Source of the DNA: a virus
Reading direction: 5' to 3' (one strand)
Virus record (IMG/VR): IMGVR_UViG_3300032770_000044
Span: 1 to 42,660 of that record
Length of the DNA: 42,660 bases
How positions within the stretch are numbered: the first letter of the stretch is position 1; each line of letters starts with the position of its first letter. Shown one piece after another: positions 1-42,660 of the stretch. The notes beneath the pieces were generated by a model. The model searched no databases, was not told the origin of the DNA, and was given only the letters and a program-made list of their open reading frames with translations. Both the position numbers and the translations under genes were made by a program.

Positions 1-127
1 CCCAATTCTTTATGGCGTTGTCGGCATACTGTGCCGCCAGGACATACAGGAGATCGAATGCTTGATTTAGGGCAGTGATACCGAGAGCGGAATACAGAGC
101 GCCAACTAGGGTATCTATGTACCCTTT
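1..127. repeat. Terminal direct repeat, left copy (contig overlap)
   Basis: These 127 bases are identical to positions 42534-42660. The length equals a common de Bruijn k-mer, so this is most simply the overlap left when a circular path is written out linearly. It lies inside a coding sequence that continues in frame through the join, so it is unlikely to be the packaged end of the virion DNA. Confidence 0.95.
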
Positions 128-262
128 GTGAGCGTTATTCGGCGCTGTCGGGAACGAGGCGACGATAGTGCCGGCTTCAGCGTTGGTATAATTGTACCCG
201 CCGCCTGCGCCAGCGCATATTCTGCCCTGCTCATTCGATATGTTGGTCATGTTATCCGGCAT
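1..262 (-). CDS. Jelly-roll (LamG-like) structural/adhesin protein, N-terminal part; continues at 42533
   Basis: The gene starts with ATG at 260-262 and runs off base 1, continuing at 42533 down to a stop at 41947; the whole product is 282 aa. This part encodes residues 1-87. The N-terminal region is Gly/Asn rich, then has a helical stretch (about residues 48-85) resembling the segment that precedes a jelly-roll domain in many phage structural proteins. A second ATG at 250 is an alternative start; neither has a strong ribosome site. It sits between small virion genes and tail tubular protein A, so a virion decoration or receptor-contact role is inferred, not shown. Confidence 0.75.
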   Translation of the reverse strand, partial: MPDNMTNISNEQGRICAGAGGGYNYTNAEAGTIVASFPTAPNNAHKGYIDTLVGALYSALGITALNQAFDLLYVLAAQYADNAIKNW

Positions 263-280
263 GGCCTATTTCTCGCCGGA

Positions 281-607
281 TTATTCACCCGGCACGCGGG
301 TTATCGACACATATACGGCTGTAGCGGTTGTGATTGTGAGAATGTAGTTGCCCTCTGCCAGCGAGAAGACCTTGTTGCCGTTGGCGGCAAACGTGCCGAC
401 GACAAGATCGACTTCAGTGCTGGAACCATCGTCGAAGGCGGCTTTCAAGTCGATAGACGTAGCGCCGTCTGGGCCGACCTTCTGAAGTTTCACCGAGCCG
501 CCACCAAATGTGGCGACGACATCGACGGAGTAGATGCCGCCGTTGAGGTGAAACGCGGAAGTCGTCGCCGATATATTTTTAGCAAGATAGCTGTCCCTTG
601 CGCGCAT
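281..607 (-). CDS. Small beta-rich structural protein, 108 aa
   Basis: The product is mostly short beta-prone segments with Gly/Thr/Val. It resembles the small head- or tail-surface proteins often encoded between capsid and tail genes, but I cannot assign a family. The start ATG at 605-607 is preceded by a clear AAGGAG ribosome site, which also overlaps the stop of the upstream 85-aa gene (TAA at 620-622). It has no signal peptide or membrane segment. Its place in the structural operon, after the capsid and a probable decoration protein, argues for a virion component. Confidence 0.7.
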   Translation of the reverse strand: MRARDSYLAKNISATTSAFHLNGGIYSVDVVATFGGGSVKLQKVGPDGATSIDLKAAFDDGSSTEVDLVVGTFAANGNKVFSLAEGNYILTITTATAVYVSITRVPGE

Positions 608-619
608 AAGCGTTGCTCC

Positions 620-877
620 TTATGAGCCGTCTGCAGCTTTTTGCATCCATACACCGCTATCGGCATAGCGACCATCGACGAGACGATTGTAGATCATCTC
701 AAGAGCCGCCTTAATCTCGCCCGGCTTCCAGCCGATAACCGTAGTGCCATCGCTTGTCGTGTCGATACGAACCTCAAGATTATTGGTGGCATAAGTCGAA
801 GTGGCTTCATGAACGGCGTCGGCGGTCTGATCCGTCTGGCCGCGCGCGATGCTGTAGAAAATTGAAGTAGCTGCCAT
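620..877 (-). CDS. Hypothetical structural-region protein, 85 aa
   Basis: The start ATG at 875-877 follows an AGGAGA ribosome site. The product begins with a Met-Ala-Ala-Thr-Ser segment and mixes helical and strand-prone parts. It contains a Trp-Lys-Pro-Gly-Glu motif near the middle and an Ile-Tyr-Asn-Arg-Leu-Val-Asp-Gly stretch suggesting a short folded domain. No family recognised. It follows a GC-rich palindromic spacer (901-938) after the 191-aa gene, so its expression may be set separately from the capsid pair. Confidence 0.65.
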   Translation of the reverse strand: MAATSIFYSIARGQTDQTADAVHEATSTYATNNLEVRIDTTSDGTTVIGWKPGEIKAALEMIYNRLVDGRYADSGVWMQKAADGS

Positions 878-900
878 TAAATTCTCCTAAATGGTCGGGA

Positions 901-938
901 CCTGCCGGCAGGCGAGGAGCCCGCCGTTCACCGGCAGG
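901..938 (-). promoter_or_regulatory. GC-rich nested palindrome behind the capsid/decoration pair
   Basis: Positions 901-912 form a perfect 12-base palindrome (CCTGCCGGCAGG). The arm 901-908 (CCTGCCGG) also pairs perfectly with 931-938 (CCGGCAGG), giving an 8-bp stem with a loop of about 22 nt. There is no U-run after it on the minus strand, so it is not a standard intrinsic terminator. It may be an mRNA processing or stability element, or a partial attenuator, between highly expressed capsid genes and the tail genes. Confidence 0.45.
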
Positions 939-956
939 CCCCTTCCCGCGCGGGTA

Positions 957-1532
957 TTACGGACTGACGAACGAAGCGCGGAGGCCAATGTTGACAGGAA
1001 CCGTGCTAGTCTCCGTCGCCGAGATGGCAGAAACCTGCATGGTGATGTCGAAGAAGCCGCCTGGGTCAGATGTCAAGCCAGCCGGGCCTTTCCAAAGAGG
1101 CAGAACCTGATTGCCAAGTGTCGGGCTGATGTCATGAACAACGCCGCCACTGGCCTGCGTGCCGGCGGTGTCCGCCGACGCAAACTCAGTGCCGCTGTTG
1201 ACATAAGTGCCCTGATTGGCAACTTTGGTGCCGTCGTAGTTGGTATTGTCCGAGTAGGCAAGACCTACCGCCCAAGTGAGGGTCGGGGTAGTGGCCACAT
1301 CAATAGGAGCATCTGCGATGAGATGTAGCGTCTTGAGGACTGCCGTTGTTGGAACACGAAGAACATTGTAGATGGTCGTCGTGACGGTCGTATCGCCAGT
1401 CGTGAAAGGAATGGGCTGTGCGATAACAGTTTGAGCCGCGGCCCCATCTTCACCAGCGGTAGGACGCACCGTAGGAGATGCATCCAAGTTGGTGATCTGG
1501 GTGGACTTCTGTGCGTAAGAATTAGCAGACAT
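957..1532 (-). CDS. Probable head decoration/minor capsid protein, 191 aa
   Basis: This gene lies directly downstream of the capsid gene (12 bp gap), with ATG at 1530-1532 behind an AAGGGGA ribosome site. The product is Thr/Ala/Gly/Val rich and strand-prone, with no catalytic motif. Residues about 30-75 contain repeated Thr-rich strands. Proteins of this size and composition next to the capsid gene are often decoration or head-fibre proteins. That role is inferred from position and composition; I do not recognise a specific family. Confidence 0.6.
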   Translation of the reverse strand: MSANSYAQKSTQITNLDASPTVRPTAGEDGAAAQTVIAQPIPFTTGDTTVTTTIYNVLRVPTTAVLKTLHLIADAPIDVATTPTLTWAVGLAYSDNTNYDGTKVANQGTYVNSGTEFASADTAGTQASGGVVHDISPTLGNQVLPLWKGPAGLTSDPGGFFDITMQVSAISATETSTVPVNIGLRASFVSP

Positions 1533-1544
1533 GGAAGTTTCCCC

Positions 1545-2486
1545 TTAGTTCGTGATGTCGCTGGTGACGCTATCGGCGCAGTTGATCTGGATCACCTTGC
1601 CGGCTTGCGTGCGCGTCGCGCCCATCGAAACGATGGTCGAGATGTTGTACGGGTTGCCTTCCTTGGTGAAGTCCTCGAAGACGCGGGTCTTGAGGTCTTG
1701 CCAGATGCCGAGATACATGCCCGACTTCACCCATGCGAAACAGTTGCGGATGCTCGAAGCATATGGCAGGCGCTCTGTCACGATGATCTTGAAGCCCATG
1801 TACGCCGTCACTTTGCCGTCGTTCAAGACACCGCCATTGCGGTTGAACTCGGAGCTGGTGACGAGCGCCTGGTTGCGCAAGTCGGCATGCTGCGTCGAGC
1901 CGATGGCGAGATAGAGGTCGCCACGCTCGATTTCCTGCGTATTGTGGTAGTGCTCAAGGATACGCCGAGCTTCGTTGAGCTTGGCGACCGTGAGACCGAC
2001 CGAAGTAGCGCCGGCACCGAACGTGTCCAAAACCAGGAAGTTCGTGGTGTCGAACGTCTCGGTCGAGAGCGCAGACTGGTTGCCGTCGCCAATGTTGGCT
2101 GTGCCATTGAAGGCCGGGATGATGATGTCGTCGAACGCGCGGCCGACCGCCATAGAAGCACCCTCGATGAGCTTGCTCTTGGGGTCGATAGGCGTCTTGA
2201 GCTGGTCGAAGCTGTCAACGTACTGCTCCATCGTCATGTCGGTCGGCGTGACCCACCTGCGCTGGTAATCGTTGGGGGTAGCCACCTTGGGCGCGAAGCG
2301 GGCGCCGGCAGCTTTCATCTGGACGGCCGTCAGAAGGTTCAACGGCGACGCGACCTTGGCGCCGGCATGATAGCCTTCATCGACCTTGCCACGCAGCAAC
2401 GAGCCCATTTGCTGAAGCTTCAACTCCAGCATGGTCTTGTACTGCGTGACGAAAATTTGGGCTAAGCCCTGATTAACGTCGGTCAT
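1545..2486 (-). CDS. Major capsid protein
   Basis: The 313-aa product has the features of the podovirus capsid family found behind a scaffold gene. It has an N-terminal helix ending near Gln-Gln-Met-Gly-Ser, a mid segment with Asp-Met-Thr-Met-Glu-Gln-Tyr-Val-Asp, and a C-terminal part with a Val-Thr-Glu-Arg-Leu-Pro strand. No protease domain is present and no maturation cleavage is evident. It has its own promoter candidate (2580-2609), an 87-nt leader with a hairpin, and a CGGAG ribosome site, as expected for the most abundant virion protein. Order scaffold - three small genes - capsid - decoration supports the call. Confidence 0.88.
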   Translation of the reverse strand: MTDVNQGLAQIFVTQYKTMLELKLQQMGSLLRGKVDEGYHAGAKVASPLNLLTAVQMKAAGARFAPKVATPNDYQRRWVTPTDMTMEQYVDSFDQLKTPIDPKSKLIEGASMAVGRAFDDIIIPAFNGTANIGDGNQSALSTETFDTTNFLVLDTFGAGATSVGLTVAKLNEARRILEHYHNTQEIERGDLYLAIGSTQHADLRNQALVTSSEFNRNGGVLNDGKVTAYMGFKIIVTERLPYASSIRNCFAWVKSGMYLGIWQDLKTRVFEDFTKEGNPYNISTIVSMGATRTQAGKVIQINCADSVTSDITN

Positions 2487-2542
2487 GGATAAACTCCGAA
2501 AGGTTCAAAAACCAAACTATTGGCCTTGTCCTATTCGGGGGC

Positions 2543-2559
2543 CGAGCTAGCGGGGCTCG
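2543..2559 (-). promoter_or_regulatory. Hairpin in the capsid mRNA leader
   Basis: CGAGC (2543-2547) pairs with GCTCG (2555-2559) around a 7-nt loop, downstream of the predicted capsid transcript start and about 57 nt before the ATG. No U-run follows. A stabilising 5' stem on capsid mRNA is plausible. Confidence 0.4.
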
Positions 2560-2579
2560 ATCTGCTTATCCGCTGACCT

Positions 2580-2609
2580 TATATAATCAGAAGCCGAGGA
2601 AGATGTCAA
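2580..2609 (-). promoter_or_regulatory. Sigma70-like promoter for the capsid gene
   Basis: On the minus strand TTGACA (2609-2604) is followed after 18 bp by TATATA (2585-2580); an overlapping 17-bp reading gives TTATAT. The predicted start is near 2573. The -35 hexamer contains the TGA stop of the upstream 64-aa gene (2606-2608). The -35 is perfect and the -10 matches 4 of 6. Confidence 0.65.
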
Positions 2610-2800
2610 GTGGTGTGCCGGCGGAGGGTCTTGGAGAGTGCTTCGGCCCGGGCGATAACCTTGGCCGGATCATTGCCAACCTGGTAGGCGCTGAGCTTCA
2701 ACTGCTCGCGGATACCATCCCCGCGGTAGCCCATCTCTTGGATATTCCAGATGAGCTTAACCAGCTCGTAGTCCTTATCGGAGATTAGGGTCTCGTTCAT
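2606..2800 (-). CDS. Small hypothetical protein, 64 aa
   Basis: The ATG at 2798-2800 overlaps the TGA of the preceding 57-aa gene (ATGA), indicating translational coupling. The product is helical and charged, with an Asp-Lys-Asp-Tyr-Glu-Leu-Val-Lys-Leu-Ile-Trp motif near residue 10 and a C-terminal Ala/Leu-rich helix. No family recognised. It is the last of the run of small genes between scaffold and capsid; its stop codon forms part of the capsid promoter. Confidence 0.65.
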   Translation of the reverse strand: MNETLISDKDYELVKLIWNIQEMGYRGDGIREQLKLSAYQVGNDPAKVIARAEALSKTLRRHTT

Positions 2801-2973
2801 CAGTGCATCTTCTTCAGGGTTATGGCCAAGTGGGCGCGCTTGCCGGTCGTGCCGCTGTCGCCTTTGTGCTCCTGCGCCCATGCGCCTACCGACTTGCCCT
2901 CGCGCTTGGCAGCCGCCGTAGCCGCGCCAGGATGGCGTATTGCTTTCTTAATCCAGTTAGACTTCTTAGCCAT
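2800..2973 (-). CDS. Small basic phage protein, 57 aa
   Basis: ATG at 2971-2973, stop at 2800-2802. The product is strongly basic (MAKKSNWIKKAIRHPGA start), with Ala-rich middle and a Lys-Gly-Asp-Ser-Gly-Thr-Thr-Gly-Lys-Arg-Ala segment. Short proteins with this same build (two Lys, hydrophobe, Ile-Lys-Lys-Ala-Ile, then a Gly-Thr-Thr-Gly turn) recur beside structural genes of many phages, from memory; their function is unknown. It overlaps its neighbours by 8 bases upstream and by ATGA downstream. Confidence 0.7.
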   Translation of the reverse strand: MAKKSNWIKKAIRHPGAATAAAKREGKSVGAWAQEHKGDSGTTGKRAHLAITLKKMH

Positions 2974-3130
2974 TTCTCTTCCCCATTCTCACCTTAACCC
3001 GCTTCTTGGCCTCGTCGGCCGCTACAAACTCCTTGGCTACGGCAGGCGTAGGCCCGCCGCCCCCTGGCTTCTTCCAACCATGCGCTACGGCGCGCATCAG
3101 TCTAGCCTGGGCTGGTGACTTGCTTGGCAT
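2966..3130 (-). CDS. Small conserved phage protein (MPSKSPAQ type), 54 aa
   Basis: ATG at 3128-3130 overlaps the scaffold stop (TGA at 3130-3132). The product opens with Met-Pro-Ser-Lys-Ser-Pro-Ala-Gln-Ala-Arg-Leu-Met, a signature I recognise in many short phage proteins, then a Gly-rich turn, then Val-Ala-Lys-Glu-Phe-Val-Ala-Ala-Asp and a basic tail. A longer reading from 3208 is rejected because it would lie deep in the scaffold gene. Function is unknown; a structural-gene location is usual for this type. Confidence 0.75.
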   Translation of the reverse strand: MPSKSPAQARLMRAVAHGWKKPGGGGPTPAVAKEFVAADEAKKRVKVRMGKRNG

Positions 3131-3972
3131 CACCCGGCCATAATCGTCGTGAGGTCGTTGTACTCGCGCATCGCCTTGATGTCGCCATTCATCAGGCGAG
3201 TTACCCAAGCGCTGTCATTCTTGAGCGACTGAAGCTGAGCGGCAGCGCCGTCCCGGGTCATGACCTCGCGCCGGCCTCCGCCAACATCGTTGACCACGAA
3301 GCGGTCCTCGCCGATGCGAGCGCCGATCGACCGGAACATTTCCATGACGCGGGCATAGCCTACCGACTTCTCCAGCGTGGCCATATCCTCCGCCGTAACG
3401 CCGAGCGCCTTAGCGGCATTCTGGGCGATCACAAGATTGGCATTGGCGTTCGAGCCCCAGTTCTTGGTTAGGGTATCCTTCTCGGTCGCCAGTTTGGCCG
3501 TGTATTCCGCAGTCTCTTCCTCGGCCATGGCGTCCTGTTGCTGCGCCATCCATGAGGCGAGCTGCTGGGCCGCCGTGGTTGGGAGCCCGAGATCGGAGGC
3601 GAGCTTGCGCACCGACTGGACCGAAGCCTCGTCCATGGTCGAGCCATCCTTGAACTTGATGGCCGAGAAATCGTACTTGTCTGGGCTATCCGGCACGCCA
3701 AGGGCCGACTTGATCTTAGCCATGGCCTCTGCGTCATTGGCATCCTTGGGCGCGCGCAAGATGCGCTCCGGCGGCACGCCGAAATGCTTCTCGGCCTCGC
3801 GGTAGGACTTAACCGACGCTGCGATCGCGGCCTTGGGGTCGAGCTTATCCCAGCCCTTGTTCTGGAGAACGCCAAGGGTGTCTGCGTCTAGCCCGGTATG
3901 CCACGCCGCCTGCGCGCCGCCCTGGTTTTCTTGCGCGCCGCTCGCCGCGCCTTGATTTGCTGCATCAACCAT
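3130..3972 (-). CDS. Scaffolding protein
   Basis: The 280-aa product is Ala/Gln/Glu/Lys rich, lacks Cys, and is mainly helical. It has a disordered Gly/Gln/Ala-rich N-terminus and a central helical region with a Gln-Gln-Gln tract (about residues 144-150). The composition, the position upstream of the capsid and the acidic helical profile fit the internal scaffold that directs capsid assembly and then leaves the head. The segment Leu-Gly-Val-Pro-Asp-Ser-Pro-Asp-Lys-Tyr-Asp is typical of podovirus scaffolds as I remember them. Start ATG at 3970-3972 lies two bases after the upstream stop. Confidence 0.75.
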   Translation of the reverse strand: MVDAANQGAASGAQENQGGAQAAWHTGLDADTLGVLQNKGWDKLDPKAAIAASVKSYREAEKHFGVPPERILRAPKDANDAEAMAKIKSALGVPDSPDKYDFSAIKFKDGSTMDEASVQSVRKLASDLGLPTTAAQQLASWMAQQQDAMAEEETAEYTAKLATEKDTLTKNWGSNANANLVIAQNAAKALGVTAEDMATLEKSVGYARVMEMFRSIGARIGEDRFVVNDVGGGRREVMTRDGAAAQLQSLKNDSAWVTRLMNGDIKAMREYNDLTTIMAG

Positions 3973-3974
3973 GT

Positions 3975-4232
3975 CTACTCCGTTTGTGGCCCGCCGAGGA
4001 TGTCATACAACTGCTCGGGGGTTAGGTGAAAATGATTAGCGACCCGAAGCCAGACCTCGCGCCGCCCTTCCAAAACCAAAGTCTTGTCCCGGTCGCCCGG
4101 AACCACGCAACTCTCTGCCGCCCGGCAGAAAGCCGCCAAATCCCGCAGGACGTACAGCGACACCGGGCTCTGCTGGTAGTACGCCTTCCGTTCCTTGACC
4201 AAGTTCAAGGTCGGCAGATGAAACTTCCTCAT
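3975..4232 (-). CDS. Bbp19-like small phage protein, 85 aa
   Basis: ATG at 4230-4232 overlaps the stop of the upstream gene. The product has a Leu-Arg-Asp-Leu-Ala-Ala-Phe-Cys-Arg-Ala segment, then Leu-Glu-Gly-Arg-Arg-Glu-Val-Trp-Leu-Arg-Val, matching the build of short proteins annotated Bbp19-like near portal and scaffold genes of podoviruses. The function of that group is unknown to me. Soluble, no membrane segment. Confidence 0.6.
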   Translation of the reverse strand: MRKFHLPTLNLVKERKAYYQQSPVSLYVLRDLAAFCRAAESCVVPGDRDKTLVLEGRREVWLRVANHFHLTPEQLYDILGGPQTE

Positions 4233-4453
4233 GCCTTGCCCGCGGTCACTGCGTAAGTGAACCCGACACGAAGCTGCCGCAATTCGTTCATGAGCTTATC
4301 GACGATCTGTACCAGAACCTCCATATCCTTGTCCTGCTGGTCGGCACGCTGCCTGAGCTTCTCAAGTTCGACAACGTGGTTGTATTCTACCTCTTCTGAG
4401 CACACTTTCTTCAATTCTTCTGTGGGCGGGCATTCATTCGTGTTGGGGATCAT
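4229..4453 (-). CDS. Small coiled-coil protein, 74 aa
   Basis: The ATG at 4451-4453 overlaps the portal TGA (4450-4452). Residues about 20-62 form a heptad-like Leu/Val/Ile pattern rich in Glu, Lys and Gln, a good coiled-coil candidate, followed by a short hydrophobic tail. Two Cys lie near the N-terminus. No family recognised. Its position between portal and scaffold suggests a head-assembly accessory role. Confidence 0.65.
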   Translation of the reverse strand: MIPNTNECPPTEELKKVCSEEVEYNHVVELEKLRQRADQQDKDMEVLVQIVDKLMNELRQLRVGFTYAVTAGKA

Positions 4454-6123
4454 TGTCCTTGCCCCTGTGCTGCTTGAGGAACGCCTGCTTTCTGCTGAGC
4501 GGCCTGAGCCTTCATTATCGCGGCCTGCGCCGGGGCCACCTGTATCTGCTGCTGCTTGGCCATCATGTCCTGATGTGCTTTCGCCTTCGCCGCCACGGCT
4601 TCATCGCTGGCCAACCAGTGCGCCGGCACACCGTCGATGTCAGCCGCCTCGGGAATGATCGTGGTCCAGTCGAAATGCCAGAGGGGCGATGGATCGCCGG
4701 TGGCTGTAGCGACCTGAGTAGCGCGCTCCAGAGAGCGGTTGAGACCCGCAATGTCGCTCGCGCGCATGGAGCGCGCCAGGGGCGACGTATAAACGATCTT
4801 ATACTCCCCGCCGGCTTCCTTAAGGACAGGTGGCATTTGCGGCAGCAGCCGAAGCTGCGTCAGAAGGTCTATCTCGCGCGGAATGACCGAGCCGAGGTAC
4901 TCCGATTGCTGACGCCCGATCGTCGGGGCTAAGAGGACGCCGCGCTGCGACATCATCTCCACGACCTGGGTGGCCGAGTAAATCTTGGGGTCGTCGAGCA
5001 GAATTTTGAACAAATCGACCAGGAAGAAGGCGTCGATGGTCTGGCCCATCTTGTCGAGCAGTTCTTCACTGATCTGGATATTACCGCCCTGGAGCGGGAT
5101 AACGAGTGGGCGGCCATCCTTGCCGACGCCGCCCTTGTTGAGCGCGCCGGGGCGGAATGAGAAGTCTACGATACCGTCGTCGGCCGTCAGAAGCGGCGGC
5201 GCGATGGCGCGGTGGCTCTGCGTCAAATAGTCCTGCATGGCGCTATTGGAGGTCTTCATGGTCGGGAGCGCTTGCTGCGCCGGCCCGCGACCGTAGACCT
5301 CTTGGCCGTTTATCTGGGTGTAGCGCGTGATGGCGCAAGGAAATGTGTTATAGCCGCTTTCGCGGACCAGCTTTCTGCCCGTAAGCGCGACGTGCTCGCT
5401 GACCCAGCGCTTGCCCTTAGCATCGAGGCGGCGCGGATCGCGGTTAGGGTTCGGGCGCACGCGCTGGACGAAATCGTAAAGAACCTCGCTGTCGGTGGCA
5501 GCCACGATGGTTTCTGGCAGCGCTGCCTCGCCGTATTCGAGGATGGCCTGACGGCGCGTATAACGGAACCACCGGATGTAAGCATCCACCTGCCCCTGAT
5601 GGTTCTGGCGGAAGAACATTTCGCCGAGCGGGTTATTACGGTAGCGCAGGCCGCGGCCGCCATCGTTGCCCTGGTAGGCGTCAATGTACATGATGCCGTT
5701 GCCGAAGGCGCCAAGCTGCTGGAAGACGCCTTGGTTCTGGGAGACGAAGTTCGCCGTGGTCTTGTATCGGTACTTGAATAGCACCCTATTGACAGCCTCG
5801 AAGTACAACTTGACAGCCCGTTGCTTCATCAAGTTTTCGTCATCGGCCGCCAGATTGTGCCACATGGCATTCTGCGGCGTGAGCATGCTGTCGAGGATGG
5901 CGCCGAAACGCGAGAGAGCCAAGGTGGCTTTGGTGTCTATCTGGCGCTCGGTCTTCTTCTGCCCGGGGAAATTGTACGCGCCGAAGAAGAACGTGTTGCG
6001 GTAATCCGGCGCGATGAGTTCGGCCGTCTCCTCCCACATGCCGGCGAACGTGTTGCGGTAAGTCTGGAGCCCGGAGAACTCCCGCAGTACGTCGTCAACT
6101 ATCTCGTCTTCGCGTTCAGCCAT
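4450..6123 (-). CDS. Portal (head-tail connector) protein
   Basis: At 557 aa this matches the podovirus head-to-tail connector family (T7 gp8 is 536 aa). Diagnostic segments include the N-terminal Trp-Glu-Glu-Thr-Ala-Glu-Leu-Ile-Ala-Pro, the Ser-Met-Leu-Thr-Pro-Gln-Asn-Ala-Met-Trp-His motif near residue 80, Gly-Asn-Gly-Ile-Met-Tyr-Ile-Asp, and the Thr-Gln-Val-Val-Glu-Met-Met-Ser-Gln-Arg-Gly helix near residue 390. The C-terminus is Gln/Ala rich and probably flexible. It forms the dodecameric DNA-entry ring at one head vertex. ATG at 6121-6123 overlaps the upstream stop (TAATG). Confidence 0.93.
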   Translation of the reverse strand: MAEREDEIVDDVLREFSGLQTYRNTFAGMWEETAELIAPDYRNTFFFGAYNFPGQKKTERQIDTKATLALSRFGAILDSMLTPQNAMWHNLAADDENLMKQRAVKLYFEAVNRVLFKYRYKTTANFVSQNQGVFQQLGAFGNGIMYIDAYQGNDGGRGLRYRNNPLGEMFFRQNHQGQVDAYIRWFRYTRRQAILEYGEAALPETIVAATDSEVLYDFVQRVRPNPNRDPRRLDAKGKRWVSEHVALTGRKLVRESGYNTFPCAITRYTQINGQEVYGRGPAQQALPTMKTSNSAMQDYLTQSHRAIAPPLLTADDGIVDFSFRPGALNKGGVGKDGRPLVIPLQGGNIQISEELLDKMGQTIDAFFLVDLFKILLDDPKIYSATQVVEMMSQRGVLLAPTIGRQQSEYLGSVIPREIDLLTQLRLLPQMPPVLKEAGGEYKIVYTSPLARSMRASDIAGLNRSLERATQVATATGDPSPLWHFDWTTIIPEAADIDGVPAHWLASDEAVAAKAKAHQDMMAKQQQIQVAPAQAAIMKAQAAQQKAGVPQAAQGQGQ

Positions 6124-6314
6124 TAATATTGGTTCCCGGCGGAATTGAGCAGGTCAGCCGCAGCTCCGGCGTATGGGCTAGGCATGTTAGGCAGCCGGTT
6201 GCCCTCGGTTGCCTTTTTCTTTTTCTGCATGAGGTCGAGGCGCTCGTTGGCCGAGCGGAGGTCAAGGGGCAGGAGAGCCTGGGCGGAACCCATATTGGGA
6301 GCAGGAAGCATCAT
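6123..6314 (-). CDS. Small protein upstream of portal, 63 aa
   Basis: There are two adjacent ATG codons (6312-6314 and 6309-6311). The product is Ala/Leu/Pro rich with a central basic stretch of five Lys and an Asn/Pro-rich tail. The stop overlaps the portal ATG, so the two are coupled. The ribosome site is weak (GAGAG). No family recognised. Confidence 0.6.
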   Translation of the reverse strand: MMLPAPNMGSAQALLPLDLRSANERLDLMQKKKKATEGNRLPNMPSPYAGAAADLLNSAGNQY

Positions 6315-6339
6315 TTTATGCTCTCACGAGATGGAGAAC

Positions 6340-6355
6340 ATATTTTCCCAAATAT
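6340..6355. promoter_or_regulatory. AT-rich perfect inverted repeat at the portal-operon promoter
   Basis: ATATTT (6340-6345) and AAATAT (6350-6355) flank TCCC. The repeat overlaps the proposed -10 and transcript start, so it could be an operator or an mRNA 5' stem. Confidence 0.35.
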
Positions 6356-6380
6356 AAACTTCCAACCCGACTTTTGTACA
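6351..6380 (-). promoter_or_regulatory. Candidate promoter for the portal-capsid operon
   Basis: On the minus strand TGTACA (6380-6375) is separated by 18 bp from TATATT (6356-6351). The -10 matches 5 of 6; the -35 matches 4 of 6. It lies in a 114-bp AT-rich gap, the largest in the terminase-to-capsid stretch, and has the same 18-bp spacing as the stronger promoters of this genome. Confidence 0.4.
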
Positions 6381-6428
6381 TCCACTGGAAACCAAACTGA
6401 GGAACCCAACTACGGCTAAAGAGAAGTT

Positions 6429-7073
6429 TCATTCTACAACTCCCGGAGATTTTTTGGCATTCTCGACGATCCTAGCACCTGGCGCTTCGTTTGTCCAGAA
6501 CACCTCATAGCCGAAGTGGCCAAGCTCGGCGCTGACCTCGAAATCACACCAAACGTCATAGCCGGCCTGGCGAGCCTTGTTGAAGAACAGCCAATCCTCG
6601 CCCACATCGGTTCCGTCCTGCTTGTAGGCCCAAGTGAACCAAGGCGGCGGCAGCTTGCGGAACACATCGGCCTTGATGAGCGCATGGCCGAGGGGGCCGT
6701 AATTCATCTTGCGCAATGGCCCGCGGTCGTTCATATCCATCTGCCGGCCCTCGACCGTGTACGGCGCCGCGCGGTAGCGGTAGGTGCCGATCACGATGTC
6801 CTTGTCATGGGCCAGGAGCTTCTCCAGGTGGTCCTGCTTGAAAGGCACGTCCACGTCCAGCGTATAGATGTAGTCGCACTTCGAGGTCAGGGCTTGCTTG
6901 ACCAGATCGTTGCGAAGCTTGGTCAAGACGCCGCAGGTAGCCGAGATGGTGCCAAGCTCATAGCCGAGCTTGTTGTACCGCGGCGTATTGAGGAGCAACT
7001 GGTGGAGACAGTTACCGAACTCCAGCGGCGTCCAGGGCGTCAGGTGGGGAAGCAGGATGCCGATGCGCTTCAC
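6429..7073 (-). CDS. Glycosyltransferase-like protein (GT-A fold), 214 aa
   Basis: The pattern Leu-Arg-Asn, then Cys-Asp-Tyr-Ile-Tyr-Thr-Leu-Asp-Val-Asp-Val-Pro-Phe (about residues 64-78) carries a DxD metal/sugar-nucleotide motif. It is followed by Asp-His-Leu-Glu-Lys-Leu-Leu and Val-Ile-Gly-Thr-Tyr-Arg-Tyr-Arg. A later Gly-Glu-Asp-Trp-Leu-Phe-Phe and Tyr-Asp-Val-Trp-Cys-Asp resemble the acceptor-side motifs of GT-A enzymes. The start is GTG at 7071-7073, overlapping the stop of the paralogous upstream gene. The substrate is unknown; possible targets are a virion protein, host surface glycan or modified DNA base. Confidence 0.72.
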   Translation of the reverse strand: MKRIGILLPHLTPWTPLEFGNCLHQLLLNTPRYNKLGYELGTISATCGVLTKLRNDLVKQALTSKCDYIYTLDVDVPFKQDHLEKLLAHDKDIVIGTYRYRAAPYTVEGRQMDMNDRGPLRKMNYGPLGHALIKADVFRKLPPPWFTWAYKQDGTDVGEDWLFFNKARQAGYDVWCDFEVSAELGHFGYEVFWTNEAPGARIVENAKKSPGVVE

Positions 7074-7546
7074 TCGTTCACCCCGTGGTATTGGTAGCCA
7101 AGGTCGACTTCTTTCTCGTGGCCGAATACGAAACCGCCGCGGTAGAACCTATGCGGGCCGGCAATCACTCTCTCGGCGTTGGCTTGTAGGCACCGATGGA
7201 CGATATGGGCCGGCGGTGGGTAGTTCGGGTCGAGGATTAGGAGATGCGCCCCGATCAGGTCGGCGCGATCGGCAAATCCCTTGAAGTCGTTCTCGGTATT
7301 CCTGGCATGGCCAAACATGACGTGAACTCTAGGCCAAGCATTACATGCCTTCAGGATGCCTACGAGGGCCAACACGAAGTCGCTGGAGAACTTGTCGCTC
7401 GGGTCGCTGATGCCGATGGCGACTTCGTGGCCGTGGTTGCGCCGCGGCTCGACTTTGGGATTTTTGACATAACTGGAGGTAGTATCGGTCAAGAAATCGT
7501 CCTCGAAGTAAGAAGGGTGGCCGGGTATTTCAAATGCTCTGGTCAA
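7070..7546 (-). CDS. Degenerate glycosyltransferase-like paralogue, 158 aa
   Basis: The order of motifs mirrors the adjacent 214-aa enzyme: an N-terminal Val-Ala-Ile-Gly-Ile strand, Ala-Arg-Asn, then Leu-Leu-Ile-Leu-Asp-Pro-Asn-Tyr where the neighbour has Leu-Asp-Val-Asp, then Pro-Pro-Ala-His-Ile and Val-Ile-Ala-Gly-Pro-His-Arg-Phe-Tyr-Arg. The second Asp of DxD is Asn and the C-terminal acceptor region is missing, so it is probably inactive or a partner subunit. The start is TTG at 7544-7546 behind GGGAG, overlapping the large terminase stop as TTGA. Confidence 0.6.
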   Translation of the reverse strand: MTRAFEIPGHPSYFEDDFLTDTTSSYVKNPKVEPRRNHGHEVAIGISDPSDKFSSDFVLALVGILKACNAWPRVHVMFGHARNTENDFKGFADRADLIGAHLLILDPNYPPPAHIVHRCLQANAERVIAGPHRFYRGGFVFGHEKEVDLGYQYHGVNE

Positions 7547-9069
7547 TTGGTTTCTCCCAAGATGCGGAATTTCTGGCCGTCAATCTCCGCATATTTTGCG
7601 TAGCTTTCCCGGTACGGGTCCCAGGGGTCGGCATCCAAGCCTTCAGCTATCTGGACATGGCCGCGAACCGAATGCTTGCCGATCCTCTCGGCGGTTCGGG
7701 AATAGCGGAGCATCATATGCGCATACCGCGCCGCGGAAATCAAGTCGTCGTCTATCGCGACCGGCTTGCCTTTCTTGCGGTTGTACTTGCCCATCTCGCC
7801 AATGAGCTTCTGACAGTTGTCGAAAACCTTGAACCGGCCATCGGCGATGCGCTCACGAATGTCGGAGATCGAGGCTTCCAGGTTGTTCTTGCGGTCGTCG
7901 GGATACTGGGCATGCTCGCCGCACATGCTCATGCCCTCGGCCTTGTAGGTCTCCATCTTGGTCACGCCGCTGCCCGGGCCGGTACGCTGTCCCATATCGT
8001 GCGGCCAAGCGACCTTGGCGCCCGGAATGAAGCGCCGAACCCAGGAGGCAACGATTGCCGCCGGGCAATCCTTCTCGCGAAACTCTTGGACGACGTAGGT
8101 GGTATCCTCGTCCTCGACCCAACCGAGGAGCACGACGGCGGTAGGGTGGTCGGTGCCGTAGTCCATAGCGTAGAGGTAGCGGGTATGCGGGGGCAGCCGC
8201 GTGACCGGAACCACGTAGTGATCCTCGGTGAACGGGAAGACCGCGCCTTCGCCAAGGGCGGGCAGGCCGTGGATACGAGCGCGCCATTGGTGCGGGGCCG
8301 GGTAGTCTTTCTTGACCTTCTCGATGTCCGCGGCCAGCTCCGGGTAATCCGCCATGTCGATGTGGATGCAGGAGTATTGGTCGGGGTACTTCGGGTCTGG
8401 GAAGAACTCCTTGGTCAGCCGGGTCTCGCCCTCCAGCGGGGTATAGGTAATCATCAGCTTGCCCTGGCGGTCGCGGAGGCGGGTCTTGATTTCCTCGACG
8501 ATGCCGGCTTCCTGCTCCGTGACGAGCGGCTCCTCGTCCATCCAGGCCAAATCGAGCGCAGCGCCCTGGAGAGCCACGCGGCCCTGATTGTAGGCCTTGA
8601 AGGTGACATTCGAGATGCCACCTGAGACATGCTTGACCCGAACGATGCCAGCGGCGCCTGGGGAACCCGGTTGGGTGAACACGTTGTCGATGGCATCCTT
8701 GGGTATAGCGCCGGTCCCATACTCGACCCCTAGGAGGAGCGCCTGACAGGCATCCCGCATCTGGGCGTAGGACGTGCCGATGACCCAGCAGTCGATCGGC
8801 TTCTCGAACCTAAAACCCTTCCACCAGTCGGGATATCGGCCGGTGACGTGCATGGCGAACTCCATGGCGCCGGCATAGGTCTTGCCGATCCGGTTAGGGG
8901 CCATATACATACGGAAGCGGTGCGGGTCTTCGTGGAACGGCACCTGCCAGGCTCGCGGCCGATAGGCGGCCAACTGGTTGTACTTGATCTTCTCCTTGGC
9001 CGCCGCCCGGTCACGGAGCCATTTCTGCTTCTGGGCCTCGGTAAACGTCCGGGGGTCTATGGCCGTCAT
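7543..9069 (-). CDS. terL: Terminase large subunit
   Basis: The 508-aa ATPase-nuclease pumps DNA into the prohead. A Walker A variant Ala-Pro-Asn-Arg-Ile-Gly-Lys-Thr lies near residues 58-65. A Walker B-like Asp-Leu-Ala-Trp-Met-Asp-Glu-Glu is near 165. The C-terminal RNase H-like nuclease shows Tyr-Ala-Met-Asp-Tyr-Gly-Thr-Asp and, near the end, Ala-Ile-Asp-Asp-Asp-Leu-Ile-Ser-Ala. ATG at 9067-9069 is chosen because it overlaps the upstream stop and has a purine-rich AAGAAAAG ahead; a longer reading from 9135 would overlap the 79-aa gene. Length fits T7-type podovirus TerL. Confidence 0.93.
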   Translation of the reverse strand: MTAIDPRTFTEAQKQKWLRDRAAAKEKIKYNQLAAYRPRAWQVPFHEDPHRFRMYMAPNRIGKTYAGAMEFAMHVTGRYPDWWKGFRFEKPIDCWVIGTSYAQMRDACQALLLGVEYGTGAIPKDAIDNVFTQPGSPGAAGIVRVKHVSGGISNVTFKAYNQGRVALQGAALDLAWMDEEPLVTEQEAGIVEEIKTRLRDRQGKLMITYTPLEGETRLTKEFFPDPKYPDQYSCIHIDMADYPELAADIEKVKKDYPAPHQWRARIHGLPALGEGAVFPFTEDHYVVPVTRLPPHTRYLYAMDYGTDHPTAVVLLGWVEDEDTTYVVQEFREKDCPAAIVASWVRRFIPGAKVAWPHDMGQRTGPGSGVTKMETYKAEGMSMCGEHAQYPDDRKNNLEASISDIRERIADGRFKVFDNCQKLIGEMGKYNRKKGKPVAIDDDLISAARYAHMMLRYSRTAERIGKHSVRGHVQIAEGLDADPWDPYRESYAKYAEIDGQKFRILGETN

Positions 9070-9305
9070 GCTTTTCTTGCCGCCTTGCGCAGTTTCTTTT
9101 TCAGGGCCTTCTTTTCCGGCTCCGCCACACTGCAATCCTTCAAGCCGAGCTTCTTGTCCAGCTTCTCCAGCAATTCTATGACTTTCAGCATAAGCGCGGC
9201 ATTATCGGCTTGCTCGGGAGGGATCACTGGTTGGGTAACCCAAGGAATGAAATTAGGGGAGCTTGGAAGTATCCAGTCTTTGATAACCATGCTTACTGCG
9301 CACAT
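9066..9305 (-). CDS. Small protein between the terminase genes, 79 aa
   Basis: ATG at 9303-9305 follows a GGAGG ribosome site embedded in the 3' end of the upstream gene. The N-terminal half is hydrophobic with several Pro; the C-terminal half is a Leu/Lys-rich amphipathic helix ending in a highly basic tail. It overlaps the large terminase start by four bases. No family recognised; an accessory role in packaging is inferred only from position. Confidence 0.6.
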   Translation of the reverse strand: MCAVSMVIKDWILPSSPNFIPWVTQPVIPPEQADNAALMLKVIELLEKLDKKLGLKDCSVAEPEKKALKKKLRKAARKA

Positions 9306-10046
9306 TTACATGTCCTCCTCGAACTCGAACTTGGGCAGCTTCTTGACGGGCGGGACCAACCGCTTCTTGGGAGGCCTGCCGCGACGCGGGCGATCCGGGC
9401 GCTGTTCCTTCAGCACATAGTCCGGCCCGGCGTTCTTGTCGTGGCGGCGGCGCTTGAACTCCGCGTTCACGCTTTGATCGCCAACAAGGCGGTTGTGCTC
9501 GGGCAGGCGGGTCTCGGGTCGGGTCTTGGGCGGCAACTCGACGTACTCGACATACTCGACCTCCAGCACCTCCTGGCCCATCTCCTTCAGCTCTTTGATG
9601 AACTTCTCGTCCAGGGCCTTGCCGGTCAGGGTGACTTCGTGCTCGACCCGGATGTTCTGCCCTTTGGCCAAGGAGCCGCCCTCGCCGTGCTCGAGGACGG
9701 TCTTGATGGTATTAGTGAGGACGTTTCCCGAGGAATTGTCCAATTGCTGGTCGAGTTTATGTAGCGCCTTCTGGCGGAGGGCCACGAACTGGCGGGCGGT
9801 AAACTGGGCTATGGCGCCAGAGATTTTGCCGCTGTGTAGGAGCGCCCAGGCATTCTGGGCTGAGCCGCCATAACCGGCGCGCTGGTAGGCCATCCAGGCG
9901 ATGTTGTAGTTCGACTGCTTCTCTCCGGCGGCGTCCAGCTCCAGTTGTATCTGGAACCAGTTGGTGACGAAGGCCAGTTGCTTCGGCGTCAATTCGTCGT
10001 AGGCTCTGACCGGCCGGTCTAGTTCTGTAGGGAGGTTTTGATCCAT
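9306..10046 (-). CDS. terS: Terminase small subunit with AT-hook-like tail
   Basis: The N-terminal 100 residues carry the small-terminase helix-turn-helix pattern: Leu-Thr-Pro-Lys-Gln-Leu-Ala-Phe, then Tyr-Gln-Arg-Ala-Gly-Tyr-Gly-Gly-Ser-Ala-Gln-Asn-Ala and Gly-Ala-Ile-Ala-Gln. A central Glu/Lys helix region follows, with a Val-Glu-Tyr-Val-Glu-Tyr-Val-Glu repeat. The tail has Arg-Arg-Gly-Arg-Pro-Pro-Lys-Lys, an AT-hook core that would bind the minor groove, and ends acidic. At 246 aa it is long for the family. ATG at 10044-10046 has no ribosome site, but a promoter ends 7 bp upstream, so the mRNA may be leaderless. Confidence 0.75.
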   Translation of the reverse strand: MDQNLPTELDRPVRAYDELTPKQLAFVTNWFQIQLELDAAGEKQSNYNIAWMAYQRAGYGGSAQNAWALLHSGKISGAIAQFTARQFVALRQKALHKLDQQLDNSSGNVLTNTIKTVLEHGEGGSLAKGQNIRVEHEVTLTGKALDEKFIKELKEMGQEVLEVEYVEYVELPPKTRPETRLPEHNRLVGDQSVNAEFKRRRHDKNAGPDYVLKEQRPDRPRRGRPPKKRLVPPVKKLPKFEFEEDM

Positions 10047-10053
10047 GGGTGTA

Positions 10054-10083
10054 TTTATTTCACGGATTGTCCTTGTTTGTCAA
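10054..10083 (-). promoter_or_regulatory. Sigma70-like promoter for the terminase operon
   Basis: On the minus strand TTGACA (10083-10078), an 18-bp spacer and AATAAA (10059-10054; 4 of 6) place the transcript start at 10047-10046, that is at the A of the small terminase ATG. The spacer shares its first five bases (AACAA) and a later GTGA with the promoter at 11631. Confidence 0.6.
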
Positions 10084-10273
10084 TGGGTCTCTTTATCGTC
10101 CGGTGATTTTGATGGCCAAACTACGGATTAGGAACGTGCGACCCTGCAGAAGGATTGGATCGCCGGATGGCAGCGTGTGGTACCCCGGTCTATTTCGATA
10201 ACCATTTTGACACAATACATCGCGGCACGCGAGTTGCATCGTGCGGCAGTAACCTGGCCAAATGGAGACAGAC

Positions 10274-10360
10274 ATGCACTGGGAAGACAAATTGTCATGG
10301 ATTTACGTAGCTGTGTTCATCTTGGGCATCGGCATAAAATTGGGCGAACATGGGCTATGA
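10274..10360 (+). CDS. Tiny single-span membrane peptide, 28 aa
   Basis: ATG at 10274 follows GGAG by six bases. The peptide starts with Met-His-Trp-Glu-Asp-Lys, has one hydrophobic helix (about residues 9-22, Trp-Ile-Tyr-Val-Ala-Val-Phe-Ile-Leu-Gly-Ile-Gly-Ile) and ends Gly-Glu-His-Gly-Leu. No family recognised. The good ribosome site and clean transmembrane helix are the only support; it is the first possible early gene. Confidence 0.4.
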   Translation: MHWEDKLSWIYVAVFILGIGIKLGEHGL

Positions 10361-10369
10361 CGCAATAAT
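10340..10369 (+). promoter_or_regulatory. Candidate early promoter
   Basis: TTGGGC (10340-10345) and AATAAT (10364-10369) are separated by 18 bp, the spacing seen at the other promoters here. The -10 matches 5 of 6, the -35 only the TTG. It could drive the 79-aa gene. Confidence 0.33.
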
Positions 10370-10582
10370 GTTGCGCAGTTGCGTGGTTTTCGTGCAACAA
10401 GTGTGCGTGAAAAGCCACAAGTAGGGCATGAGTTGGGCAACACGATACAAATAATCGGCGAAAATACCTCGAAAGATCACGGGGATTTTTCAACGCTGTG
10501 AAAATATGGCACAAACAATGCAATTAAATGATAGAAAACCAAATTGAGACGCGGAGTTAGTTGTGCGATCGCCACCATTAGC

Positions 10583-10822
10583 ATGAACCCCAAAGAGCGC
10601 TTGGCCACTCTAAAGCTGCTATTGAAACGCGAGGATTTGCAAATCGTCCGTGCGTTCATTTGCACCGGCAATTGTGCTCATGTGATAGAGCGAACAATCA
10701 AAAGCCGGCTAAAGCATTTGGCCAAGGGCGCAGAATGGTACGATATTTCGACTGAAGAAATTCGCGGATTTGCGGAAAATACGCTAGAAGAATGGATGCA
10801 AACGCGTTTCGTATCTGACTAA
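10583..10822 (+). CDS. Small helical early protein, 79 aa
   Basis: Charged helical protein with Lys-Glu-Arg-Leu, a Leu-Leu-Lys-Arg-Glu-Asp-Leu segment, a Cys-Thr-Gly-Asn-Cys pair and an acidic Glu-Glu-Ile-Arg-Gly-Phe region. ATG at 10583 is used; the frame is open from a TTG at 10544, and GGAG lies between the two, so the true start is uncertain. No family recognised. Position at the head of the plus-strand arm suggests early expression. Confidence 0.55.
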   Translation: MNPKERLATLKLLLKREDLQIVRAFICTGNCAHVIERTIKSRLKHLAKGAEWYDISTEEIRGFAENTLEEWMQTRFVSD

Positions 10823-10838
10823 GTGTCATATTTTCCGT

Positions 10839-10868
10839 TTGACAAGCGAATTACTCGCACGATATGTA
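10839..10868 (+). promoter_or_regulatory. Sigma70-like early promoter
   Basis: TTGACA (10839-10844), 18-bp spacer, TATGTA (10863-10868; 3 of 6). The spacer contains a GCGA-ATTAC-TCGC dyad (10846-10858). The predicted start near 10875 lies 25 bases before the ATG of the 45-aa gene. Confidence 0.45.
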
Positions 10869-10899
10869 AGGCGCAGAAGGCAACTAGGAGCACAAGGCC

Positions 10900-11037
10900 A
10901 TGATTATCGCCGCAACCGCAACCGCAATCCTGATCTTGGCACTGATCGGTCGCCAAGCTTGCATCGACCACGATCGCACGAAAATCTCGCGCGAAAACCT
11001 CAAAGACTGGCGGAAAATAGCCAAAAGGAGCAAGTGA
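10900..11037 (+). CDS. Small membrane-anchored protein, 45 aa
   Basis: ATG at 10900 follows an AGGAG ribosome site. Residues 2-17 form a single Ala/Ile/Leu-rich membrane helix or uncleaved signal anchor, followed by a Cys and a basic cytoplasm-type tail. It stops one base before the next ATG. No family recognised; many phages encode short early membrane proteins of this kind. Confidence 0.6.
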   Translation: MIIAATATAILILALIGRQACIDHDRTKISRENLKDWRKIAKRSK

Positions 11038-11038
11038 C

Positions 11039-11236
11039 ATGATCGCATTCCAGCGCAGACATTATGAACTGATCGCCCGCACGATACGTGAGCTAAATTT
11101 CGGCGGCGTTCTCGACAAGCAGGAAATCGCAAGAGAGTTCGCCAACGCGCTCCAAGGCACAAATCCGCATTTCGACCGCGCCAAGTTCATCGAGGCTTGC
11201 CGGCCACAGACAACCTATAGGGAGAAGTCGAGATGA
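11039..11236 (+). CDS. Small early protein (FQRRHYE type), 65 aa
   Basis: ATG at 11039 is preceded by AGGAG. The product begins Met-Ile-Ala-Phe-Gln-Arg-Arg-His-Tyr-Glu-Leu-Ile-Ala, has an amphipathic helix with Phe-Ala-Asn-Ala-Leu, and ends with Asn-Pro-His-Phe-Asp-Arg-Ala-Lys-Phe-Ile-Glu-Ala-Cys. I recall similar short proteins in other phages with a conserved Asn-Pro-x-Phe-Asp-Arg-x-x-Phe core; function unknown. It overlaps the next gene by ATGA. Confidence 0.65.
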   Translation: MIAFQRRHYELIARTIRELNFGGVLDKQEIAREFANALQGTNPHFDRAKFIEACRPQTTYREKSR

Positions 11237-11499
11237 CCATCCACCATCTCAACCGCGACTGCATCATCCCCGGGCCTGGCCGCGCCGTTATCTTCGCCCG
11301 CCCCATGAAACCCTCGGGCGAGCCAATAAGCCTGTCCCACGGCATCCACGTTAGCCTGCAACGCTCATTGGAGCAAGCACATAAAGATTTCTTATCCGAT
11401 TATCTGAACAACCAAGCCGGTCCGGCTTATGTCGCTCGCAAAGCCGCATATGAGCGCATGGCCATAGCTTCGGCTTGGATCAGACGAGCTTCGGCATAA
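11233..11499 (+). CDS. Hypothetical protein, 88 aa
   Basis: Start ATG at 11233 overlaps the upstream stop. The N-terminal half is strand-prone with several Pro and His; the C-terminal half is a long Ala/Arg-rich helix. No family recognised. It is the last gene before an intrinsic terminator, so this early operon probably spans 10900-11499. Confidence 0.6.
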   Translation: MTIHHLNRDCIIPGPGRAVIFARPMKPSGEPISLSHGIHVSLQRSLEQAHKDFLSDYLNNQAGPAYVARKAAYERMAIASAWIRRASA

Positions 11500-11511
11500 C
11501 GCCAAAGGCGC

Positions 11512-11528
11512 GCCATCCGCTTGATGGC
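11512..11528 (+). other. Small hairpin after the 88-aa gene
   Basis: GCCATC (11512-11517) pairs with GATGGC (11523-11528) around CGCTT. No U-run follows, so it is probably a 3' stabilising stem rather than a terminator. Confidence 0.3.
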
Positions 11529-11582
11529 CAATAGACAGGAAAGGACCCGCTTCAAACGCCACTGTTTTTGAGACCTCCCCTG

Positions 11583-11620
11583 GGCCGGTATCTCATTCCC
11601 CTGAGTGCCGGCCTTTTCAT
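11583..11620 (+). terminator. Intrinsic terminator of the first early operon
   Basis: GGCCGG (11583-11588) pairs with CCGGCC (11608-11613), with an inner CTCA/TGAG stem, followed by TTTTCATTT. It lies 84 bases after the last stop codon and directly before a new promoter. Confidence 0.75.
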
Positions 11621-11630
11621 TTACAGGCCA

Positions 11631-11660
11631 TTGACAAACAACCAGCTTGCGTGATAAACC
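11631..11660 (+). promoter_or_regulatory. Sigma70-like promoter after the terminator
   Basis: TTGACA (11631-11636) is perfect. An 18-bp spacer gives TAAACC; a 16-bp spacer gives GATAAA (4 of 6). The region matches the terminase promoter at TTGACAAACAA, then nine bases, then GTGA, so both probably use the same factor. Confidence 0.5.
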
Positions 11661-11684
11661 ATAGGAGTAGAGCACGCTATAAGC

Positions 11685-11706
11685 GCGGGTCTCGGGATAG
11701 ACCCGC
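11685..11706 (+). promoter_or_regulatory. Strong leader hairpin
   Basis: GCGGGTCT (11685-11692) and AGACCCGC (11699-11706) form a perfect 8-bp stem with loop CGGGAT, starting about 20 bases into the transcript from the 11631 promoter. No U-run. It may stabilise or regulate the leader of the 166-aa gene. Confidence 0.5.
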
Positions 11707-11750
11707 AGGCGGCTTCAATATGTGCGTGAACGTGGCGATGGAGAACCGTC

Positions 11751-12251
11751 TTGAAGCATTATTCGCGCGGCAGTACAGGCCCGTCTCGGCCAAGATTGCC
11801 GGAAAACCCCCGTTTCGAAGACCTTCGTGATTGCTTCCAGCAAGACGCGCGGATATGGGTCGAGGCCCAAGCGAGAAAAATTCTTGAACGCGCATTTTGG
11901 ACCATGGCCACCACTGAAATGTCCGAGGCGATCGCACGCGAACTCACCGGCATTGGCGTCGGAACCTTCAACGAAGCCGCCGCCCATATCGGCGGGTTGC
12001 TTCAAGAGGTGGCGCGCGCTATTAACGGCTTGCACCCCGAAGACTACGAGAAATGCTATGTCACTCAGCGCCCGAAGGACGATTTAGGCCCGCGTCCTTG
12101 GCGCTGGCATGCAAAGCGCGAGCTTTCCCGCGTCAAGGTAATCTACCCAGATTTGAAAGACCTGCCCGACGACGAAGCCTGGCTGGAGTATCTTCACCAA
12201 GTCGATCGCGATGAAGTTAAGGAGTTGGAAGCCGCCAAAGTCCAGACTTGA
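11751..12251 (+). CDS. Hypothetical protein, 166 aa
   Basis: Soluble helical protein with many Arg, Glu and Ala. An in-frame stop at 11727-11729 limits the start; TTG at 11751 is behind GGAG at a good distance. Residues about 30-90 look like two helices around a Gly-Ile-Gly-Val-Gly turn. The C-terminal region has Arg-Pro-Trp-Arg-Trp-His-Ala-Lys-Arg-Glu and an acidic end. Its 3' end overlaps the 3' end of the convergent primase-helicase gene by 35 bp. No family recognised. Confidence 0.6.
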   Translation: MKHYSRGSTGPSRPRLPENPRFEDLRDCFQQDARIWVEAQARKILERAFWTMATTEMSEAIARELTGIGVGTFNEAAAHIGGLLQEVARAINGLHPEDYEKCYVTQRPKDDLGPRPWRWHAKRELSRVKVIYPDLKDLPDDEAWLEYLHQVDRDEVKELEAAKVQT

Positions 12252-13953
12252 GCTGGTAGCGCCTGGCGTCCGGCGATTTCTCAAGCTGCCTCGATATGGC
12301 TCCGGGCGAGACACCCTCGATCCCCGCATTGGCCAAAAGACTTGTGGCAATCTGCTTTGTGGTCATCGTATGTTCGCCCAAAGCTTCCTCAATCTCTTGC
12401 GCCGTCCATGACTTCATATCCGCCTTGGCCGGCTTGGCCGGCTTGGTAGCGATAGTGAACGCCAACGAGCCATCGACCTTAGCGCCTTGCCAGAACAAGG
12501 GCCTCGGCAATTCCGCGTTGCGCATGTTGTGGCACGTCCAGTCGCAGCCCAAAGCCTCGCTATCGCCTTCTATCTCGATCACCACGTCGGCGTTCATTGT
12601 GGCCACGACGGAACCGAGTAGCCCGCGCGCCTGGTCCTTGCCGCTGTGCCCGATCAGGAGCCCGAAGCACTTCATAGCCTTGCACATCTCGTCGAACGCG
12701 CCATAAGTCGCCGACTGAGCCTCGAAATCGTTCGGGTTCTGGGCCGTCATCATCTTCGTGAATGTGTCGCCGACCACCATCTCGGGCGAGACCGGCTCTA
12801 GCGCCTTGAACACTTCTTCCCATTCCTTTGGCCGCATACCGAGCGGCACGGCGCCTACCGGGTAGAACGTCTCGGGCATTTGCCGACCCCGGCTCGTCTC
12901 CCATGCCCTGATGCGCTGCCAGATACCCCATGCGCCGCCCTCGCCGGCAAGATATGCTATGCGCCGCCCGCGCGCCGCCAAGTCGAGCGCCAATGCCGTG
13001 TTAGTGAACGTCTTGTAAGAGTTCTTGCCGCCGTAAGCTATCCCCATGCCCTCGCCTGGGAACCATCCGTCGAACAGCCATTCCGGCTCCTGCAATCCCG
13101 CCAAATCCGGCCGGCGCAGGATAGCGAACGCGCTCTTTTCTTGGTGGGGCACTGCCCCTCTTAGCCCGGCGAACGCTATGCTCGGGTGCTCTAAGGCTGC
13201 CGATCCTGGCTCGTTTTGCCCGTACTCGTAGGCGTTGTCGACGATAAGTTCCAGCTCGTCGGGTCTCCAAGGCGGCACATTTCGATCGTTCCAGGCTTCG
13301 AGGATACCCACAATCGCATCTCGCGAAATGCCAAAGTCCTTGACCGCCGCCACCGTCTGATAAGTCCAAGCATTGCCGCCTCGTCCTTCTATAGCCGGTT
13401 CCCGCCGCTCCAGCCAAGCCAGAGCGCGCGAGATGTTGTGAAGCTCGTCTAAGTCGTCCGTCTGCGCCGGCTTGTGCTCCTTGGCCGAGCTCAGTCTTTC
13501 GATGAGGTGAATTGGAGCAGGCGCAATCTCTTCCCCATTAGATAGGTTATAGCTTCCATTAGGGAGGACCGAGCCTGGGCCAAGTATATAACCTCCTTGT
13601 CCTCGGGTGTCGATATGATCCCCAAGCTTCCCGACCGTAGTAGGTCCCCTTCCAGAGAACAAATAGTGTCTGCCGCCCCTTGGAGTTTCGTGAGTACGGC
13701 TCCCAGGTAATCCAATTGCGCCAATGTCAGCATCGGGGTCTTCATCTATCACCCATAGGTTGCTCGGCCCGCACGCGATCGCGGGATTATAAATAGGGCA
13801 TTCTCTCCACCAAGCATTTATTGTGCCTTCGTCCCGCGTCGCCTGGCCTTCCCAATTTGAAATGGCAGGTTTCTTGCTTCCAACCAAACATGGAAATACA
13901 TACATGCCTTCGCGGGCTAGGTCGAGGGCGGATTGGTGTTGACTTGATATCAT
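12217..13953 (-). CDS. Bifunctional primase-polymerase/helicase
   Basis: The 578-aa product combines a primase-polymerase (prim-pol) domain and a RecA-like (AAA_25/RepA-type) helicase. Residues 1-160 show Val-Phe-Pro-Cys...Gly-Ser-Lys-Lys-Pro, Val-Ile-Asp-Glu-Asp-Pro-Asp (catalytic acidic pair, near 68-73), Pro-Arg-Gly-Gly-Arg-His-Tyr and Gly-Gly-Tyr-Ile-Leu-Gly-Pro-Gly-Ser. A Walker A variant Gly-Gly-Lys-Asn-Ser-Tyr-Lys-Thr lies near 304-311 and Val-Val-Gly-Asp-Thr near 390. The last 60 residues suggest a winged helix. It would unwind and prime phage DNA. It is the only minus-strand gene in the early arm. ATG at 13951-13953 has no clear ribosome site. Confidence 0.85.
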   Translation of the reverse strand: MISSQHQSALDLAREGMYVFPCLVGSKKPAISNWEGQATRDEGTINAWWRECPIYNPAIACGPSNLWVIDEDPDADIGAIGLPGSRTHETPRGGRHYLFSGRGPTTVGKLGDHIDTRGQGGYILGPGSVLPNGSYNLSNGEEIAPAPIHLIERLSSAKEHKPAQTDDLDELHNISRALAWLERREPAIEGRGGNAWTYQTVAAVKDFGISRDAIVGILEAWNDRNVPPWRPDELELIVDNAYEYGQNEPGSAALEHPSIAFAGLRGAVPHQEKSAFAILRRPDLAGLQEPEWLFDGWFPGEGMGIAYGGKNSYKTFTNTALALDLAARGRRIAYLAGEGGAWGIWQRIRAWETSRGRQMPETFYPVGAVPLGMRPKEWEEVFKALEPVSPEMVVGDTFTKMMTAQNPNDFEAQSATYGAFDEMCKAMKCFGLLIGHSGKDQARGLLGSVVATMNADVVIEIEGDSEALGCDWTCHNMRNAELPRPLFWQGAKVDGSLAFTIATKPAKPAKADMKSWTAQEIEEALGEHTMTTKQIATSLLANAGIEGVSPGAISRQLEKSPDARRYQLKSGLWRLPTP

Positions 13954-13968
13954 CCGTTCACGTATAAC
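13939..13968 (+). promoter_or_regulatory. Sigma70-like promoter, divergent from the primase gene
   Basis: TTGACT (13939-13944), 18-bp spacer, TATAAC (13963-13968), each 5 of 6. The -35 lies in the first codons of the minus-strand primase gene. The predicted start near 13975 is about 19 bases before the ATG of the 59-aa gene. Confidence 0.6.
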
Positions 13969-13971
13969 GTG
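13959..13971. promoter_or_regulatory. Palindromic operator-like site between divergent genes
   Basis: CACGT and ACGTG flank ATA, a perfect 13-base inverted repeat. It contains the plus-strand -10 (TATAAC) and a minus-strand -10-like TATACG (13966-13961) placed to start near the primase ATG. No DNA-binding repressor gene is recognised in this genome. Confidence 0.45.
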
Positions 13972-13993
13972 GGAAATGGCATAGAGGAATACC

Positions 13994-14173
13994 ATGATTG
14001 ATCGAAGACTGCAATTGCTGGCCGTCAGAGCCGCTGCCGATCCGCGGGACAAGAAGCTCGTCAGCGCCGTCGATGAGCGGTGCGAGGTCTTGAACGCGGA
14101 GGCGGCTGGGATTACATTAGCGCGGTATCGCGAGATAAGGGAAGAGGAAAGTGACGAACACCTGGACGCTTGA
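13994..14173 (+). CDS. Small helical protein, 59 aa
   Basis: ATG at 13994 follows AGAGGA. The product is a charged Arg/Glu/Ala helical protein with a Cys near residue 30 and an acidic C-terminus. It overlaps the following 200-aa gene by 23 bases, so the two are co-translated. No family recognised. Confidence 0.6.
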   Translation: MIDRRLQLLAVRAAADPRDKKLVSAVDERCEVLNAEAAGITLARYREIREEESDEHLDA

Positions 14174-14753
14174 GGCCGCAGAGGCCGACATCGAGGCCAC
14201 TTTTCAGCGCGAACGCGATGAAGAGGCGCGCGAGGCCGCTGAAATTACTGCCCTCAAGGAAGTTACTGAAGCCATTAAGGCTCAGTGCCGCAAGGAACGG
14301 CTCGGTCTTATCTGGCGCGCGAGGGTTCATTTTGTTAACGACAATTTGAGCCCAAGAGCCAAAGAGCGAGACGGCCAAGTGGCAAAATGGCTGACTTGGG
14401 CATCAGATAAATGGGGCGTGAGCCGGGCCGAAGCCTTCCGTGGCGAAGACATAGAGAAGGCCAATGAGATTAATAGAGAGAGAATGGCCAGAGAACGACT
14501 AGTCTCGCACAATTCAAAGTGTGAGACGAGTGAATTAACCCCGCTGGACTTCGAGCGGCAGGACCAGAAGAAGTGGAAGGCGGAGCAGGAGGCCACTAAG
14601 GCCGCTTTGCCTCCTAAGCCGCAGTTGGCTACGGCTCCCCAGAAGCCTACATTATCGGCGCTGGAGAAGGTCTGGGATATGGTGTTGGGTTTGAGCCCAG
14701 CCGACCAGAAGGAAATCAGGGACTATCTTATTGCACTATGGGGCGACAAATGA
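14151..14753 (+). CDS. Helical protein of the replication arm, 200 aa
   Basis: GTG at 14151 lies behind a GGAAGAGGAAA purine run. Residues 1-60 are a long acidic/basic helix, likely coiled coil. The middle has Trp-Leu-Thr-Trp-Ala-Ser-Asp-Lys-Trp-Gly. A Pro/Lys/Ala-rich linker (about 150-170) leads to a short C-terminal helix with Leu-Ser-Pro-Ala-Asp-Gln-Lys-Glu-Ile-Arg-Asp-Tyr. The linker plus small helix resembles an interaction tail. No family recognised and no enzymatic motif seen. Confidence 0.6.
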   Translation: MTNTWTLEAAEADIEATFQRERDEEAREAAEITALKEVTEAIKAQCRKERLGLIWRARVHFVNDNLSPRAKERDGQVAKWLTWASDKWGVSRAEAFRGEDIEKANEINRERMARERLVSHNSKCETSELTPLDFERQDQKKWKAEQEATKAALPPKPQLATAPQKPTLSALEKVWDMVLGLSPADQKEIRDYLIALWGDK

Positions 14754-14992
14754 GACAGGATGAAGCAGACAAACTGGTGGCCGAGTTCTTGGCCAAAGGC
14801 GGCAAGGTGACGGTATGCAATCGCGGACCGCGCATATCGCATATCGGGCAGATGGAGCAGACTGACGCGCTGCTTGTTTCTGTCGGCGAGAACTGCTATC
14901 ACAAGCAAGTGTCGAATACGCACGACGAAGACAATCTCGGCGATCCTCTGTGGGCCGACGAGTATGTAGACAAGCCGGAGCATATAGAATGA
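14750..14992 (+). CDS. Small hypothetical protein, 80 aa
   Basis: ATG at 14750 overlaps the upstream TGA; an in-frame ATG at 14738 is possible but has no better ribosome site. The product has an N-terminal helix (Asp-Glu-Ala-Asp-Lys-Leu-Val-Ala-Glu-Phe-Leu), then a Gly-Gly-Lys-Val-Thr-Val strand and an acidic Asp-Glu-Asp region. Short phage proteins that open with helix then Gly-Gly-x-Val-Thr are common and uncharacterised. Confidence 0.6.
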   Translation: MRQDEADKLVAEFLAKGGKVTVCNRGPRISHIGQMEQTDALLVSVGENCYHKQVSNTHDEDNLGDPLWADEYVDKPEHIE

Positions 14993-15162
14993 TCGACCTG
15001 ACGGCGGAGGCAATAAAGATAGCCAAGAAGCACCCGAAGTGGGCGCACGCCTCCAATGCTTTGCGCGACAAGCTTGTCTCCGAAGCTTATGAGCAGTTGA
15101 ACCCCGGGGCGCTGAAGGAGCGTGAGATGGAAGAGTTTTTGGACAGGGCCTACGATGAGTAA
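14989..15162 (+). CDS. Small helical protein, 57 aa
   Basis: ATG at 14989 overlaps the previous stop and has GGAG ten bases upstream. The product is an all-helical, Lys/Glu/Ala-rich protein with His-Pro-Lys-Trp-Ala-His in the middle. It overlaps the next gene by 8 bases. No family recognised. Confidence 0.55.
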   Translation: MIDLTAEAIKIAKKHPKWAHASNALRDKLVSEAYEQLNPGALKEREMEEFLDRAYDE

Positions 15163-15355
15163 GTATCTCGCATCCACTTGGCCCGGCGGCGCGCGCCACA
15201 GCAGGAGCTTTGACACCTTGGCCGAAGCGGTTGCCTACGTCGAGGAAGCCGGGATCGTCGGCAATGTGTACCTCGGCAATAGCTATCTCAGCTTCTTCCC
15301 ACCGCGCAAGGAGTGGCAGTCGTTTCCCTACGAAGACAGAGAGCACGAAGAGTGA
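15155..15355 (+). CDS. Small hypothetical protein, 66 aa
   Basis: ATG at 15155 overlaps the end of the 57-aa gene. The product begins Met-Ser-Lys-Tyr-Leu-Ala-Ser-Thr-Trp-Pro-Gly-Gly, then has an Ala/Glu-rich helix and a Tyr/Phe-rich strand region with Phe-Phe-Pro-Pro. Acidic C-terminus. Its stop overlaps the GTG of the SprT-like gene. No family recognised. Confidence 0.55.
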   Translation: MSKYLASTWPGGARHSRSFDTLAEAVAYVEEAGIVGNVYLGNSYLSFFPPRKEWQSFPYEDREHEE

Positions 15356-15696
15356 AGCTACACATTAGCCCGGAAATTGCCCGCGCTTCTTACGACCGCT
15401 TGCGCGCCGTGCCTCCTTTTCACCGCTGGTCATTGCCGCCGGCCGAACAGGTTGCTTTCGTGGTGCGCCCCATGCGCGACAGTTTCGCCGAGCTTGAGAT
15501 GGACCCCGAGCGCCTGTACATCAACACGAACAGGCATTCGACCCTGGCCGCTCTGGATGTATCCTTGGCACATGAGATGATCCACATGCGCCTCTTCTAC
15601 GTCGGAATGAAGAACTGGAACGGCCATGGAGCGGCGTTCAAGACACTGGCAGAACGCATCTGCCGCATACATTCTTGGGACATTGGAGCTTTTTGA
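15352..15696 (+). CDS. SprT-like zinc metallopeptidase, 114 aa
   Basis: An Ala-His-Glu-Met-Ile-His-Met segment (HExxH, near residues 72-78) gives the zinc and catalytic residues. It is followed by Gly-His-Gly-Ala-Ala-Phe-Lys, whose His is the likely third ligand, as in SprT/Spartan-type domains. GTG at 15352 overlaps the upstream stop; reading the frame from 15313 would add residues inside the previous gene. It is a minimal protease domain without the zinc ribbon of bacterial SprT. The substrate is unknown. It lies among small genes ahead of the helicase. Confidence 0.72.
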   Translation: MKLHISPEIARASYDRLRAVPPFHRWSLPPAEQVAFVVRPMRDSFAELEMDPERLYINTNRHSTLAALDVSLAHEMIHMRLFYVGMKNWNGHGAAFKTLAERICRIHSWDIGAF

Positions 15697-15708
15697 AAGG
15701 AAATTAAG

Positions 15709-16575
15709 ATGAGAATGACGAAGAAGTTGGCTTCTAAAGTGCTTGAAGTAGTTGACGCGGGCCTCGTAAGCGGCGTGGGCAATCCTATGCCGGGCGAGAT
15801 GTGCGTGGAGGCTGCTGTATGTTATGCTATGGGCCTTCCGCACGGGGATGATCCCGGCTGTGTATCTCCGGTGCTAAGGATATTGAAAATTAATTTGAAC
15901 GACAGCGCATGGAGTTCCGCAGAAACGAGAGCTAAGGGATTGCGGCGCTTGGCGGTTGCTCAGTTAGGTAGCAAAGACATCCTAGACGACGTAGAATTCA
16001 TGAACCGAGTTGTGGTGTTCACAGTTCAATATTCGGTTGCTTCTGCGTTGGAAAGTGCTGCTTCGTTGCAGACTTCAGAAAAGTATAAAAGTGATCTTAT
16101 CAATTACGCCAAAGAATGCAGAAAGGCGCAAACCGTGAGCGCGGCGAAGAGCGCGGCGAGGAGCGCGTGGAGCGCGGAGAGCGCGGAGAGCGCGGAGAGC
16201 GCGGAGAGCGCGGAGAGCGCGGCGTGGAGCGCGGCGTGGAGCGCGGCGAGGAGCGCGAAGAGCGCGGCGAGGAGCGCGTGGAGCGCGGGGAGCGCGGGGA
16301 GCGCGGGGAGCGCGGGGAGCGCGGGGAGCGCGGGGAGCGCGGCGAACGCGGCGAACGCGGCGAACGCGGCGAGGAGCGCGGAGAGCGCGGCGTGGAGCGC
16401 GGCGAGGAGCGCGGAGAGCGCGGCGTGGAGCGCGGCGAGGAGCGCGGGGAGCGCGGCGAACGCGGCGAACGCGGCTTACGACAAGCACTTGGCCGAATAT
16501 GCGGAAGGCGTTGTGCAAATTCTCGTCGCAATGAAAGCCCCTGGCTGCAAATTCCTGCCGTTGACAGAGATGTAA
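15709..16575 (+). CDS. Ser/Ala tandem-repeat protein with conserved phage N- and C-terminal blocks, 288 aa
   Basis: Residues 1-140 contain Pro-Gly-Glu-Met-Cys-Val-Glu-Ala-Ala-Val-Cys-Tyr-Ala and Gly-Leu-Pro-His-Gly-Asp-Asp-Pro, a block I recognise from uncharacterised phage proteins that also carry Ala-rich low-complexity regions. Residues about 144-256 are Ser-Ala-x and Ser-Ala-Ala-x units (x is Glu, Gly, Trp, Arg, Lys or Asn), including five Ser-Ala-Glu and six Ser-Ala-Gly in tandem. The last 30 residues form a normal helix and Ala-Pro-Gly-Cys-Lys-Phe-Leu. ATG at 15709 follows AAGGA. Function unknown; the repeats may form a long helix or a flexible spacer. Confidence 0.8.
   Translation: MRMTKKLASKVLEVVDAGLVSGVGNPMPGEMCVEAAVCYAMGLPHGDDPGCVSPVLRILKINLNDSAWSSAETRAKGLRRLAVAQLGSKDILDDVEFMNRVVVFTVQYSVASALESAASLQTSEKYKSDLINYAKECRKAQTVSAAKSAARSAWSAESAESAESAESAESAAWSAAWSAARSAKSAARSAWSAGSAGSAGSAGSAGSAGSAANAANAANAARSAESAAWSAARSAESAAWSAARSAGSAANAANAAYDKHLAEYAEGVVQILVAMKAPGCKFLPLTEM
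16138..16475. repeat. 9/12-bp in-frame tandem repeat array
   Basis: The units are AGCGCGxxG (9 bp) and AGCGCGGCGxxG (12 bp). They include five consecutive AGCGCGGAG and six AGCGCGGGG units. Larger blocks alternate GAG, TGG and AGG third codons. All lengths are multiples of three, so copy-number change keeps the frame. The array has no stop codons in several frames on both strands, which produces long spurious reading frames. Confidence 0.9.
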
Positions 16576-16812
16576 ATGGACGTAATCGAAACTTTGCGCA
16601 AGAAGGACCGGGCGGCGCGGCGGATGCGTACCGGCCAGCGATCGGCCAAGAGAGGCGAAGCGTTCGGACATCACATCGACGTGCGCTTCGTTGCCGGCGG
16701 CCATGACGAGCTTCACGCTACGAAAGGCTGGCGTCACTATGCGTATGGCCGCACAGGCAAGCTGAGACTTGAGTTGCATGAAGCCCTGCCGAGCCCGGAG
16801 ATTGTGGCGTAG
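16576..16812 (+). CDS. Small basic protein, 78 aa
   Basis: ATG at 16576 directly follows the stop of the repeat protein. The product is Arg/Lys/His rich, with an N-terminal basic helix and a strand-prone His-containing middle (Gly-His-His-Ile-Asp-Val-Arg-Phe). It may bind nucleic acid, on charge alone. The stop overlaps the GTG of the helicase gene. No family recognised. Confidence 0.55.
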   Translation: MDVIETLRKKDRAARRMRTGQRSAKRGEAFGHHIDVRFVAGGHDELHATKGWRHYAYGRTGKLRLELHEALPSPEIVA

Positions 16813-18431
16813 TGATCCTTGAGCGGGGAGCGAACGATTGCTATGTCCTGTCGGTTCCCCGCGGCGAGGCGAACGTACAGGAGATCGTGCGCGACTTCGG
16901 TTGGAACTTGTCCACGGCGGCTAGCTCGGCCGGCGAAGCGGTTCTCTTCACGCACAACAAGTATGCCGCTATTCAGTATGCGGACTACGCCACGCCGGAG
17001 CTGCTCGCCGAGTTCGCTCCGGCTCTGGAACAGATAGAAGCCTCATGGAGCAAAGACAGTGACGCGCATATTGAAGTACCGCCGGGTCAGGAACTTTGGC
17101 CCTTTCAGCGTGCGGGAGTTTCGTACTGCCGCGAACGCACCCATAGTTCCATTGGGGATCAGCCTGGTCTTGGGAAGACCGCACAAGCCATTTGTCTTGG
17201 TAATGACATGCAGGCCAGGCGAGTTTTGGTCATCTGCCCGGCTAACATTCGTCTACAGTGGTCTAAAGCCATTCGAGTTTGGTCCACTATGCTGGGGCGC
17301 TATACGATCTACCCCATCCTCAAGTCCAGCCACGGCGTCCATCCCAATGCCGCCTGGACCATCTGCTCCTACGACTTGATCCGTAATGAGACGATCTTCA
17401 ACCAACTGAAAAGGCTGAAATATGACCTCCTCATCCTCGACGAAGCCCACTATCTTAAATCATCTGACGCCGGCCGAAGCCGAAGCGTGTTTGGCGACGG
17501 TGGGCTTATTGAGACGGCTGAGAGGACGGTCGGACTTACAGGAACCCTATTACCAAATCGCCCTAGAGAATGTTTCACTATCGCTCGCGCATTTGATTAC
17601 GCTTCCATTGATTACATGAGCGAAGACCGCTTCAAGGAGCGGTTCAACCCCAGCGTGAAGATCGAGAAGGTGATCTATGACGACAAAGGCAAGCCATTCC
17701 TCAAGCAGTTCAAGGTTGAAAGAGTGGGCCGTATGCCAGAGCTGCAAAACCGTCTACGATCCAACTTCATGGTCAGGCGGCTTAAGCGGCAAGTGCTCGA
17801 CCAATTGCCCCCGGTGCGGTACGAAATTCAGCATGTGGAAGCTACAGGAGCTATTCGGAAAGCCCTAGAAGCCGAGAAGATGCTCGACATCGACCCCGAG
17901 AACCTGAAGGGCGTAGACGCCAAGGTGCTAGGCCATGTCAGCGTCGTCCGGCATCAGATGGGCATGGCGATCGCGCCGTTGGCCGCCAACTATATCGACA
18001 TGCTGTTCGAGGGCGGGGAAGAGAAGCTATTCATAGTTGCTTGGCACAAACAGGTTCTTGACATATTGGAAGAAAGGCTGCATGAATGGGGGATCGTCCG
18101 TATCGACGGCGACACCAGCATGATCCGCAGGCAGAAGAATTTAGACAGATTTCAGAATGATCCGAATGTTCGCGGGCTGCTCGGCAACATTCAGGCGATC
18201 GGAACCGGCGTAGACGGTGTTCAGAATGCCTGCTCGCACGGAGTTGGCGTGGAGTGTTCCTGGACGCCGGGCGAAAATGATCAGGTTGTGGCGCGCATGG
18301 AGCGCATCGGCCAGAAGGACGGCGTATTGATGGAGTGGCTTGTCGCTCCTGGGTCGTTCGGGGAGAAGATTTTAGGCAGCAGCATTCGGAAGCTTAAAGG
18401 AATACATGCGGCACTTGATGAGGAGCATTGA
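16812..18431 (+). CDS. SNF2-like DEAH-box helicase, 539 aa
   Basis: A superfamily 2 ATPase. An N-terminal domain of about 95 residues precedes Leu-Trp-Pro-Phe-Gln-Arg-Ala-Gly (Q-motif-like). Motif I is Asp-Gln-Pro-Gly-Leu-Gly-Lys-Thr (about 117-124), motif II Asp-Glu-Ala-His (about 212), motif III Leu-Thr-Gly-Thr, and motif VI Ala-Arg-Met-Glu-Arg-Ile-Gly-Gln (about 492-499). The Arg-x-x-Arg-x-Gly-Gln form of motif VI is characteristic of SNF2/SMARCAL1-type DNA translocases. Probable role in fork remodelling or recombination. GTG at 16812 overlaps the upstream stop (TAGTG). Confidence 0.88.
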   Translation: MILERGANDCYVLSVPRGEANVQEIVRDFGWNLSTAASSAGEAVLFTHNKYAAIQYADYATPELLAEFAPALEQIEASWSKDSDAHIEVPPGQELWPFQRAGVSYCRERTHSSIGDQPGLGKTAQAICLGNDMQARRVLVICPANIRLQWSKAIRVWSTMLGRYTIYPILKSSHGVHPNAAWTICSYDLIRNETIFNQLKRLKYDLLILDEAHYLKSSDAGRSRSVFGDGGLIETAERTVGLTGTLLPNRPRECFTIARAFDYASIDYMSEDRFKERFNPSVKIEKVIYDDKGKPFLKQFKVERVGRMPELQNRLRSNFMVRRLKRQVLDQLPPVRYEIQHVEATGAIRKALEAEKMLDIDPENLKGVDAKVLGHVSVVRHQMGMAIAPLAANYIDMLFEGGEEKLFIVAWHKQVLDILEERLHEWGIVRIDGDTSMIRRQKNLDRFQNDPNVRGLLGNIQAIGTGVDGVQNACSHGVGVECSWTPGENDQVVARMERIGQKDGVLMEWLVAPGSFGEKILGSSIRKLKGIHAALDEEH

Positions 18432-19061
18432 ATGACAGACGAAACCTTTACGGCAACCTACGAGCGCAATGTTCGTGTGGCCGACTACGAAAGCAAGAAG
18501 TTGAGCCTTTCGCTCACCCGTACCTACATGGGCAACGACCAAATTCTGGCAGCTACAGCTTTCCTGGTCGGTGAAGTTCACCGCCAGCTTGGCATCGAGG
18601 CGCCCAAGACTGCCGCAAACCCTATCCGAAACGCAGTAAAGTCAGATGCTACGACGGTTCCAAATGCGTCCTCGGCTTCTGCGAGCGGCCATGCCACCAT
18701 ATCCCCTCGTATTACTAATGGCGATCCTGTGTCAGCGATCGGCAACAAAACGCCAAAGTCGACGACCCCTGACATAGAAGAGGATGACGACGAGCTTGGC
18801 GGCCAAGTGAGCACGCCCGCGGCAGCGCAGGAAGCCGAGGAAGAGATTGCGCCGCCCAAGGAGGTTGCGCTCGGCACGCTGACGAAGCACATTGGCCAGA
18901 AGATGGGCGCCAAGAACACGGACGAGTACCGGGCGAAGATGGGCAAGGCTATCGAGAACCTCATCAAGTCCTTCGTTCCTGAAGGCGCCAAGAAGTCGCA
19001 CTCGAATATCCCGGTCGAGCGCCGGCAGGAATTCCTCGACAAGTTGGACGCGCTGAAATGA
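18432..19061 (+). CDS. Hypothetical protein with disordered linker, 209 aa
   Basis: Residues 1-60 form a small domain with Ser-Leu-Ser-Leu-Thr-Arg-Thr. Residues about 60-140 are Ser/Thr/Pro/Ala and then Glu/Asp rich (likely disordered). The last 65 residues are a Lys/Glu helical domain. The arrangement of two folded ends and an acidic linker suits an adaptor in the replication complex. No family recognised. It follows the helicase gene without a gap and overlaps the next gene by ATGA. Confidence 0.6.
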   Translation: MTDETFTATYERNVRVADYESKKLSLSLTRTYMGNDQILAATAFLVGEVHRQLGIEAPKTAANPIRNAVKSDATTVPNASSASASGHATISPRITNGDPVSAIGNKTPKSTTPDIEEDDDELGGQVSTPAAAQEAEEEIAPPKEVALGTLTKHIGQKMGAKNTDEYRAKMGKAIENLIKSFVPEGAKKSHSNIPVERRQEFLDKLDALK

Positions 19062-19222
19062 GTAATTTCTACGCCGAGAAGTACGAACCCAAGAAGATAA
19101 TATTGCATGGGGACGGGCTTAAAATTACCGTCGAGCGCGAGGATGGCGAAATCGTGGATCGGCACGTGCTAAAACGAATGGCTCGTTTTATAGTGCGTTA
19201 TGTTCTGCTGGGGGATTGGTAA
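19058..19222 (+). CDS. Small hypothetical protein, 54 aa
   Basis: ATG at 19058 overlaps the upstream TGA. The product starts Met-Ser-Asn-Phe-Tyr-Ala-Glu-Lys-Tyr, has a strand-prone Lys-Ile-Thr-Val-Glu-Arg-Glu-Asp-Gly core and a basic hydrophobic C-terminal helix ending Gly-Asp-Trp. It stops one base before the DUF2800 ATG. No family recognised. Confidence 0.55.
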   Translation: MSNFYAEKYEPKKIILHGDGLKITVEREDGEIVDRHVLKRMARFIVRYVLLGDW

Positions 19223-19223
19223 A

Positions 19224-20312
19224 ATGAGCACACACAAGCGGCTGTCTCCCAGCGCCGCCCATAGATGGCTCTTATGTTCCGAGAGCCTGACGCCGGGCGA
19301 CTGGTCGGGCGAGGATCAGTCCAGCCCGCAGGCCATCGAGGGCACGGCGGCGCATGAGTTTGCCGCTTGCTGCCTATTGTGCGAGGACGATGCGTGGACG
19401 TTGATTGGCCGCAAGTGTAACGGCGTTGTGTGCACACCCGAGATGGCTGGCCACATCCAGGTCTACCTCGACTACGTGCGTTCCCTGCCGGGTAACATGT
19501 TCGTTGAACAAAAGCTGGAGAGCAAAATCCATCCTGATCTTGGCGGGACGGCGGACTGTCTTGTGTGGGATGATACAATTCACGTTATTGACTTCAAGTA
19601 TGGCCAAGGTCTGTATGTGGATGAGCAGGACAATGAGCAGCTTATGCTCTACGGACTTATGGCATGTGACGGCATGGTTGACTGCACGAACGTTCGTATC
19701 ACCATTATTCAGCCACGCGCGGGGGGTGAGCCGATCCGCCATGCCGACTACACGGCCGGCGACCTATACAAGTGGCGCGACGAGGTGCTGCTGCCCGCAA
19801 TCCAGGCCGAGCCAGCCTTCAATGCCGGCGCGCATTGCAAGTTCTGCGCCCGCGGCGCTGCCCTCCGCTGTCCGCTCACCATGGCTATCTTCGAGACCTA
19901 CGCTCAGAAGAACGGCGGGCCGATCAGCGATGAGGAACTCGACGCCAAGTACGAGATGCTGCCGGTCGTCAAGGAAGTCCAGCGCTGGGTCGAGGCTCAG
20001 ATGTTCAAGCGCCTGAGCGAAGGCTACCAATCCGGCGCGGCCAAGCTCGTCCAGGGCAAGGCGGACAGAGTGTGGAAGAACGGTGCCGAGGAAGCTGCCA
20101 AGGCTCTTGGCTCTGCGGCTTATACGGTGCCGGAGCTGAAGTCGCCCGCGCGTATCGAGAAGGACTGCGACGACGGCAAGGACTTCGTGACGAAGTGGGC
20201 GTACAAGCCGGACGGCAAGGTCACGGTTGCTCCGTTGACAGACAAACGCGCACGGACTAAAGTTGAGCCTCCCGTTGCTGCATTTGCGGGATTAAAAGGA
20301 GAAGCACAGTGA
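19224..20312 (+). CDS. DUF2800 family protein (PD-(D/E)XK nuclease-like), 362 aa
   Basis: The start Met-Ser-Thr-His-Lys-Arg-Leu-Ser-Pro-Ser-Ala-Ala-His-Arg-Trp-Leu is the family signature. Gly-Gly-Thr-Ala-Asp (near 107) and Val-Ile-Asp-Phe-Lys-Tyr-Gly (near 122) give the Asp...Asp-x-Lys nuclease motif, with a downstream Gln-Leu-x-Leu-Tyr helix. Cys-Lys-Phe-Cys...Cys (near 206-216) suggests a RecB/Cas4-type metal cluster. Likely a recombination or DNA-end-processing exonuclease. ATG at 19224 follows GGGGGA; an in-frame codon at 19200 is less likely. The usual partner DUF2815 overlaps it downstream. Confidence 0.82.
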   Translation: MSTHKRLSPSAAHRWLLCSESLTPGDWSGEDQSSPQAIEGTAAHEFAACCLLCEDDAWTLIGRKCNGVVCTPEMAGHIQVYLDYVRSLPGNMFVEQKLESKIHPDLGGTADCLVWDDTIHVIDFKYGQGLYVDEQDNEQLMLYGLMACDGMVDCTNVRITIIQPRAGGEPIRHADYTAGDLYKWRDEVLLPAIQAEPAFNAGAHCKFCARGAALRCPLTMAIFETYAQKNGGPISDEELDAKYEMLPVVKEVQRWVEAQMFKRLSEGYQSGAAKLVQGKADRVWKNGAEEAAKALGSAAYTVPELKSPARIEKDCDDGKDFVTKWAYKPDGKVTVAPLTDKRARTKVEPPVAAFAGLKGEAQ

Positions 20313-20989
20313 ACAAAGTCGAAACCATCAGAATTACGACCAAGACCCCGGCGCGGATCATCTGGCCGGCGCTCACCCAGGAAGCGGTTGACTTGAACAC
20401 GGCACGGTCGGCAAAGGCCGGCGTCGAGATCGAGAACGCCAAGGGCGGCGTGTTTGCCGCTTTCGACGCCAAAGACCCGACCATCGTCGAGCTTATGAAC
20501 ACCGCGGCCAAGATGGCCAAGGATGCCTTCGGCTTGGCGTCGGTGAAAAAGGCCGATCTGTTCGCGGCCAAGGGCGAGGTGCACTTTCCGTTCAAGGACG
20601 GCAATGGCCCCAAGCTCCTAAAGACCAAGAAGGGCGATGAGCGCGAGTACTTCAAGGACAAGATCGTCCTCGACGCCAAGGTGTACGGCGGCCAGTTCCC
20701 GTCCGTCTACCACGATCCGACCGGCAACGGCGACTGGGAAGAGACGACCGCGGATAAGGTCTTCAGCGGTTGCTATGCCTACATCACGATCGACCTGTTC
20801 CCCACGGAGAAGCTTGGCAACAAGTCTGTCTGTGCCGGTCTCAAGGCCGTGGCGTTTCATCGCGGCACGAAGGAAGACCGCATCGGCGCTTCGGCGGTCG
20901 GCCCGGATGCTTTCAAGGGCGTACAAGGCGCCTCGGTTGCGTTCGATCCGCGGGCGACAGCGACGGATGACGATGAAATCAGCGCCTAG
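20309..20989 (+). CDS. DUF2815 family ssDNA-binding-like protein, 226 aa
   Basis: GTG at 20309 overlaps the DUF2800 stop. The product has Tyr-Gly-Gly-Gln-Phe-Pro-Ser-Val-Tyr, Gly-Cys-Tyr-Ala-Tyr-Ile-Thr-Ile, and Gly-Leu-Lys-Ala-Val-Ala-Phe, matching the beta-barrel (OB-like) core of DUF2815 proteins. It has an acidic Asp-Asp-Asp-Glu tail as in single-strand binding proteins. It probably coats ssDNA and interacts with the polymerase, in the position T7 gp2.5 would fill. Location between the nuclease and polymerase genes fits. Confidence 0.8.
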   Translation: MNKVETIRITTKTPARIIWPALTQEAVDLNTARSAKAGVEIENAKGGVFAAFDAKDPTIVELMNTAAKMAKDAFGLASVKKADLFAAKGEVHFPFKDGNGPKLLKTKKGDEREYFKDKIVLDAKVYGGQFPSVYHDPTGNGDWEETTADKVFSGCYAYITIDLFPTEKLGNKSVCAGLKAVAFHRGTKEDRIGASAVGPDAFKGVQGASVAFDPRATATDDDEISA

Positions 20990-21083
20990 CCGACGTGGAC
21001 AATACAGCACCGTCTAGAGCATAGCGCTGAGTGTGGGAGCTGGGCATCTCCGTAAACTGCCCACCATTTCCTTCGAGGTTGTC

Positions 21084-23042
21084 GTGCGTATAACACTTGA
21101 CTTCGAGAGCCGCTCTGCCTGCGACCTAAAGAAGGCGGGCGCATGGAGATATAGCGAAGATGCATCTACTGAGCCTATTTGCCTTGGTTTTTCTATCGAC
21201 GGCGGTAGCCCTGGGCTATGGCGGAATGGCGATCCTATTCCTGACGTATTGCTATCGTGCCTTAACGAACAAACGACGTTTGTAGCCCACAATACCGCGT
21301 TCGAGCGGGCTATCTGGCGGAATATAATGGTGCCGCGCTACGGCTGGCCGGACATTACGGCGCCGGGCTTCAAGTGGCTCGACACGCTCGCAATCGCAGC
21401 CCGGAAGTCCCTGCCGCAAAGCCTGGATGAAGTCGGGCGAGTGCTCCGGCTCAACGTCCAGAAGGACAAGGAAGGCTCGGCGGCGCTCAAGAAGATCATG
21501 AAGCCCGACAAGAAGGGCAACTGGAACACCGACCCCGCGTTGTACGAGACGGTCTACGAATACTGCAAGCGCGACGTGGAGACCGAGGACAGCCTGCTCA
21601 ATCGCATCGGCTCCATATCTAAGCTTGAGTACACCTACTGGCAAGCCAACGAGACGATGAACGAGCGCGGGCTGCCGCTAGACATGAAGCTTGTGGCATC
21701 CATGCAAAAGATTGTGGATGCCGCCCGCGTGCCGGCGCTGAAGGAGTTCCACCGGATAACCGGCGTCGAGAAGCCAGGGTCGCCGAAGTTCCTTGAGTGG
21801 GTGAATTCTCAGCGGCACGACTTCAAAATGCCCGACATGAAGGCGGAAACCGTCAAGGAAGTGCTGAAGAAAGCTATTCCAGAAGAGGTTCGCGATGCGC
21901 TCATACTCCGCAAGAAACTTACGTCAGCCAGCATTAAGAAGCTCGCGGCGATGCGTGCTTGCGTGGGCCGCGATGGTCGTGCTAGGGGATGCTCCCAGTA
22001 TCACGGCGCTGCAACTGGCCGAAACGCAGGACGCCTCATACAGCCGACGAACTTTCCTCGGGGCTCGGTCGAGTTTGGCAAGGACGATGATGGTAATCCC
22101 GTTAGCAAGCCAGAGGCGCTCGTTCCTATTATTCAGTCAGAGAACTGGGAACTTCTCGATATGGTTTCCGGCTGCGCGATCGAAGCCGTTGCGGCCAGCC
22201 TCCGCAACGTCATCACGGCATCCCCCGGGCGCCTTATCGTGGCGCGAGACTATTCCACGATCGAAGTTCGCATCCTCTTGGCCCTTGCTGGTCAGTGGGA
22301 CAAGCTGGAGGTGATGAAGGACCCGAAGCGCGACGTGTATTGCGACTTCGCCTCCGTTGTGCTTGGCCGGCCGGTGGACAAGAAAGCGGACGCCAAGATA
22401 CGCCAGGAGATCGGAAAGCCGGGAGTTCTGGGCTGCGGCTACGGCATGGGCAAGGACAAGTTCGCGGCCAAGGAGCATCTCCCAGTGACCGAAGCCGAGC
22501 GCATCGTCCAGGCCTATCGCAAGGAGTGGGCGCCGCAAGTCGTCCGGCTGTGGTATGGGTTGGAGGAAGCTAGCACGAAGGCTGTCTGGGACAAGCGCCC
22601 GCAGGAGTTCGCTGGAATCGAGTACAAGCTCGAAGGAGAATGGCTGACGGCGCGGATGCCGACCGGCTCGAAGATGTTCTACTATGGCCCGCAAGCCGTG
22701 CGCCGCCAGATGCCGTGGGACGAGACCGACATCAGGCAGGGCTGGACCTATAAGGCCAAGAAGCTCGGCAAGTGGACGACGATAGACACGTATGGTGGAC
22801 ACGTCACCGAGAACGCGGTACAAAAGATCGCGCGGGACATTTTGGCCGCGGCAACGCTGAAGCTCGAAGAGAACAACTTTCCACTGATCCTCACGGTGTA
22901 TGACGAAGCTATCGCCGAGCCGTTGGAGAAGGATGCAGACGGAGAATTGATGGGCGAGATAATGGAAGACAGCGACATCGCCCGCGCCATGAAGATACCG
23001 TTGAAGACTGAAGGTTTCGTAGAGACGAGGTACAGGAAGTGA
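21084..23042 (+). CDS. polA: Family A DNA polymerase with 3'-5' exonuclease
   Basis: The 652-aa enzyme has Thr-Leu-Asp-Phe-Glu-Ser (Exo I), Val-Ala-His-Asn-x-x-Phe-Glu (Exo II) and Tyr-Cys-Lys-Arg-Asp (Exo III). The polymerase has motif A Ala-Arg-Asp-Tyr-Ser-Thr-Ile-Glu-Val-Arg (near 386-395), motif B Arg-Gln-Glu-Ile-Gly-Lys-Pro-Gly...Tyr-Gly-Met-Gly (near 440-456) and motif C Val-Tyr-Asp-Glu-Ala (near 604). Motif C has Tyr where family A usually has His. GTG at 21084 behind GAGG is preferred to GTG at 21033 because the exonuclease domain begins at once. It replicates the phage genome. Confidence 0.92.
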   Translation: MRITLDFESRSACDLKKAGAWRYSEDASTEPICLGFSIDGGSPGLWRNGDPIPDVLLSCLNEQTTFVAHNTAFERAIWRNIMVPRYGWPDITAPGFKWLDTLAIAARKSLPQSLDEVGRVLRLNVQKDKEGSAALKKIMKPDKKGNWNTDPALYETVYEYCKRDVETEDSLLNRIGSISKLEYTYWQANETMNERGLPLDMKLVASMQKIVDAARVPALKEFHRITGVEKPGSPKFLEWVNSQRHDFKMPDMKAETVKEVLKKAIPEEVRDALILRKKLTSASIKKLAAMRACVGRDGRARGCSQYHGAATGRNAGRLIQPTNFPRGSVEFGKDDDGNPVSKPEALVPIIQSENWELLDMVSGCAIEAVAASLRNVITASPGRLIVARDYSTIEVRILLALAGQWDKLEVMKDPKRDVYCDFASVVLGRPVDKKADAKIRQEIGKPGVLGCGYGMGKDKFAAKEHLPVTEAERIVQAYRKEWAPQVVRLWYGLEEASTKAVWDKRPQEFAGIEYKLEGEWLTARMPTGSKMFYYGPQAVRRQMPWDETDIRQGWTYKAKKLGKWTTIDTYGGHVTENAVQKIARDILAAATLKLEENNFPLILTVYDEAIAEPLEKDADGELMGEIMEDSDIARAMKIPLKTEGFVETRYRK

Positions 23043-23221
23043 GTTTCGCCGAAGCCATGGACCGCTGGGATATGATCCGCAACACGGACAGCGGCAAGTG
23101 GATACTCGACGCCATGAAGGCGGAGGGCCACACGACGAAGACGGAAGCAGGCAAGGCCAGGTTTGCGGAGCTGGTCGAGATGGCGTTGAATGATCCCTAC
23201 GGCATATGGAGGACGTTTTGA
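23039..23221 (+). CDS. Small helical protein after polymerase, 60 aa
   Basis: GTG at 23039 overlaps the polymerase stop. The product is helical with Trp-Asp-Met-Ile-Arg-Asn, Lys-Trp-Ile-Leu-Asp-Ala and Ala-Arg-Phe-Ala-Glu-Leu-Val. No family recognised. Translational coupling to the polymerase suggests a replication accessory, which is inference. Confidence 0.5.
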   Translation: MSFAEAMDRWDMIRNTDSGKWILDAMKAEGHTTKTEAGKARFAELVEMALNDPYGIWRTF

Positions 23222-23556
23222 TTAACTCGCGTCAGAAAGGGAAGCGAGGAGAGCTAGAGTTCAAGGACTTCTTGCTCGCCAGGGGGATAGAGGCGAGAAG
23301 AGGAGTTCAACACCGTGGCGGAAGCGAAAGTCCCGATGTGATCTCCAGCCTTACCGGTGTTCACTGGGAGGTCAAGCGCGTCGAGCGAGGCAATCCATAC
23401 GACTGGCTGGCGCAGGCCATCGGCGACGCAGGCAGCAATCTGCCTATCGTGGCGCACCGCCGCAGCAACGAGGACTGGATCGCTGTGCTGCGCCTTGACG
23501 ATTTAGTCCGCCTGCTGCAAGCTAGTGTCGTCCATGGCCCGGCGGAGAAGATATGA
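23218..23556 (+). CDS. Holliday-junction-resolvase-like PD-(D/E)XK nuclease, 112 aa
   Basis: The N-terminal Asn-Ser-Arg-Gln-Lys-Gly-Lys-Arg-Gly-Glu with conserved Glu, then Ser-Pro-Asp-Val and Trp-Glu-Val-Lys-Arg, form the Glu...Asp...Glu-x-Lys active site of Hjc-like resolvases. TTG at 23218 fits the usual Met-Ile-Asn-Ser-Arg start, has GGAGGA just upstream and overlaps the previous stop; ATG at 23206 is the alternative. It would cut branched recombination or replication intermediates before packaging. Confidence 0.75.
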   Translation: MINSRQKGKRGELEFKDFLLARGIEARRGVQHRGGSESPDVISSLTGVHWEVKRVERGNPYDWLAQAIGDAGSNLPIVAHRRSNEDWIAVLRLDDLVRLLQASVVHGPAEKI

Positions 23557-23744
23557 CAGAGCAAGAAGAACTTGAAGCTTTGCGGCGTATATACCGGCAA
23601 CTAAAATTCGAGACTTCTGGCGCGGCGTTCATTACCGGAGTTGGCGGGAAGCAAGATGCCAACGGCATGCCAGAGTATATTCTGGTGTGTCCAACTTACG
23701 GTCTTGATTTCTCCTACCGTTATAAACGAGTGGACCCAGAATGA
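23553..23744 (+). CDS. Small hypothetical protein, 63 aa
   Basis: ATG at 23553 overlaps the nuclease stop. The product has an N-terminal acidic helix, a Gly-Ala-Ala-Phe-Ile-Thr-Gly-Val-Gly-Gly turn and a Tyr/Pro-rich C-terminal strand region with Cys-Pro-Thr-Tyr-Gly. No family recognised. Overlaps the next gene by ATGA. Confidence 0.5.
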   Translation: MTEQEELEALRRIYRQLKFETSGAAFITGVGGKQDANGMPEYILVCPTYGLDFSYRYKRVDPE

Positions 23745-24451
23745 CCAAACCTCGCATCCTCGTTCTTGATTTGGAAACCCGGCCAGCGCTGGCGTATTCC
23801 TTCCAGATGTACGATACCAGCATCTCGCCTGCGCAAGTGGTTGAGGCGGGCGGCGTAATCTGCGTCGGCGCCAAGTGGGTCGGCGGAGAGGCATTCTTCT
23901 ACAGCGATTGGCAGCACGGCCACAAGAAGATGCTCCGTGCCGTCCACAAGCTCATCATGGAAGCCGATGCGGTGGTGAGCTACAACGGCGGCAAGTTCGA
24001 TCTGCCCAAGCTGAGCGGCGAGTTCCTGCTCAACGGCCTGCCGCCCATGCCGCCGGTCACGTCGATCGACTTGTACAAGGTTATCCGCAAGCAAGGCTAC
24101 GAAATCAACAAATTGGAATACGTCGGGCCGCTCTTGGAACTTGGCCAGAAGATCAAGCACGAAGGCTTCAAGCTTTGGCGCGGCGTCATGGAGGGTGATC
24201 CGGCGGCAGAGAAACGCATGGAGCGCTATTGCCGGGGCGACGTTCGGCTCACGGAGCAGTTGTACAAGCGCATCCTGCCGTTCATTGCCAATCATCCGCA
24301 CATGTCGCTCCAAGGCCGGGGAACGTGCGGGGCGTGCGGCAGCAAAGAGTTGCAGAGCCGGGGCTACCGGCGGACGAAAGCCTTCCGCATACAACGGCTT
24401 CAATGTCTAGGGTGCGGGTCATGGCAGGATGGAACGAGGACGAAGGTATGA
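23741..24451 (+). CDS. DEDD 3'-5' exonuclease-like protein with C-terminal zinc ribbon, 236 aa
   Basis: Val-Leu-Asp-Leu-Glu-Thr (near 8-13) is the first Asp/Glu pair; Val-Ser-Tyr-Asn-Gly-Gly-Lys-Phe-Asp (near 80-88) the second; Tyr-Cys-Arg-Gly-Asp-Val (near 163-168) the last Asp. This is an RNase H-like exonuclease of the type found in PolB-exonuclease-like proteins without a polymerase. Residues about 190-230 carry two Cys-x2-Cys pairs, a zinc ribbon that may direct binding. ATG at 23741. The gene may proofread for, or work beside, the polymerase, or process ends; both are inference. Confidence 0.75.
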   Translation: MTKPRILVLDLETRPALAYSFQMYDTSISPAQVVEAGGVICVGAKWVGGEAFFYSDWQHGHKKMLRAVHKLIMEADAVVSYNGGKFDLPKLSGEFLLNGLPPMPPVTSIDLYKVIRKQGYEINKLEYVGPLLELGQKIKHEGFKLWRGVMEGDPAAEKRMERYCRGDVRLTEQLYKRILPFIANHPHMSLQGRGTCGACGSKELQSRGYRRTKAFRIQRLQCLGCGSWQDGTRTKV

Positions 24452-24705
24452 ATTACGAATTGGCTACTAAAGTTCACACTATTCTTGGCGACGTAGCGGC
24501 GGAAGTATTGTGCGCCAAAGAGAAGTTTCCGCGTCCGCAGAACTCTCCACACGAAGCGTGGGCGGTTCTCTACGAAGAGGTAGACGAACTTTGGGATTTG
24601 GTCCGCGGACCAAGAGCCGGAGCTGAAGGCGAAGCGGCGCGCAAGGAAGCAATCCAGATTGCCGCCATGGCCGTTCGGTATGCACTGGAGGTTTGTGGCG
24701 GATGA
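24448..24705 (+). CDS. MazG-like nucleotide pyrophosphohydrolase, 85 aa
   Basis: Tyr-Glu-Glu-Val-Asp-Glu-Leu-Trp-Asp carries the Glu-Glu-x-x-Glu metal motif, followed by Lys-Glu-Ala-Ile-Gln-Ile-Ala-Ala-Met-Ala-Val-Arg, the second acidic helix. The length fits the single-domain phage type. It probably hydrolyses non-canonical or excess NTP/dNTP to monophosphate and pyrophosphate. ATG at 24448 overlaps the upstream stop; longer frames run into the zinc-ribbon gene. The next two genes are also nucleotide enzymes. Confidence 0.72.
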   Translation: MNYELATKVHTILGDVAAEVLCAKEKFPRPQNSPHEAWAVLYEEVDELWDLVRGPRAGAEGEAARKEAIQIAAMAVRYALEVCGG

Positions 24706-25211
24706 TCTACCTCGACATGGACGGCGTTCTAGCTGACTTCGACGGCGAGCTGCTGAGCCGCGGTGTGCGCAATGTCAGCCAGCATAGCCCGCTCCACATA
24801 CCGGAAGATCAGTGGACGCAGGAGCAGAAGGAGCTGGACGCCCGGGTCAAGGTCGAGATGGAGAAGCCGGACTTCTGGCTGAGCATCCCGGTCATGCGCG
24901 GCGCCGAGGAGCTGTTGGCCACTTGCCGGAACATACGACCTACCAAGGTGCTCACGGCCACTCCACGTAGCACCAAGTGGCGCGACAGGATAGCGCTGCA
25001 CAAGCGGGTCTGGGCGAGGCAACAGCTTAACATAGATTACGACGACGTGATTACCTGCCTGCGCCACGAGAAGAAGGACTACGCCAAGGCCGGGTATATC
25101 CTGATCGACGACATGCCGTCCAACTGCCAGGAATGGTGGGACGCGGGCGGCATGGCTATTCTGTTCACCTCGGCTGCCGAAGCCATAGAAAAACTCAAGG
25201 AGATAACATGA
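24702..25211 (+). CDS. 5'(3')-deoxyribonucleotidase-like HAD phosphatase, 169 aa
   Basis: Met-Ile-Tyr-Leu-Asp-Met-Asp-Gly-Val is motif I with the nucleophile Asp and acid/base Asp. Leu-Thr-Ala-Thr-Pro is motif II, and Ile-Leu-Ile-Asp-Asp-Met-Pro-Ser-Asn is motif IV. This set and the size match the phage/bacterial 5'(3')-deoxyribonucleotidase family, which dephosphorylates dNMPs. ATG at 24702 overlaps the MazG-like stop; a frame start at 24693 is less likely. It may recycle or limit dNMP made by the MazG-like enzyme. Confidence 0.8.
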   Translation: MIYLDMDGVLADFDGELLSRGVRNVSQHSPLHIPEDQWTQEQKELDARVKVEMEKPDFWLSIPVMRGAEELLATCRNIRPTKVLTATPRSTKWRDRIALHKRVWARQQLNIDYDDVITCLRHEKKDYAKAGYILIDDMPSNCQEWWDAGGMAILFTSAAEAIEKLKEIT

Positions 25212-25630
25212 GCGATGAATGCCAGTGCCAGTTGTGCGCAGACATAGACCTTCTGCCTCCTTCCACGCTCACAATTGACGAGAACATTATCGAAGTCCAG
25301 AACGCCATGTTCATCGACGGCCTGACCAGCGAGCAGCGTAAACAGTTGCCACTCGTGACCGGCTGCCTCGATTACTTCCCTCTGGCCCTCCTGTATGTCT
25401 CCAAAGTGTCCAAGATCGGCAACGACAAACATAATCCTGGCGAGCCTCTCCACTGGGCGCGTGGCAAGTCTATGGACCAAGCCGATACCATTGGCCGCCA
25501 CTTGCTTACCCGGAAGATCAAGGGCTCGGATGGCGTCCTCCATGCCGGCAATCTGGCCTGGCGCGCACTGGCGGATTTACAGCTTTTGATCGAGGAATTG
25601 ATAGCCAAGGGCGAGAACCCGTTCGCTTGA
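25208..25630 (+). CDS. DUF5664 (dATP/dGTP diphosphohydrolase N-terminal-like) protein, 140 aa
   Basis: Leu-Pro-Leu-Val-Thr-Gly-x-Leu-Asp-Tyr-Phe-Pro, then Val-Ser-Lys-Ile-Gly-Asn-Asp-Lys-His-Asn-Pro-Gly and His-Trp-Ala-Arg-Gly-Lys-Ser, with Ala-Trp-Arg-Ala-Leu-Ala near the end, match the DUF5664 pattern. Related proteins (MazZ) hydrolyse dATP or dGTP in phages with 2-aminoadenine DNA, but that system also needs PurZ, which I do not find. Two Cys lie in the first 11 residues. Its stop lies inside the -35 of the lysis promoter. Confidence 0.7.
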   Translation: MSDECQCQLCADIDLLPPSTLTIDENIIEVQNAMFIDGLTSEQRKQLPLVTGCLDYFPLALLYVSKVSKIGNDKHNPGEPLHWARGKSMDQADTIGRHLLTRKIKGSDGVLHAGNLAWRALADLQLLIEELIAKGENPFA

Positions 25631-25656
25631 CAAGCCTCAGTCAGCATGCGTATCAT
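25627..25656 (+). promoter_or_regulatory. Sigma70-like promoter for the lysis cassette
   Basis: TTGACA (25627-25632), 18-bp spacer, TATCAT (25651-25656; 5 of 6). The transcript would start at 25662-25663, at the A of the first lysis ATG, and no ribosome site precedes that codon, so a leaderless mRNA is predicted. The hexamer contains the upstream TGA stop. Confidence 0.65.
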
Positions 25657-25661
25657 GGTGT

Positions 25662-25889
25662 ATGAACCTGTCAGTGCTCCAGCCAGTCGAGAAACACGTC
25701 GGCGACCTAGCGTCGATCGGCGCGATTGTCGCATTCTGGCTGGCCGCTATAGCCCACTGGGCGCAGCCGATACAGATTATCGCCGGCTGTTTGGCCACCC
25801 TGGCCTCATTGGCATGGTTCGTACCCCGTGCCATCGAGCAATGGCTGTCTCTTCTGGACCGTATCAAAGCCCGCCGCGCCAAGAAATGA
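25662..25889 (+). CDS. Holin-like two-span membrane protein, 75 aa
   Basis: Residues about 17-34 and 37-54 are hydrophobic and Ala/Ile/Leu/Trp rich, joined by a short Gln-Pro turn. The C-terminus (Leu-Asp-Arg-Ile-Lys-Ala-Arg-Arg-Ala-Lys-Lys) is highly basic, as in class II holins. The gene opens the lysis cassette and is followed by another membrane protein and the endolysin. It would form the inner-membrane lesion that lets endolysin out. ATG at 25662 lies at the predicted transcript start. Confidence 0.65.
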   Translation: MNLSVLQPVEKHVGDLASIGAIVAFWLAAIAHWAQPIQIIAGCLATLASLAWFVPRAIEQWLSLLDRIKARRAKK

Positions 25890-26128
25890 TACGCCGGGTC
25901 ATTAAGGTTCTCGGCTCGTGGGCTATGTTCGCCTTCTTGGCCGTTGGGTCTACCGCTTGGGCGGCGTGGAACCGCATCAGACACCGGCCGCAGGATACTC
26001 TCGATATAGTCATAAGCATTGGTACAATGTTGATGGACGTTATCGTCATAATCGCCATGAACGAGAGCACTGACGAGCATACCTTGACGCTGAAGCAGAT
26101 CATGAAGAAGCTGGACGAGAAGTCATGA
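25886..26128 (+). CDS. Small membrane protein of lysis cassette, 80 aa
   Basis: ATG at 25886 overlaps the holin-like stop (ATGA). There are two hydrophobic segments (about 8-25 and 42-57), then a charged helix with Leu-Lys-Gln-Ile-Met-Lys-Lys-Leu-Asp-Glu. The second segment and tail recall small membrane proteins annotated as low-affinity iron permease-like, but no transport role is supported. It could be a holin, antiholin or regulator. It overlaps the endolysin start. Confidence 0.55.
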   Translation: MIRRVIKVLGSWAMFAFLAVGSTAWAAWNRIRHRPQDTLDIVISIGTMLMDVIVIIAMNESTDEHTLTLKQIMKKLDEKS

Positions 26129-26610
26129 GCGACTTCGATCGGGCCGTGGGTATAGTGCTGCAACTGGAAGACCCGGGACTGACCGGAAAGGTGACGAATG
26201 ACACGGGCGGCATCACAAAATTTGGCATCAGTCAGCGAGCGTATCCTTCGACAGATGTTGCGGCATTGTCTATCGACCAGGCCAAGTTCCTGTATCATTC
26301 CGATTATTGGAACCCATCCTCTTGCGACGGATTACCTTGGCCGCTTTCTCTCTGCGTGTTTGACGCCGCGGTCAATCAAGGAGTAGACGCCGCGATCCGC
26401 ATGCTCCAGCAGGAGGCGGGCACTCCGGTAGACGGGATAATGGGCGTCAACACGCTGGCAAAGGTCAATAAATGGGACGTTAGCGAGCTTAGCGCTCTAT
26501 ACATGGCTCGCCGAGCGCTCCGCTACCAAGGCACCAAGGACTTCGACAAATACGGGAAAGGATGGCTGAAGCGCCTGTTCGCGCTTGCCATGAAAGCAAA
26601 TGCGGCGTAG
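26125..26610 (+). CDS. Endolysin (GH108-like muramidase), 161 aa
   Basis: Residues 1-60 contain Val-Leu-Gln-Leu-Glu (catalytic Glu near 15), Asn-Asp-Thr-Gly-Gly-Ile-Thr-Lys-Phe-Gly-Ile-Ser, and Tyr-His-Ser-Asp-Tyr-Trp, the pattern of glycoside hydrolase family 108. Residues about 70-110 have Phe-Asp-Ala-Ala-Val-Asn-Gln-Gly and Gln-Gln-Glu-Ala-Gly-Thr, close to the family's peptidoglycan-binding end. No signal peptide, so export needs the holin. ATG at 26125 overlaps the upstream stop. Confidence 0.85.
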   Translation: MSDFDRAVGIVLQLEDPGLTGKVTNDTGGITKFGISQRAYPSTDVAALSIDQAKFLYHSDYWNPSSCDGLPWPLSLCVFDAAVNQGVDAAIRMLQQEAGTPVDGIMGVNTLAKVNKWDVSELSALYMARRALRYQGTKDFDKYGKGWLKRLFALAMKANAA

Positions 26611-26836
26611 GATTGCAGTCTGGATTGCTTTTAGCCTGTCGTTTTTCACGATCCTGTCAGGCTGCGACCTGCGCCCGGATCACCCGAAGCTCGGCTACGG
26701 CGTTCATATGTGCCAGGTGCGGGCGACAGAGGAAGAACAGAAGCACTGGGTGTGGGCAGATGGCGAGGGCGCCGGCCAGCCAGTGATGGGCTATTTCGTT
26801 CCGTGCGAGTTTCTAAGGCAGCAACAATCTACGTAA
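26600..26836 (+). CDS. Lipoprotein, possible outer-membrane spanin, 78 aa
   Basis: The N-terminus is basic (Met-Arg-Arg-Arg) then hydrophobic, ending in Ile-Leu-Ser-Gly-Cys at residue 22, a lipobox. The mature part is 57 residues, with two further Cys and several Trp and Tyr. It starts inside the endolysin gene. A spanin role (outer-membrane fusion) is inferred from place and lipobox; no clear inner-membrane spanin partner with a coiled coil is seen beside it. Confidence 0.6.
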   Translation: MRRRIAVWIAFSLSFFTILSGCDLRPDHPKLGYGVHMCQVRATEEEQKHWVWADGEGAGQPVMGYFVPCEFLRQQQST

Positions 26837-26845
26837 GAGGTGTTT

Positions 26846-27139
26846 ATGAAATTTCTTCTGACTATCTTCAAGTTCATCCCCGAGAGCGTCGTCAAGGCGC
26901 AGGTGATGAAGACGGCACGCCAGCTCGCCACGGCCGCGGGTTCCATCGTGGCTGCCTACGCCGCAGCGCATCTGCTGGCATCCTCCGGCACAGCGGAGAC
27001 TTGGGGCGAGTTGGCGTCCGGCGTTGTTATGGCGCTAGCATCTTGGCTGATCGACCTTTACGACGCCAAGGTGGTGGACAACAAGATTACGGCCGCTAAG
27101 ACTTCAGCAGTTCCTCAACCTGTAACGGAGATCAAATGA
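26846..27139 (+). CDS. Second holin candidate (Pam3-gp28-like), 97 aa
   Basis: The N-terminal Met-Lys-Phe-Leu-Leu-Thr-Ile-Phe is hydrophobic. A central Ala-rich segment (about 25-45) and Gly-Val-Val-Met-Ala-Leu-Ala-Ser-Trp-Leu-Ile (about 55-70) are membrane-prone, with Lys-rich ends. The build resembles putative phage holins of the Pam3-gp28 type. ATG at 26846 lies behind AAGAGG; a GTG at 26840 overlaps that ribosome site and is rejected. It overlaps the next gene by ATGA. Confidence 0.5.
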   Translation: MKFLLTIFKFIPESVVKAQVMKTARQLATAAGSIVAAYAAAHLLASSGTAETWGELASGVVMALASWLIDLYDAKVVDNKITAAKTSAVPQPVTEIK

Positions 27140-27423
27140 GCAAGCTTTCACAGTTCGAGCACAAAGTCGTCAATGCTCTCGTCGAGATGCTCGGCGACGC
27201 AGAGACCAAAGTCGAGGATATCCTCGGCACGGCGGCTGCCCGCGCATCCAAGATCGTCGGCGACGCGCTTCAGGAAATCGAGCAAGACCTCGACAGCATG
27301 ACGCTGGATCAGCTTGAGACCGCTGTCATGAACGTCGTCAAGCCGGAAGTCCAAGCCGCATTGACGGCGCTCGGCTCAGCAGCGGTCAAGGCTATCATCG
27401 GCATCATCGTTGCTCACATTTAA
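27136..27423 (+). CDS. Amphipathic helical protein, 95 aa
   Basis: The product is almost wholly helical: an acidic heptad-like region (about 5-65), then an Ala/Ile/Val-rich C-terminal helix (about 75-95) that could enter a membrane. ATG at 27136 overlaps the previous stop. No family recognised. It may be a membrane-associated late protein. Confidence 0.55.
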   Translation: MSKLSQFEHKVVNALVEMLGDAETKVEDILGTAAARASKIVGDALQEIEQDLDSMTLDQLETAVMNVVKPEVQAALTALGSAAVKAIIGIIVAHI

Positions 27424-27805
27424 CTTCATTTACGAAGACTGGGCTCGTAAGGCCATAGCTCCATTCTCTCCCGAGTTGCTCGCCAAGGCGATCGAAGAGG
27501 AGAGAGTGGAGTTCTATGGCGATGACGAGTTCGGTGCCATTCTAGTTCAAGACCTTGGCGAAGGCGTTGCCGAATGGCATTGGCTCATTCGCCCTGGCGT
27601 CTCCATGTGCGAGAAGAAGAAAGAAGTCAACGCGCTCGTCGGTCTTCTGCGCAGCCGCGGCTTCAAGTACATAGTCGGCGTCACGCCGGCAGACAATCTA
27701 CCGGCGCGGATCATGAACCGCTACTTCGGCGGCAAGCGCATGAAGACGCGCGACGACGGTACTATCGAGTACCTCCTCGACCTTACTGACTGTACCAGCC
27801 GGTAA
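27410..27805 (+). CDS. Putative GNAT-fold protein, 131 aa
   Basis: The frame begins with TTG at 27410, overlapping the upstream stop. Val-Ala-Glu-Trp-His-Trp-Leu-Ile-Arg-Pro-Gly-Val-Ser and Leu-Val-Gly-Leu-Leu-Arg-Ser-Arg-Gly-Phe-Lys-Tyr-Ile-Val-Gly give a strand-helix-strand order like the acetyl-CoA fold, and Asn-Arg-Tyr-Phe-Gly-Gly-Lys is like a late GNAT segment. The acetyl-CoA loop is not clear. It ends overlapping the tail-fibre gene by 23 bp in convergent orientation. Confidence 0.45.
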   Translation: MLTFNFIYEDWARKAIAPFSPELLAKAIEEERVEFYGDDEFGAILVQDLGEGVAEWHWLIRPGVSMCEKKKEVNALVGLLRSRGFKYIVGVTPADNLPARIMNRYFGGKRMKTRDDGTIEYLLDLTDCTSR

Positions 27806-29540
27806 GTCTCAACGACGCCGTATTAGTGAAGGCTGCGTCAGTGAGAGCATTGCCCGCGCTATCAACTATTGATACTGCTGTGTTTCCGCCAACTATTTGT
27901 GCAAAGACGATGCCGGAAGTTGGTGTGACGCCCGGCGCAAATCCAGTCAGATACCATCTAACCACGCCGGAGTTTATTGGAGTTATCGGCAGGCTTTCTA
28001 TGGTAGCTGCTCCACTTGCACTTCCTTTGCTTGACAAGTCCAACTGTATCTCGATAAAGACAATGTTGCCCCAAGTTGAATAATCGCCCAACTGATTGTT
28101 ATAGGTGATACCAGTAGTGGCTCCTCCAAACTTGAGCGCCGGAGACCATGAAGTTCTTGCGGTATGATTATAGGTAGCGGCCGATCCCAATCCAAGGTTT
28201 GATCGCGCGGTTGAAGCGCTGTTCAAGTCGGAAAGATTATTGGCCGCGAGAAGCGTGTCGGTCCACTTATGAACTGTGCTACCGCCATCGAATGACAGGC
28301 CCGAAGTCGTGAACCGGCCTATTTCCGTTCCGGCCGATGAGAAGGCCACGCCGCCGGATATTTTCCACATGCCGGTGCCGGTCTGAGACGAGAAAGAATA
28401 CGAAGGCGCGCTGACCGATCCATCCGGCCCTATGGTTGGAACGGCTGTAGTAATGTCGCTTCCATCCAATAGGATTTGACGAGTTCCTGCGACTGCTATC
28501 GACACGCTGCCGGAGCCGCCATAAAGCCCCGTTCCCGCCGTACCGAAATTGTAGCTAGTTGCGGATGCCGAGCCGCCGTTGCCGGTCGAGACAGGAACAG
28601 AAAAGCTGGCTATGCTGCCAGTGAACTCCGCGATCTTGGAGCCGCCTGCGGCGAATGCGAAATCGTTCGACCCGACGCGGTATATGCCGGTGTCAGTGTC
28701 GGCGGAGAATGTCATCGCCGGAGTACCGACAAGTCCGTCTGGCAGGTAGAGCGGCTGCGTCACAGCAACCGACGCAGTTCCAATATCAACAAGCTTCGTA
28801 CCATTGACGGCCAAGCCTATCTCGTTAGTGCCGATGTGGTATAGACCGCAGTCGGTGTCGCCCGTGAAGTTGACGGCTGGAGTTCCAACCGTGCCGGCTG
28901 CGACAGTGACGCTGGTCAGGGACGGCGTGGCCGTGAACACCGGATCGGAGGACGAGCCTTGGCTCTGAAGGACGGAGATGGAATTGCTGACCGGCCCGGC
29001 TACCGCTACGTTGCCTGTGCCTTCACCAATCATGACACCATGCGCCGTGATCGTGGACAAGCCTGTGCCGCCAACTGAAGGCGTCGCCGTGCTTAGCACT
29101 GCCAAGGAGCCGAGCCCGAGGTTGGTGCGCGCCGAGCTTGCGCTAGCCACGTCGCTCAGGTTGTTTTGCGCAACGAGGAATTGGCTCTGCGACGGGATGA
29201 TATGGAAGCCGTCTTTGGGCGTCCACTCGACGGAAGCGCCCACGCCGATCGCCGCCTGGAATATGATGCGCGTGCTGCTGCCGTTGTAAAGCTGGATCGT
29301 CACTGTGGCCGAGACGGTATCGGAGTTGAACACCGACATATACTTGAGTTGGCGCAGGTATCCGCTGCCCGGCGACGCCACGACATCCACCGCCGTATTG
29401 TCGTTGGTTACGCCGTCCGCCGAAGCTCCGGTAGGCGTGGTCCCGCTATCGAACCACGATGCGGTCCATTGGAGCTGATTGGTCGTCACGGCGCCGCCAA
29501 GGACGACTTGCAACTTCTTGCTGGTGGTGTCTAACAACAT
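27783..29540 (-). CDS. Tail fibre with repeated beta modules, 585 aa
   Basis: Residues about 125-175 and 435-455 contain Asn-Asn-Leu-Ser-Asp and Ser-Ala-Arg-Thr-Asn-Leu-Gly-Leu-Gly-Ser, a frequent tail-fibre motif. Between them are at least four repeats of about 40-50 residues (Gly-Thr-Pro-Ala, Phe-x-x-Asp-Thr-x-Cys/Thr-Gly-Leu/Ile-Tyr, Gly-x-Asn, Val-Asn/Ala-Gly-Thr/Ser-Lys). The C-terminus ends in a jelly-roll-like segment. It is the last structural gene and probably the distal receptor-binding fibre. ATG at 29538-29540. Confidence 0.78.
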   Translation of the reverse strand: MLLDTTSKKLQVVLGGAVTTNQLQWTASWFDSGTTPTGASADGVTNDNTAVDVVASPGSGYLRQLKYMSVFNSDTVSATVTIQLYNGSSTRIIFQAAIGVGASVEWTPKDGFHIIPSQSQFLVAQNNLSDVASASSARTNLGLGSLAVLSTATPSVGGTGLSTITAHGVMIGEGTGNVAVAGPVSNSISVLQSQGSSSDPVFTATPSLTSVTVAAGTVGTPAVNFTGDTDCGLYHIGTNEIGLAVNGTKLVDIGTASVAVTQPLYLPDGLVGTPAMTFSADTDTGIYRVGSNDFAFAAGGSKIAEFTGSIASFSVPVSTGNGGSASATSYNFGTAGTGLYGGSGSVSIAVAGTRQILLDGSDITTAVPTIGPDGSVSAPSYSFSSQTGTGMWKISGGVAFSSAGTEIGRFTTSGLSFDGGSTVHKWTDTLLAANNLSDLNSASTARSNLGLGSAATYNHTARTSWSPALKFGGATTGITYNNQLGDYSTWGNIVFIEIQLDLSSKGSASGAATIESLPITPINSGVVRWYLTGFAPGVTPTSGIVFAQIVGGNTAVSIVDSAGNALTDAAFTNTASLRLTGWYSQ

Positions 29541-29552
29541 GACTTTAGTTCC

Positions 29553-30515
29553 TTACTGGAAATCCCATTCGACGGCAAACCAAGTGGCACCACTAGTCCA
29601 TGATACACTATCGCCATTGCTCGGTGAAGTGCTATCTATATACCCGCGGGCGCTGGCGGTTAATGACCCCCATTGACCGGGGAACGGCGGCGCTCCTGTT
29701 CCCGTATTCGCTACCAAGTGATTGACCGCGGTAGTCGTGCTGTCCGTTCTCGACACGCCGACATACCAGTTATCGGCGCTATTCATCTGAACGCCGCTAT
29801 CGAATGTGAACCATATGAACTGAGTGCCGGACCCAGAGAAGGAATAAGTATTGTCGGAGAGCGTAGCTCCTGCCGTCAATGTAATGCCGGAAGTTCCCGA
29901 GCCGGACATTGGCGCAAGAACGCCGACGTAAGTTTCCCCACTGCCTGCCGCCGTGATCCAGAAGCCTATGCCGTAGACGATGATGTCTGCGCCGACAACG
30001 GCTCTGGTCCCCTTGGTAGCATGGGAACTGCCGTCCGCCGTCAAGGTCGACGGGCCGCCCGTGCTGCCGGTCTTGTGGTTGGTGCCTCCACCACCACCAC
30101 CCCCGCCTCCGCTGCCCCCGGTTAGGTCGAGCGGCCAGCGGTCCATGATCTTGTCCAGGCCGGGCGGAGACGATCCGCCGCTAGCATCCGCCCATGACGG
30201 GTCTGCCGCCGCGCCGCCGGTCGTCAATACTTGGCCCGATGTTCCAGGCGCCAATGCTTCCCAAGCAGATGCGCCGCGATACAAAATGTCGCCCTGCGTT
30301 GCATCTATCTTGTCGAGTATCCCGCTCGCGCCGCCTAGCTTGGCCAAGATGGCGGGAGCGTTTACACTCTGCCCGGCCTGGGCTATCACGCTGTCTATCT
30401 CGACAAGCTGGACCGAACCCTCGCCGCTGTCCGTGCGCCCGAGCAAATAGCCGCCGGGCACCGTCCCTCGGATGCCTCGCACAACTCTATTGGCTATGGT
30501 CTTGATGAGGTTCAT
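29553..30515 (-). CDS. Tail appendage/adhesin with poly-Gly linker, 320 aa
   Basis: Residues 1-120 hold short strands and the tail-fibre-type Gly-Asp-Ile-Leu-Tyr-Arg-Gly segment followed by Gly-Gln-Val-Leu. A Gly-Gly-Ser-Gly9 linker (about 134-145) separates a C-terminal beta domain with aromatic strands (Phe-Trp-Ile-Thr, Ile-Trp-Phe-Thr-Phe, Trp-Tyr-Val-Gly-Val). The linker suggests an exposed, mobile binding domain. ATG at 30513-30515 overlaps the upstream stop. Confidence 0.7.
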   Translation of the reverse strand: MNLIKTIANRVVRGIRGTVPGGYLLGRTDSGEGSVQLVEIDSVIAQAGQSVNAPAILAKLGGASGILDKIDATQGDILYRGASAWEALAPGTSGQVLTTGGAAADPSWADASGGSSPPGLDKIMDRWPLDLTGGSGGGGGGGGGTNHKTGSTGGPSTLTADGSSHATKGTRAVVGADIIVYGIGFWITAAGSGETYVGVLAPMSGSGTSGITLTAGATLSDNTYSFSGSGTQFIWFTFDSGVQMNSADNWYVGVSRTDSTTTAVNHLVANTGTGAPPFPGQWGSLTASARGYIDSTSPSNGDSVSWTSGATWFAVEWDFQ

Positions 30516-33031
30516 TGCTGCCTATGATCGAGGAAGTATGGGGCGCCGTTGTTGCGCGCGTTGGTGTCTATGCGGTCCATATAGCCGGGGTTGAGCGCCT
30601 CGGCCACTTGGGCCTTGATGAGATAGTCCGTGGCCCAGCGGGTATACCAAAGGTTCTGCATCGGTAGGCTGCCGTAAAAGGCCTTCCAAGCGTCCTGGGC
30701 GGCTTTATCGCCTTTGCCATGGTACAGGTCCAAGAACGGCGTGATGTAGTTATGGGCCGTCTCGGCGGTCGGGCCGAGGGCGCTTGCAATCATATCGTTG
30801 GCGGACGTGTGTTGACCGATCTGTTGGTCCATTACGCTGCCATAGAAGCCCAGCGCACCACTGGAGAGAAATAGCTGCCCTGCGTATGCCGCGGCGGCTT
30901 CCGGGCTCTGTGGGACCTCCGGCTGCTGCCCGCGGGACGCTGAGGCTAAAGCGTTGGCAATAGCCTTCCAGGTCATGGCGCCTGCCACAAGTCCTGCCGT
31001 GCCTGCCGCCGCGCTCTTGCCTGCCGGGCCGGATAGGGTAGCCGCCTTGCTCAGCGCCTCGGCCAAGGACATCCGGTCGGCGGTATAGCCATAAAGCTCG
31101 CGCGCCGCGTGCTGCTTCAGGAACGTGTTCAAGAAGCCGCGGAAGAGGAATGTCTGGCGCATTATCTCGCCGCCGATGGTGCCCTGCATGGCACGCGGGA
31201 CTTGGCCGCCAGATGCGATACCATAGGAGAGCGAGGACGAGGCGGCTACCTCGTGGAAGAAGTTGCCGAGCTTGTCGGCCAGGTTCTTGTCGGCGACGTT
31301 GGCCGGCATCAGATACGTGCCTTCGCCGATCGTGGACGGCTCTGAGGCGCGGATCGTGTCCCAGCCATTGGCGTCGATGCCGAACTTCATCAGGCCGTCC
31401 CTGAGCCCCGGCGGGATTTCGTCGTAGGCTTTGCCTGCATATTGGGCAACGCGCGTGCCGAGCATCTTCACGGCGGAATAGCGCAAGGCGTTCCAGTGCC
31501 GCTCGGCCAAGCCAAGCTTAGTCGTCAAGCCTGCCATCTTGGCCATGAAGCCGGACGGGCTGTCGGCGTGGATCAGGGGCTCGTACAGGCCCTCCAGTCC
31601 AGCGCGGCCTTCCGCGGCTACGAGGCGCTTGTCCTCGCCGAAGCCGGTTGCCATGTGTTCGACCTGCGATGCCGCCATCTGCGCCGTGTTGGCGAGGAAC
31701 TCCTGGCCCGAACGCGAGCCATAGAAGTTAAGGATGGAGGCGGCGGCATTCAAGTCCGGCATGCCATTGATGGCAGTCGAGCCAAGCATCGCCGCGCGCT
31801 GCATGTTCATGATGCCGGTGCTGATCTGCGCCAAGTGATAGTTGCCGTGGAACGCACCTTGGCCGCTGATGCTCGGATACCATTCGCTCTTGGCTTTGGC
31901 TACGGCTTTGTCGAAGGCGCGAAGCTGATCTGAGTTGCCTCCCAGTAATTCCGAGCGTATTCGCCCGAATACTTTGTCAACATTGTTTGCTCCCGATATA
32001 CCAATTCGGCTGGAGATAGCGAGGTCTCGGGCACCGCGGTTAAGCTGAGATGATACGGTATCATGAATTGTTCCGTTGCCGGCGCCAAAGCGCCTGAGCT
32101 GATCGTACTCGGCTTCGGGGGATTTGAGTACAATAGTGCGGGACTTGTCATAGCGTCTCCCTAAGTTGGCCAATGATCCGCGGGCAATGTCGGCTTCGTC
32201 GTAGCCGTCATGCTTGCCGGTCGAGAACTCGTTGAACTGCTTGTTGATCCACTTGTCGCGGTCGCCCGGCGTCATGTCGGGGAACGTCTTGTCGAGGTCC
32301 ACGTTGTCGTACATCCAGCGCCGGAAGGCGTCGGCGGAAGGCTTGCTGCGGAAGTCGCCGCCTGCCTTGGCCACCTTGTACATGTCCCATGTCCGCGCGC
32401 CGGAATAGCCCTTGCGCTTGGCGGTCCAGCCGCCGGCAGCGTTCCGGTCATCCACGAGAAGGTCCATATGCTTCTTGTTGATGTCGTAAATCTTCTTGGC
32501 GGAAGGATTGAACTGCGACGTATCCTGGCCGTTCTGCTCGGCGTACTCGATGCGCTTTATCTCCTGGTCGTGAATGCCGGACTTGGAAAGCTCTAAGAGA
32601 CCCTCCTTGTCGAGCTCGTGGCCCCACGCGGAGATGCGCGCCGCCTTCTGGGATGCAACGGCAGCGGCCAAACTGTCCTTGGCGCCCTGCCGCGCCGTGT
32701 TGACGCCGACATGCAGCGCCTCGACGTAGCCAGCCGGATTGTCCTTCCAGTGGTTCTGGTAGTCGTTGTAGAGCTTCTGGCGCTGGAGCACACCGTTGAC
32801 GGCTGTGCGGAGCTGGATCATACGCTCGCGTTTCACGTCGTCGGCATGCTCGTTGAGGATTTCCTCCAGCGCCGCATTCGGGTCTCGGCCATTGCGCTCG
32901 GCTTTCTGGATGCGCTTCAGGATCGGCCCAACGCGCTGCTCCAGCGCCTCCTTCTCTTCTTGCGTAAGAGGGTTGGTCTCGTCACGGCTAAGAGCCTTGG
33001 CTATCGAGCTAATGCAATCGTTCCAACTCAT
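30512..33031 (-). CDS. Large internal virion/DNA-ejection protein, 839 aa
   Basis: A large, mostly helical protein with two hydrophobic Ala/Gly-rich regions near the C-terminal third (Gly-Thr-Ala-Gly-Leu-Val-Ala-Gly-Ala-Met-Thr-Trp, and Gly-Ala-Leu-Gly-Phe-Tyr-Gly), few Cys and many Asp, Lys and Gln. The size and position after the other internal proteins resemble T7 gp16, which spans the envelope during ejection, but I see no transglycosylase here. It overlaps both neighbours by ATGA. Confidence 0.72.
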   Translation of the reverse strand: MSWNDCISSIAKALSRDETNPLTQEEKEALEQRVGPILKRIQKAERNGRDPNAALEEILNEHADDVKRERMIQLRTAVNGVLQRQKLYNDYQNHWKDNPAGYVEALHVGVNTARQGAKDSLAAAVASQKAARISAWGHELDKEGLLELSKSGIHDQEIKRIEYAEQNGQDTSQFNPSAKKIYDINKKHMDLLVDDRNAAGGWTAKRKGYSGARTWDMYKVAKAGGDFRSKPSADAFRRWMYDNVDLDKTFPDMTPGDRDKWINKQFNEFSTGKHDGYDEADIARGSLANLGRRYDKSRTIVLKSPEAEYDQLRRFGAGNGTIHDTVSSQLNRGARDLAISSRIGISGANNVDKVFGRIRSELLGGNSDQLRAFDKAVAKAKSEWYPSISGQGAFHGNYHLAQISTGIMNMQRAAMLGSTAINGMPDLNAAASILNFYGSRSGQEFLANTAQMAASQVEHMATGFGEDKRLVAAEGRAGLEGLYEPLIHADSPSGFMAKMAGLTTKLGLAERHWNALRYSAVKMLGTRVAQYAGKAYDEIPPGLRDGLMKFGIDANGWDTIRASEPSTIGEGTYLMPANVADKNLADKLGNFFHEVAASSSLSYGIASGGQVPRAMQGTIGGEIMRQTFLFRGFLNTFLKQHAARELYGYTADRMSLAEALSKAATLSGPAGKSAAAGTAGLVAGAMTWKAIANALASASRGQQPEVPQSPEAAAAYAGQLFLSSGALGFYGSVMDQQIGQHTSANDMIASALGPTAETAHNYITPFLDLYHGKGDKAAQDAWKAFYGSLPMQNLWYTRWATDYLIKAQVAEALNPGYMDRIDTNARNNGAPYFLDHRQQ

Positions 33032-34152
33032 TGCGGTCCACCGTTAACTCTTGCGCACTGTACGCCCTGTTCGAGCGCCTGAAGAAAGCCCTCGTCTTCC
33101 TTCTTGCCTTCGTCTACCTGCGCCATGGCGGCCTTCAACTGATCCGTGCCGCCTTCGACATGGGTCAATTGCTCGTGAGCCGCGGCGATGTCAGCCTGCG
33201 TCAGCTTCGTCAGTTCTTCCTGTGGCTCGACTTCCGGCTTTACTCCCTGCGCTCTGGCCAAGACAGGCTCGGCGTCGCGCGGCGCCGGGCGCTCCTGGGC
33301 GAATTGCTGCATCAGGTATTGATCCCGCTCGGTAGGTTCCGCGGGCGTTCCGACTGCCCTGTTGGCCAAATCCTCGCCGGTCTCCAGCGCAGCCGCGTTC
33401 AAGCCCCGCGTGGGCGCGTTGGTGAGCTGGCCAATGTCTACCGGCCGATCGTCGGCAAGCTGCGCTAGCGCCACGCTCCGCGCCCTCATGCGCCCCAAGA
33501 TGCCGCCGGCAGCGCCGCCGAGCGCACCCAGCCCGACGCCGAGCGCCGCGCCTGCCATAGCATCCGAGAACTTGTAGTCGTCGCCATTGTACTGAGCCAA
33601 GCCATAGGCAGCCGCCTGAAGCGGCACAGCCGCCTTTGCCGCTTCCACGCCTCCTTGTACCGCGCCTTTGATAACGCCTCCTTGTACCGCGCCTTTGATA
33701 ACGCCTTCCCCGGCGCCCGCAGCGGTCCCTGCGCCCGCCAAGAGATATGTCGAAGGATCGCCGATGAGCTGGTACATGAACTGGTCCAGCCCGCTCAAGC
33801 CACCCTTCTGGATGGCTTCCGCGCGCTGCTGATTGGCGTGCTGGTGGTCAATCTCGTATTGCAACGCATCGCCCGCTATGCCGTCCTTGCCGACCTGGAG
33901 GTTTACGCCGTCCATCTTGGCGAAGTCCTGGGCATCGGATTGCGACAGCCAAGTGTTCGTGCCGGTGTGCGGGCGCAGATAGTTGGCCGACAGGATTTCT
34001 CCGGTGCGGAAGATATTGCCGGCGATGTTCTGGAAGCCTTGCTCGACTGCGGCTCCGGCGCCCGCGCGGTATTCCTCCAGCGAGGGTTGCTCCTCGTTAG
34101 GGTCCGTGACCGGGGTATCCTGCTCGCCAGGGATAGAGGTGAAGATCGGCAT
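33028..34152 (-). CDS. Internal virion protein with 9-residue duplication, 374 aa
   Basis: An Ala/Gly/Gln-rich protein with a hydrophobic Gly/Ala segment near residues 195-220 (Ala-Gly-Ala-Ala-Leu-Gly-Val-Gly-Leu-Gly-Ala-Leu-Gly-Gly) that may insert in a membrane. Residues about 150-168 repeat Val-Ile-Lys-Gly-Ala-Val-Gln-Gly-Gly. The remainder is helical and charged. It lies between two other internal virion genes. ATG at 34150-34152 overlaps the upstream stop (TAATG). Confidence 0.65.
   Translation of the reverse strand: MPIFTSIPGEQDTPVTDPNEEQPSLEEYRAGAGAAVEQGFQNIAGNIFRTGEILSANYLRPHTGTNTWLSQSDAQDFAKMDGVNLQVGKDGIAGDALQYEIDHQHANQQRAEAIQKGGLSGLDQFMYQLIGDPSTYLLAGAGTAAGAGEGVIKGAVQGGVIKGAVQGGVEAAKAAVPLQAAAYGLAQYNGDDYKFSDAMAGAALGVGLGALGGAAGGILGRMRARSVALAQLADDRPVDIGQLTNAPTRGLNAAALETGEDLANRAVGTPAEPTERDQYLMQQFAQERPAPRDAEPVLARAQGVKPEVEPQEELTKLTQADIAAAHEQLTHVEGGTDQLKAAMAQVDEGKKEDEGFLQALEQGVQCARVNGGPQ
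33647..33706. repeat. 27-bp tandem duplication
   Basis: Two identical 27-bp copies (33647-33673 and 33674-33700) plus six bases of a third. It encodes the 9-residue duplication in the internal virion protein and, being a multiple of three, keeps the frame. Confidence 0.92.
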
Positions 34153-36554
34153 TACTGGTATCTCTTGGCCCGAGCCATGACGTGCTGGACGTAGTTGGGA
34201 TCGTCTCCGCCGTTGTAGGCAGCAAGCGCGGCGTTCCAGCTACCATACTTCGCCTTCAGCGCCGCCAGCCCGCGCATGGCGATATTGACGTTCGTCTGCG
34301 GGTCTTTCGGGTTCTCGCCAGGCTTGCTGTAGGTCTTGACGAAATCCTGCGTTAGCTGCCCGAGCCCGCCGATCTTGAGCTTGGGGTTGTTCGGGTTGAC
34401 GTTGAAGCCGCCACTCTCGAAGTCGATCTGGCCAAGGGCGATATGTTCCGGCACGCCGTTCTCCTTGGCTGCCGCACGCACCATGTCCTTCGGCTCGACC
34501 GGCGCGCTTAAGGGCACATTATCCGCCCTAATGTGCTCTTGAGGTGCAGGCTTTGTCGGCAGCGGTGCCTTGCCGAGCAATTGATCCCAGGTGCGCTCGA
34601 TTGGCTGCCCCTTGTTGTCGAACACTTGCCGCTTGGCGTCATCCACGAGGCGTAGGCCAGTGTCGCCGTTCGACGTGACCCAGAAGCCGTGCTCCTTCAC
34701 GCGCGAGGCATCCGCGTTGCTCAGGCCCTTGTCCGTCAGCCCTGCCTGGATCGCTTGCGCGCCTTTGATAACACCGTCACTGTCTATGCCGGTAGGAATG
34801 CGCATCGTGCCATGGAATGTATAGTTGCCGGAGATAGTGTCCTTCACGAGCTCGCGCACGTCGCTGCCGCTGAGGCCCTTGTACATGGCCAGCTTAGTCA
34901 AGGCATCCGCCTGTTGGTTGATGAATGTCTGACCGCCTGCGCCATCGGCAACCGTCGTGTTGGCTAACTTGCCGAGCGCAATACGCACCGCCTTCTCCGT
35001 ATTCTTCCGGCGCGTATCGACATCCGAGCCCCCCGGCGCGTTCTTCACATTGATGGCGTTGAGCATGTCGGTCGCCAAGCCGTGCTTGCCTTCGGCCGAC
35101 AGGTTAGCGGCAAACGCTATCTCCGGCGTCATCACTTTGTTCTTGCCTTGGCTCATCTCCGCCACTGCCTGTGGCCACTGGGTGCCGAACTTCTGCTGCC
35201 ACTGCCCGAGCGCACTCTGCGCCCGCTCGGCGCCGCCTTCCTGGTCTACGCCCTTCAAAGATTGACCGATATTTTGAGCGATAAATGATGGCACTACCTG
35301 TGGAGTTTTTTGAGGATTGACACGCAATTGCGCCGCCGTGCTCGCGCTCAGCGCAGCCTGGAAGTCCTCCGGCTTAGCATCTTCCGCAAGAGCCTTCTGC
35401 CACGCATCAGCGACGGCGGGATTGTTCTTGGCGACATAGGCACTGGGGTCCTTTTTGAAATCGGCAGTCCGCTTGTCAAGCGCTTTTTGTGCGGTATCGG
35501 CGGCTTTGGCTGCTGCCTCGAAATTAGGAGCAGAAGACAAGCCTTGATTAAGAGATTGGACATGCTTCGCTTGATCTTGGAGAGACCAGTCGTTCTTCCG
35601 GGCGAGCGTGTTCTCTTTGCCGACCGCATTGGCAACTTCCCACTTCGCGCCGAGTTCGGCCTTTTGAGCAGGAGTATTCCCAAGCGCCTCAGCATCTTCC
35701 TTGCTCCAGTTCCGGGTGCCGGAGAAGCCCGCAGCCATGCGGTCCATGTCGTCGGCGAATTGTACCCGGTCAACGCCGTTCTGCTGGTCCTGCTGCGTCT
35801 CGACTTTATTCTGCGCCCTTTCGGTGAGTTCCGCAAGTTGCTGGCCGGAGAGGTAGCCGAAGCCGGCATGGTCCTTCTGAAGCTCGGTCAACGCCTGCTG
35901 CGAGTTCTTGTCGATGCCGCCAAGGTAGGCCGAGTAGACCACCTTAGATGATGCTTCGCGGATCAGCTTCTCTTTAGCTGCGGAGCCCGCATTATGGCTA
36001 TCTGCCAGTGGGCCGATCGTGGATTGGATCAGATCGAGCTGGTGATGAAGCGATGCCGGGTCGCTGTAGGCCGCGGAACTTGCACTATCGGTCACTCCGG
36101 CGGCGGCATTGCTCACCGCGGCGGCGTCCATATTGGCTTGGTCGGCGGCAGTATGCTCGAACCACGTTGTGCTCAAAGAAGCGGCAGTGCGGCGCGCGGC
36201 ATCCTGGCCGGCCTGCGTCATATAGCCGTCAGTCGCCTTCTCAAGCGCCGGCTGGACTGTTTCCTCGTAGAACTTCTTGGCAACATTAGGGTCATTCGGG
36301 TCGGCATTCTGTTTGACCTGTTGCCATTGCGCATACAGGTCTTGGTTCATCTGGGCGGCATTCGTGGCGATCTTATTCGTCTCCGCCCGCGCGATATGCT
36401 GGTCAACGGCGTTGACGCCTTGGCGCAGAGCATTGCCGCCCTGCTGGATGGCTTCGGCTTCCGCGCGCCCGAGACGGAACATGGAATAGGCTGCGCCCTC
36501 GAACGGCTGGCCGCTCAGGTTCTCAGTGTTGTTATACTCTTCTATTTGTGGCAT
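34152..36554 (-). CDS. Internal virion protein with C-terminal lytic transglycosylase, 800 aa
   Basis: Residues 1-680 are helical, Gln/Ala/Asp rich, as in T7 gp15-type ejection proteins. Residues about 685-800 form an SLT-type transglycosylase: Asp-Phe-Glu-Ser-Gly-Gly (catalytic Glu), Gly-Leu-Gly-Gln-Leu-Thr, and Ala-Tyr-Asn-Gly-Gly. It would thin the cell wall during DNA entry. In T7 the transglycosylase sits at the N-terminus of gp16, so the arrangement differs. ATG at 36552-36554 has CGGAG upstream; the frame is open further but overlaps the previous gene. Confidence 0.82.
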   Translation of the reverse strand: MPQIEEYNNTENLSGQPFEGAAYSMFRLGRAEAEAIQQGGNALRQGVNAVDQHIARAETNKIATNAAQMNQDLYAQWQQVKQNADPNDPNVAKKFYEETVQPALEKATDGYMTQAGQDAARRTAASLSTTWFEHTAADQANMDAAAVSNAAAGVTDSASSAAYSDPASLHHQLDLIQSTIGPLADSHNAGSAAKEKLIREASSKVVYSAYLGGIDKNSQQALTELQKDHAGFGYLSGQQLAELTERAQNKVETQQDQQNGVDRVQFADDMDRMAAGFSGTRNWSKEDAEALGNTPAQKAELGAKWEVANAVGKENTLARKNDWSLQDQAKHVQSLNQGLSSAPNFEAAAKAADTAQKALDKRTADFKKDPSAYVAKNNPAVADAWQKALAEDAKPEDFQAALSASTAAQLRVNPQKTPQVVPSFIAQNIGQSLKGVDQEGGAERAQSALGQWQQKFGTQWPQAVAEMSQGKNKVMTPEIAFAANLSAEGKHGLATDMLNAINVKNAPGGSDVDTRRKNTEKAVRIALGKLANTTVADGAGGQTFINQQADALTKLAMYKGLSGSDVRELVKDTISGNYTFHGTMRIPTGIDSDGVIKGAQAIQAGLTDKGLSNADASRVKEHGFWVTSNGDTGLRLVDDAKRQVFDNKGQPIERTWDQLLGKAPLPTKPAPQEHIRADNVPLSAPVEPKDMVRAAAKENGVPEHIALGQIDFESGGFNVNPNNPKLKIGGLGQLTQDFVKTYSKPGENPKDPQTNVNIAMRGLAALKAKYGSWNAALAAYNGGDDPNYVQHVMARAKRYQ

Positions 36555-36555
36555 A

Positions 36556-36993
36556 TTATGCTCCGAATACCGCTCCTGCTGCGCTGACGACGCCGCCAAG
36601 CAGACCGCCCTTGCCTTTAGACTTGGACGCTGCGGCTTCCTGCTGCGCTTCGCCTGCTTGGCCAAGATAGGCCTGTTCTTGGATGCGCCCTTGCTGCTCG
36701 ACCATTGCCTTTGCCATTGACCCTTGCTGTGCGTTCGCTCTGAGAATATCTGCCGCGCTGCCGCTCGATGCCAGCCCGCTTGCGCCGATCTGCGCCTGCG
36801 CCGCGCCCTGCACTTGGTAAAACTGGCGCTGTTGTTGGATGGCCTTGAGCGCTGTCGCCTGCTGCGTGATCTGAGCGGCTTGCGTGTAATAGCCGGCCGC
36901 AGACTTGGCGCCTGCCGCTTCGGCGCTGCCCGAGAAGAAGTCGGTAACGCCGCCTATAAGATCGCCAGCCGCTCCGAAAAAATCTGCCGCCAT
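36556..36993 (-). CDS. Small internal virion protein (gp14-like), 145 aa
   Basis: The product has an N-terminal Gly/Ala hydrophobic segment, a central Gln/Ala helix with Ile-Gly-Ala-Ser-Gly-Leu-Ala-Ser-Ser-Gly-Ser-Ala, a frequent motif of podovirus internal virion proteins, and an Ala/Gly-rich C-terminal tail. It precedes the transglycosylase protein. It follows tail tubular B by three bases, as gp14 follows the tail genes in T7-like order. Confidence 0.68.
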   Translation of the reverse strand: MAADFFGAAGDLIGGVTDFFSGSAEAAGAKSAAGYYTQAAQITQQATALKAIQQQRQFYQVQGAAQAQIGASGLASSGSAADILRANAQQGSMAKAMVEQQGRIQEQAYLGQAGEAQQEAAASKSKGKGGLLGGVVSAAGAVFGA

Positions 36994-36996
36994 GGA

Positions 36997-39900
36997 TCAC
37001 CCGTCATTCGTTTCTATGTGACCGCCAATGCCGGCCACGATTGCTGGGTAAGGCCGAGTGGCACGCCAGCTTATTTGAGCGTCGAAGTCCTCTTCGCCCT
37101 GAAGGTTCTGCGTCACGACGCCCGTAAACAGTGTCGGCGCGCTGGTGACATTGCCCGCGTCGTCGGCCATGGGTACGGCGTCCATTGTAGTGAAATCCGA
37201 GCCGATTTCCAAGCCTTGGGTAGTGACCACGGAAATCGAATACTTGTGGTTGCGCTTCTTCTTGCCGAAGCCCGGGCCGTTGGCAGCGCCGCCGTCCGGC
37301 GTGTCTGGCCGCAGCAATCTACCTTCCGATGTATAGGTGACGCCGATGCTGGCGGGCACGACGAATTGCTGACCGGCTGGCCAATCCGCCACGTCGGCGA
37401 TGGAGGGCCCGGTGTTACCATACATGGCCAATTGATTGCCGCCGGTTGGTGTCGTGCCGATGAGCGTCAGGTCTCCGGAGTTCACCGTCCATTCGAGGAT
37501 GCCGACAGTGGCATCTACCTCGGGTATGTACACGTTATCCTGAAACCCGAGAATGGAGCCGTTGAGGTTGGAGCTGGACGAGATCGTGGTATCCGCCACC
37601 AACATAGTGTTGATCTTCCAAGGATCGCCGCTAAGAGCCCAACGCAGAACTCCGCGCTTGCTCATCGGGTCGAAACTCTTGGGCGAGAACTCCAGCGTCG
37701 CGCTATCGTCTTCCCGCTTGTTGCTCAGTGCCGCGTTGGACGTGCTGACCTTCATGAAGTAGCCTTTGTGGCTCGACGCGGCACCGCTGTTGTTGGAGAC
37801 CAGGATCAAGCTGTTATTCGTCACATCGGCCGTGAAGTATGTTGCTAACGAGACGGGCGTAGTTGTCCAGGTAGCGTCTATCGACGACAACCCGATGGTG
37901 CCGATTTGAGTTATGACGATCTTGCCGGCTTGGATTTGCAGGCTGGACAGCGTGTAGGTCGTGGCTGTATAGCCAAGGACATAGGCCGTCGTATCATTCA
38001 TCTTAGCCACGTAGGTCTGACCGCCGCCGAACTTGGCAGCCGCCGCCCATCCTTGGCCGGTCATGGAGCCTGTATTGAGGACGACAATATCGCCGAACTC
38101 GCACTTGCCGATGAGATAATTGCCGAACTGCCCGCCGTCCGCCACGTCGGCAGACACATCGGCATCGCGTAGGCCTATGCCGTAGTCGATATGCTCGAAC
38201 CCGGAGAAGCTGTTCGTCAGCGTGTTGTTGTCGGTGCCGAAGCGCCCTGCGACCCTGAGCGTCGTGCTGTCCAGCTTCCACAGGACGTTGTTGTTGCCGT
38301 TGCCGGTGTTGCAGTAGAGATTACCGTCATAGCCTATCGACGGGTCTTGCGTGAAGTTGTCCGTCACAACATCGTTGGCATAGCCGCCGAAGACTTCGAG
38401 CAGCGTAGCGCTGCGCAAGAGTGTGCCTTTGACGAGATCGTAGACGCACCACACGCCGATACCGCCCGAGCCGTCGTTTAGGAAGGCATGAAGTAGACCG
38501 CGCTTCTGGTCCGCGTTCCAGCCAAGAACCGTGGTCTGGCCGTCAGGATACGGGTACCACATGATGAATGCCGACGTAAAGCCGACGCTGGATGGCGGCG
38601 AGACGGTCAGAGAGTACTGGCCATAGCTGCCGTCTAGCCCTTCGAGGAACGCTTCCGTAAACGTGTCCGTATATGGTATGTCGATGTGATCCGTAGAGAC
38701 TGTATAATCTCCCAGATCAAGACCGCCCAGGAACACAGAAACAGACTGGCCATCAACGACAGAAAGACCACTAATCCGAAGGCCATTGATGCTATCCCCG
38801 TTATCAGTCGATAGTTCTCTCGAACACGCTGGAGAAGCGATGCCGTCCACGAAGATTGCTTCATAGTTCTGGTATCCTTCGTCGAAAACCGGCGCCATGC
38901 CGTTGACCGTATAGTAACCGCTGGTCGGGTCATAGAGCACGGCGTATAGCGTGGTGCCGAGCCCGTCGAAGGTCGGCCCGGACGAAATGCTTGTGACCGT
39001 GCGCCCGCCACCAAGCTCGTGCTTGTGCCAGGCGTTGAAGTTGTTGGCCTGGTCGGCTTCGTGGTTGAACGTGGCGCCGACGAGCGAGCCGTCGTTCATC
39101 CGCATCCATATGTTCATCGACGGCTCTTGCTGCCAACGGATTTCCGCTATGCCGCTGCCGGTCAAATGGCTCGTGTACTTGGCCAGGTTCGTAGCGTCCC
39201 AGCCGGCAACCTCGCCGTATGGATAGTCATAATAGTCGAGCAGCTTGCGCGCTTCTCGCTGGACGAAGACCTGAGTGTTCGACGCCTTGAGCGGCTCGAT
39301 GTTGGCGCAACCGTATGTCGAGGTCTGCTTCCATTGGATGTTGGATGGCGAGAGCGGATCGCCGATCTGGGTCGCGCGGATGAGCCACTCCCCAGAGCGG
39401 GCACCAACGAGGATGCCGCGGTCGGTGGAGAGCAGCCAGTAGATGATATTGTTGTCGGCGGCGTTCATCACAGCGCTGATTGCGTTGGCGTCCGCCACCG
39501 TGCCGTCGCTTCCAGTCGGCGCAAAGTTGAATGGGTCGTTCGACACGCTGGCGTCGATGCGGTTGGAGTTCAACCCGGCAATCCATAAGCGGCCTTCATG
39601 GTAGACGCCGCAGGTCGGCCAGCCGGTTCCATTGGAGTAGACGCCAAGCTGCCATTGCGTAGTCGCTGCCGTAGATGTCAAATCCTCGCCTTCGATCGTC
39701 GCCGTGACGACGGTGGTTGACGTGATGGCCGTAATCTCGGCCCAGGACCATACGACTGTAGTGCCGGACAATACCCAGTAGGTACCATCGTCGGTTGTCG
39801 GATCGTGATCCGTGTTGCCGCCAATGACGCTGGTGTAGATGTTGTTGTCGCTGCCGAGCACGGTGGCCGCGGTAGCATAGGTCGTCCCACTATTCCACGC

Positions 39901-40797
39901 GGCGGGCGCGCTCTGGATGCGTACGAGGCGGCCTACGTCGCCATTGGAGAAGCCGGCGCCGTCGTTGATACCTGCCGTCGAGCTGAAGGTCAACGTGACG
40001 CTGCCTGTCTCGGCGCTCGGCGTTACGGTTGTGGTCGTGGTATTGATGTCAAGATACGGGCCATCGGAGAAGGATTGCGCGTCAAGCTCGAAAGCGCCGT
40101 TAGTGAGAGTGAGCGATTGAGGCTGCGTCTCGCCTTGGAACAGGGTCAACACGCCTGGCGTCTGCACCGCGCGAACGGAGTTCCAGTTGTCGGCGCTGCC
40201 CCATGGCGTAGTCAGTTCGAATATCTTGTAGACTTGATCCAGGCTGCCGGCTGGTTGGCTATACGCCACGGAGCTGCCATCCACGGCTTCACCGGTGAAG
40301 CTATCGTACAGGGTGAAGGTCGAGGTCGAGACGCTCTGGAGGGTGAACTGGCGCCCGGCTAATTGCGGGACCGTTGACGGCGAGCCGCCAAGCCCGAGCA
40401 TGACCGTATCCCCATCGGCCCAGCCGGACGGCAGATTGCCCGTCACCGTGATCTGAAGCGGCGTCGCTGTGTTCATGGACGAGATGATAACTTGATCGTC
40501 CGTCAGAAGCGGCCCGAGCCCCTTCAGGATGCGCAGGTAGCCATCGCTCAGGATCAGGTTGTACGGATCGCTGAAGTTGAAGTCGAACGAGATGACGCGC
40601 GCCGGTAGGCCCTTGCGAGTGTGGCAGCCATACATGAGCCCGGGGCGCCGCAGCCAGACCTCGGAATTGGCATCCGGCATGGCGTTGAGGCACGTATCCA
40701 GCGCCCGCTTGTAGTTCGGGTCGTGGATGCGGTGCGCAGCCTTTGGCCCCCACTCGCCGCCCAAGAAGCTATTCTGAAGGTATGTCGCGCGGGCCAT
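36997..40797 (-). CDS. Tail tubular protein B with an inserted carbohydrate-binding-like module, 1266 aa
   Basis: The N-terminal Asn-Ser-Phe-Leu-Gly-Gly-Glu-Trp-Gly and Arg-Arg-Pro-Gly-Leu match the podovirus nozzle protein (T7 gp12, 794 aa), but this one is much longer. Residues about 300-343 (Ala-Trp-Asn-Ser-Gly-Thr-Thr-Tyr...Asn-Ile-Tyr-Thr-Ser...His-Asp-Pro-Thr-Thr...Tyr-Trp) form a CBM5/12-like module also seen three times in tail tubular A. The C-terminal half, beta-rich with Trp/Gly repeats, is an extension. It forms the tail tube nozzle. Confidence 0.8.
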   Translation of the reverse strand: MARATYLQNSFLGGEWGPKAAHRIHDPNYKRALDTCLNAMPDANSEVWLRRPGLMYGCHTRKGLPARVISFDFNFSDPYNLILSDGYLRILKGLGPLLTDDQVIISSMNTATPLQITVTGNLPSGWADGDTVMLGLGGSPSTVPQLAGRQFTLQSVSTSTFTLYDSFTGEAVDGSSVAYSQPAGSLDQVYKIFELTTPWGSADNWNSVRAVQTPGVLTLFQGETQPQSLTLTNGAFELDAQSFSDGPYLDINTTTTTVTPSAETGSVTLTFSSTAGINDGAGFSNGDVGRLVRIQSAPAAWNSGTTYATAATVLGSDNNIYTSVIGGNTDHDPTTDDGTYWVLSGTTVVWSWAEITAITSTTVVTATIEGEDLTSTAATTQWQLGVYSNGTGWPTCGVYHEGRLWIAGLNSNRIDASVSNDPFNFAPTGSDGTVADANAISAVMNAADNNIIYWLLSTDRGILVGARSGEWLIRATQIGDPLSPSNIQWKQTSTYGCANIEPLKASNTQVFVQREARKLLDYYDYPYGEVAGWDATNLAKYTSHLTGSGIAEIRWQQEPSMNIWMRMNDGSLVGATFNHEADQANNFNAWHKHELGGGRTVTSISSGPTFDGLGTTLYAVLYDPTSGYYTVNGMAPVFDEGYQNYEAIFVDGIASPACSRELSTDNGDSINGLRISGLSVVDGQSVSVFLGGLDLGDYTVSTDHIDIPYTDTFTEAFLEGLDGSYGQYSLTVSPPSSVGFTSAFIMWYPYPDGQTTVLGWNADQKRGLLHAFLNDGSGGIGVWCVYDLVKGTLLRSATLLEVFGGYANDVVTDNFTQDPSIGYDGNLYCNTGNGNNNVLWKLDSTTLRVAGRFGTDNNTLTNSFSGFEHIDYGIGLRDADVSADVADGGQFGNYLIGKCEFGDIVVLNTGSMTGQGWAAAAKFGGGQTYVAKMNDTTAYVLGYTATTYTLSSLQIQAGKIVITQIGTIGLSSIDATWTTTPVSLATYFTADVTNNSLILVSNNSGAASSHKGYFMKVSTSNAALSNKREDDSATLEFSPKSFDPMSKRGVLRWALSGDPWKINTMLVADTTISSSSNLNGSILGFQDNVYIPEVDATVGILEWTVNSGDLTLIGTTPTGGNQLAMYGNTGPSIADVADWPAGQQFVVPASIGVTYTSEGRLLRPDTPDGGAANGPGFGKKKRNHKYSISVVTTQGLEIGSDFTTMDAVPMADDAGNVTSAPTLFTGVVTQNLQGEEDFDAQISWRATRPYPAIVAGIGGHIETNDG

Positions 40798-40798
40798 A

Positions 40799-41947
40799 TC
40801 AGTAACGAACCTGAATGTACATGTCCTCCGGCGGCTCGGTTGGGCCAGTCTCGATGCCGTTCACCAGCCGTGCCTCGGTCATGAAGCCGGTGTACTCGCC
40901 AAGAATGGAAGCCCGGAGCGCGGCGTTCTGCGTCGTCGGCTGCGTGATGGCGTGGCCGATACGCGCGGCGAAACCTTCCGCAAACATGGGATCGAACAGA
41001 GATGGGTCGTCTATGTCTGCCACGAAGCGGAGCGCGATCGGCCCCGGTGTGTTCGACGTGAGGTAATCGTTCTCGAACTCCCAATCGTCGTAGGTCAGCT
41101 TCGACGGAGCGCCGAGCCATTGCTGGCTGCCCTGCTTTGGCGCCTGCGGGGCTTCTCGAAGGAACCCATTCGGCAGCCGAAAGGCATTACGGGTTTCCGT
41201 GTTGCTCGACGGGCCGGTGCCGATAGGATAGATGAAGTTCGTGGCCGAGAGCGATGGCGCCGTGCTGAGTGCCAGCCAGTTGCCGGCAGAGGGCGGGATA
41301 TTCGTATTGCCGCTGATGAGCGACAGGTAGACGTTGCGTCCAATATAGACGAGTTCGCCGGCATAGAACGATACGCCCCCGGACGCGCTGTAGGCTTCCA
41401 AGCCGGTCGTGTCCAATGCCCAATGCACGCCGCCGTCTGTCGTCGGATCGTGATTGACATTACCATCCGACAGGGAGGTGTAGACATCGCCGTTGCTACC
41501 GACCGAGGACATGCCGGTGTCATAGGTGATTGCTGTCGAGAAAGTCGTTATCATCTCGAATGCGGCGTCTTGGCCAAAGTACAGGCCCCAGTACGAGAAC
41601 AAGCGCGTACTCGGATCGTGAGCCGTATTGCCGGAAACCTTGGAGTAGTAGATGCGGCCATCGCTGCCGAGCACCACATCGTTGACGGCGTAAGTCGTGC
41701 CGGATGCCCACGCACCAAAGGTGACAAGGCGGCTGGTAGCATCAAGCGCGCGAAGGATAGTCGTGCGGATGGCGAAGCGCCAGACATTGCGGCGCAACTC
41801 AGCGCGCCGTAACGAATGGTAACAATTCTGGATTTCGACGGCGGTCTTGGTCGTCTGTGTCCAGAGATTGGTCAGCGGGTTGCCGCCGGTTGAGAATTGG
41901 ATCGCCCGGTTGGCTATACCCGTTTCACTTGTTGTAATGTAGGACAT
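40799..41947 (-). CDS. Tail tubular protein A with three inserted carbohydrate-binding-like modules, 382 aa
   Basis: The N-terminal 70 residues (Ile-Gln-Asn-Cys-Tyr, Ala-Glu-Leu-Arg-Arg-Asn-Val-Trp-Arg-Phe-Ala) and the C-terminal part with Leu-Thr-Tyr-Asp-Asp-Trp-Glu-Phe-Glu-Asn match podovirus tail tubular A (T7 gp11, 196 aa). Residues about 78-122, 136-178 and 190-228 are three related modules with Tyr, Gly-Ser-Asp-Gly, Tyr, Gly-Asn, Asp-Pro, Trp positions, like CBM5/12. ATG at 41945-41947 overlaps the upstream stop. It connects the portal to the nozzle. Confidence 0.82.
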   Translation of the reverse strand: MSYITTSETGIANRAIQFSTGGNPLTNLWTQTTKTAVEIQNCYHSLRRAELRRNVWRFAIRTTILRALDATSRLVTFGAWASGTTYAVNDVVLGSDGRIYYSKVSGNTAHDPSTRLFSYWGLYFGQDAAFEMITTFSTAITYDTGMSSVGSNGDVYTSLSDGNVNHDPTTDGGVHWALDTTGLEAYSASGGVSFYAGELVYIGRNVYLSLISGNTNIPPSAGNWLALSTAPSLSATNFIYPIGTGPSSNTETRNAFRLPNGFLREAPQAPKQGSQQWLGAPSKLTYDDWEFENDYLTSNTPGPIALRFVADIDDPSLFDPMFAEGFAARIGHAITQPTTQNAALRASILGEYTGFMTEARLVNGIETGPTEPPEDMYIQVRY

Positions 41948-42660
41948 CAGTACACATTCGTCCCTAGCGAAGTCATGTAGTTGTTGAATGCTGTAGATAC
42001 CGCGGCAGCTTGAGTGCCAGTCATCCCGCTCGCCGCAAAAGCAATTGCTATCTGGTCGGAAGAAAACTCTTGTGCTGTGCCATTATTGTTGTAGGCCAGC
42101 AGCAGCAGATTGACCGCTGCTGTAGCCACGGAAGCAGTGCCATCGGTCGAACCGGCAGAACCATTTATATACGGAACAGTGGTCGAGCTAGCAGTTCTGG
42201 AGCCTATAAACATGCCTTGCGAAGTCGTATTGGACACATCTTGGTTCGTACTGGCATTTACATTAAAATAATAGTTACTGCCGAAGTTAGGATTTATCTT
42301 TATTGATTTTGTCGCTGCCGCCGTTCCACATCCGAGCAACATTTTATCTGCTGCTGCTCGGCTCGTTCTATTGTAGCCGCCAACACTACCGGAGTTACGA
42401 GTGAACTTTACAGCATTCGTGCCGGGCTGCCAGCCAGTGTCGAAATACGCCGCGGAACCGTCGCCTGCATAGCCCTGGTTAGAGGTGAATGTTGGCGAGC
42501 CGTGCGCGGTCAAATCGTATGTGCCGGGGCTGGCCCAATTCTTTATGGCGTTGTCGGCATACTGTGCCGCCAGGACATACAGGAGATCGAATGCTTGATT
42601 TAGGGCAGTGATACCGAGAGCGGAATACAGAGCGCCAACTAGGGTATCTATGTACCCTTT
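41947..42660 (-). CDS. Jelly-roll (LamG-like) structural/adhesin protein, C-terminal part; begins at 262
   Basis: This part encodes residues 46-282 of the protein that starts at 262 (the last 127 bases duplicate 1-127). After the helical linker, residues about 100-250 form a beta-rich concanavalin-like domain (Ser-Pro-Thr-Phe, Gly-Tyr-Ala-Gly-Asp-Gly-Ser, Tyr-Phe-Asp-Thr-Gly-Trp, Met-Phe-Ile-Gly-Ser-Arg, Leu-Leu-Leu-Ala-Tyr-Asn). The C-terminal helix has Ala-Ala-Ala-Val-Ser-Thr-Ala-Phe-Asn-Asn-Tyr. The stop overlaps the tail tubular A ATG. Probable glycan-binding virion protein. Confidence 0.75.
   Translation of the reverse strand, partial: KGYIDTLVGALYSALGITALNQAFDLLYVLAAQYADNAIKNWASPGTYDLTAHGSPTFTSNQGYAGDGSAAYFDTGWQPGTNAVKFTRNSGSVGGYNRTSRAAADKMLLGCGTAAATKSIKINPNFGSNYYFNVNASTNQDVSNTTSQGMFIGSRTASSTTVPYINGSAGSTDGTASVATAAVNLLLLAYNNNGTAQEFSSDQIAIAFAASGMTGTQAAAVSTAFNNYMTSLGTNVY
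42534..42660. repeat. Terminal direct repeat, right copy (contig overlap)
   Basis: These 127 bases are identical to 1-127. They show the contig closes into a circle of 42,533 bp. Confidence 0.95.

Follow-up and report, generated by a model that had tools for sequence, protein, structure and literature searches.

The window, that is, the whole stretch of DNA analysed here, is an IMG/VR virus record of 42,660 bases. An exact direct repeat of 127 bases is common to both of its ends (1-127 and 42534-42660) and an open frame spans the junction, running from 262 to 1 and resuming at the opposite end to 41947. These two features probably mark the record as a complete genome with an arbitrary cut point. 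It encodes a terminase, a portal, a protease, a major head protein, a head-tail adaptor, a nozzle and internal virion proteins, and the nozzles most similar to its own belong to ct8d5349 and to Pelagibacter phages, among them HTVC035P and HTVC010P. A putative tail-region protein, characterized by a run of nine glycines and with no family match, lies at 29553-30515 on the minus strand. The present analysis is centered on the adaptor gene and on the nozzle gene directly downstream of it, whose features are the following:

36997-40797, minus strand: tail tubular protein B (TTPB) or nozzle, 1266 residues; phrog_376 with E=6.8e-104, and a structural model that matches nozzles
39769-39903, minus strand: fourth module, B1 (nozzle residues 299-343, preceded by the 'GDVGRLVRIQSAP' stretch); 47.4 bits, 54% identical to M1
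40799-41947, minus strand: tail tubular protein A (TTPA) or head-tail adaptor with inserted modules, 382 residues; phrog_394 with E=4.7e-26, AlphaFold2 and Foldseek
40802-41200, minus strand: C-terminal half of the adaptor (residues 250-382; remaining dock strands, helices alpha3 and alpha4); phrog_394 stretch 248-382, model strands within 254-310, helices 320-338 and 342-363
41270-41395, minus strand: module M3, more divergent (residues 185-226); 26.1 bits
41414-41548, minus strand: module M2, CBM5/12-like (residues 134-178); 32.3 bits, M1/M2 alignment equalled in 0 of 1000 shuffles
41582-41716, minus strand: module M1, CBM5/12-like (residues 78-122); 46.4 bits, PF02839 with E=0.2 over residues 79-93 only
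41750-41947, minus strand: N-terminal half of the adaptor (residues 1-66; helices alpha1 and alpha2, first dock strand); alignment with short adaptors, model helices 8-19 and 34-53, strand 60-65

The product of the open reading frame at 40799-41947 is a podovirus head-tail adaptor, which would, as in T7, form a 12-fold ring on the portal. The phrog_394 profile (tail protein) matches it in two stretches that cover both halves, the best one spanning residues 248-382. Moreover, an AlphaFold2 monomer model, based on an alignment of 22 sequences, reached a pLDDT of 80 and a pTM of 0.79, with the modules mostly above 90 and M3 lower. When this model was compared to the PDB with Foldseek, adaptor-type structures were retrieved, namely 8ck1_E (7.7e-06) and 9efk_AA (5.2e-05, TMt 0.66), with further matches to 8vb4, PhiM1, KP32 (5mu4) and T7 gp11, showing that the adaptor fold, composed of a helix bundle and a beta domain, is present in the protein. 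These results agree with the first-pass annotation, which had named the product tail tubular protein A and had judged its T7 homologue to be about half as long: T7 gp11 counts 196 residues versus the 382 of the window adaptor. In the Pfam search the protein matched no enzyme family, and none among 50,697 phage records covered 80% of it.

The position of the additional segment can be defined rather precisely. In alignments with short adaptors of 190-207 residues, the insert follows a tryptophan located towards the end of helix 2 and precedes the 'LP' strand, and the nearest short adaptor, that of phage ct8d5349 (190 residues), is devoid of the entire segment and carries the loop 'ANSTTPAWGRAN' at the equivalent site. 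The modules are thus flanked by the two conserved halves, as had been proposed, and the alignment, the AlphaFold2 model and Foldseek all indicate that the adaptor fold closes around them. In the model, almost all of the beta structure is found between helices 2 and 3, and in T7 the fibres dock on the external beta domain of the adaptor, which is a small jelly roll (PMC6702177). Taking together the position of the insert, the location of the beta structure and that of the T7 dock, our reading is that the first loop of the domain equivalent to the T7 fibre dock accommodates the modules. From this insertion site we infer that they would be exposed in the assembled ring. In a profile alignment to T7 gp11 the N-terminal half lines up as expected, at a score without significance. 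As for the origin of the insert, its GC and GC3 values are close to those of the flanks, and a recent horizontal gain, of which no sign appeared, was rejected.

Three homologous copies of a module of about 45 residues occupy residues 78-226 of the adaptor, in line with the three similar modules first noticed at about 78-228. To score them, a module profile was built from the modules of other phages only, with the window sequences excluded. All three copies exceed by far the best value obtained in 2000 shuffles of the region (14.4 bits). The M1/M2 alignment scores 72 versus a shuffled mean of 24, and the alignments of M1 and M2 with M3 are weaker, being equalled by 1 and 4 of 1000 shuffles, respectively. 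The pattern of tyrosine, glycine, Asp-Pro and tryptophan residues originally described holds for M1 and M2; M3 has no HDP motif and shows NIPP instead.

As to the kind of module, several comparisons converge on the CBM5/12 fold. Foldseek matches the modules to the CBM12 pairs of Vibrio chitin deacetylases (E=8.6e-04, prob 1.00), more weakly to Serratia chitinase B (E=0.15), and also to fibre or receptor-complex proteins of the Agrobacterium phages 7-7-1 and Milano. When the module profile was run against PDB sequences, nearly all the matches were CBM5/12 domains of chitinases and chitin deacetylases, with weak E values of 0.036-0.75. The Pfam family CBM_5_12 (PF02839) gives the window adaptor E=0.2 and 12.2 bits, under the cut-off of 26.2, and matches 15 of 22 homologous adaptors at E<=0.1, the best at 2.8e-12. 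The fold assignment made at first sight is thus supported by Pfam in the relatives and by Foldseek.

The residues responsible for chitin binding tell a different part of the story. In a CBM5 domain (CjCBM5), Y265 and W299 are the core aromatics, and the main chitin contacts come from the neighbouring residues Y282-W283 and from Y296 (PMC8449059). M1, M2 and B1 have in common with the CBM5/12 domains of chitinases and chitin deacetylases the fold, the core tyrosine and tryptophan, and their spacing of 34 residues (Y86/W120, Y142/W176 and Y307/W341, respectively); among the modules that cover each column, the core tyrosine is found in 89 of 89 and the final tryptophan in 60 of 60. Unlike the enzyme domains, they are carried by virion proteins and have no surface Y-W or W-W pair for chitin binding. 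Specifically, the positions of this pair, deduced by spacing, are occupied by K103-V104 in M1, L159-S160 in M2, L210-I211 in M3 and V324-I325 in B1, and the aromatic pair equivalent to Y282-W283 occurs in 0 of 94 modules. Conserved asparagine (79/85) and serine (77/88) residues mark the family. Judging from these residues, the modules have retained the fold and lost the canonical chitin face. Hence, of the exposed aromatic faces that binding would call for, the canonical CBM5 one is missing, and the similarity to the CBM fold is nonetheless present. The idea that the modules bind chitin or peptidoglycan sugars in the classical CBM5/12 manner, with which the first-pass annotation had started, can appeal to the fold and to the relation with Pfam, but with the Y-W/W-W pair replaced by K-V, L-S, L-I, V-I and the like, we consider it very improbable. 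A classical chitin-binding role was rejected on the same ground, and the chitin mode is probably not how the ligand is bound. The more general claim of sugar binding is weakened by the missing pair, which leaves room for another ligand or for another face of the module.

The same pattern could be accommodated by a purely structural function. In this case, the modules would act as a spacer or collar, packing on each other, on the portal or on the capsid vertex, thereby stabilising the neck and binding nothing outside the particle. The retention of the core residues, the loss of the canonical ligand residues and the prediction of the modules as compact units with high confidence are all consistent with such a role. 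What speaks against it comes from the second carrier of the module and from the relatives.

The second carrier is the nozzle. Its model (residues 1-720) matches the nozzle 8ck1_A at 2.1e-26, and also T7 gp12. The module B1, overlooked in the first reading, obtains its score with the profile from which the window sequences are excluded, and no module is found in open reading frames of the window other than those of the adaptor and the nozzle. In the module tree, B1 is closest to one adaptor module and one nozzle module of the same relative (L030). An attempt to place the nozzle module on the tip domain of T7 gp12 gave no mapping in the profile alignment.

The first relative with the same architecture (L016) was found by means of a DNA pattern for NTxHDPxTD; its TTPA has three modules and its TTPB at least one. 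A scan of IMG/VR with the resulting two-sequence alignment then gave the family, that is, 27 loci with matches starting in the adaptor core, including some duplicates, for about two dozen relatives. As one of the two patterns in the search derives from a module, adaptors with modules are over-represented in this set, a bias that touches the nozzle result less. IMG/VR scans with TTPA alone, TTPB alone or the module alone gave no confirmed match, and no relative was found in bacterial genomes. Matches in BFVD include mid-sized adaptor-like proteins as well as uncultured-phage proteins that bear the name 'ChiA1_BD domain containing', so that such architectures have probably been deposited in databases already.

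Among the relatives, complete adaptors range from 360 to 551 residues and carry 2-6 modules at the same site (very short partial matches being left out of the counts), and the order of module types varies from phage to phage. In two adaptors (L038 and L050), the middle of the slot is taken by a different domain (...PPAAPT...GALAARTYYVKVTYIT...ETLASAES...); that of L050 shows a weak match to phrog_8040, head closure. All of the 19 distinct readable nozzles carry the module, 16 of them at i-E<1e-3 and three weakly (0.0011-0.03), and 0 of 8 phages with short adaptors (183-207 residues) have modules, adaptor and nozzle both having been checked. The Carin 1 nozzle, whose residues align under the module in the profile alignment yet obtain no module-profile score, was not counted as a carrier. 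In the module tree, the adaptor and nozzle modules are intermingled. Related modules also occur in phage tail-fibre or uncharacterised proteins (phrog_9851, phrog_20878, phrog_6278), which are neither ring nor nozzle proteins. The changing number and order of the copies, their exchange between adaptor and nozzle genes and the occurrence of related modules in fibre proteins all look like decoration rather than packing, and we therefore hold the structural function to be improbable. Two relatives bear tandem adaptor (phrog_394) genes of different size, at 347-1687 and 1677-2675 in L038 and at 175-1224 and 1228-2637 in L049, and each gene carries modules or some other insert. With a 12-fold ring, one would not expect a second adaptor paralogue.

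The variable number and shuffled order of the modules, their exchange between adjacent virion genes, the other domains found in the slot and the relatives in fibre proteins point to a surface decoration under diversifying use. Our preferred explanation, to which we give about an even chance, is that the modules are an exchangeable, surface-exposed decoration that provides weak, multivalent contact with the host, accessory to the fibres. Three modules of CBM5/12 fold per adaptor sit in the first loop of the external beta domain, with a related module in the nozzle below. The modules, their fold class and site, their joint occurrence in both genes and their variable number and order are observed; the stoichiometry, the exposure in the ring and the binding to the host are what this explanation adds. 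With a ring of 12 subunits and a nozzle of 6, as in T7, a stoichiometry of about 36 + 6 modules per virion would surround the neck and the tail. They would hold the host surface weakly, many at once, and this contact would assist the fibres in holding or orienting the particle.

Known systems provide some parallels. In the 936 lactococcal siphophages, binding-type modules are likewise found in or on several structural virion proteins, including the neck (evolved Dit, TpeX and neck passage protein); CBM-bearing neck and tail proteins bind host cells weakly, isolated modules bound host cells, and multiplicity may help (PMC6669499). These phages differ in having Gram-positive hosts, BppA-like rather than CBM5/12 modules, and a neck module placed on a separate protein instead of the adaptor ring. 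In addition, the evolved Dit protein aids adsorption (PMC9128512), and the host membrane protein Vp0980 is a binding partner of both TTPA and TTPB in phage OWB (PMC7241545). Taken together, the 936 neck and tail proteins, the adsorption role of evolved Dit and the OWB interaction favor an accessory host-contact collar. The tail tubular protein of Vibrio phage VP2 (VP2p14, 741 residues) is, as in the window, an adaptor with adhesion-type extra domains, but these are Ig/Hoc-like and follow at the C-terminus of a complete adaptor (1-189), being neither inserted nor CBM-like. Consequently, the view that a sugar-binding collar is an unusual place for adhesion needs softening, with the 936 neck passage protein (PMC6669499) and the Hoc-like Ig domains of the VP2 adaptor as precedents. 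KP32 TTPA (PDB 5MU4) has the same fold as the window adaptor, and its beta region 57-99, at about the same position in the chain, was proposed to be lectin-like (PMC5440376); it differs in its 192 residues, in having no CBM5/12 modules and in its claimed activity, which is polysaccharide hydrolysis. In T7 gp11 the comparable domain is interpreted as the fibre dock (PMC6702177).

This last interpretation weighs against the decoration reading, as the insertion site is where the T7 fibres dock (PMC6702177) and the modules might serve the fibres, not the host. The modules of adaptor and nozzle would then form or extend an enlarged socket for tail fibres or spikes, binding phage proteins. We treat this as the main rival because both proteins carry modules and the T7 fibre sits between the dock domain of the adaptor and that of the nozzle (PMC6702177); the insertion in the equivalent adaptor domain and the loss of the chitin-binding aromatics fit as well. 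Nevertheless, two to six modules in varying order, with other domains in the slot, would be odd for a precise socket, and in the short-adaptor phages this core domain exists without modules. Moreover, the nozzle module falls within the first third of the chain, whereas the T7 nozzle dock comes after the propeller, a difference that may also speak against a socket, insofar as the two nozzles can be superposed. On balance, we rate the docking function as unlikely, if less so than the structural one. Returning to host contact, a more far-reaching hypothesis, which we put forward tentatively and hold to be somewhat short of an even chance, is that in this uncultured podovirus lineage adaptor ring and nozzle constitute a common adhesion collar, whose CBM5/12-fold modules, dozens on each particle, are quickly reshuffled and directed to a non-chitin ligand of the host surface, their number and order changing with the host.

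Receptor binding in short-tailed phages is usually credited to fibres and spikes alone. An array of modules on adaptor ring and nozzle would represent a second, high-copy contact surface near the DNA exit, and module shuffling a route of host adaptation overlooked by searches restricted to fibre genes. The finding also bears on reports of TTPA itself contacting sugars or host proteins. Binding modules inserted in or appended to structural proteins of the virion are familiar, as are adaptors that carry extra domains; what appears to be new is the CBM5/12 type on podovirus adaptor and nozzle, as the literature searched gave no description of a podovirus adaptor with an internal array of CBM5/12-fold modules alongside a module-bearing nozzle.

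The nozzles vary outside the module too. In the window nozzle, some 400 residues (about 741-1151) have no counterpart in several relatives (L040, L043, L048), in which the flanking segments are the same. The nozzles of L040, L042, L043, L047 and L048 have about 200 extra residues straight after the module site ('WTWGKIT...'), which by eye resemble a galactose-binding (F5/8-type) domain. Finally, the L041 nozzle (7255-10842) carries about 300 extra residues of W-N-G-x-x-F repeats ahead of the module site, with a weak match to BNR_2 (E=0.12).
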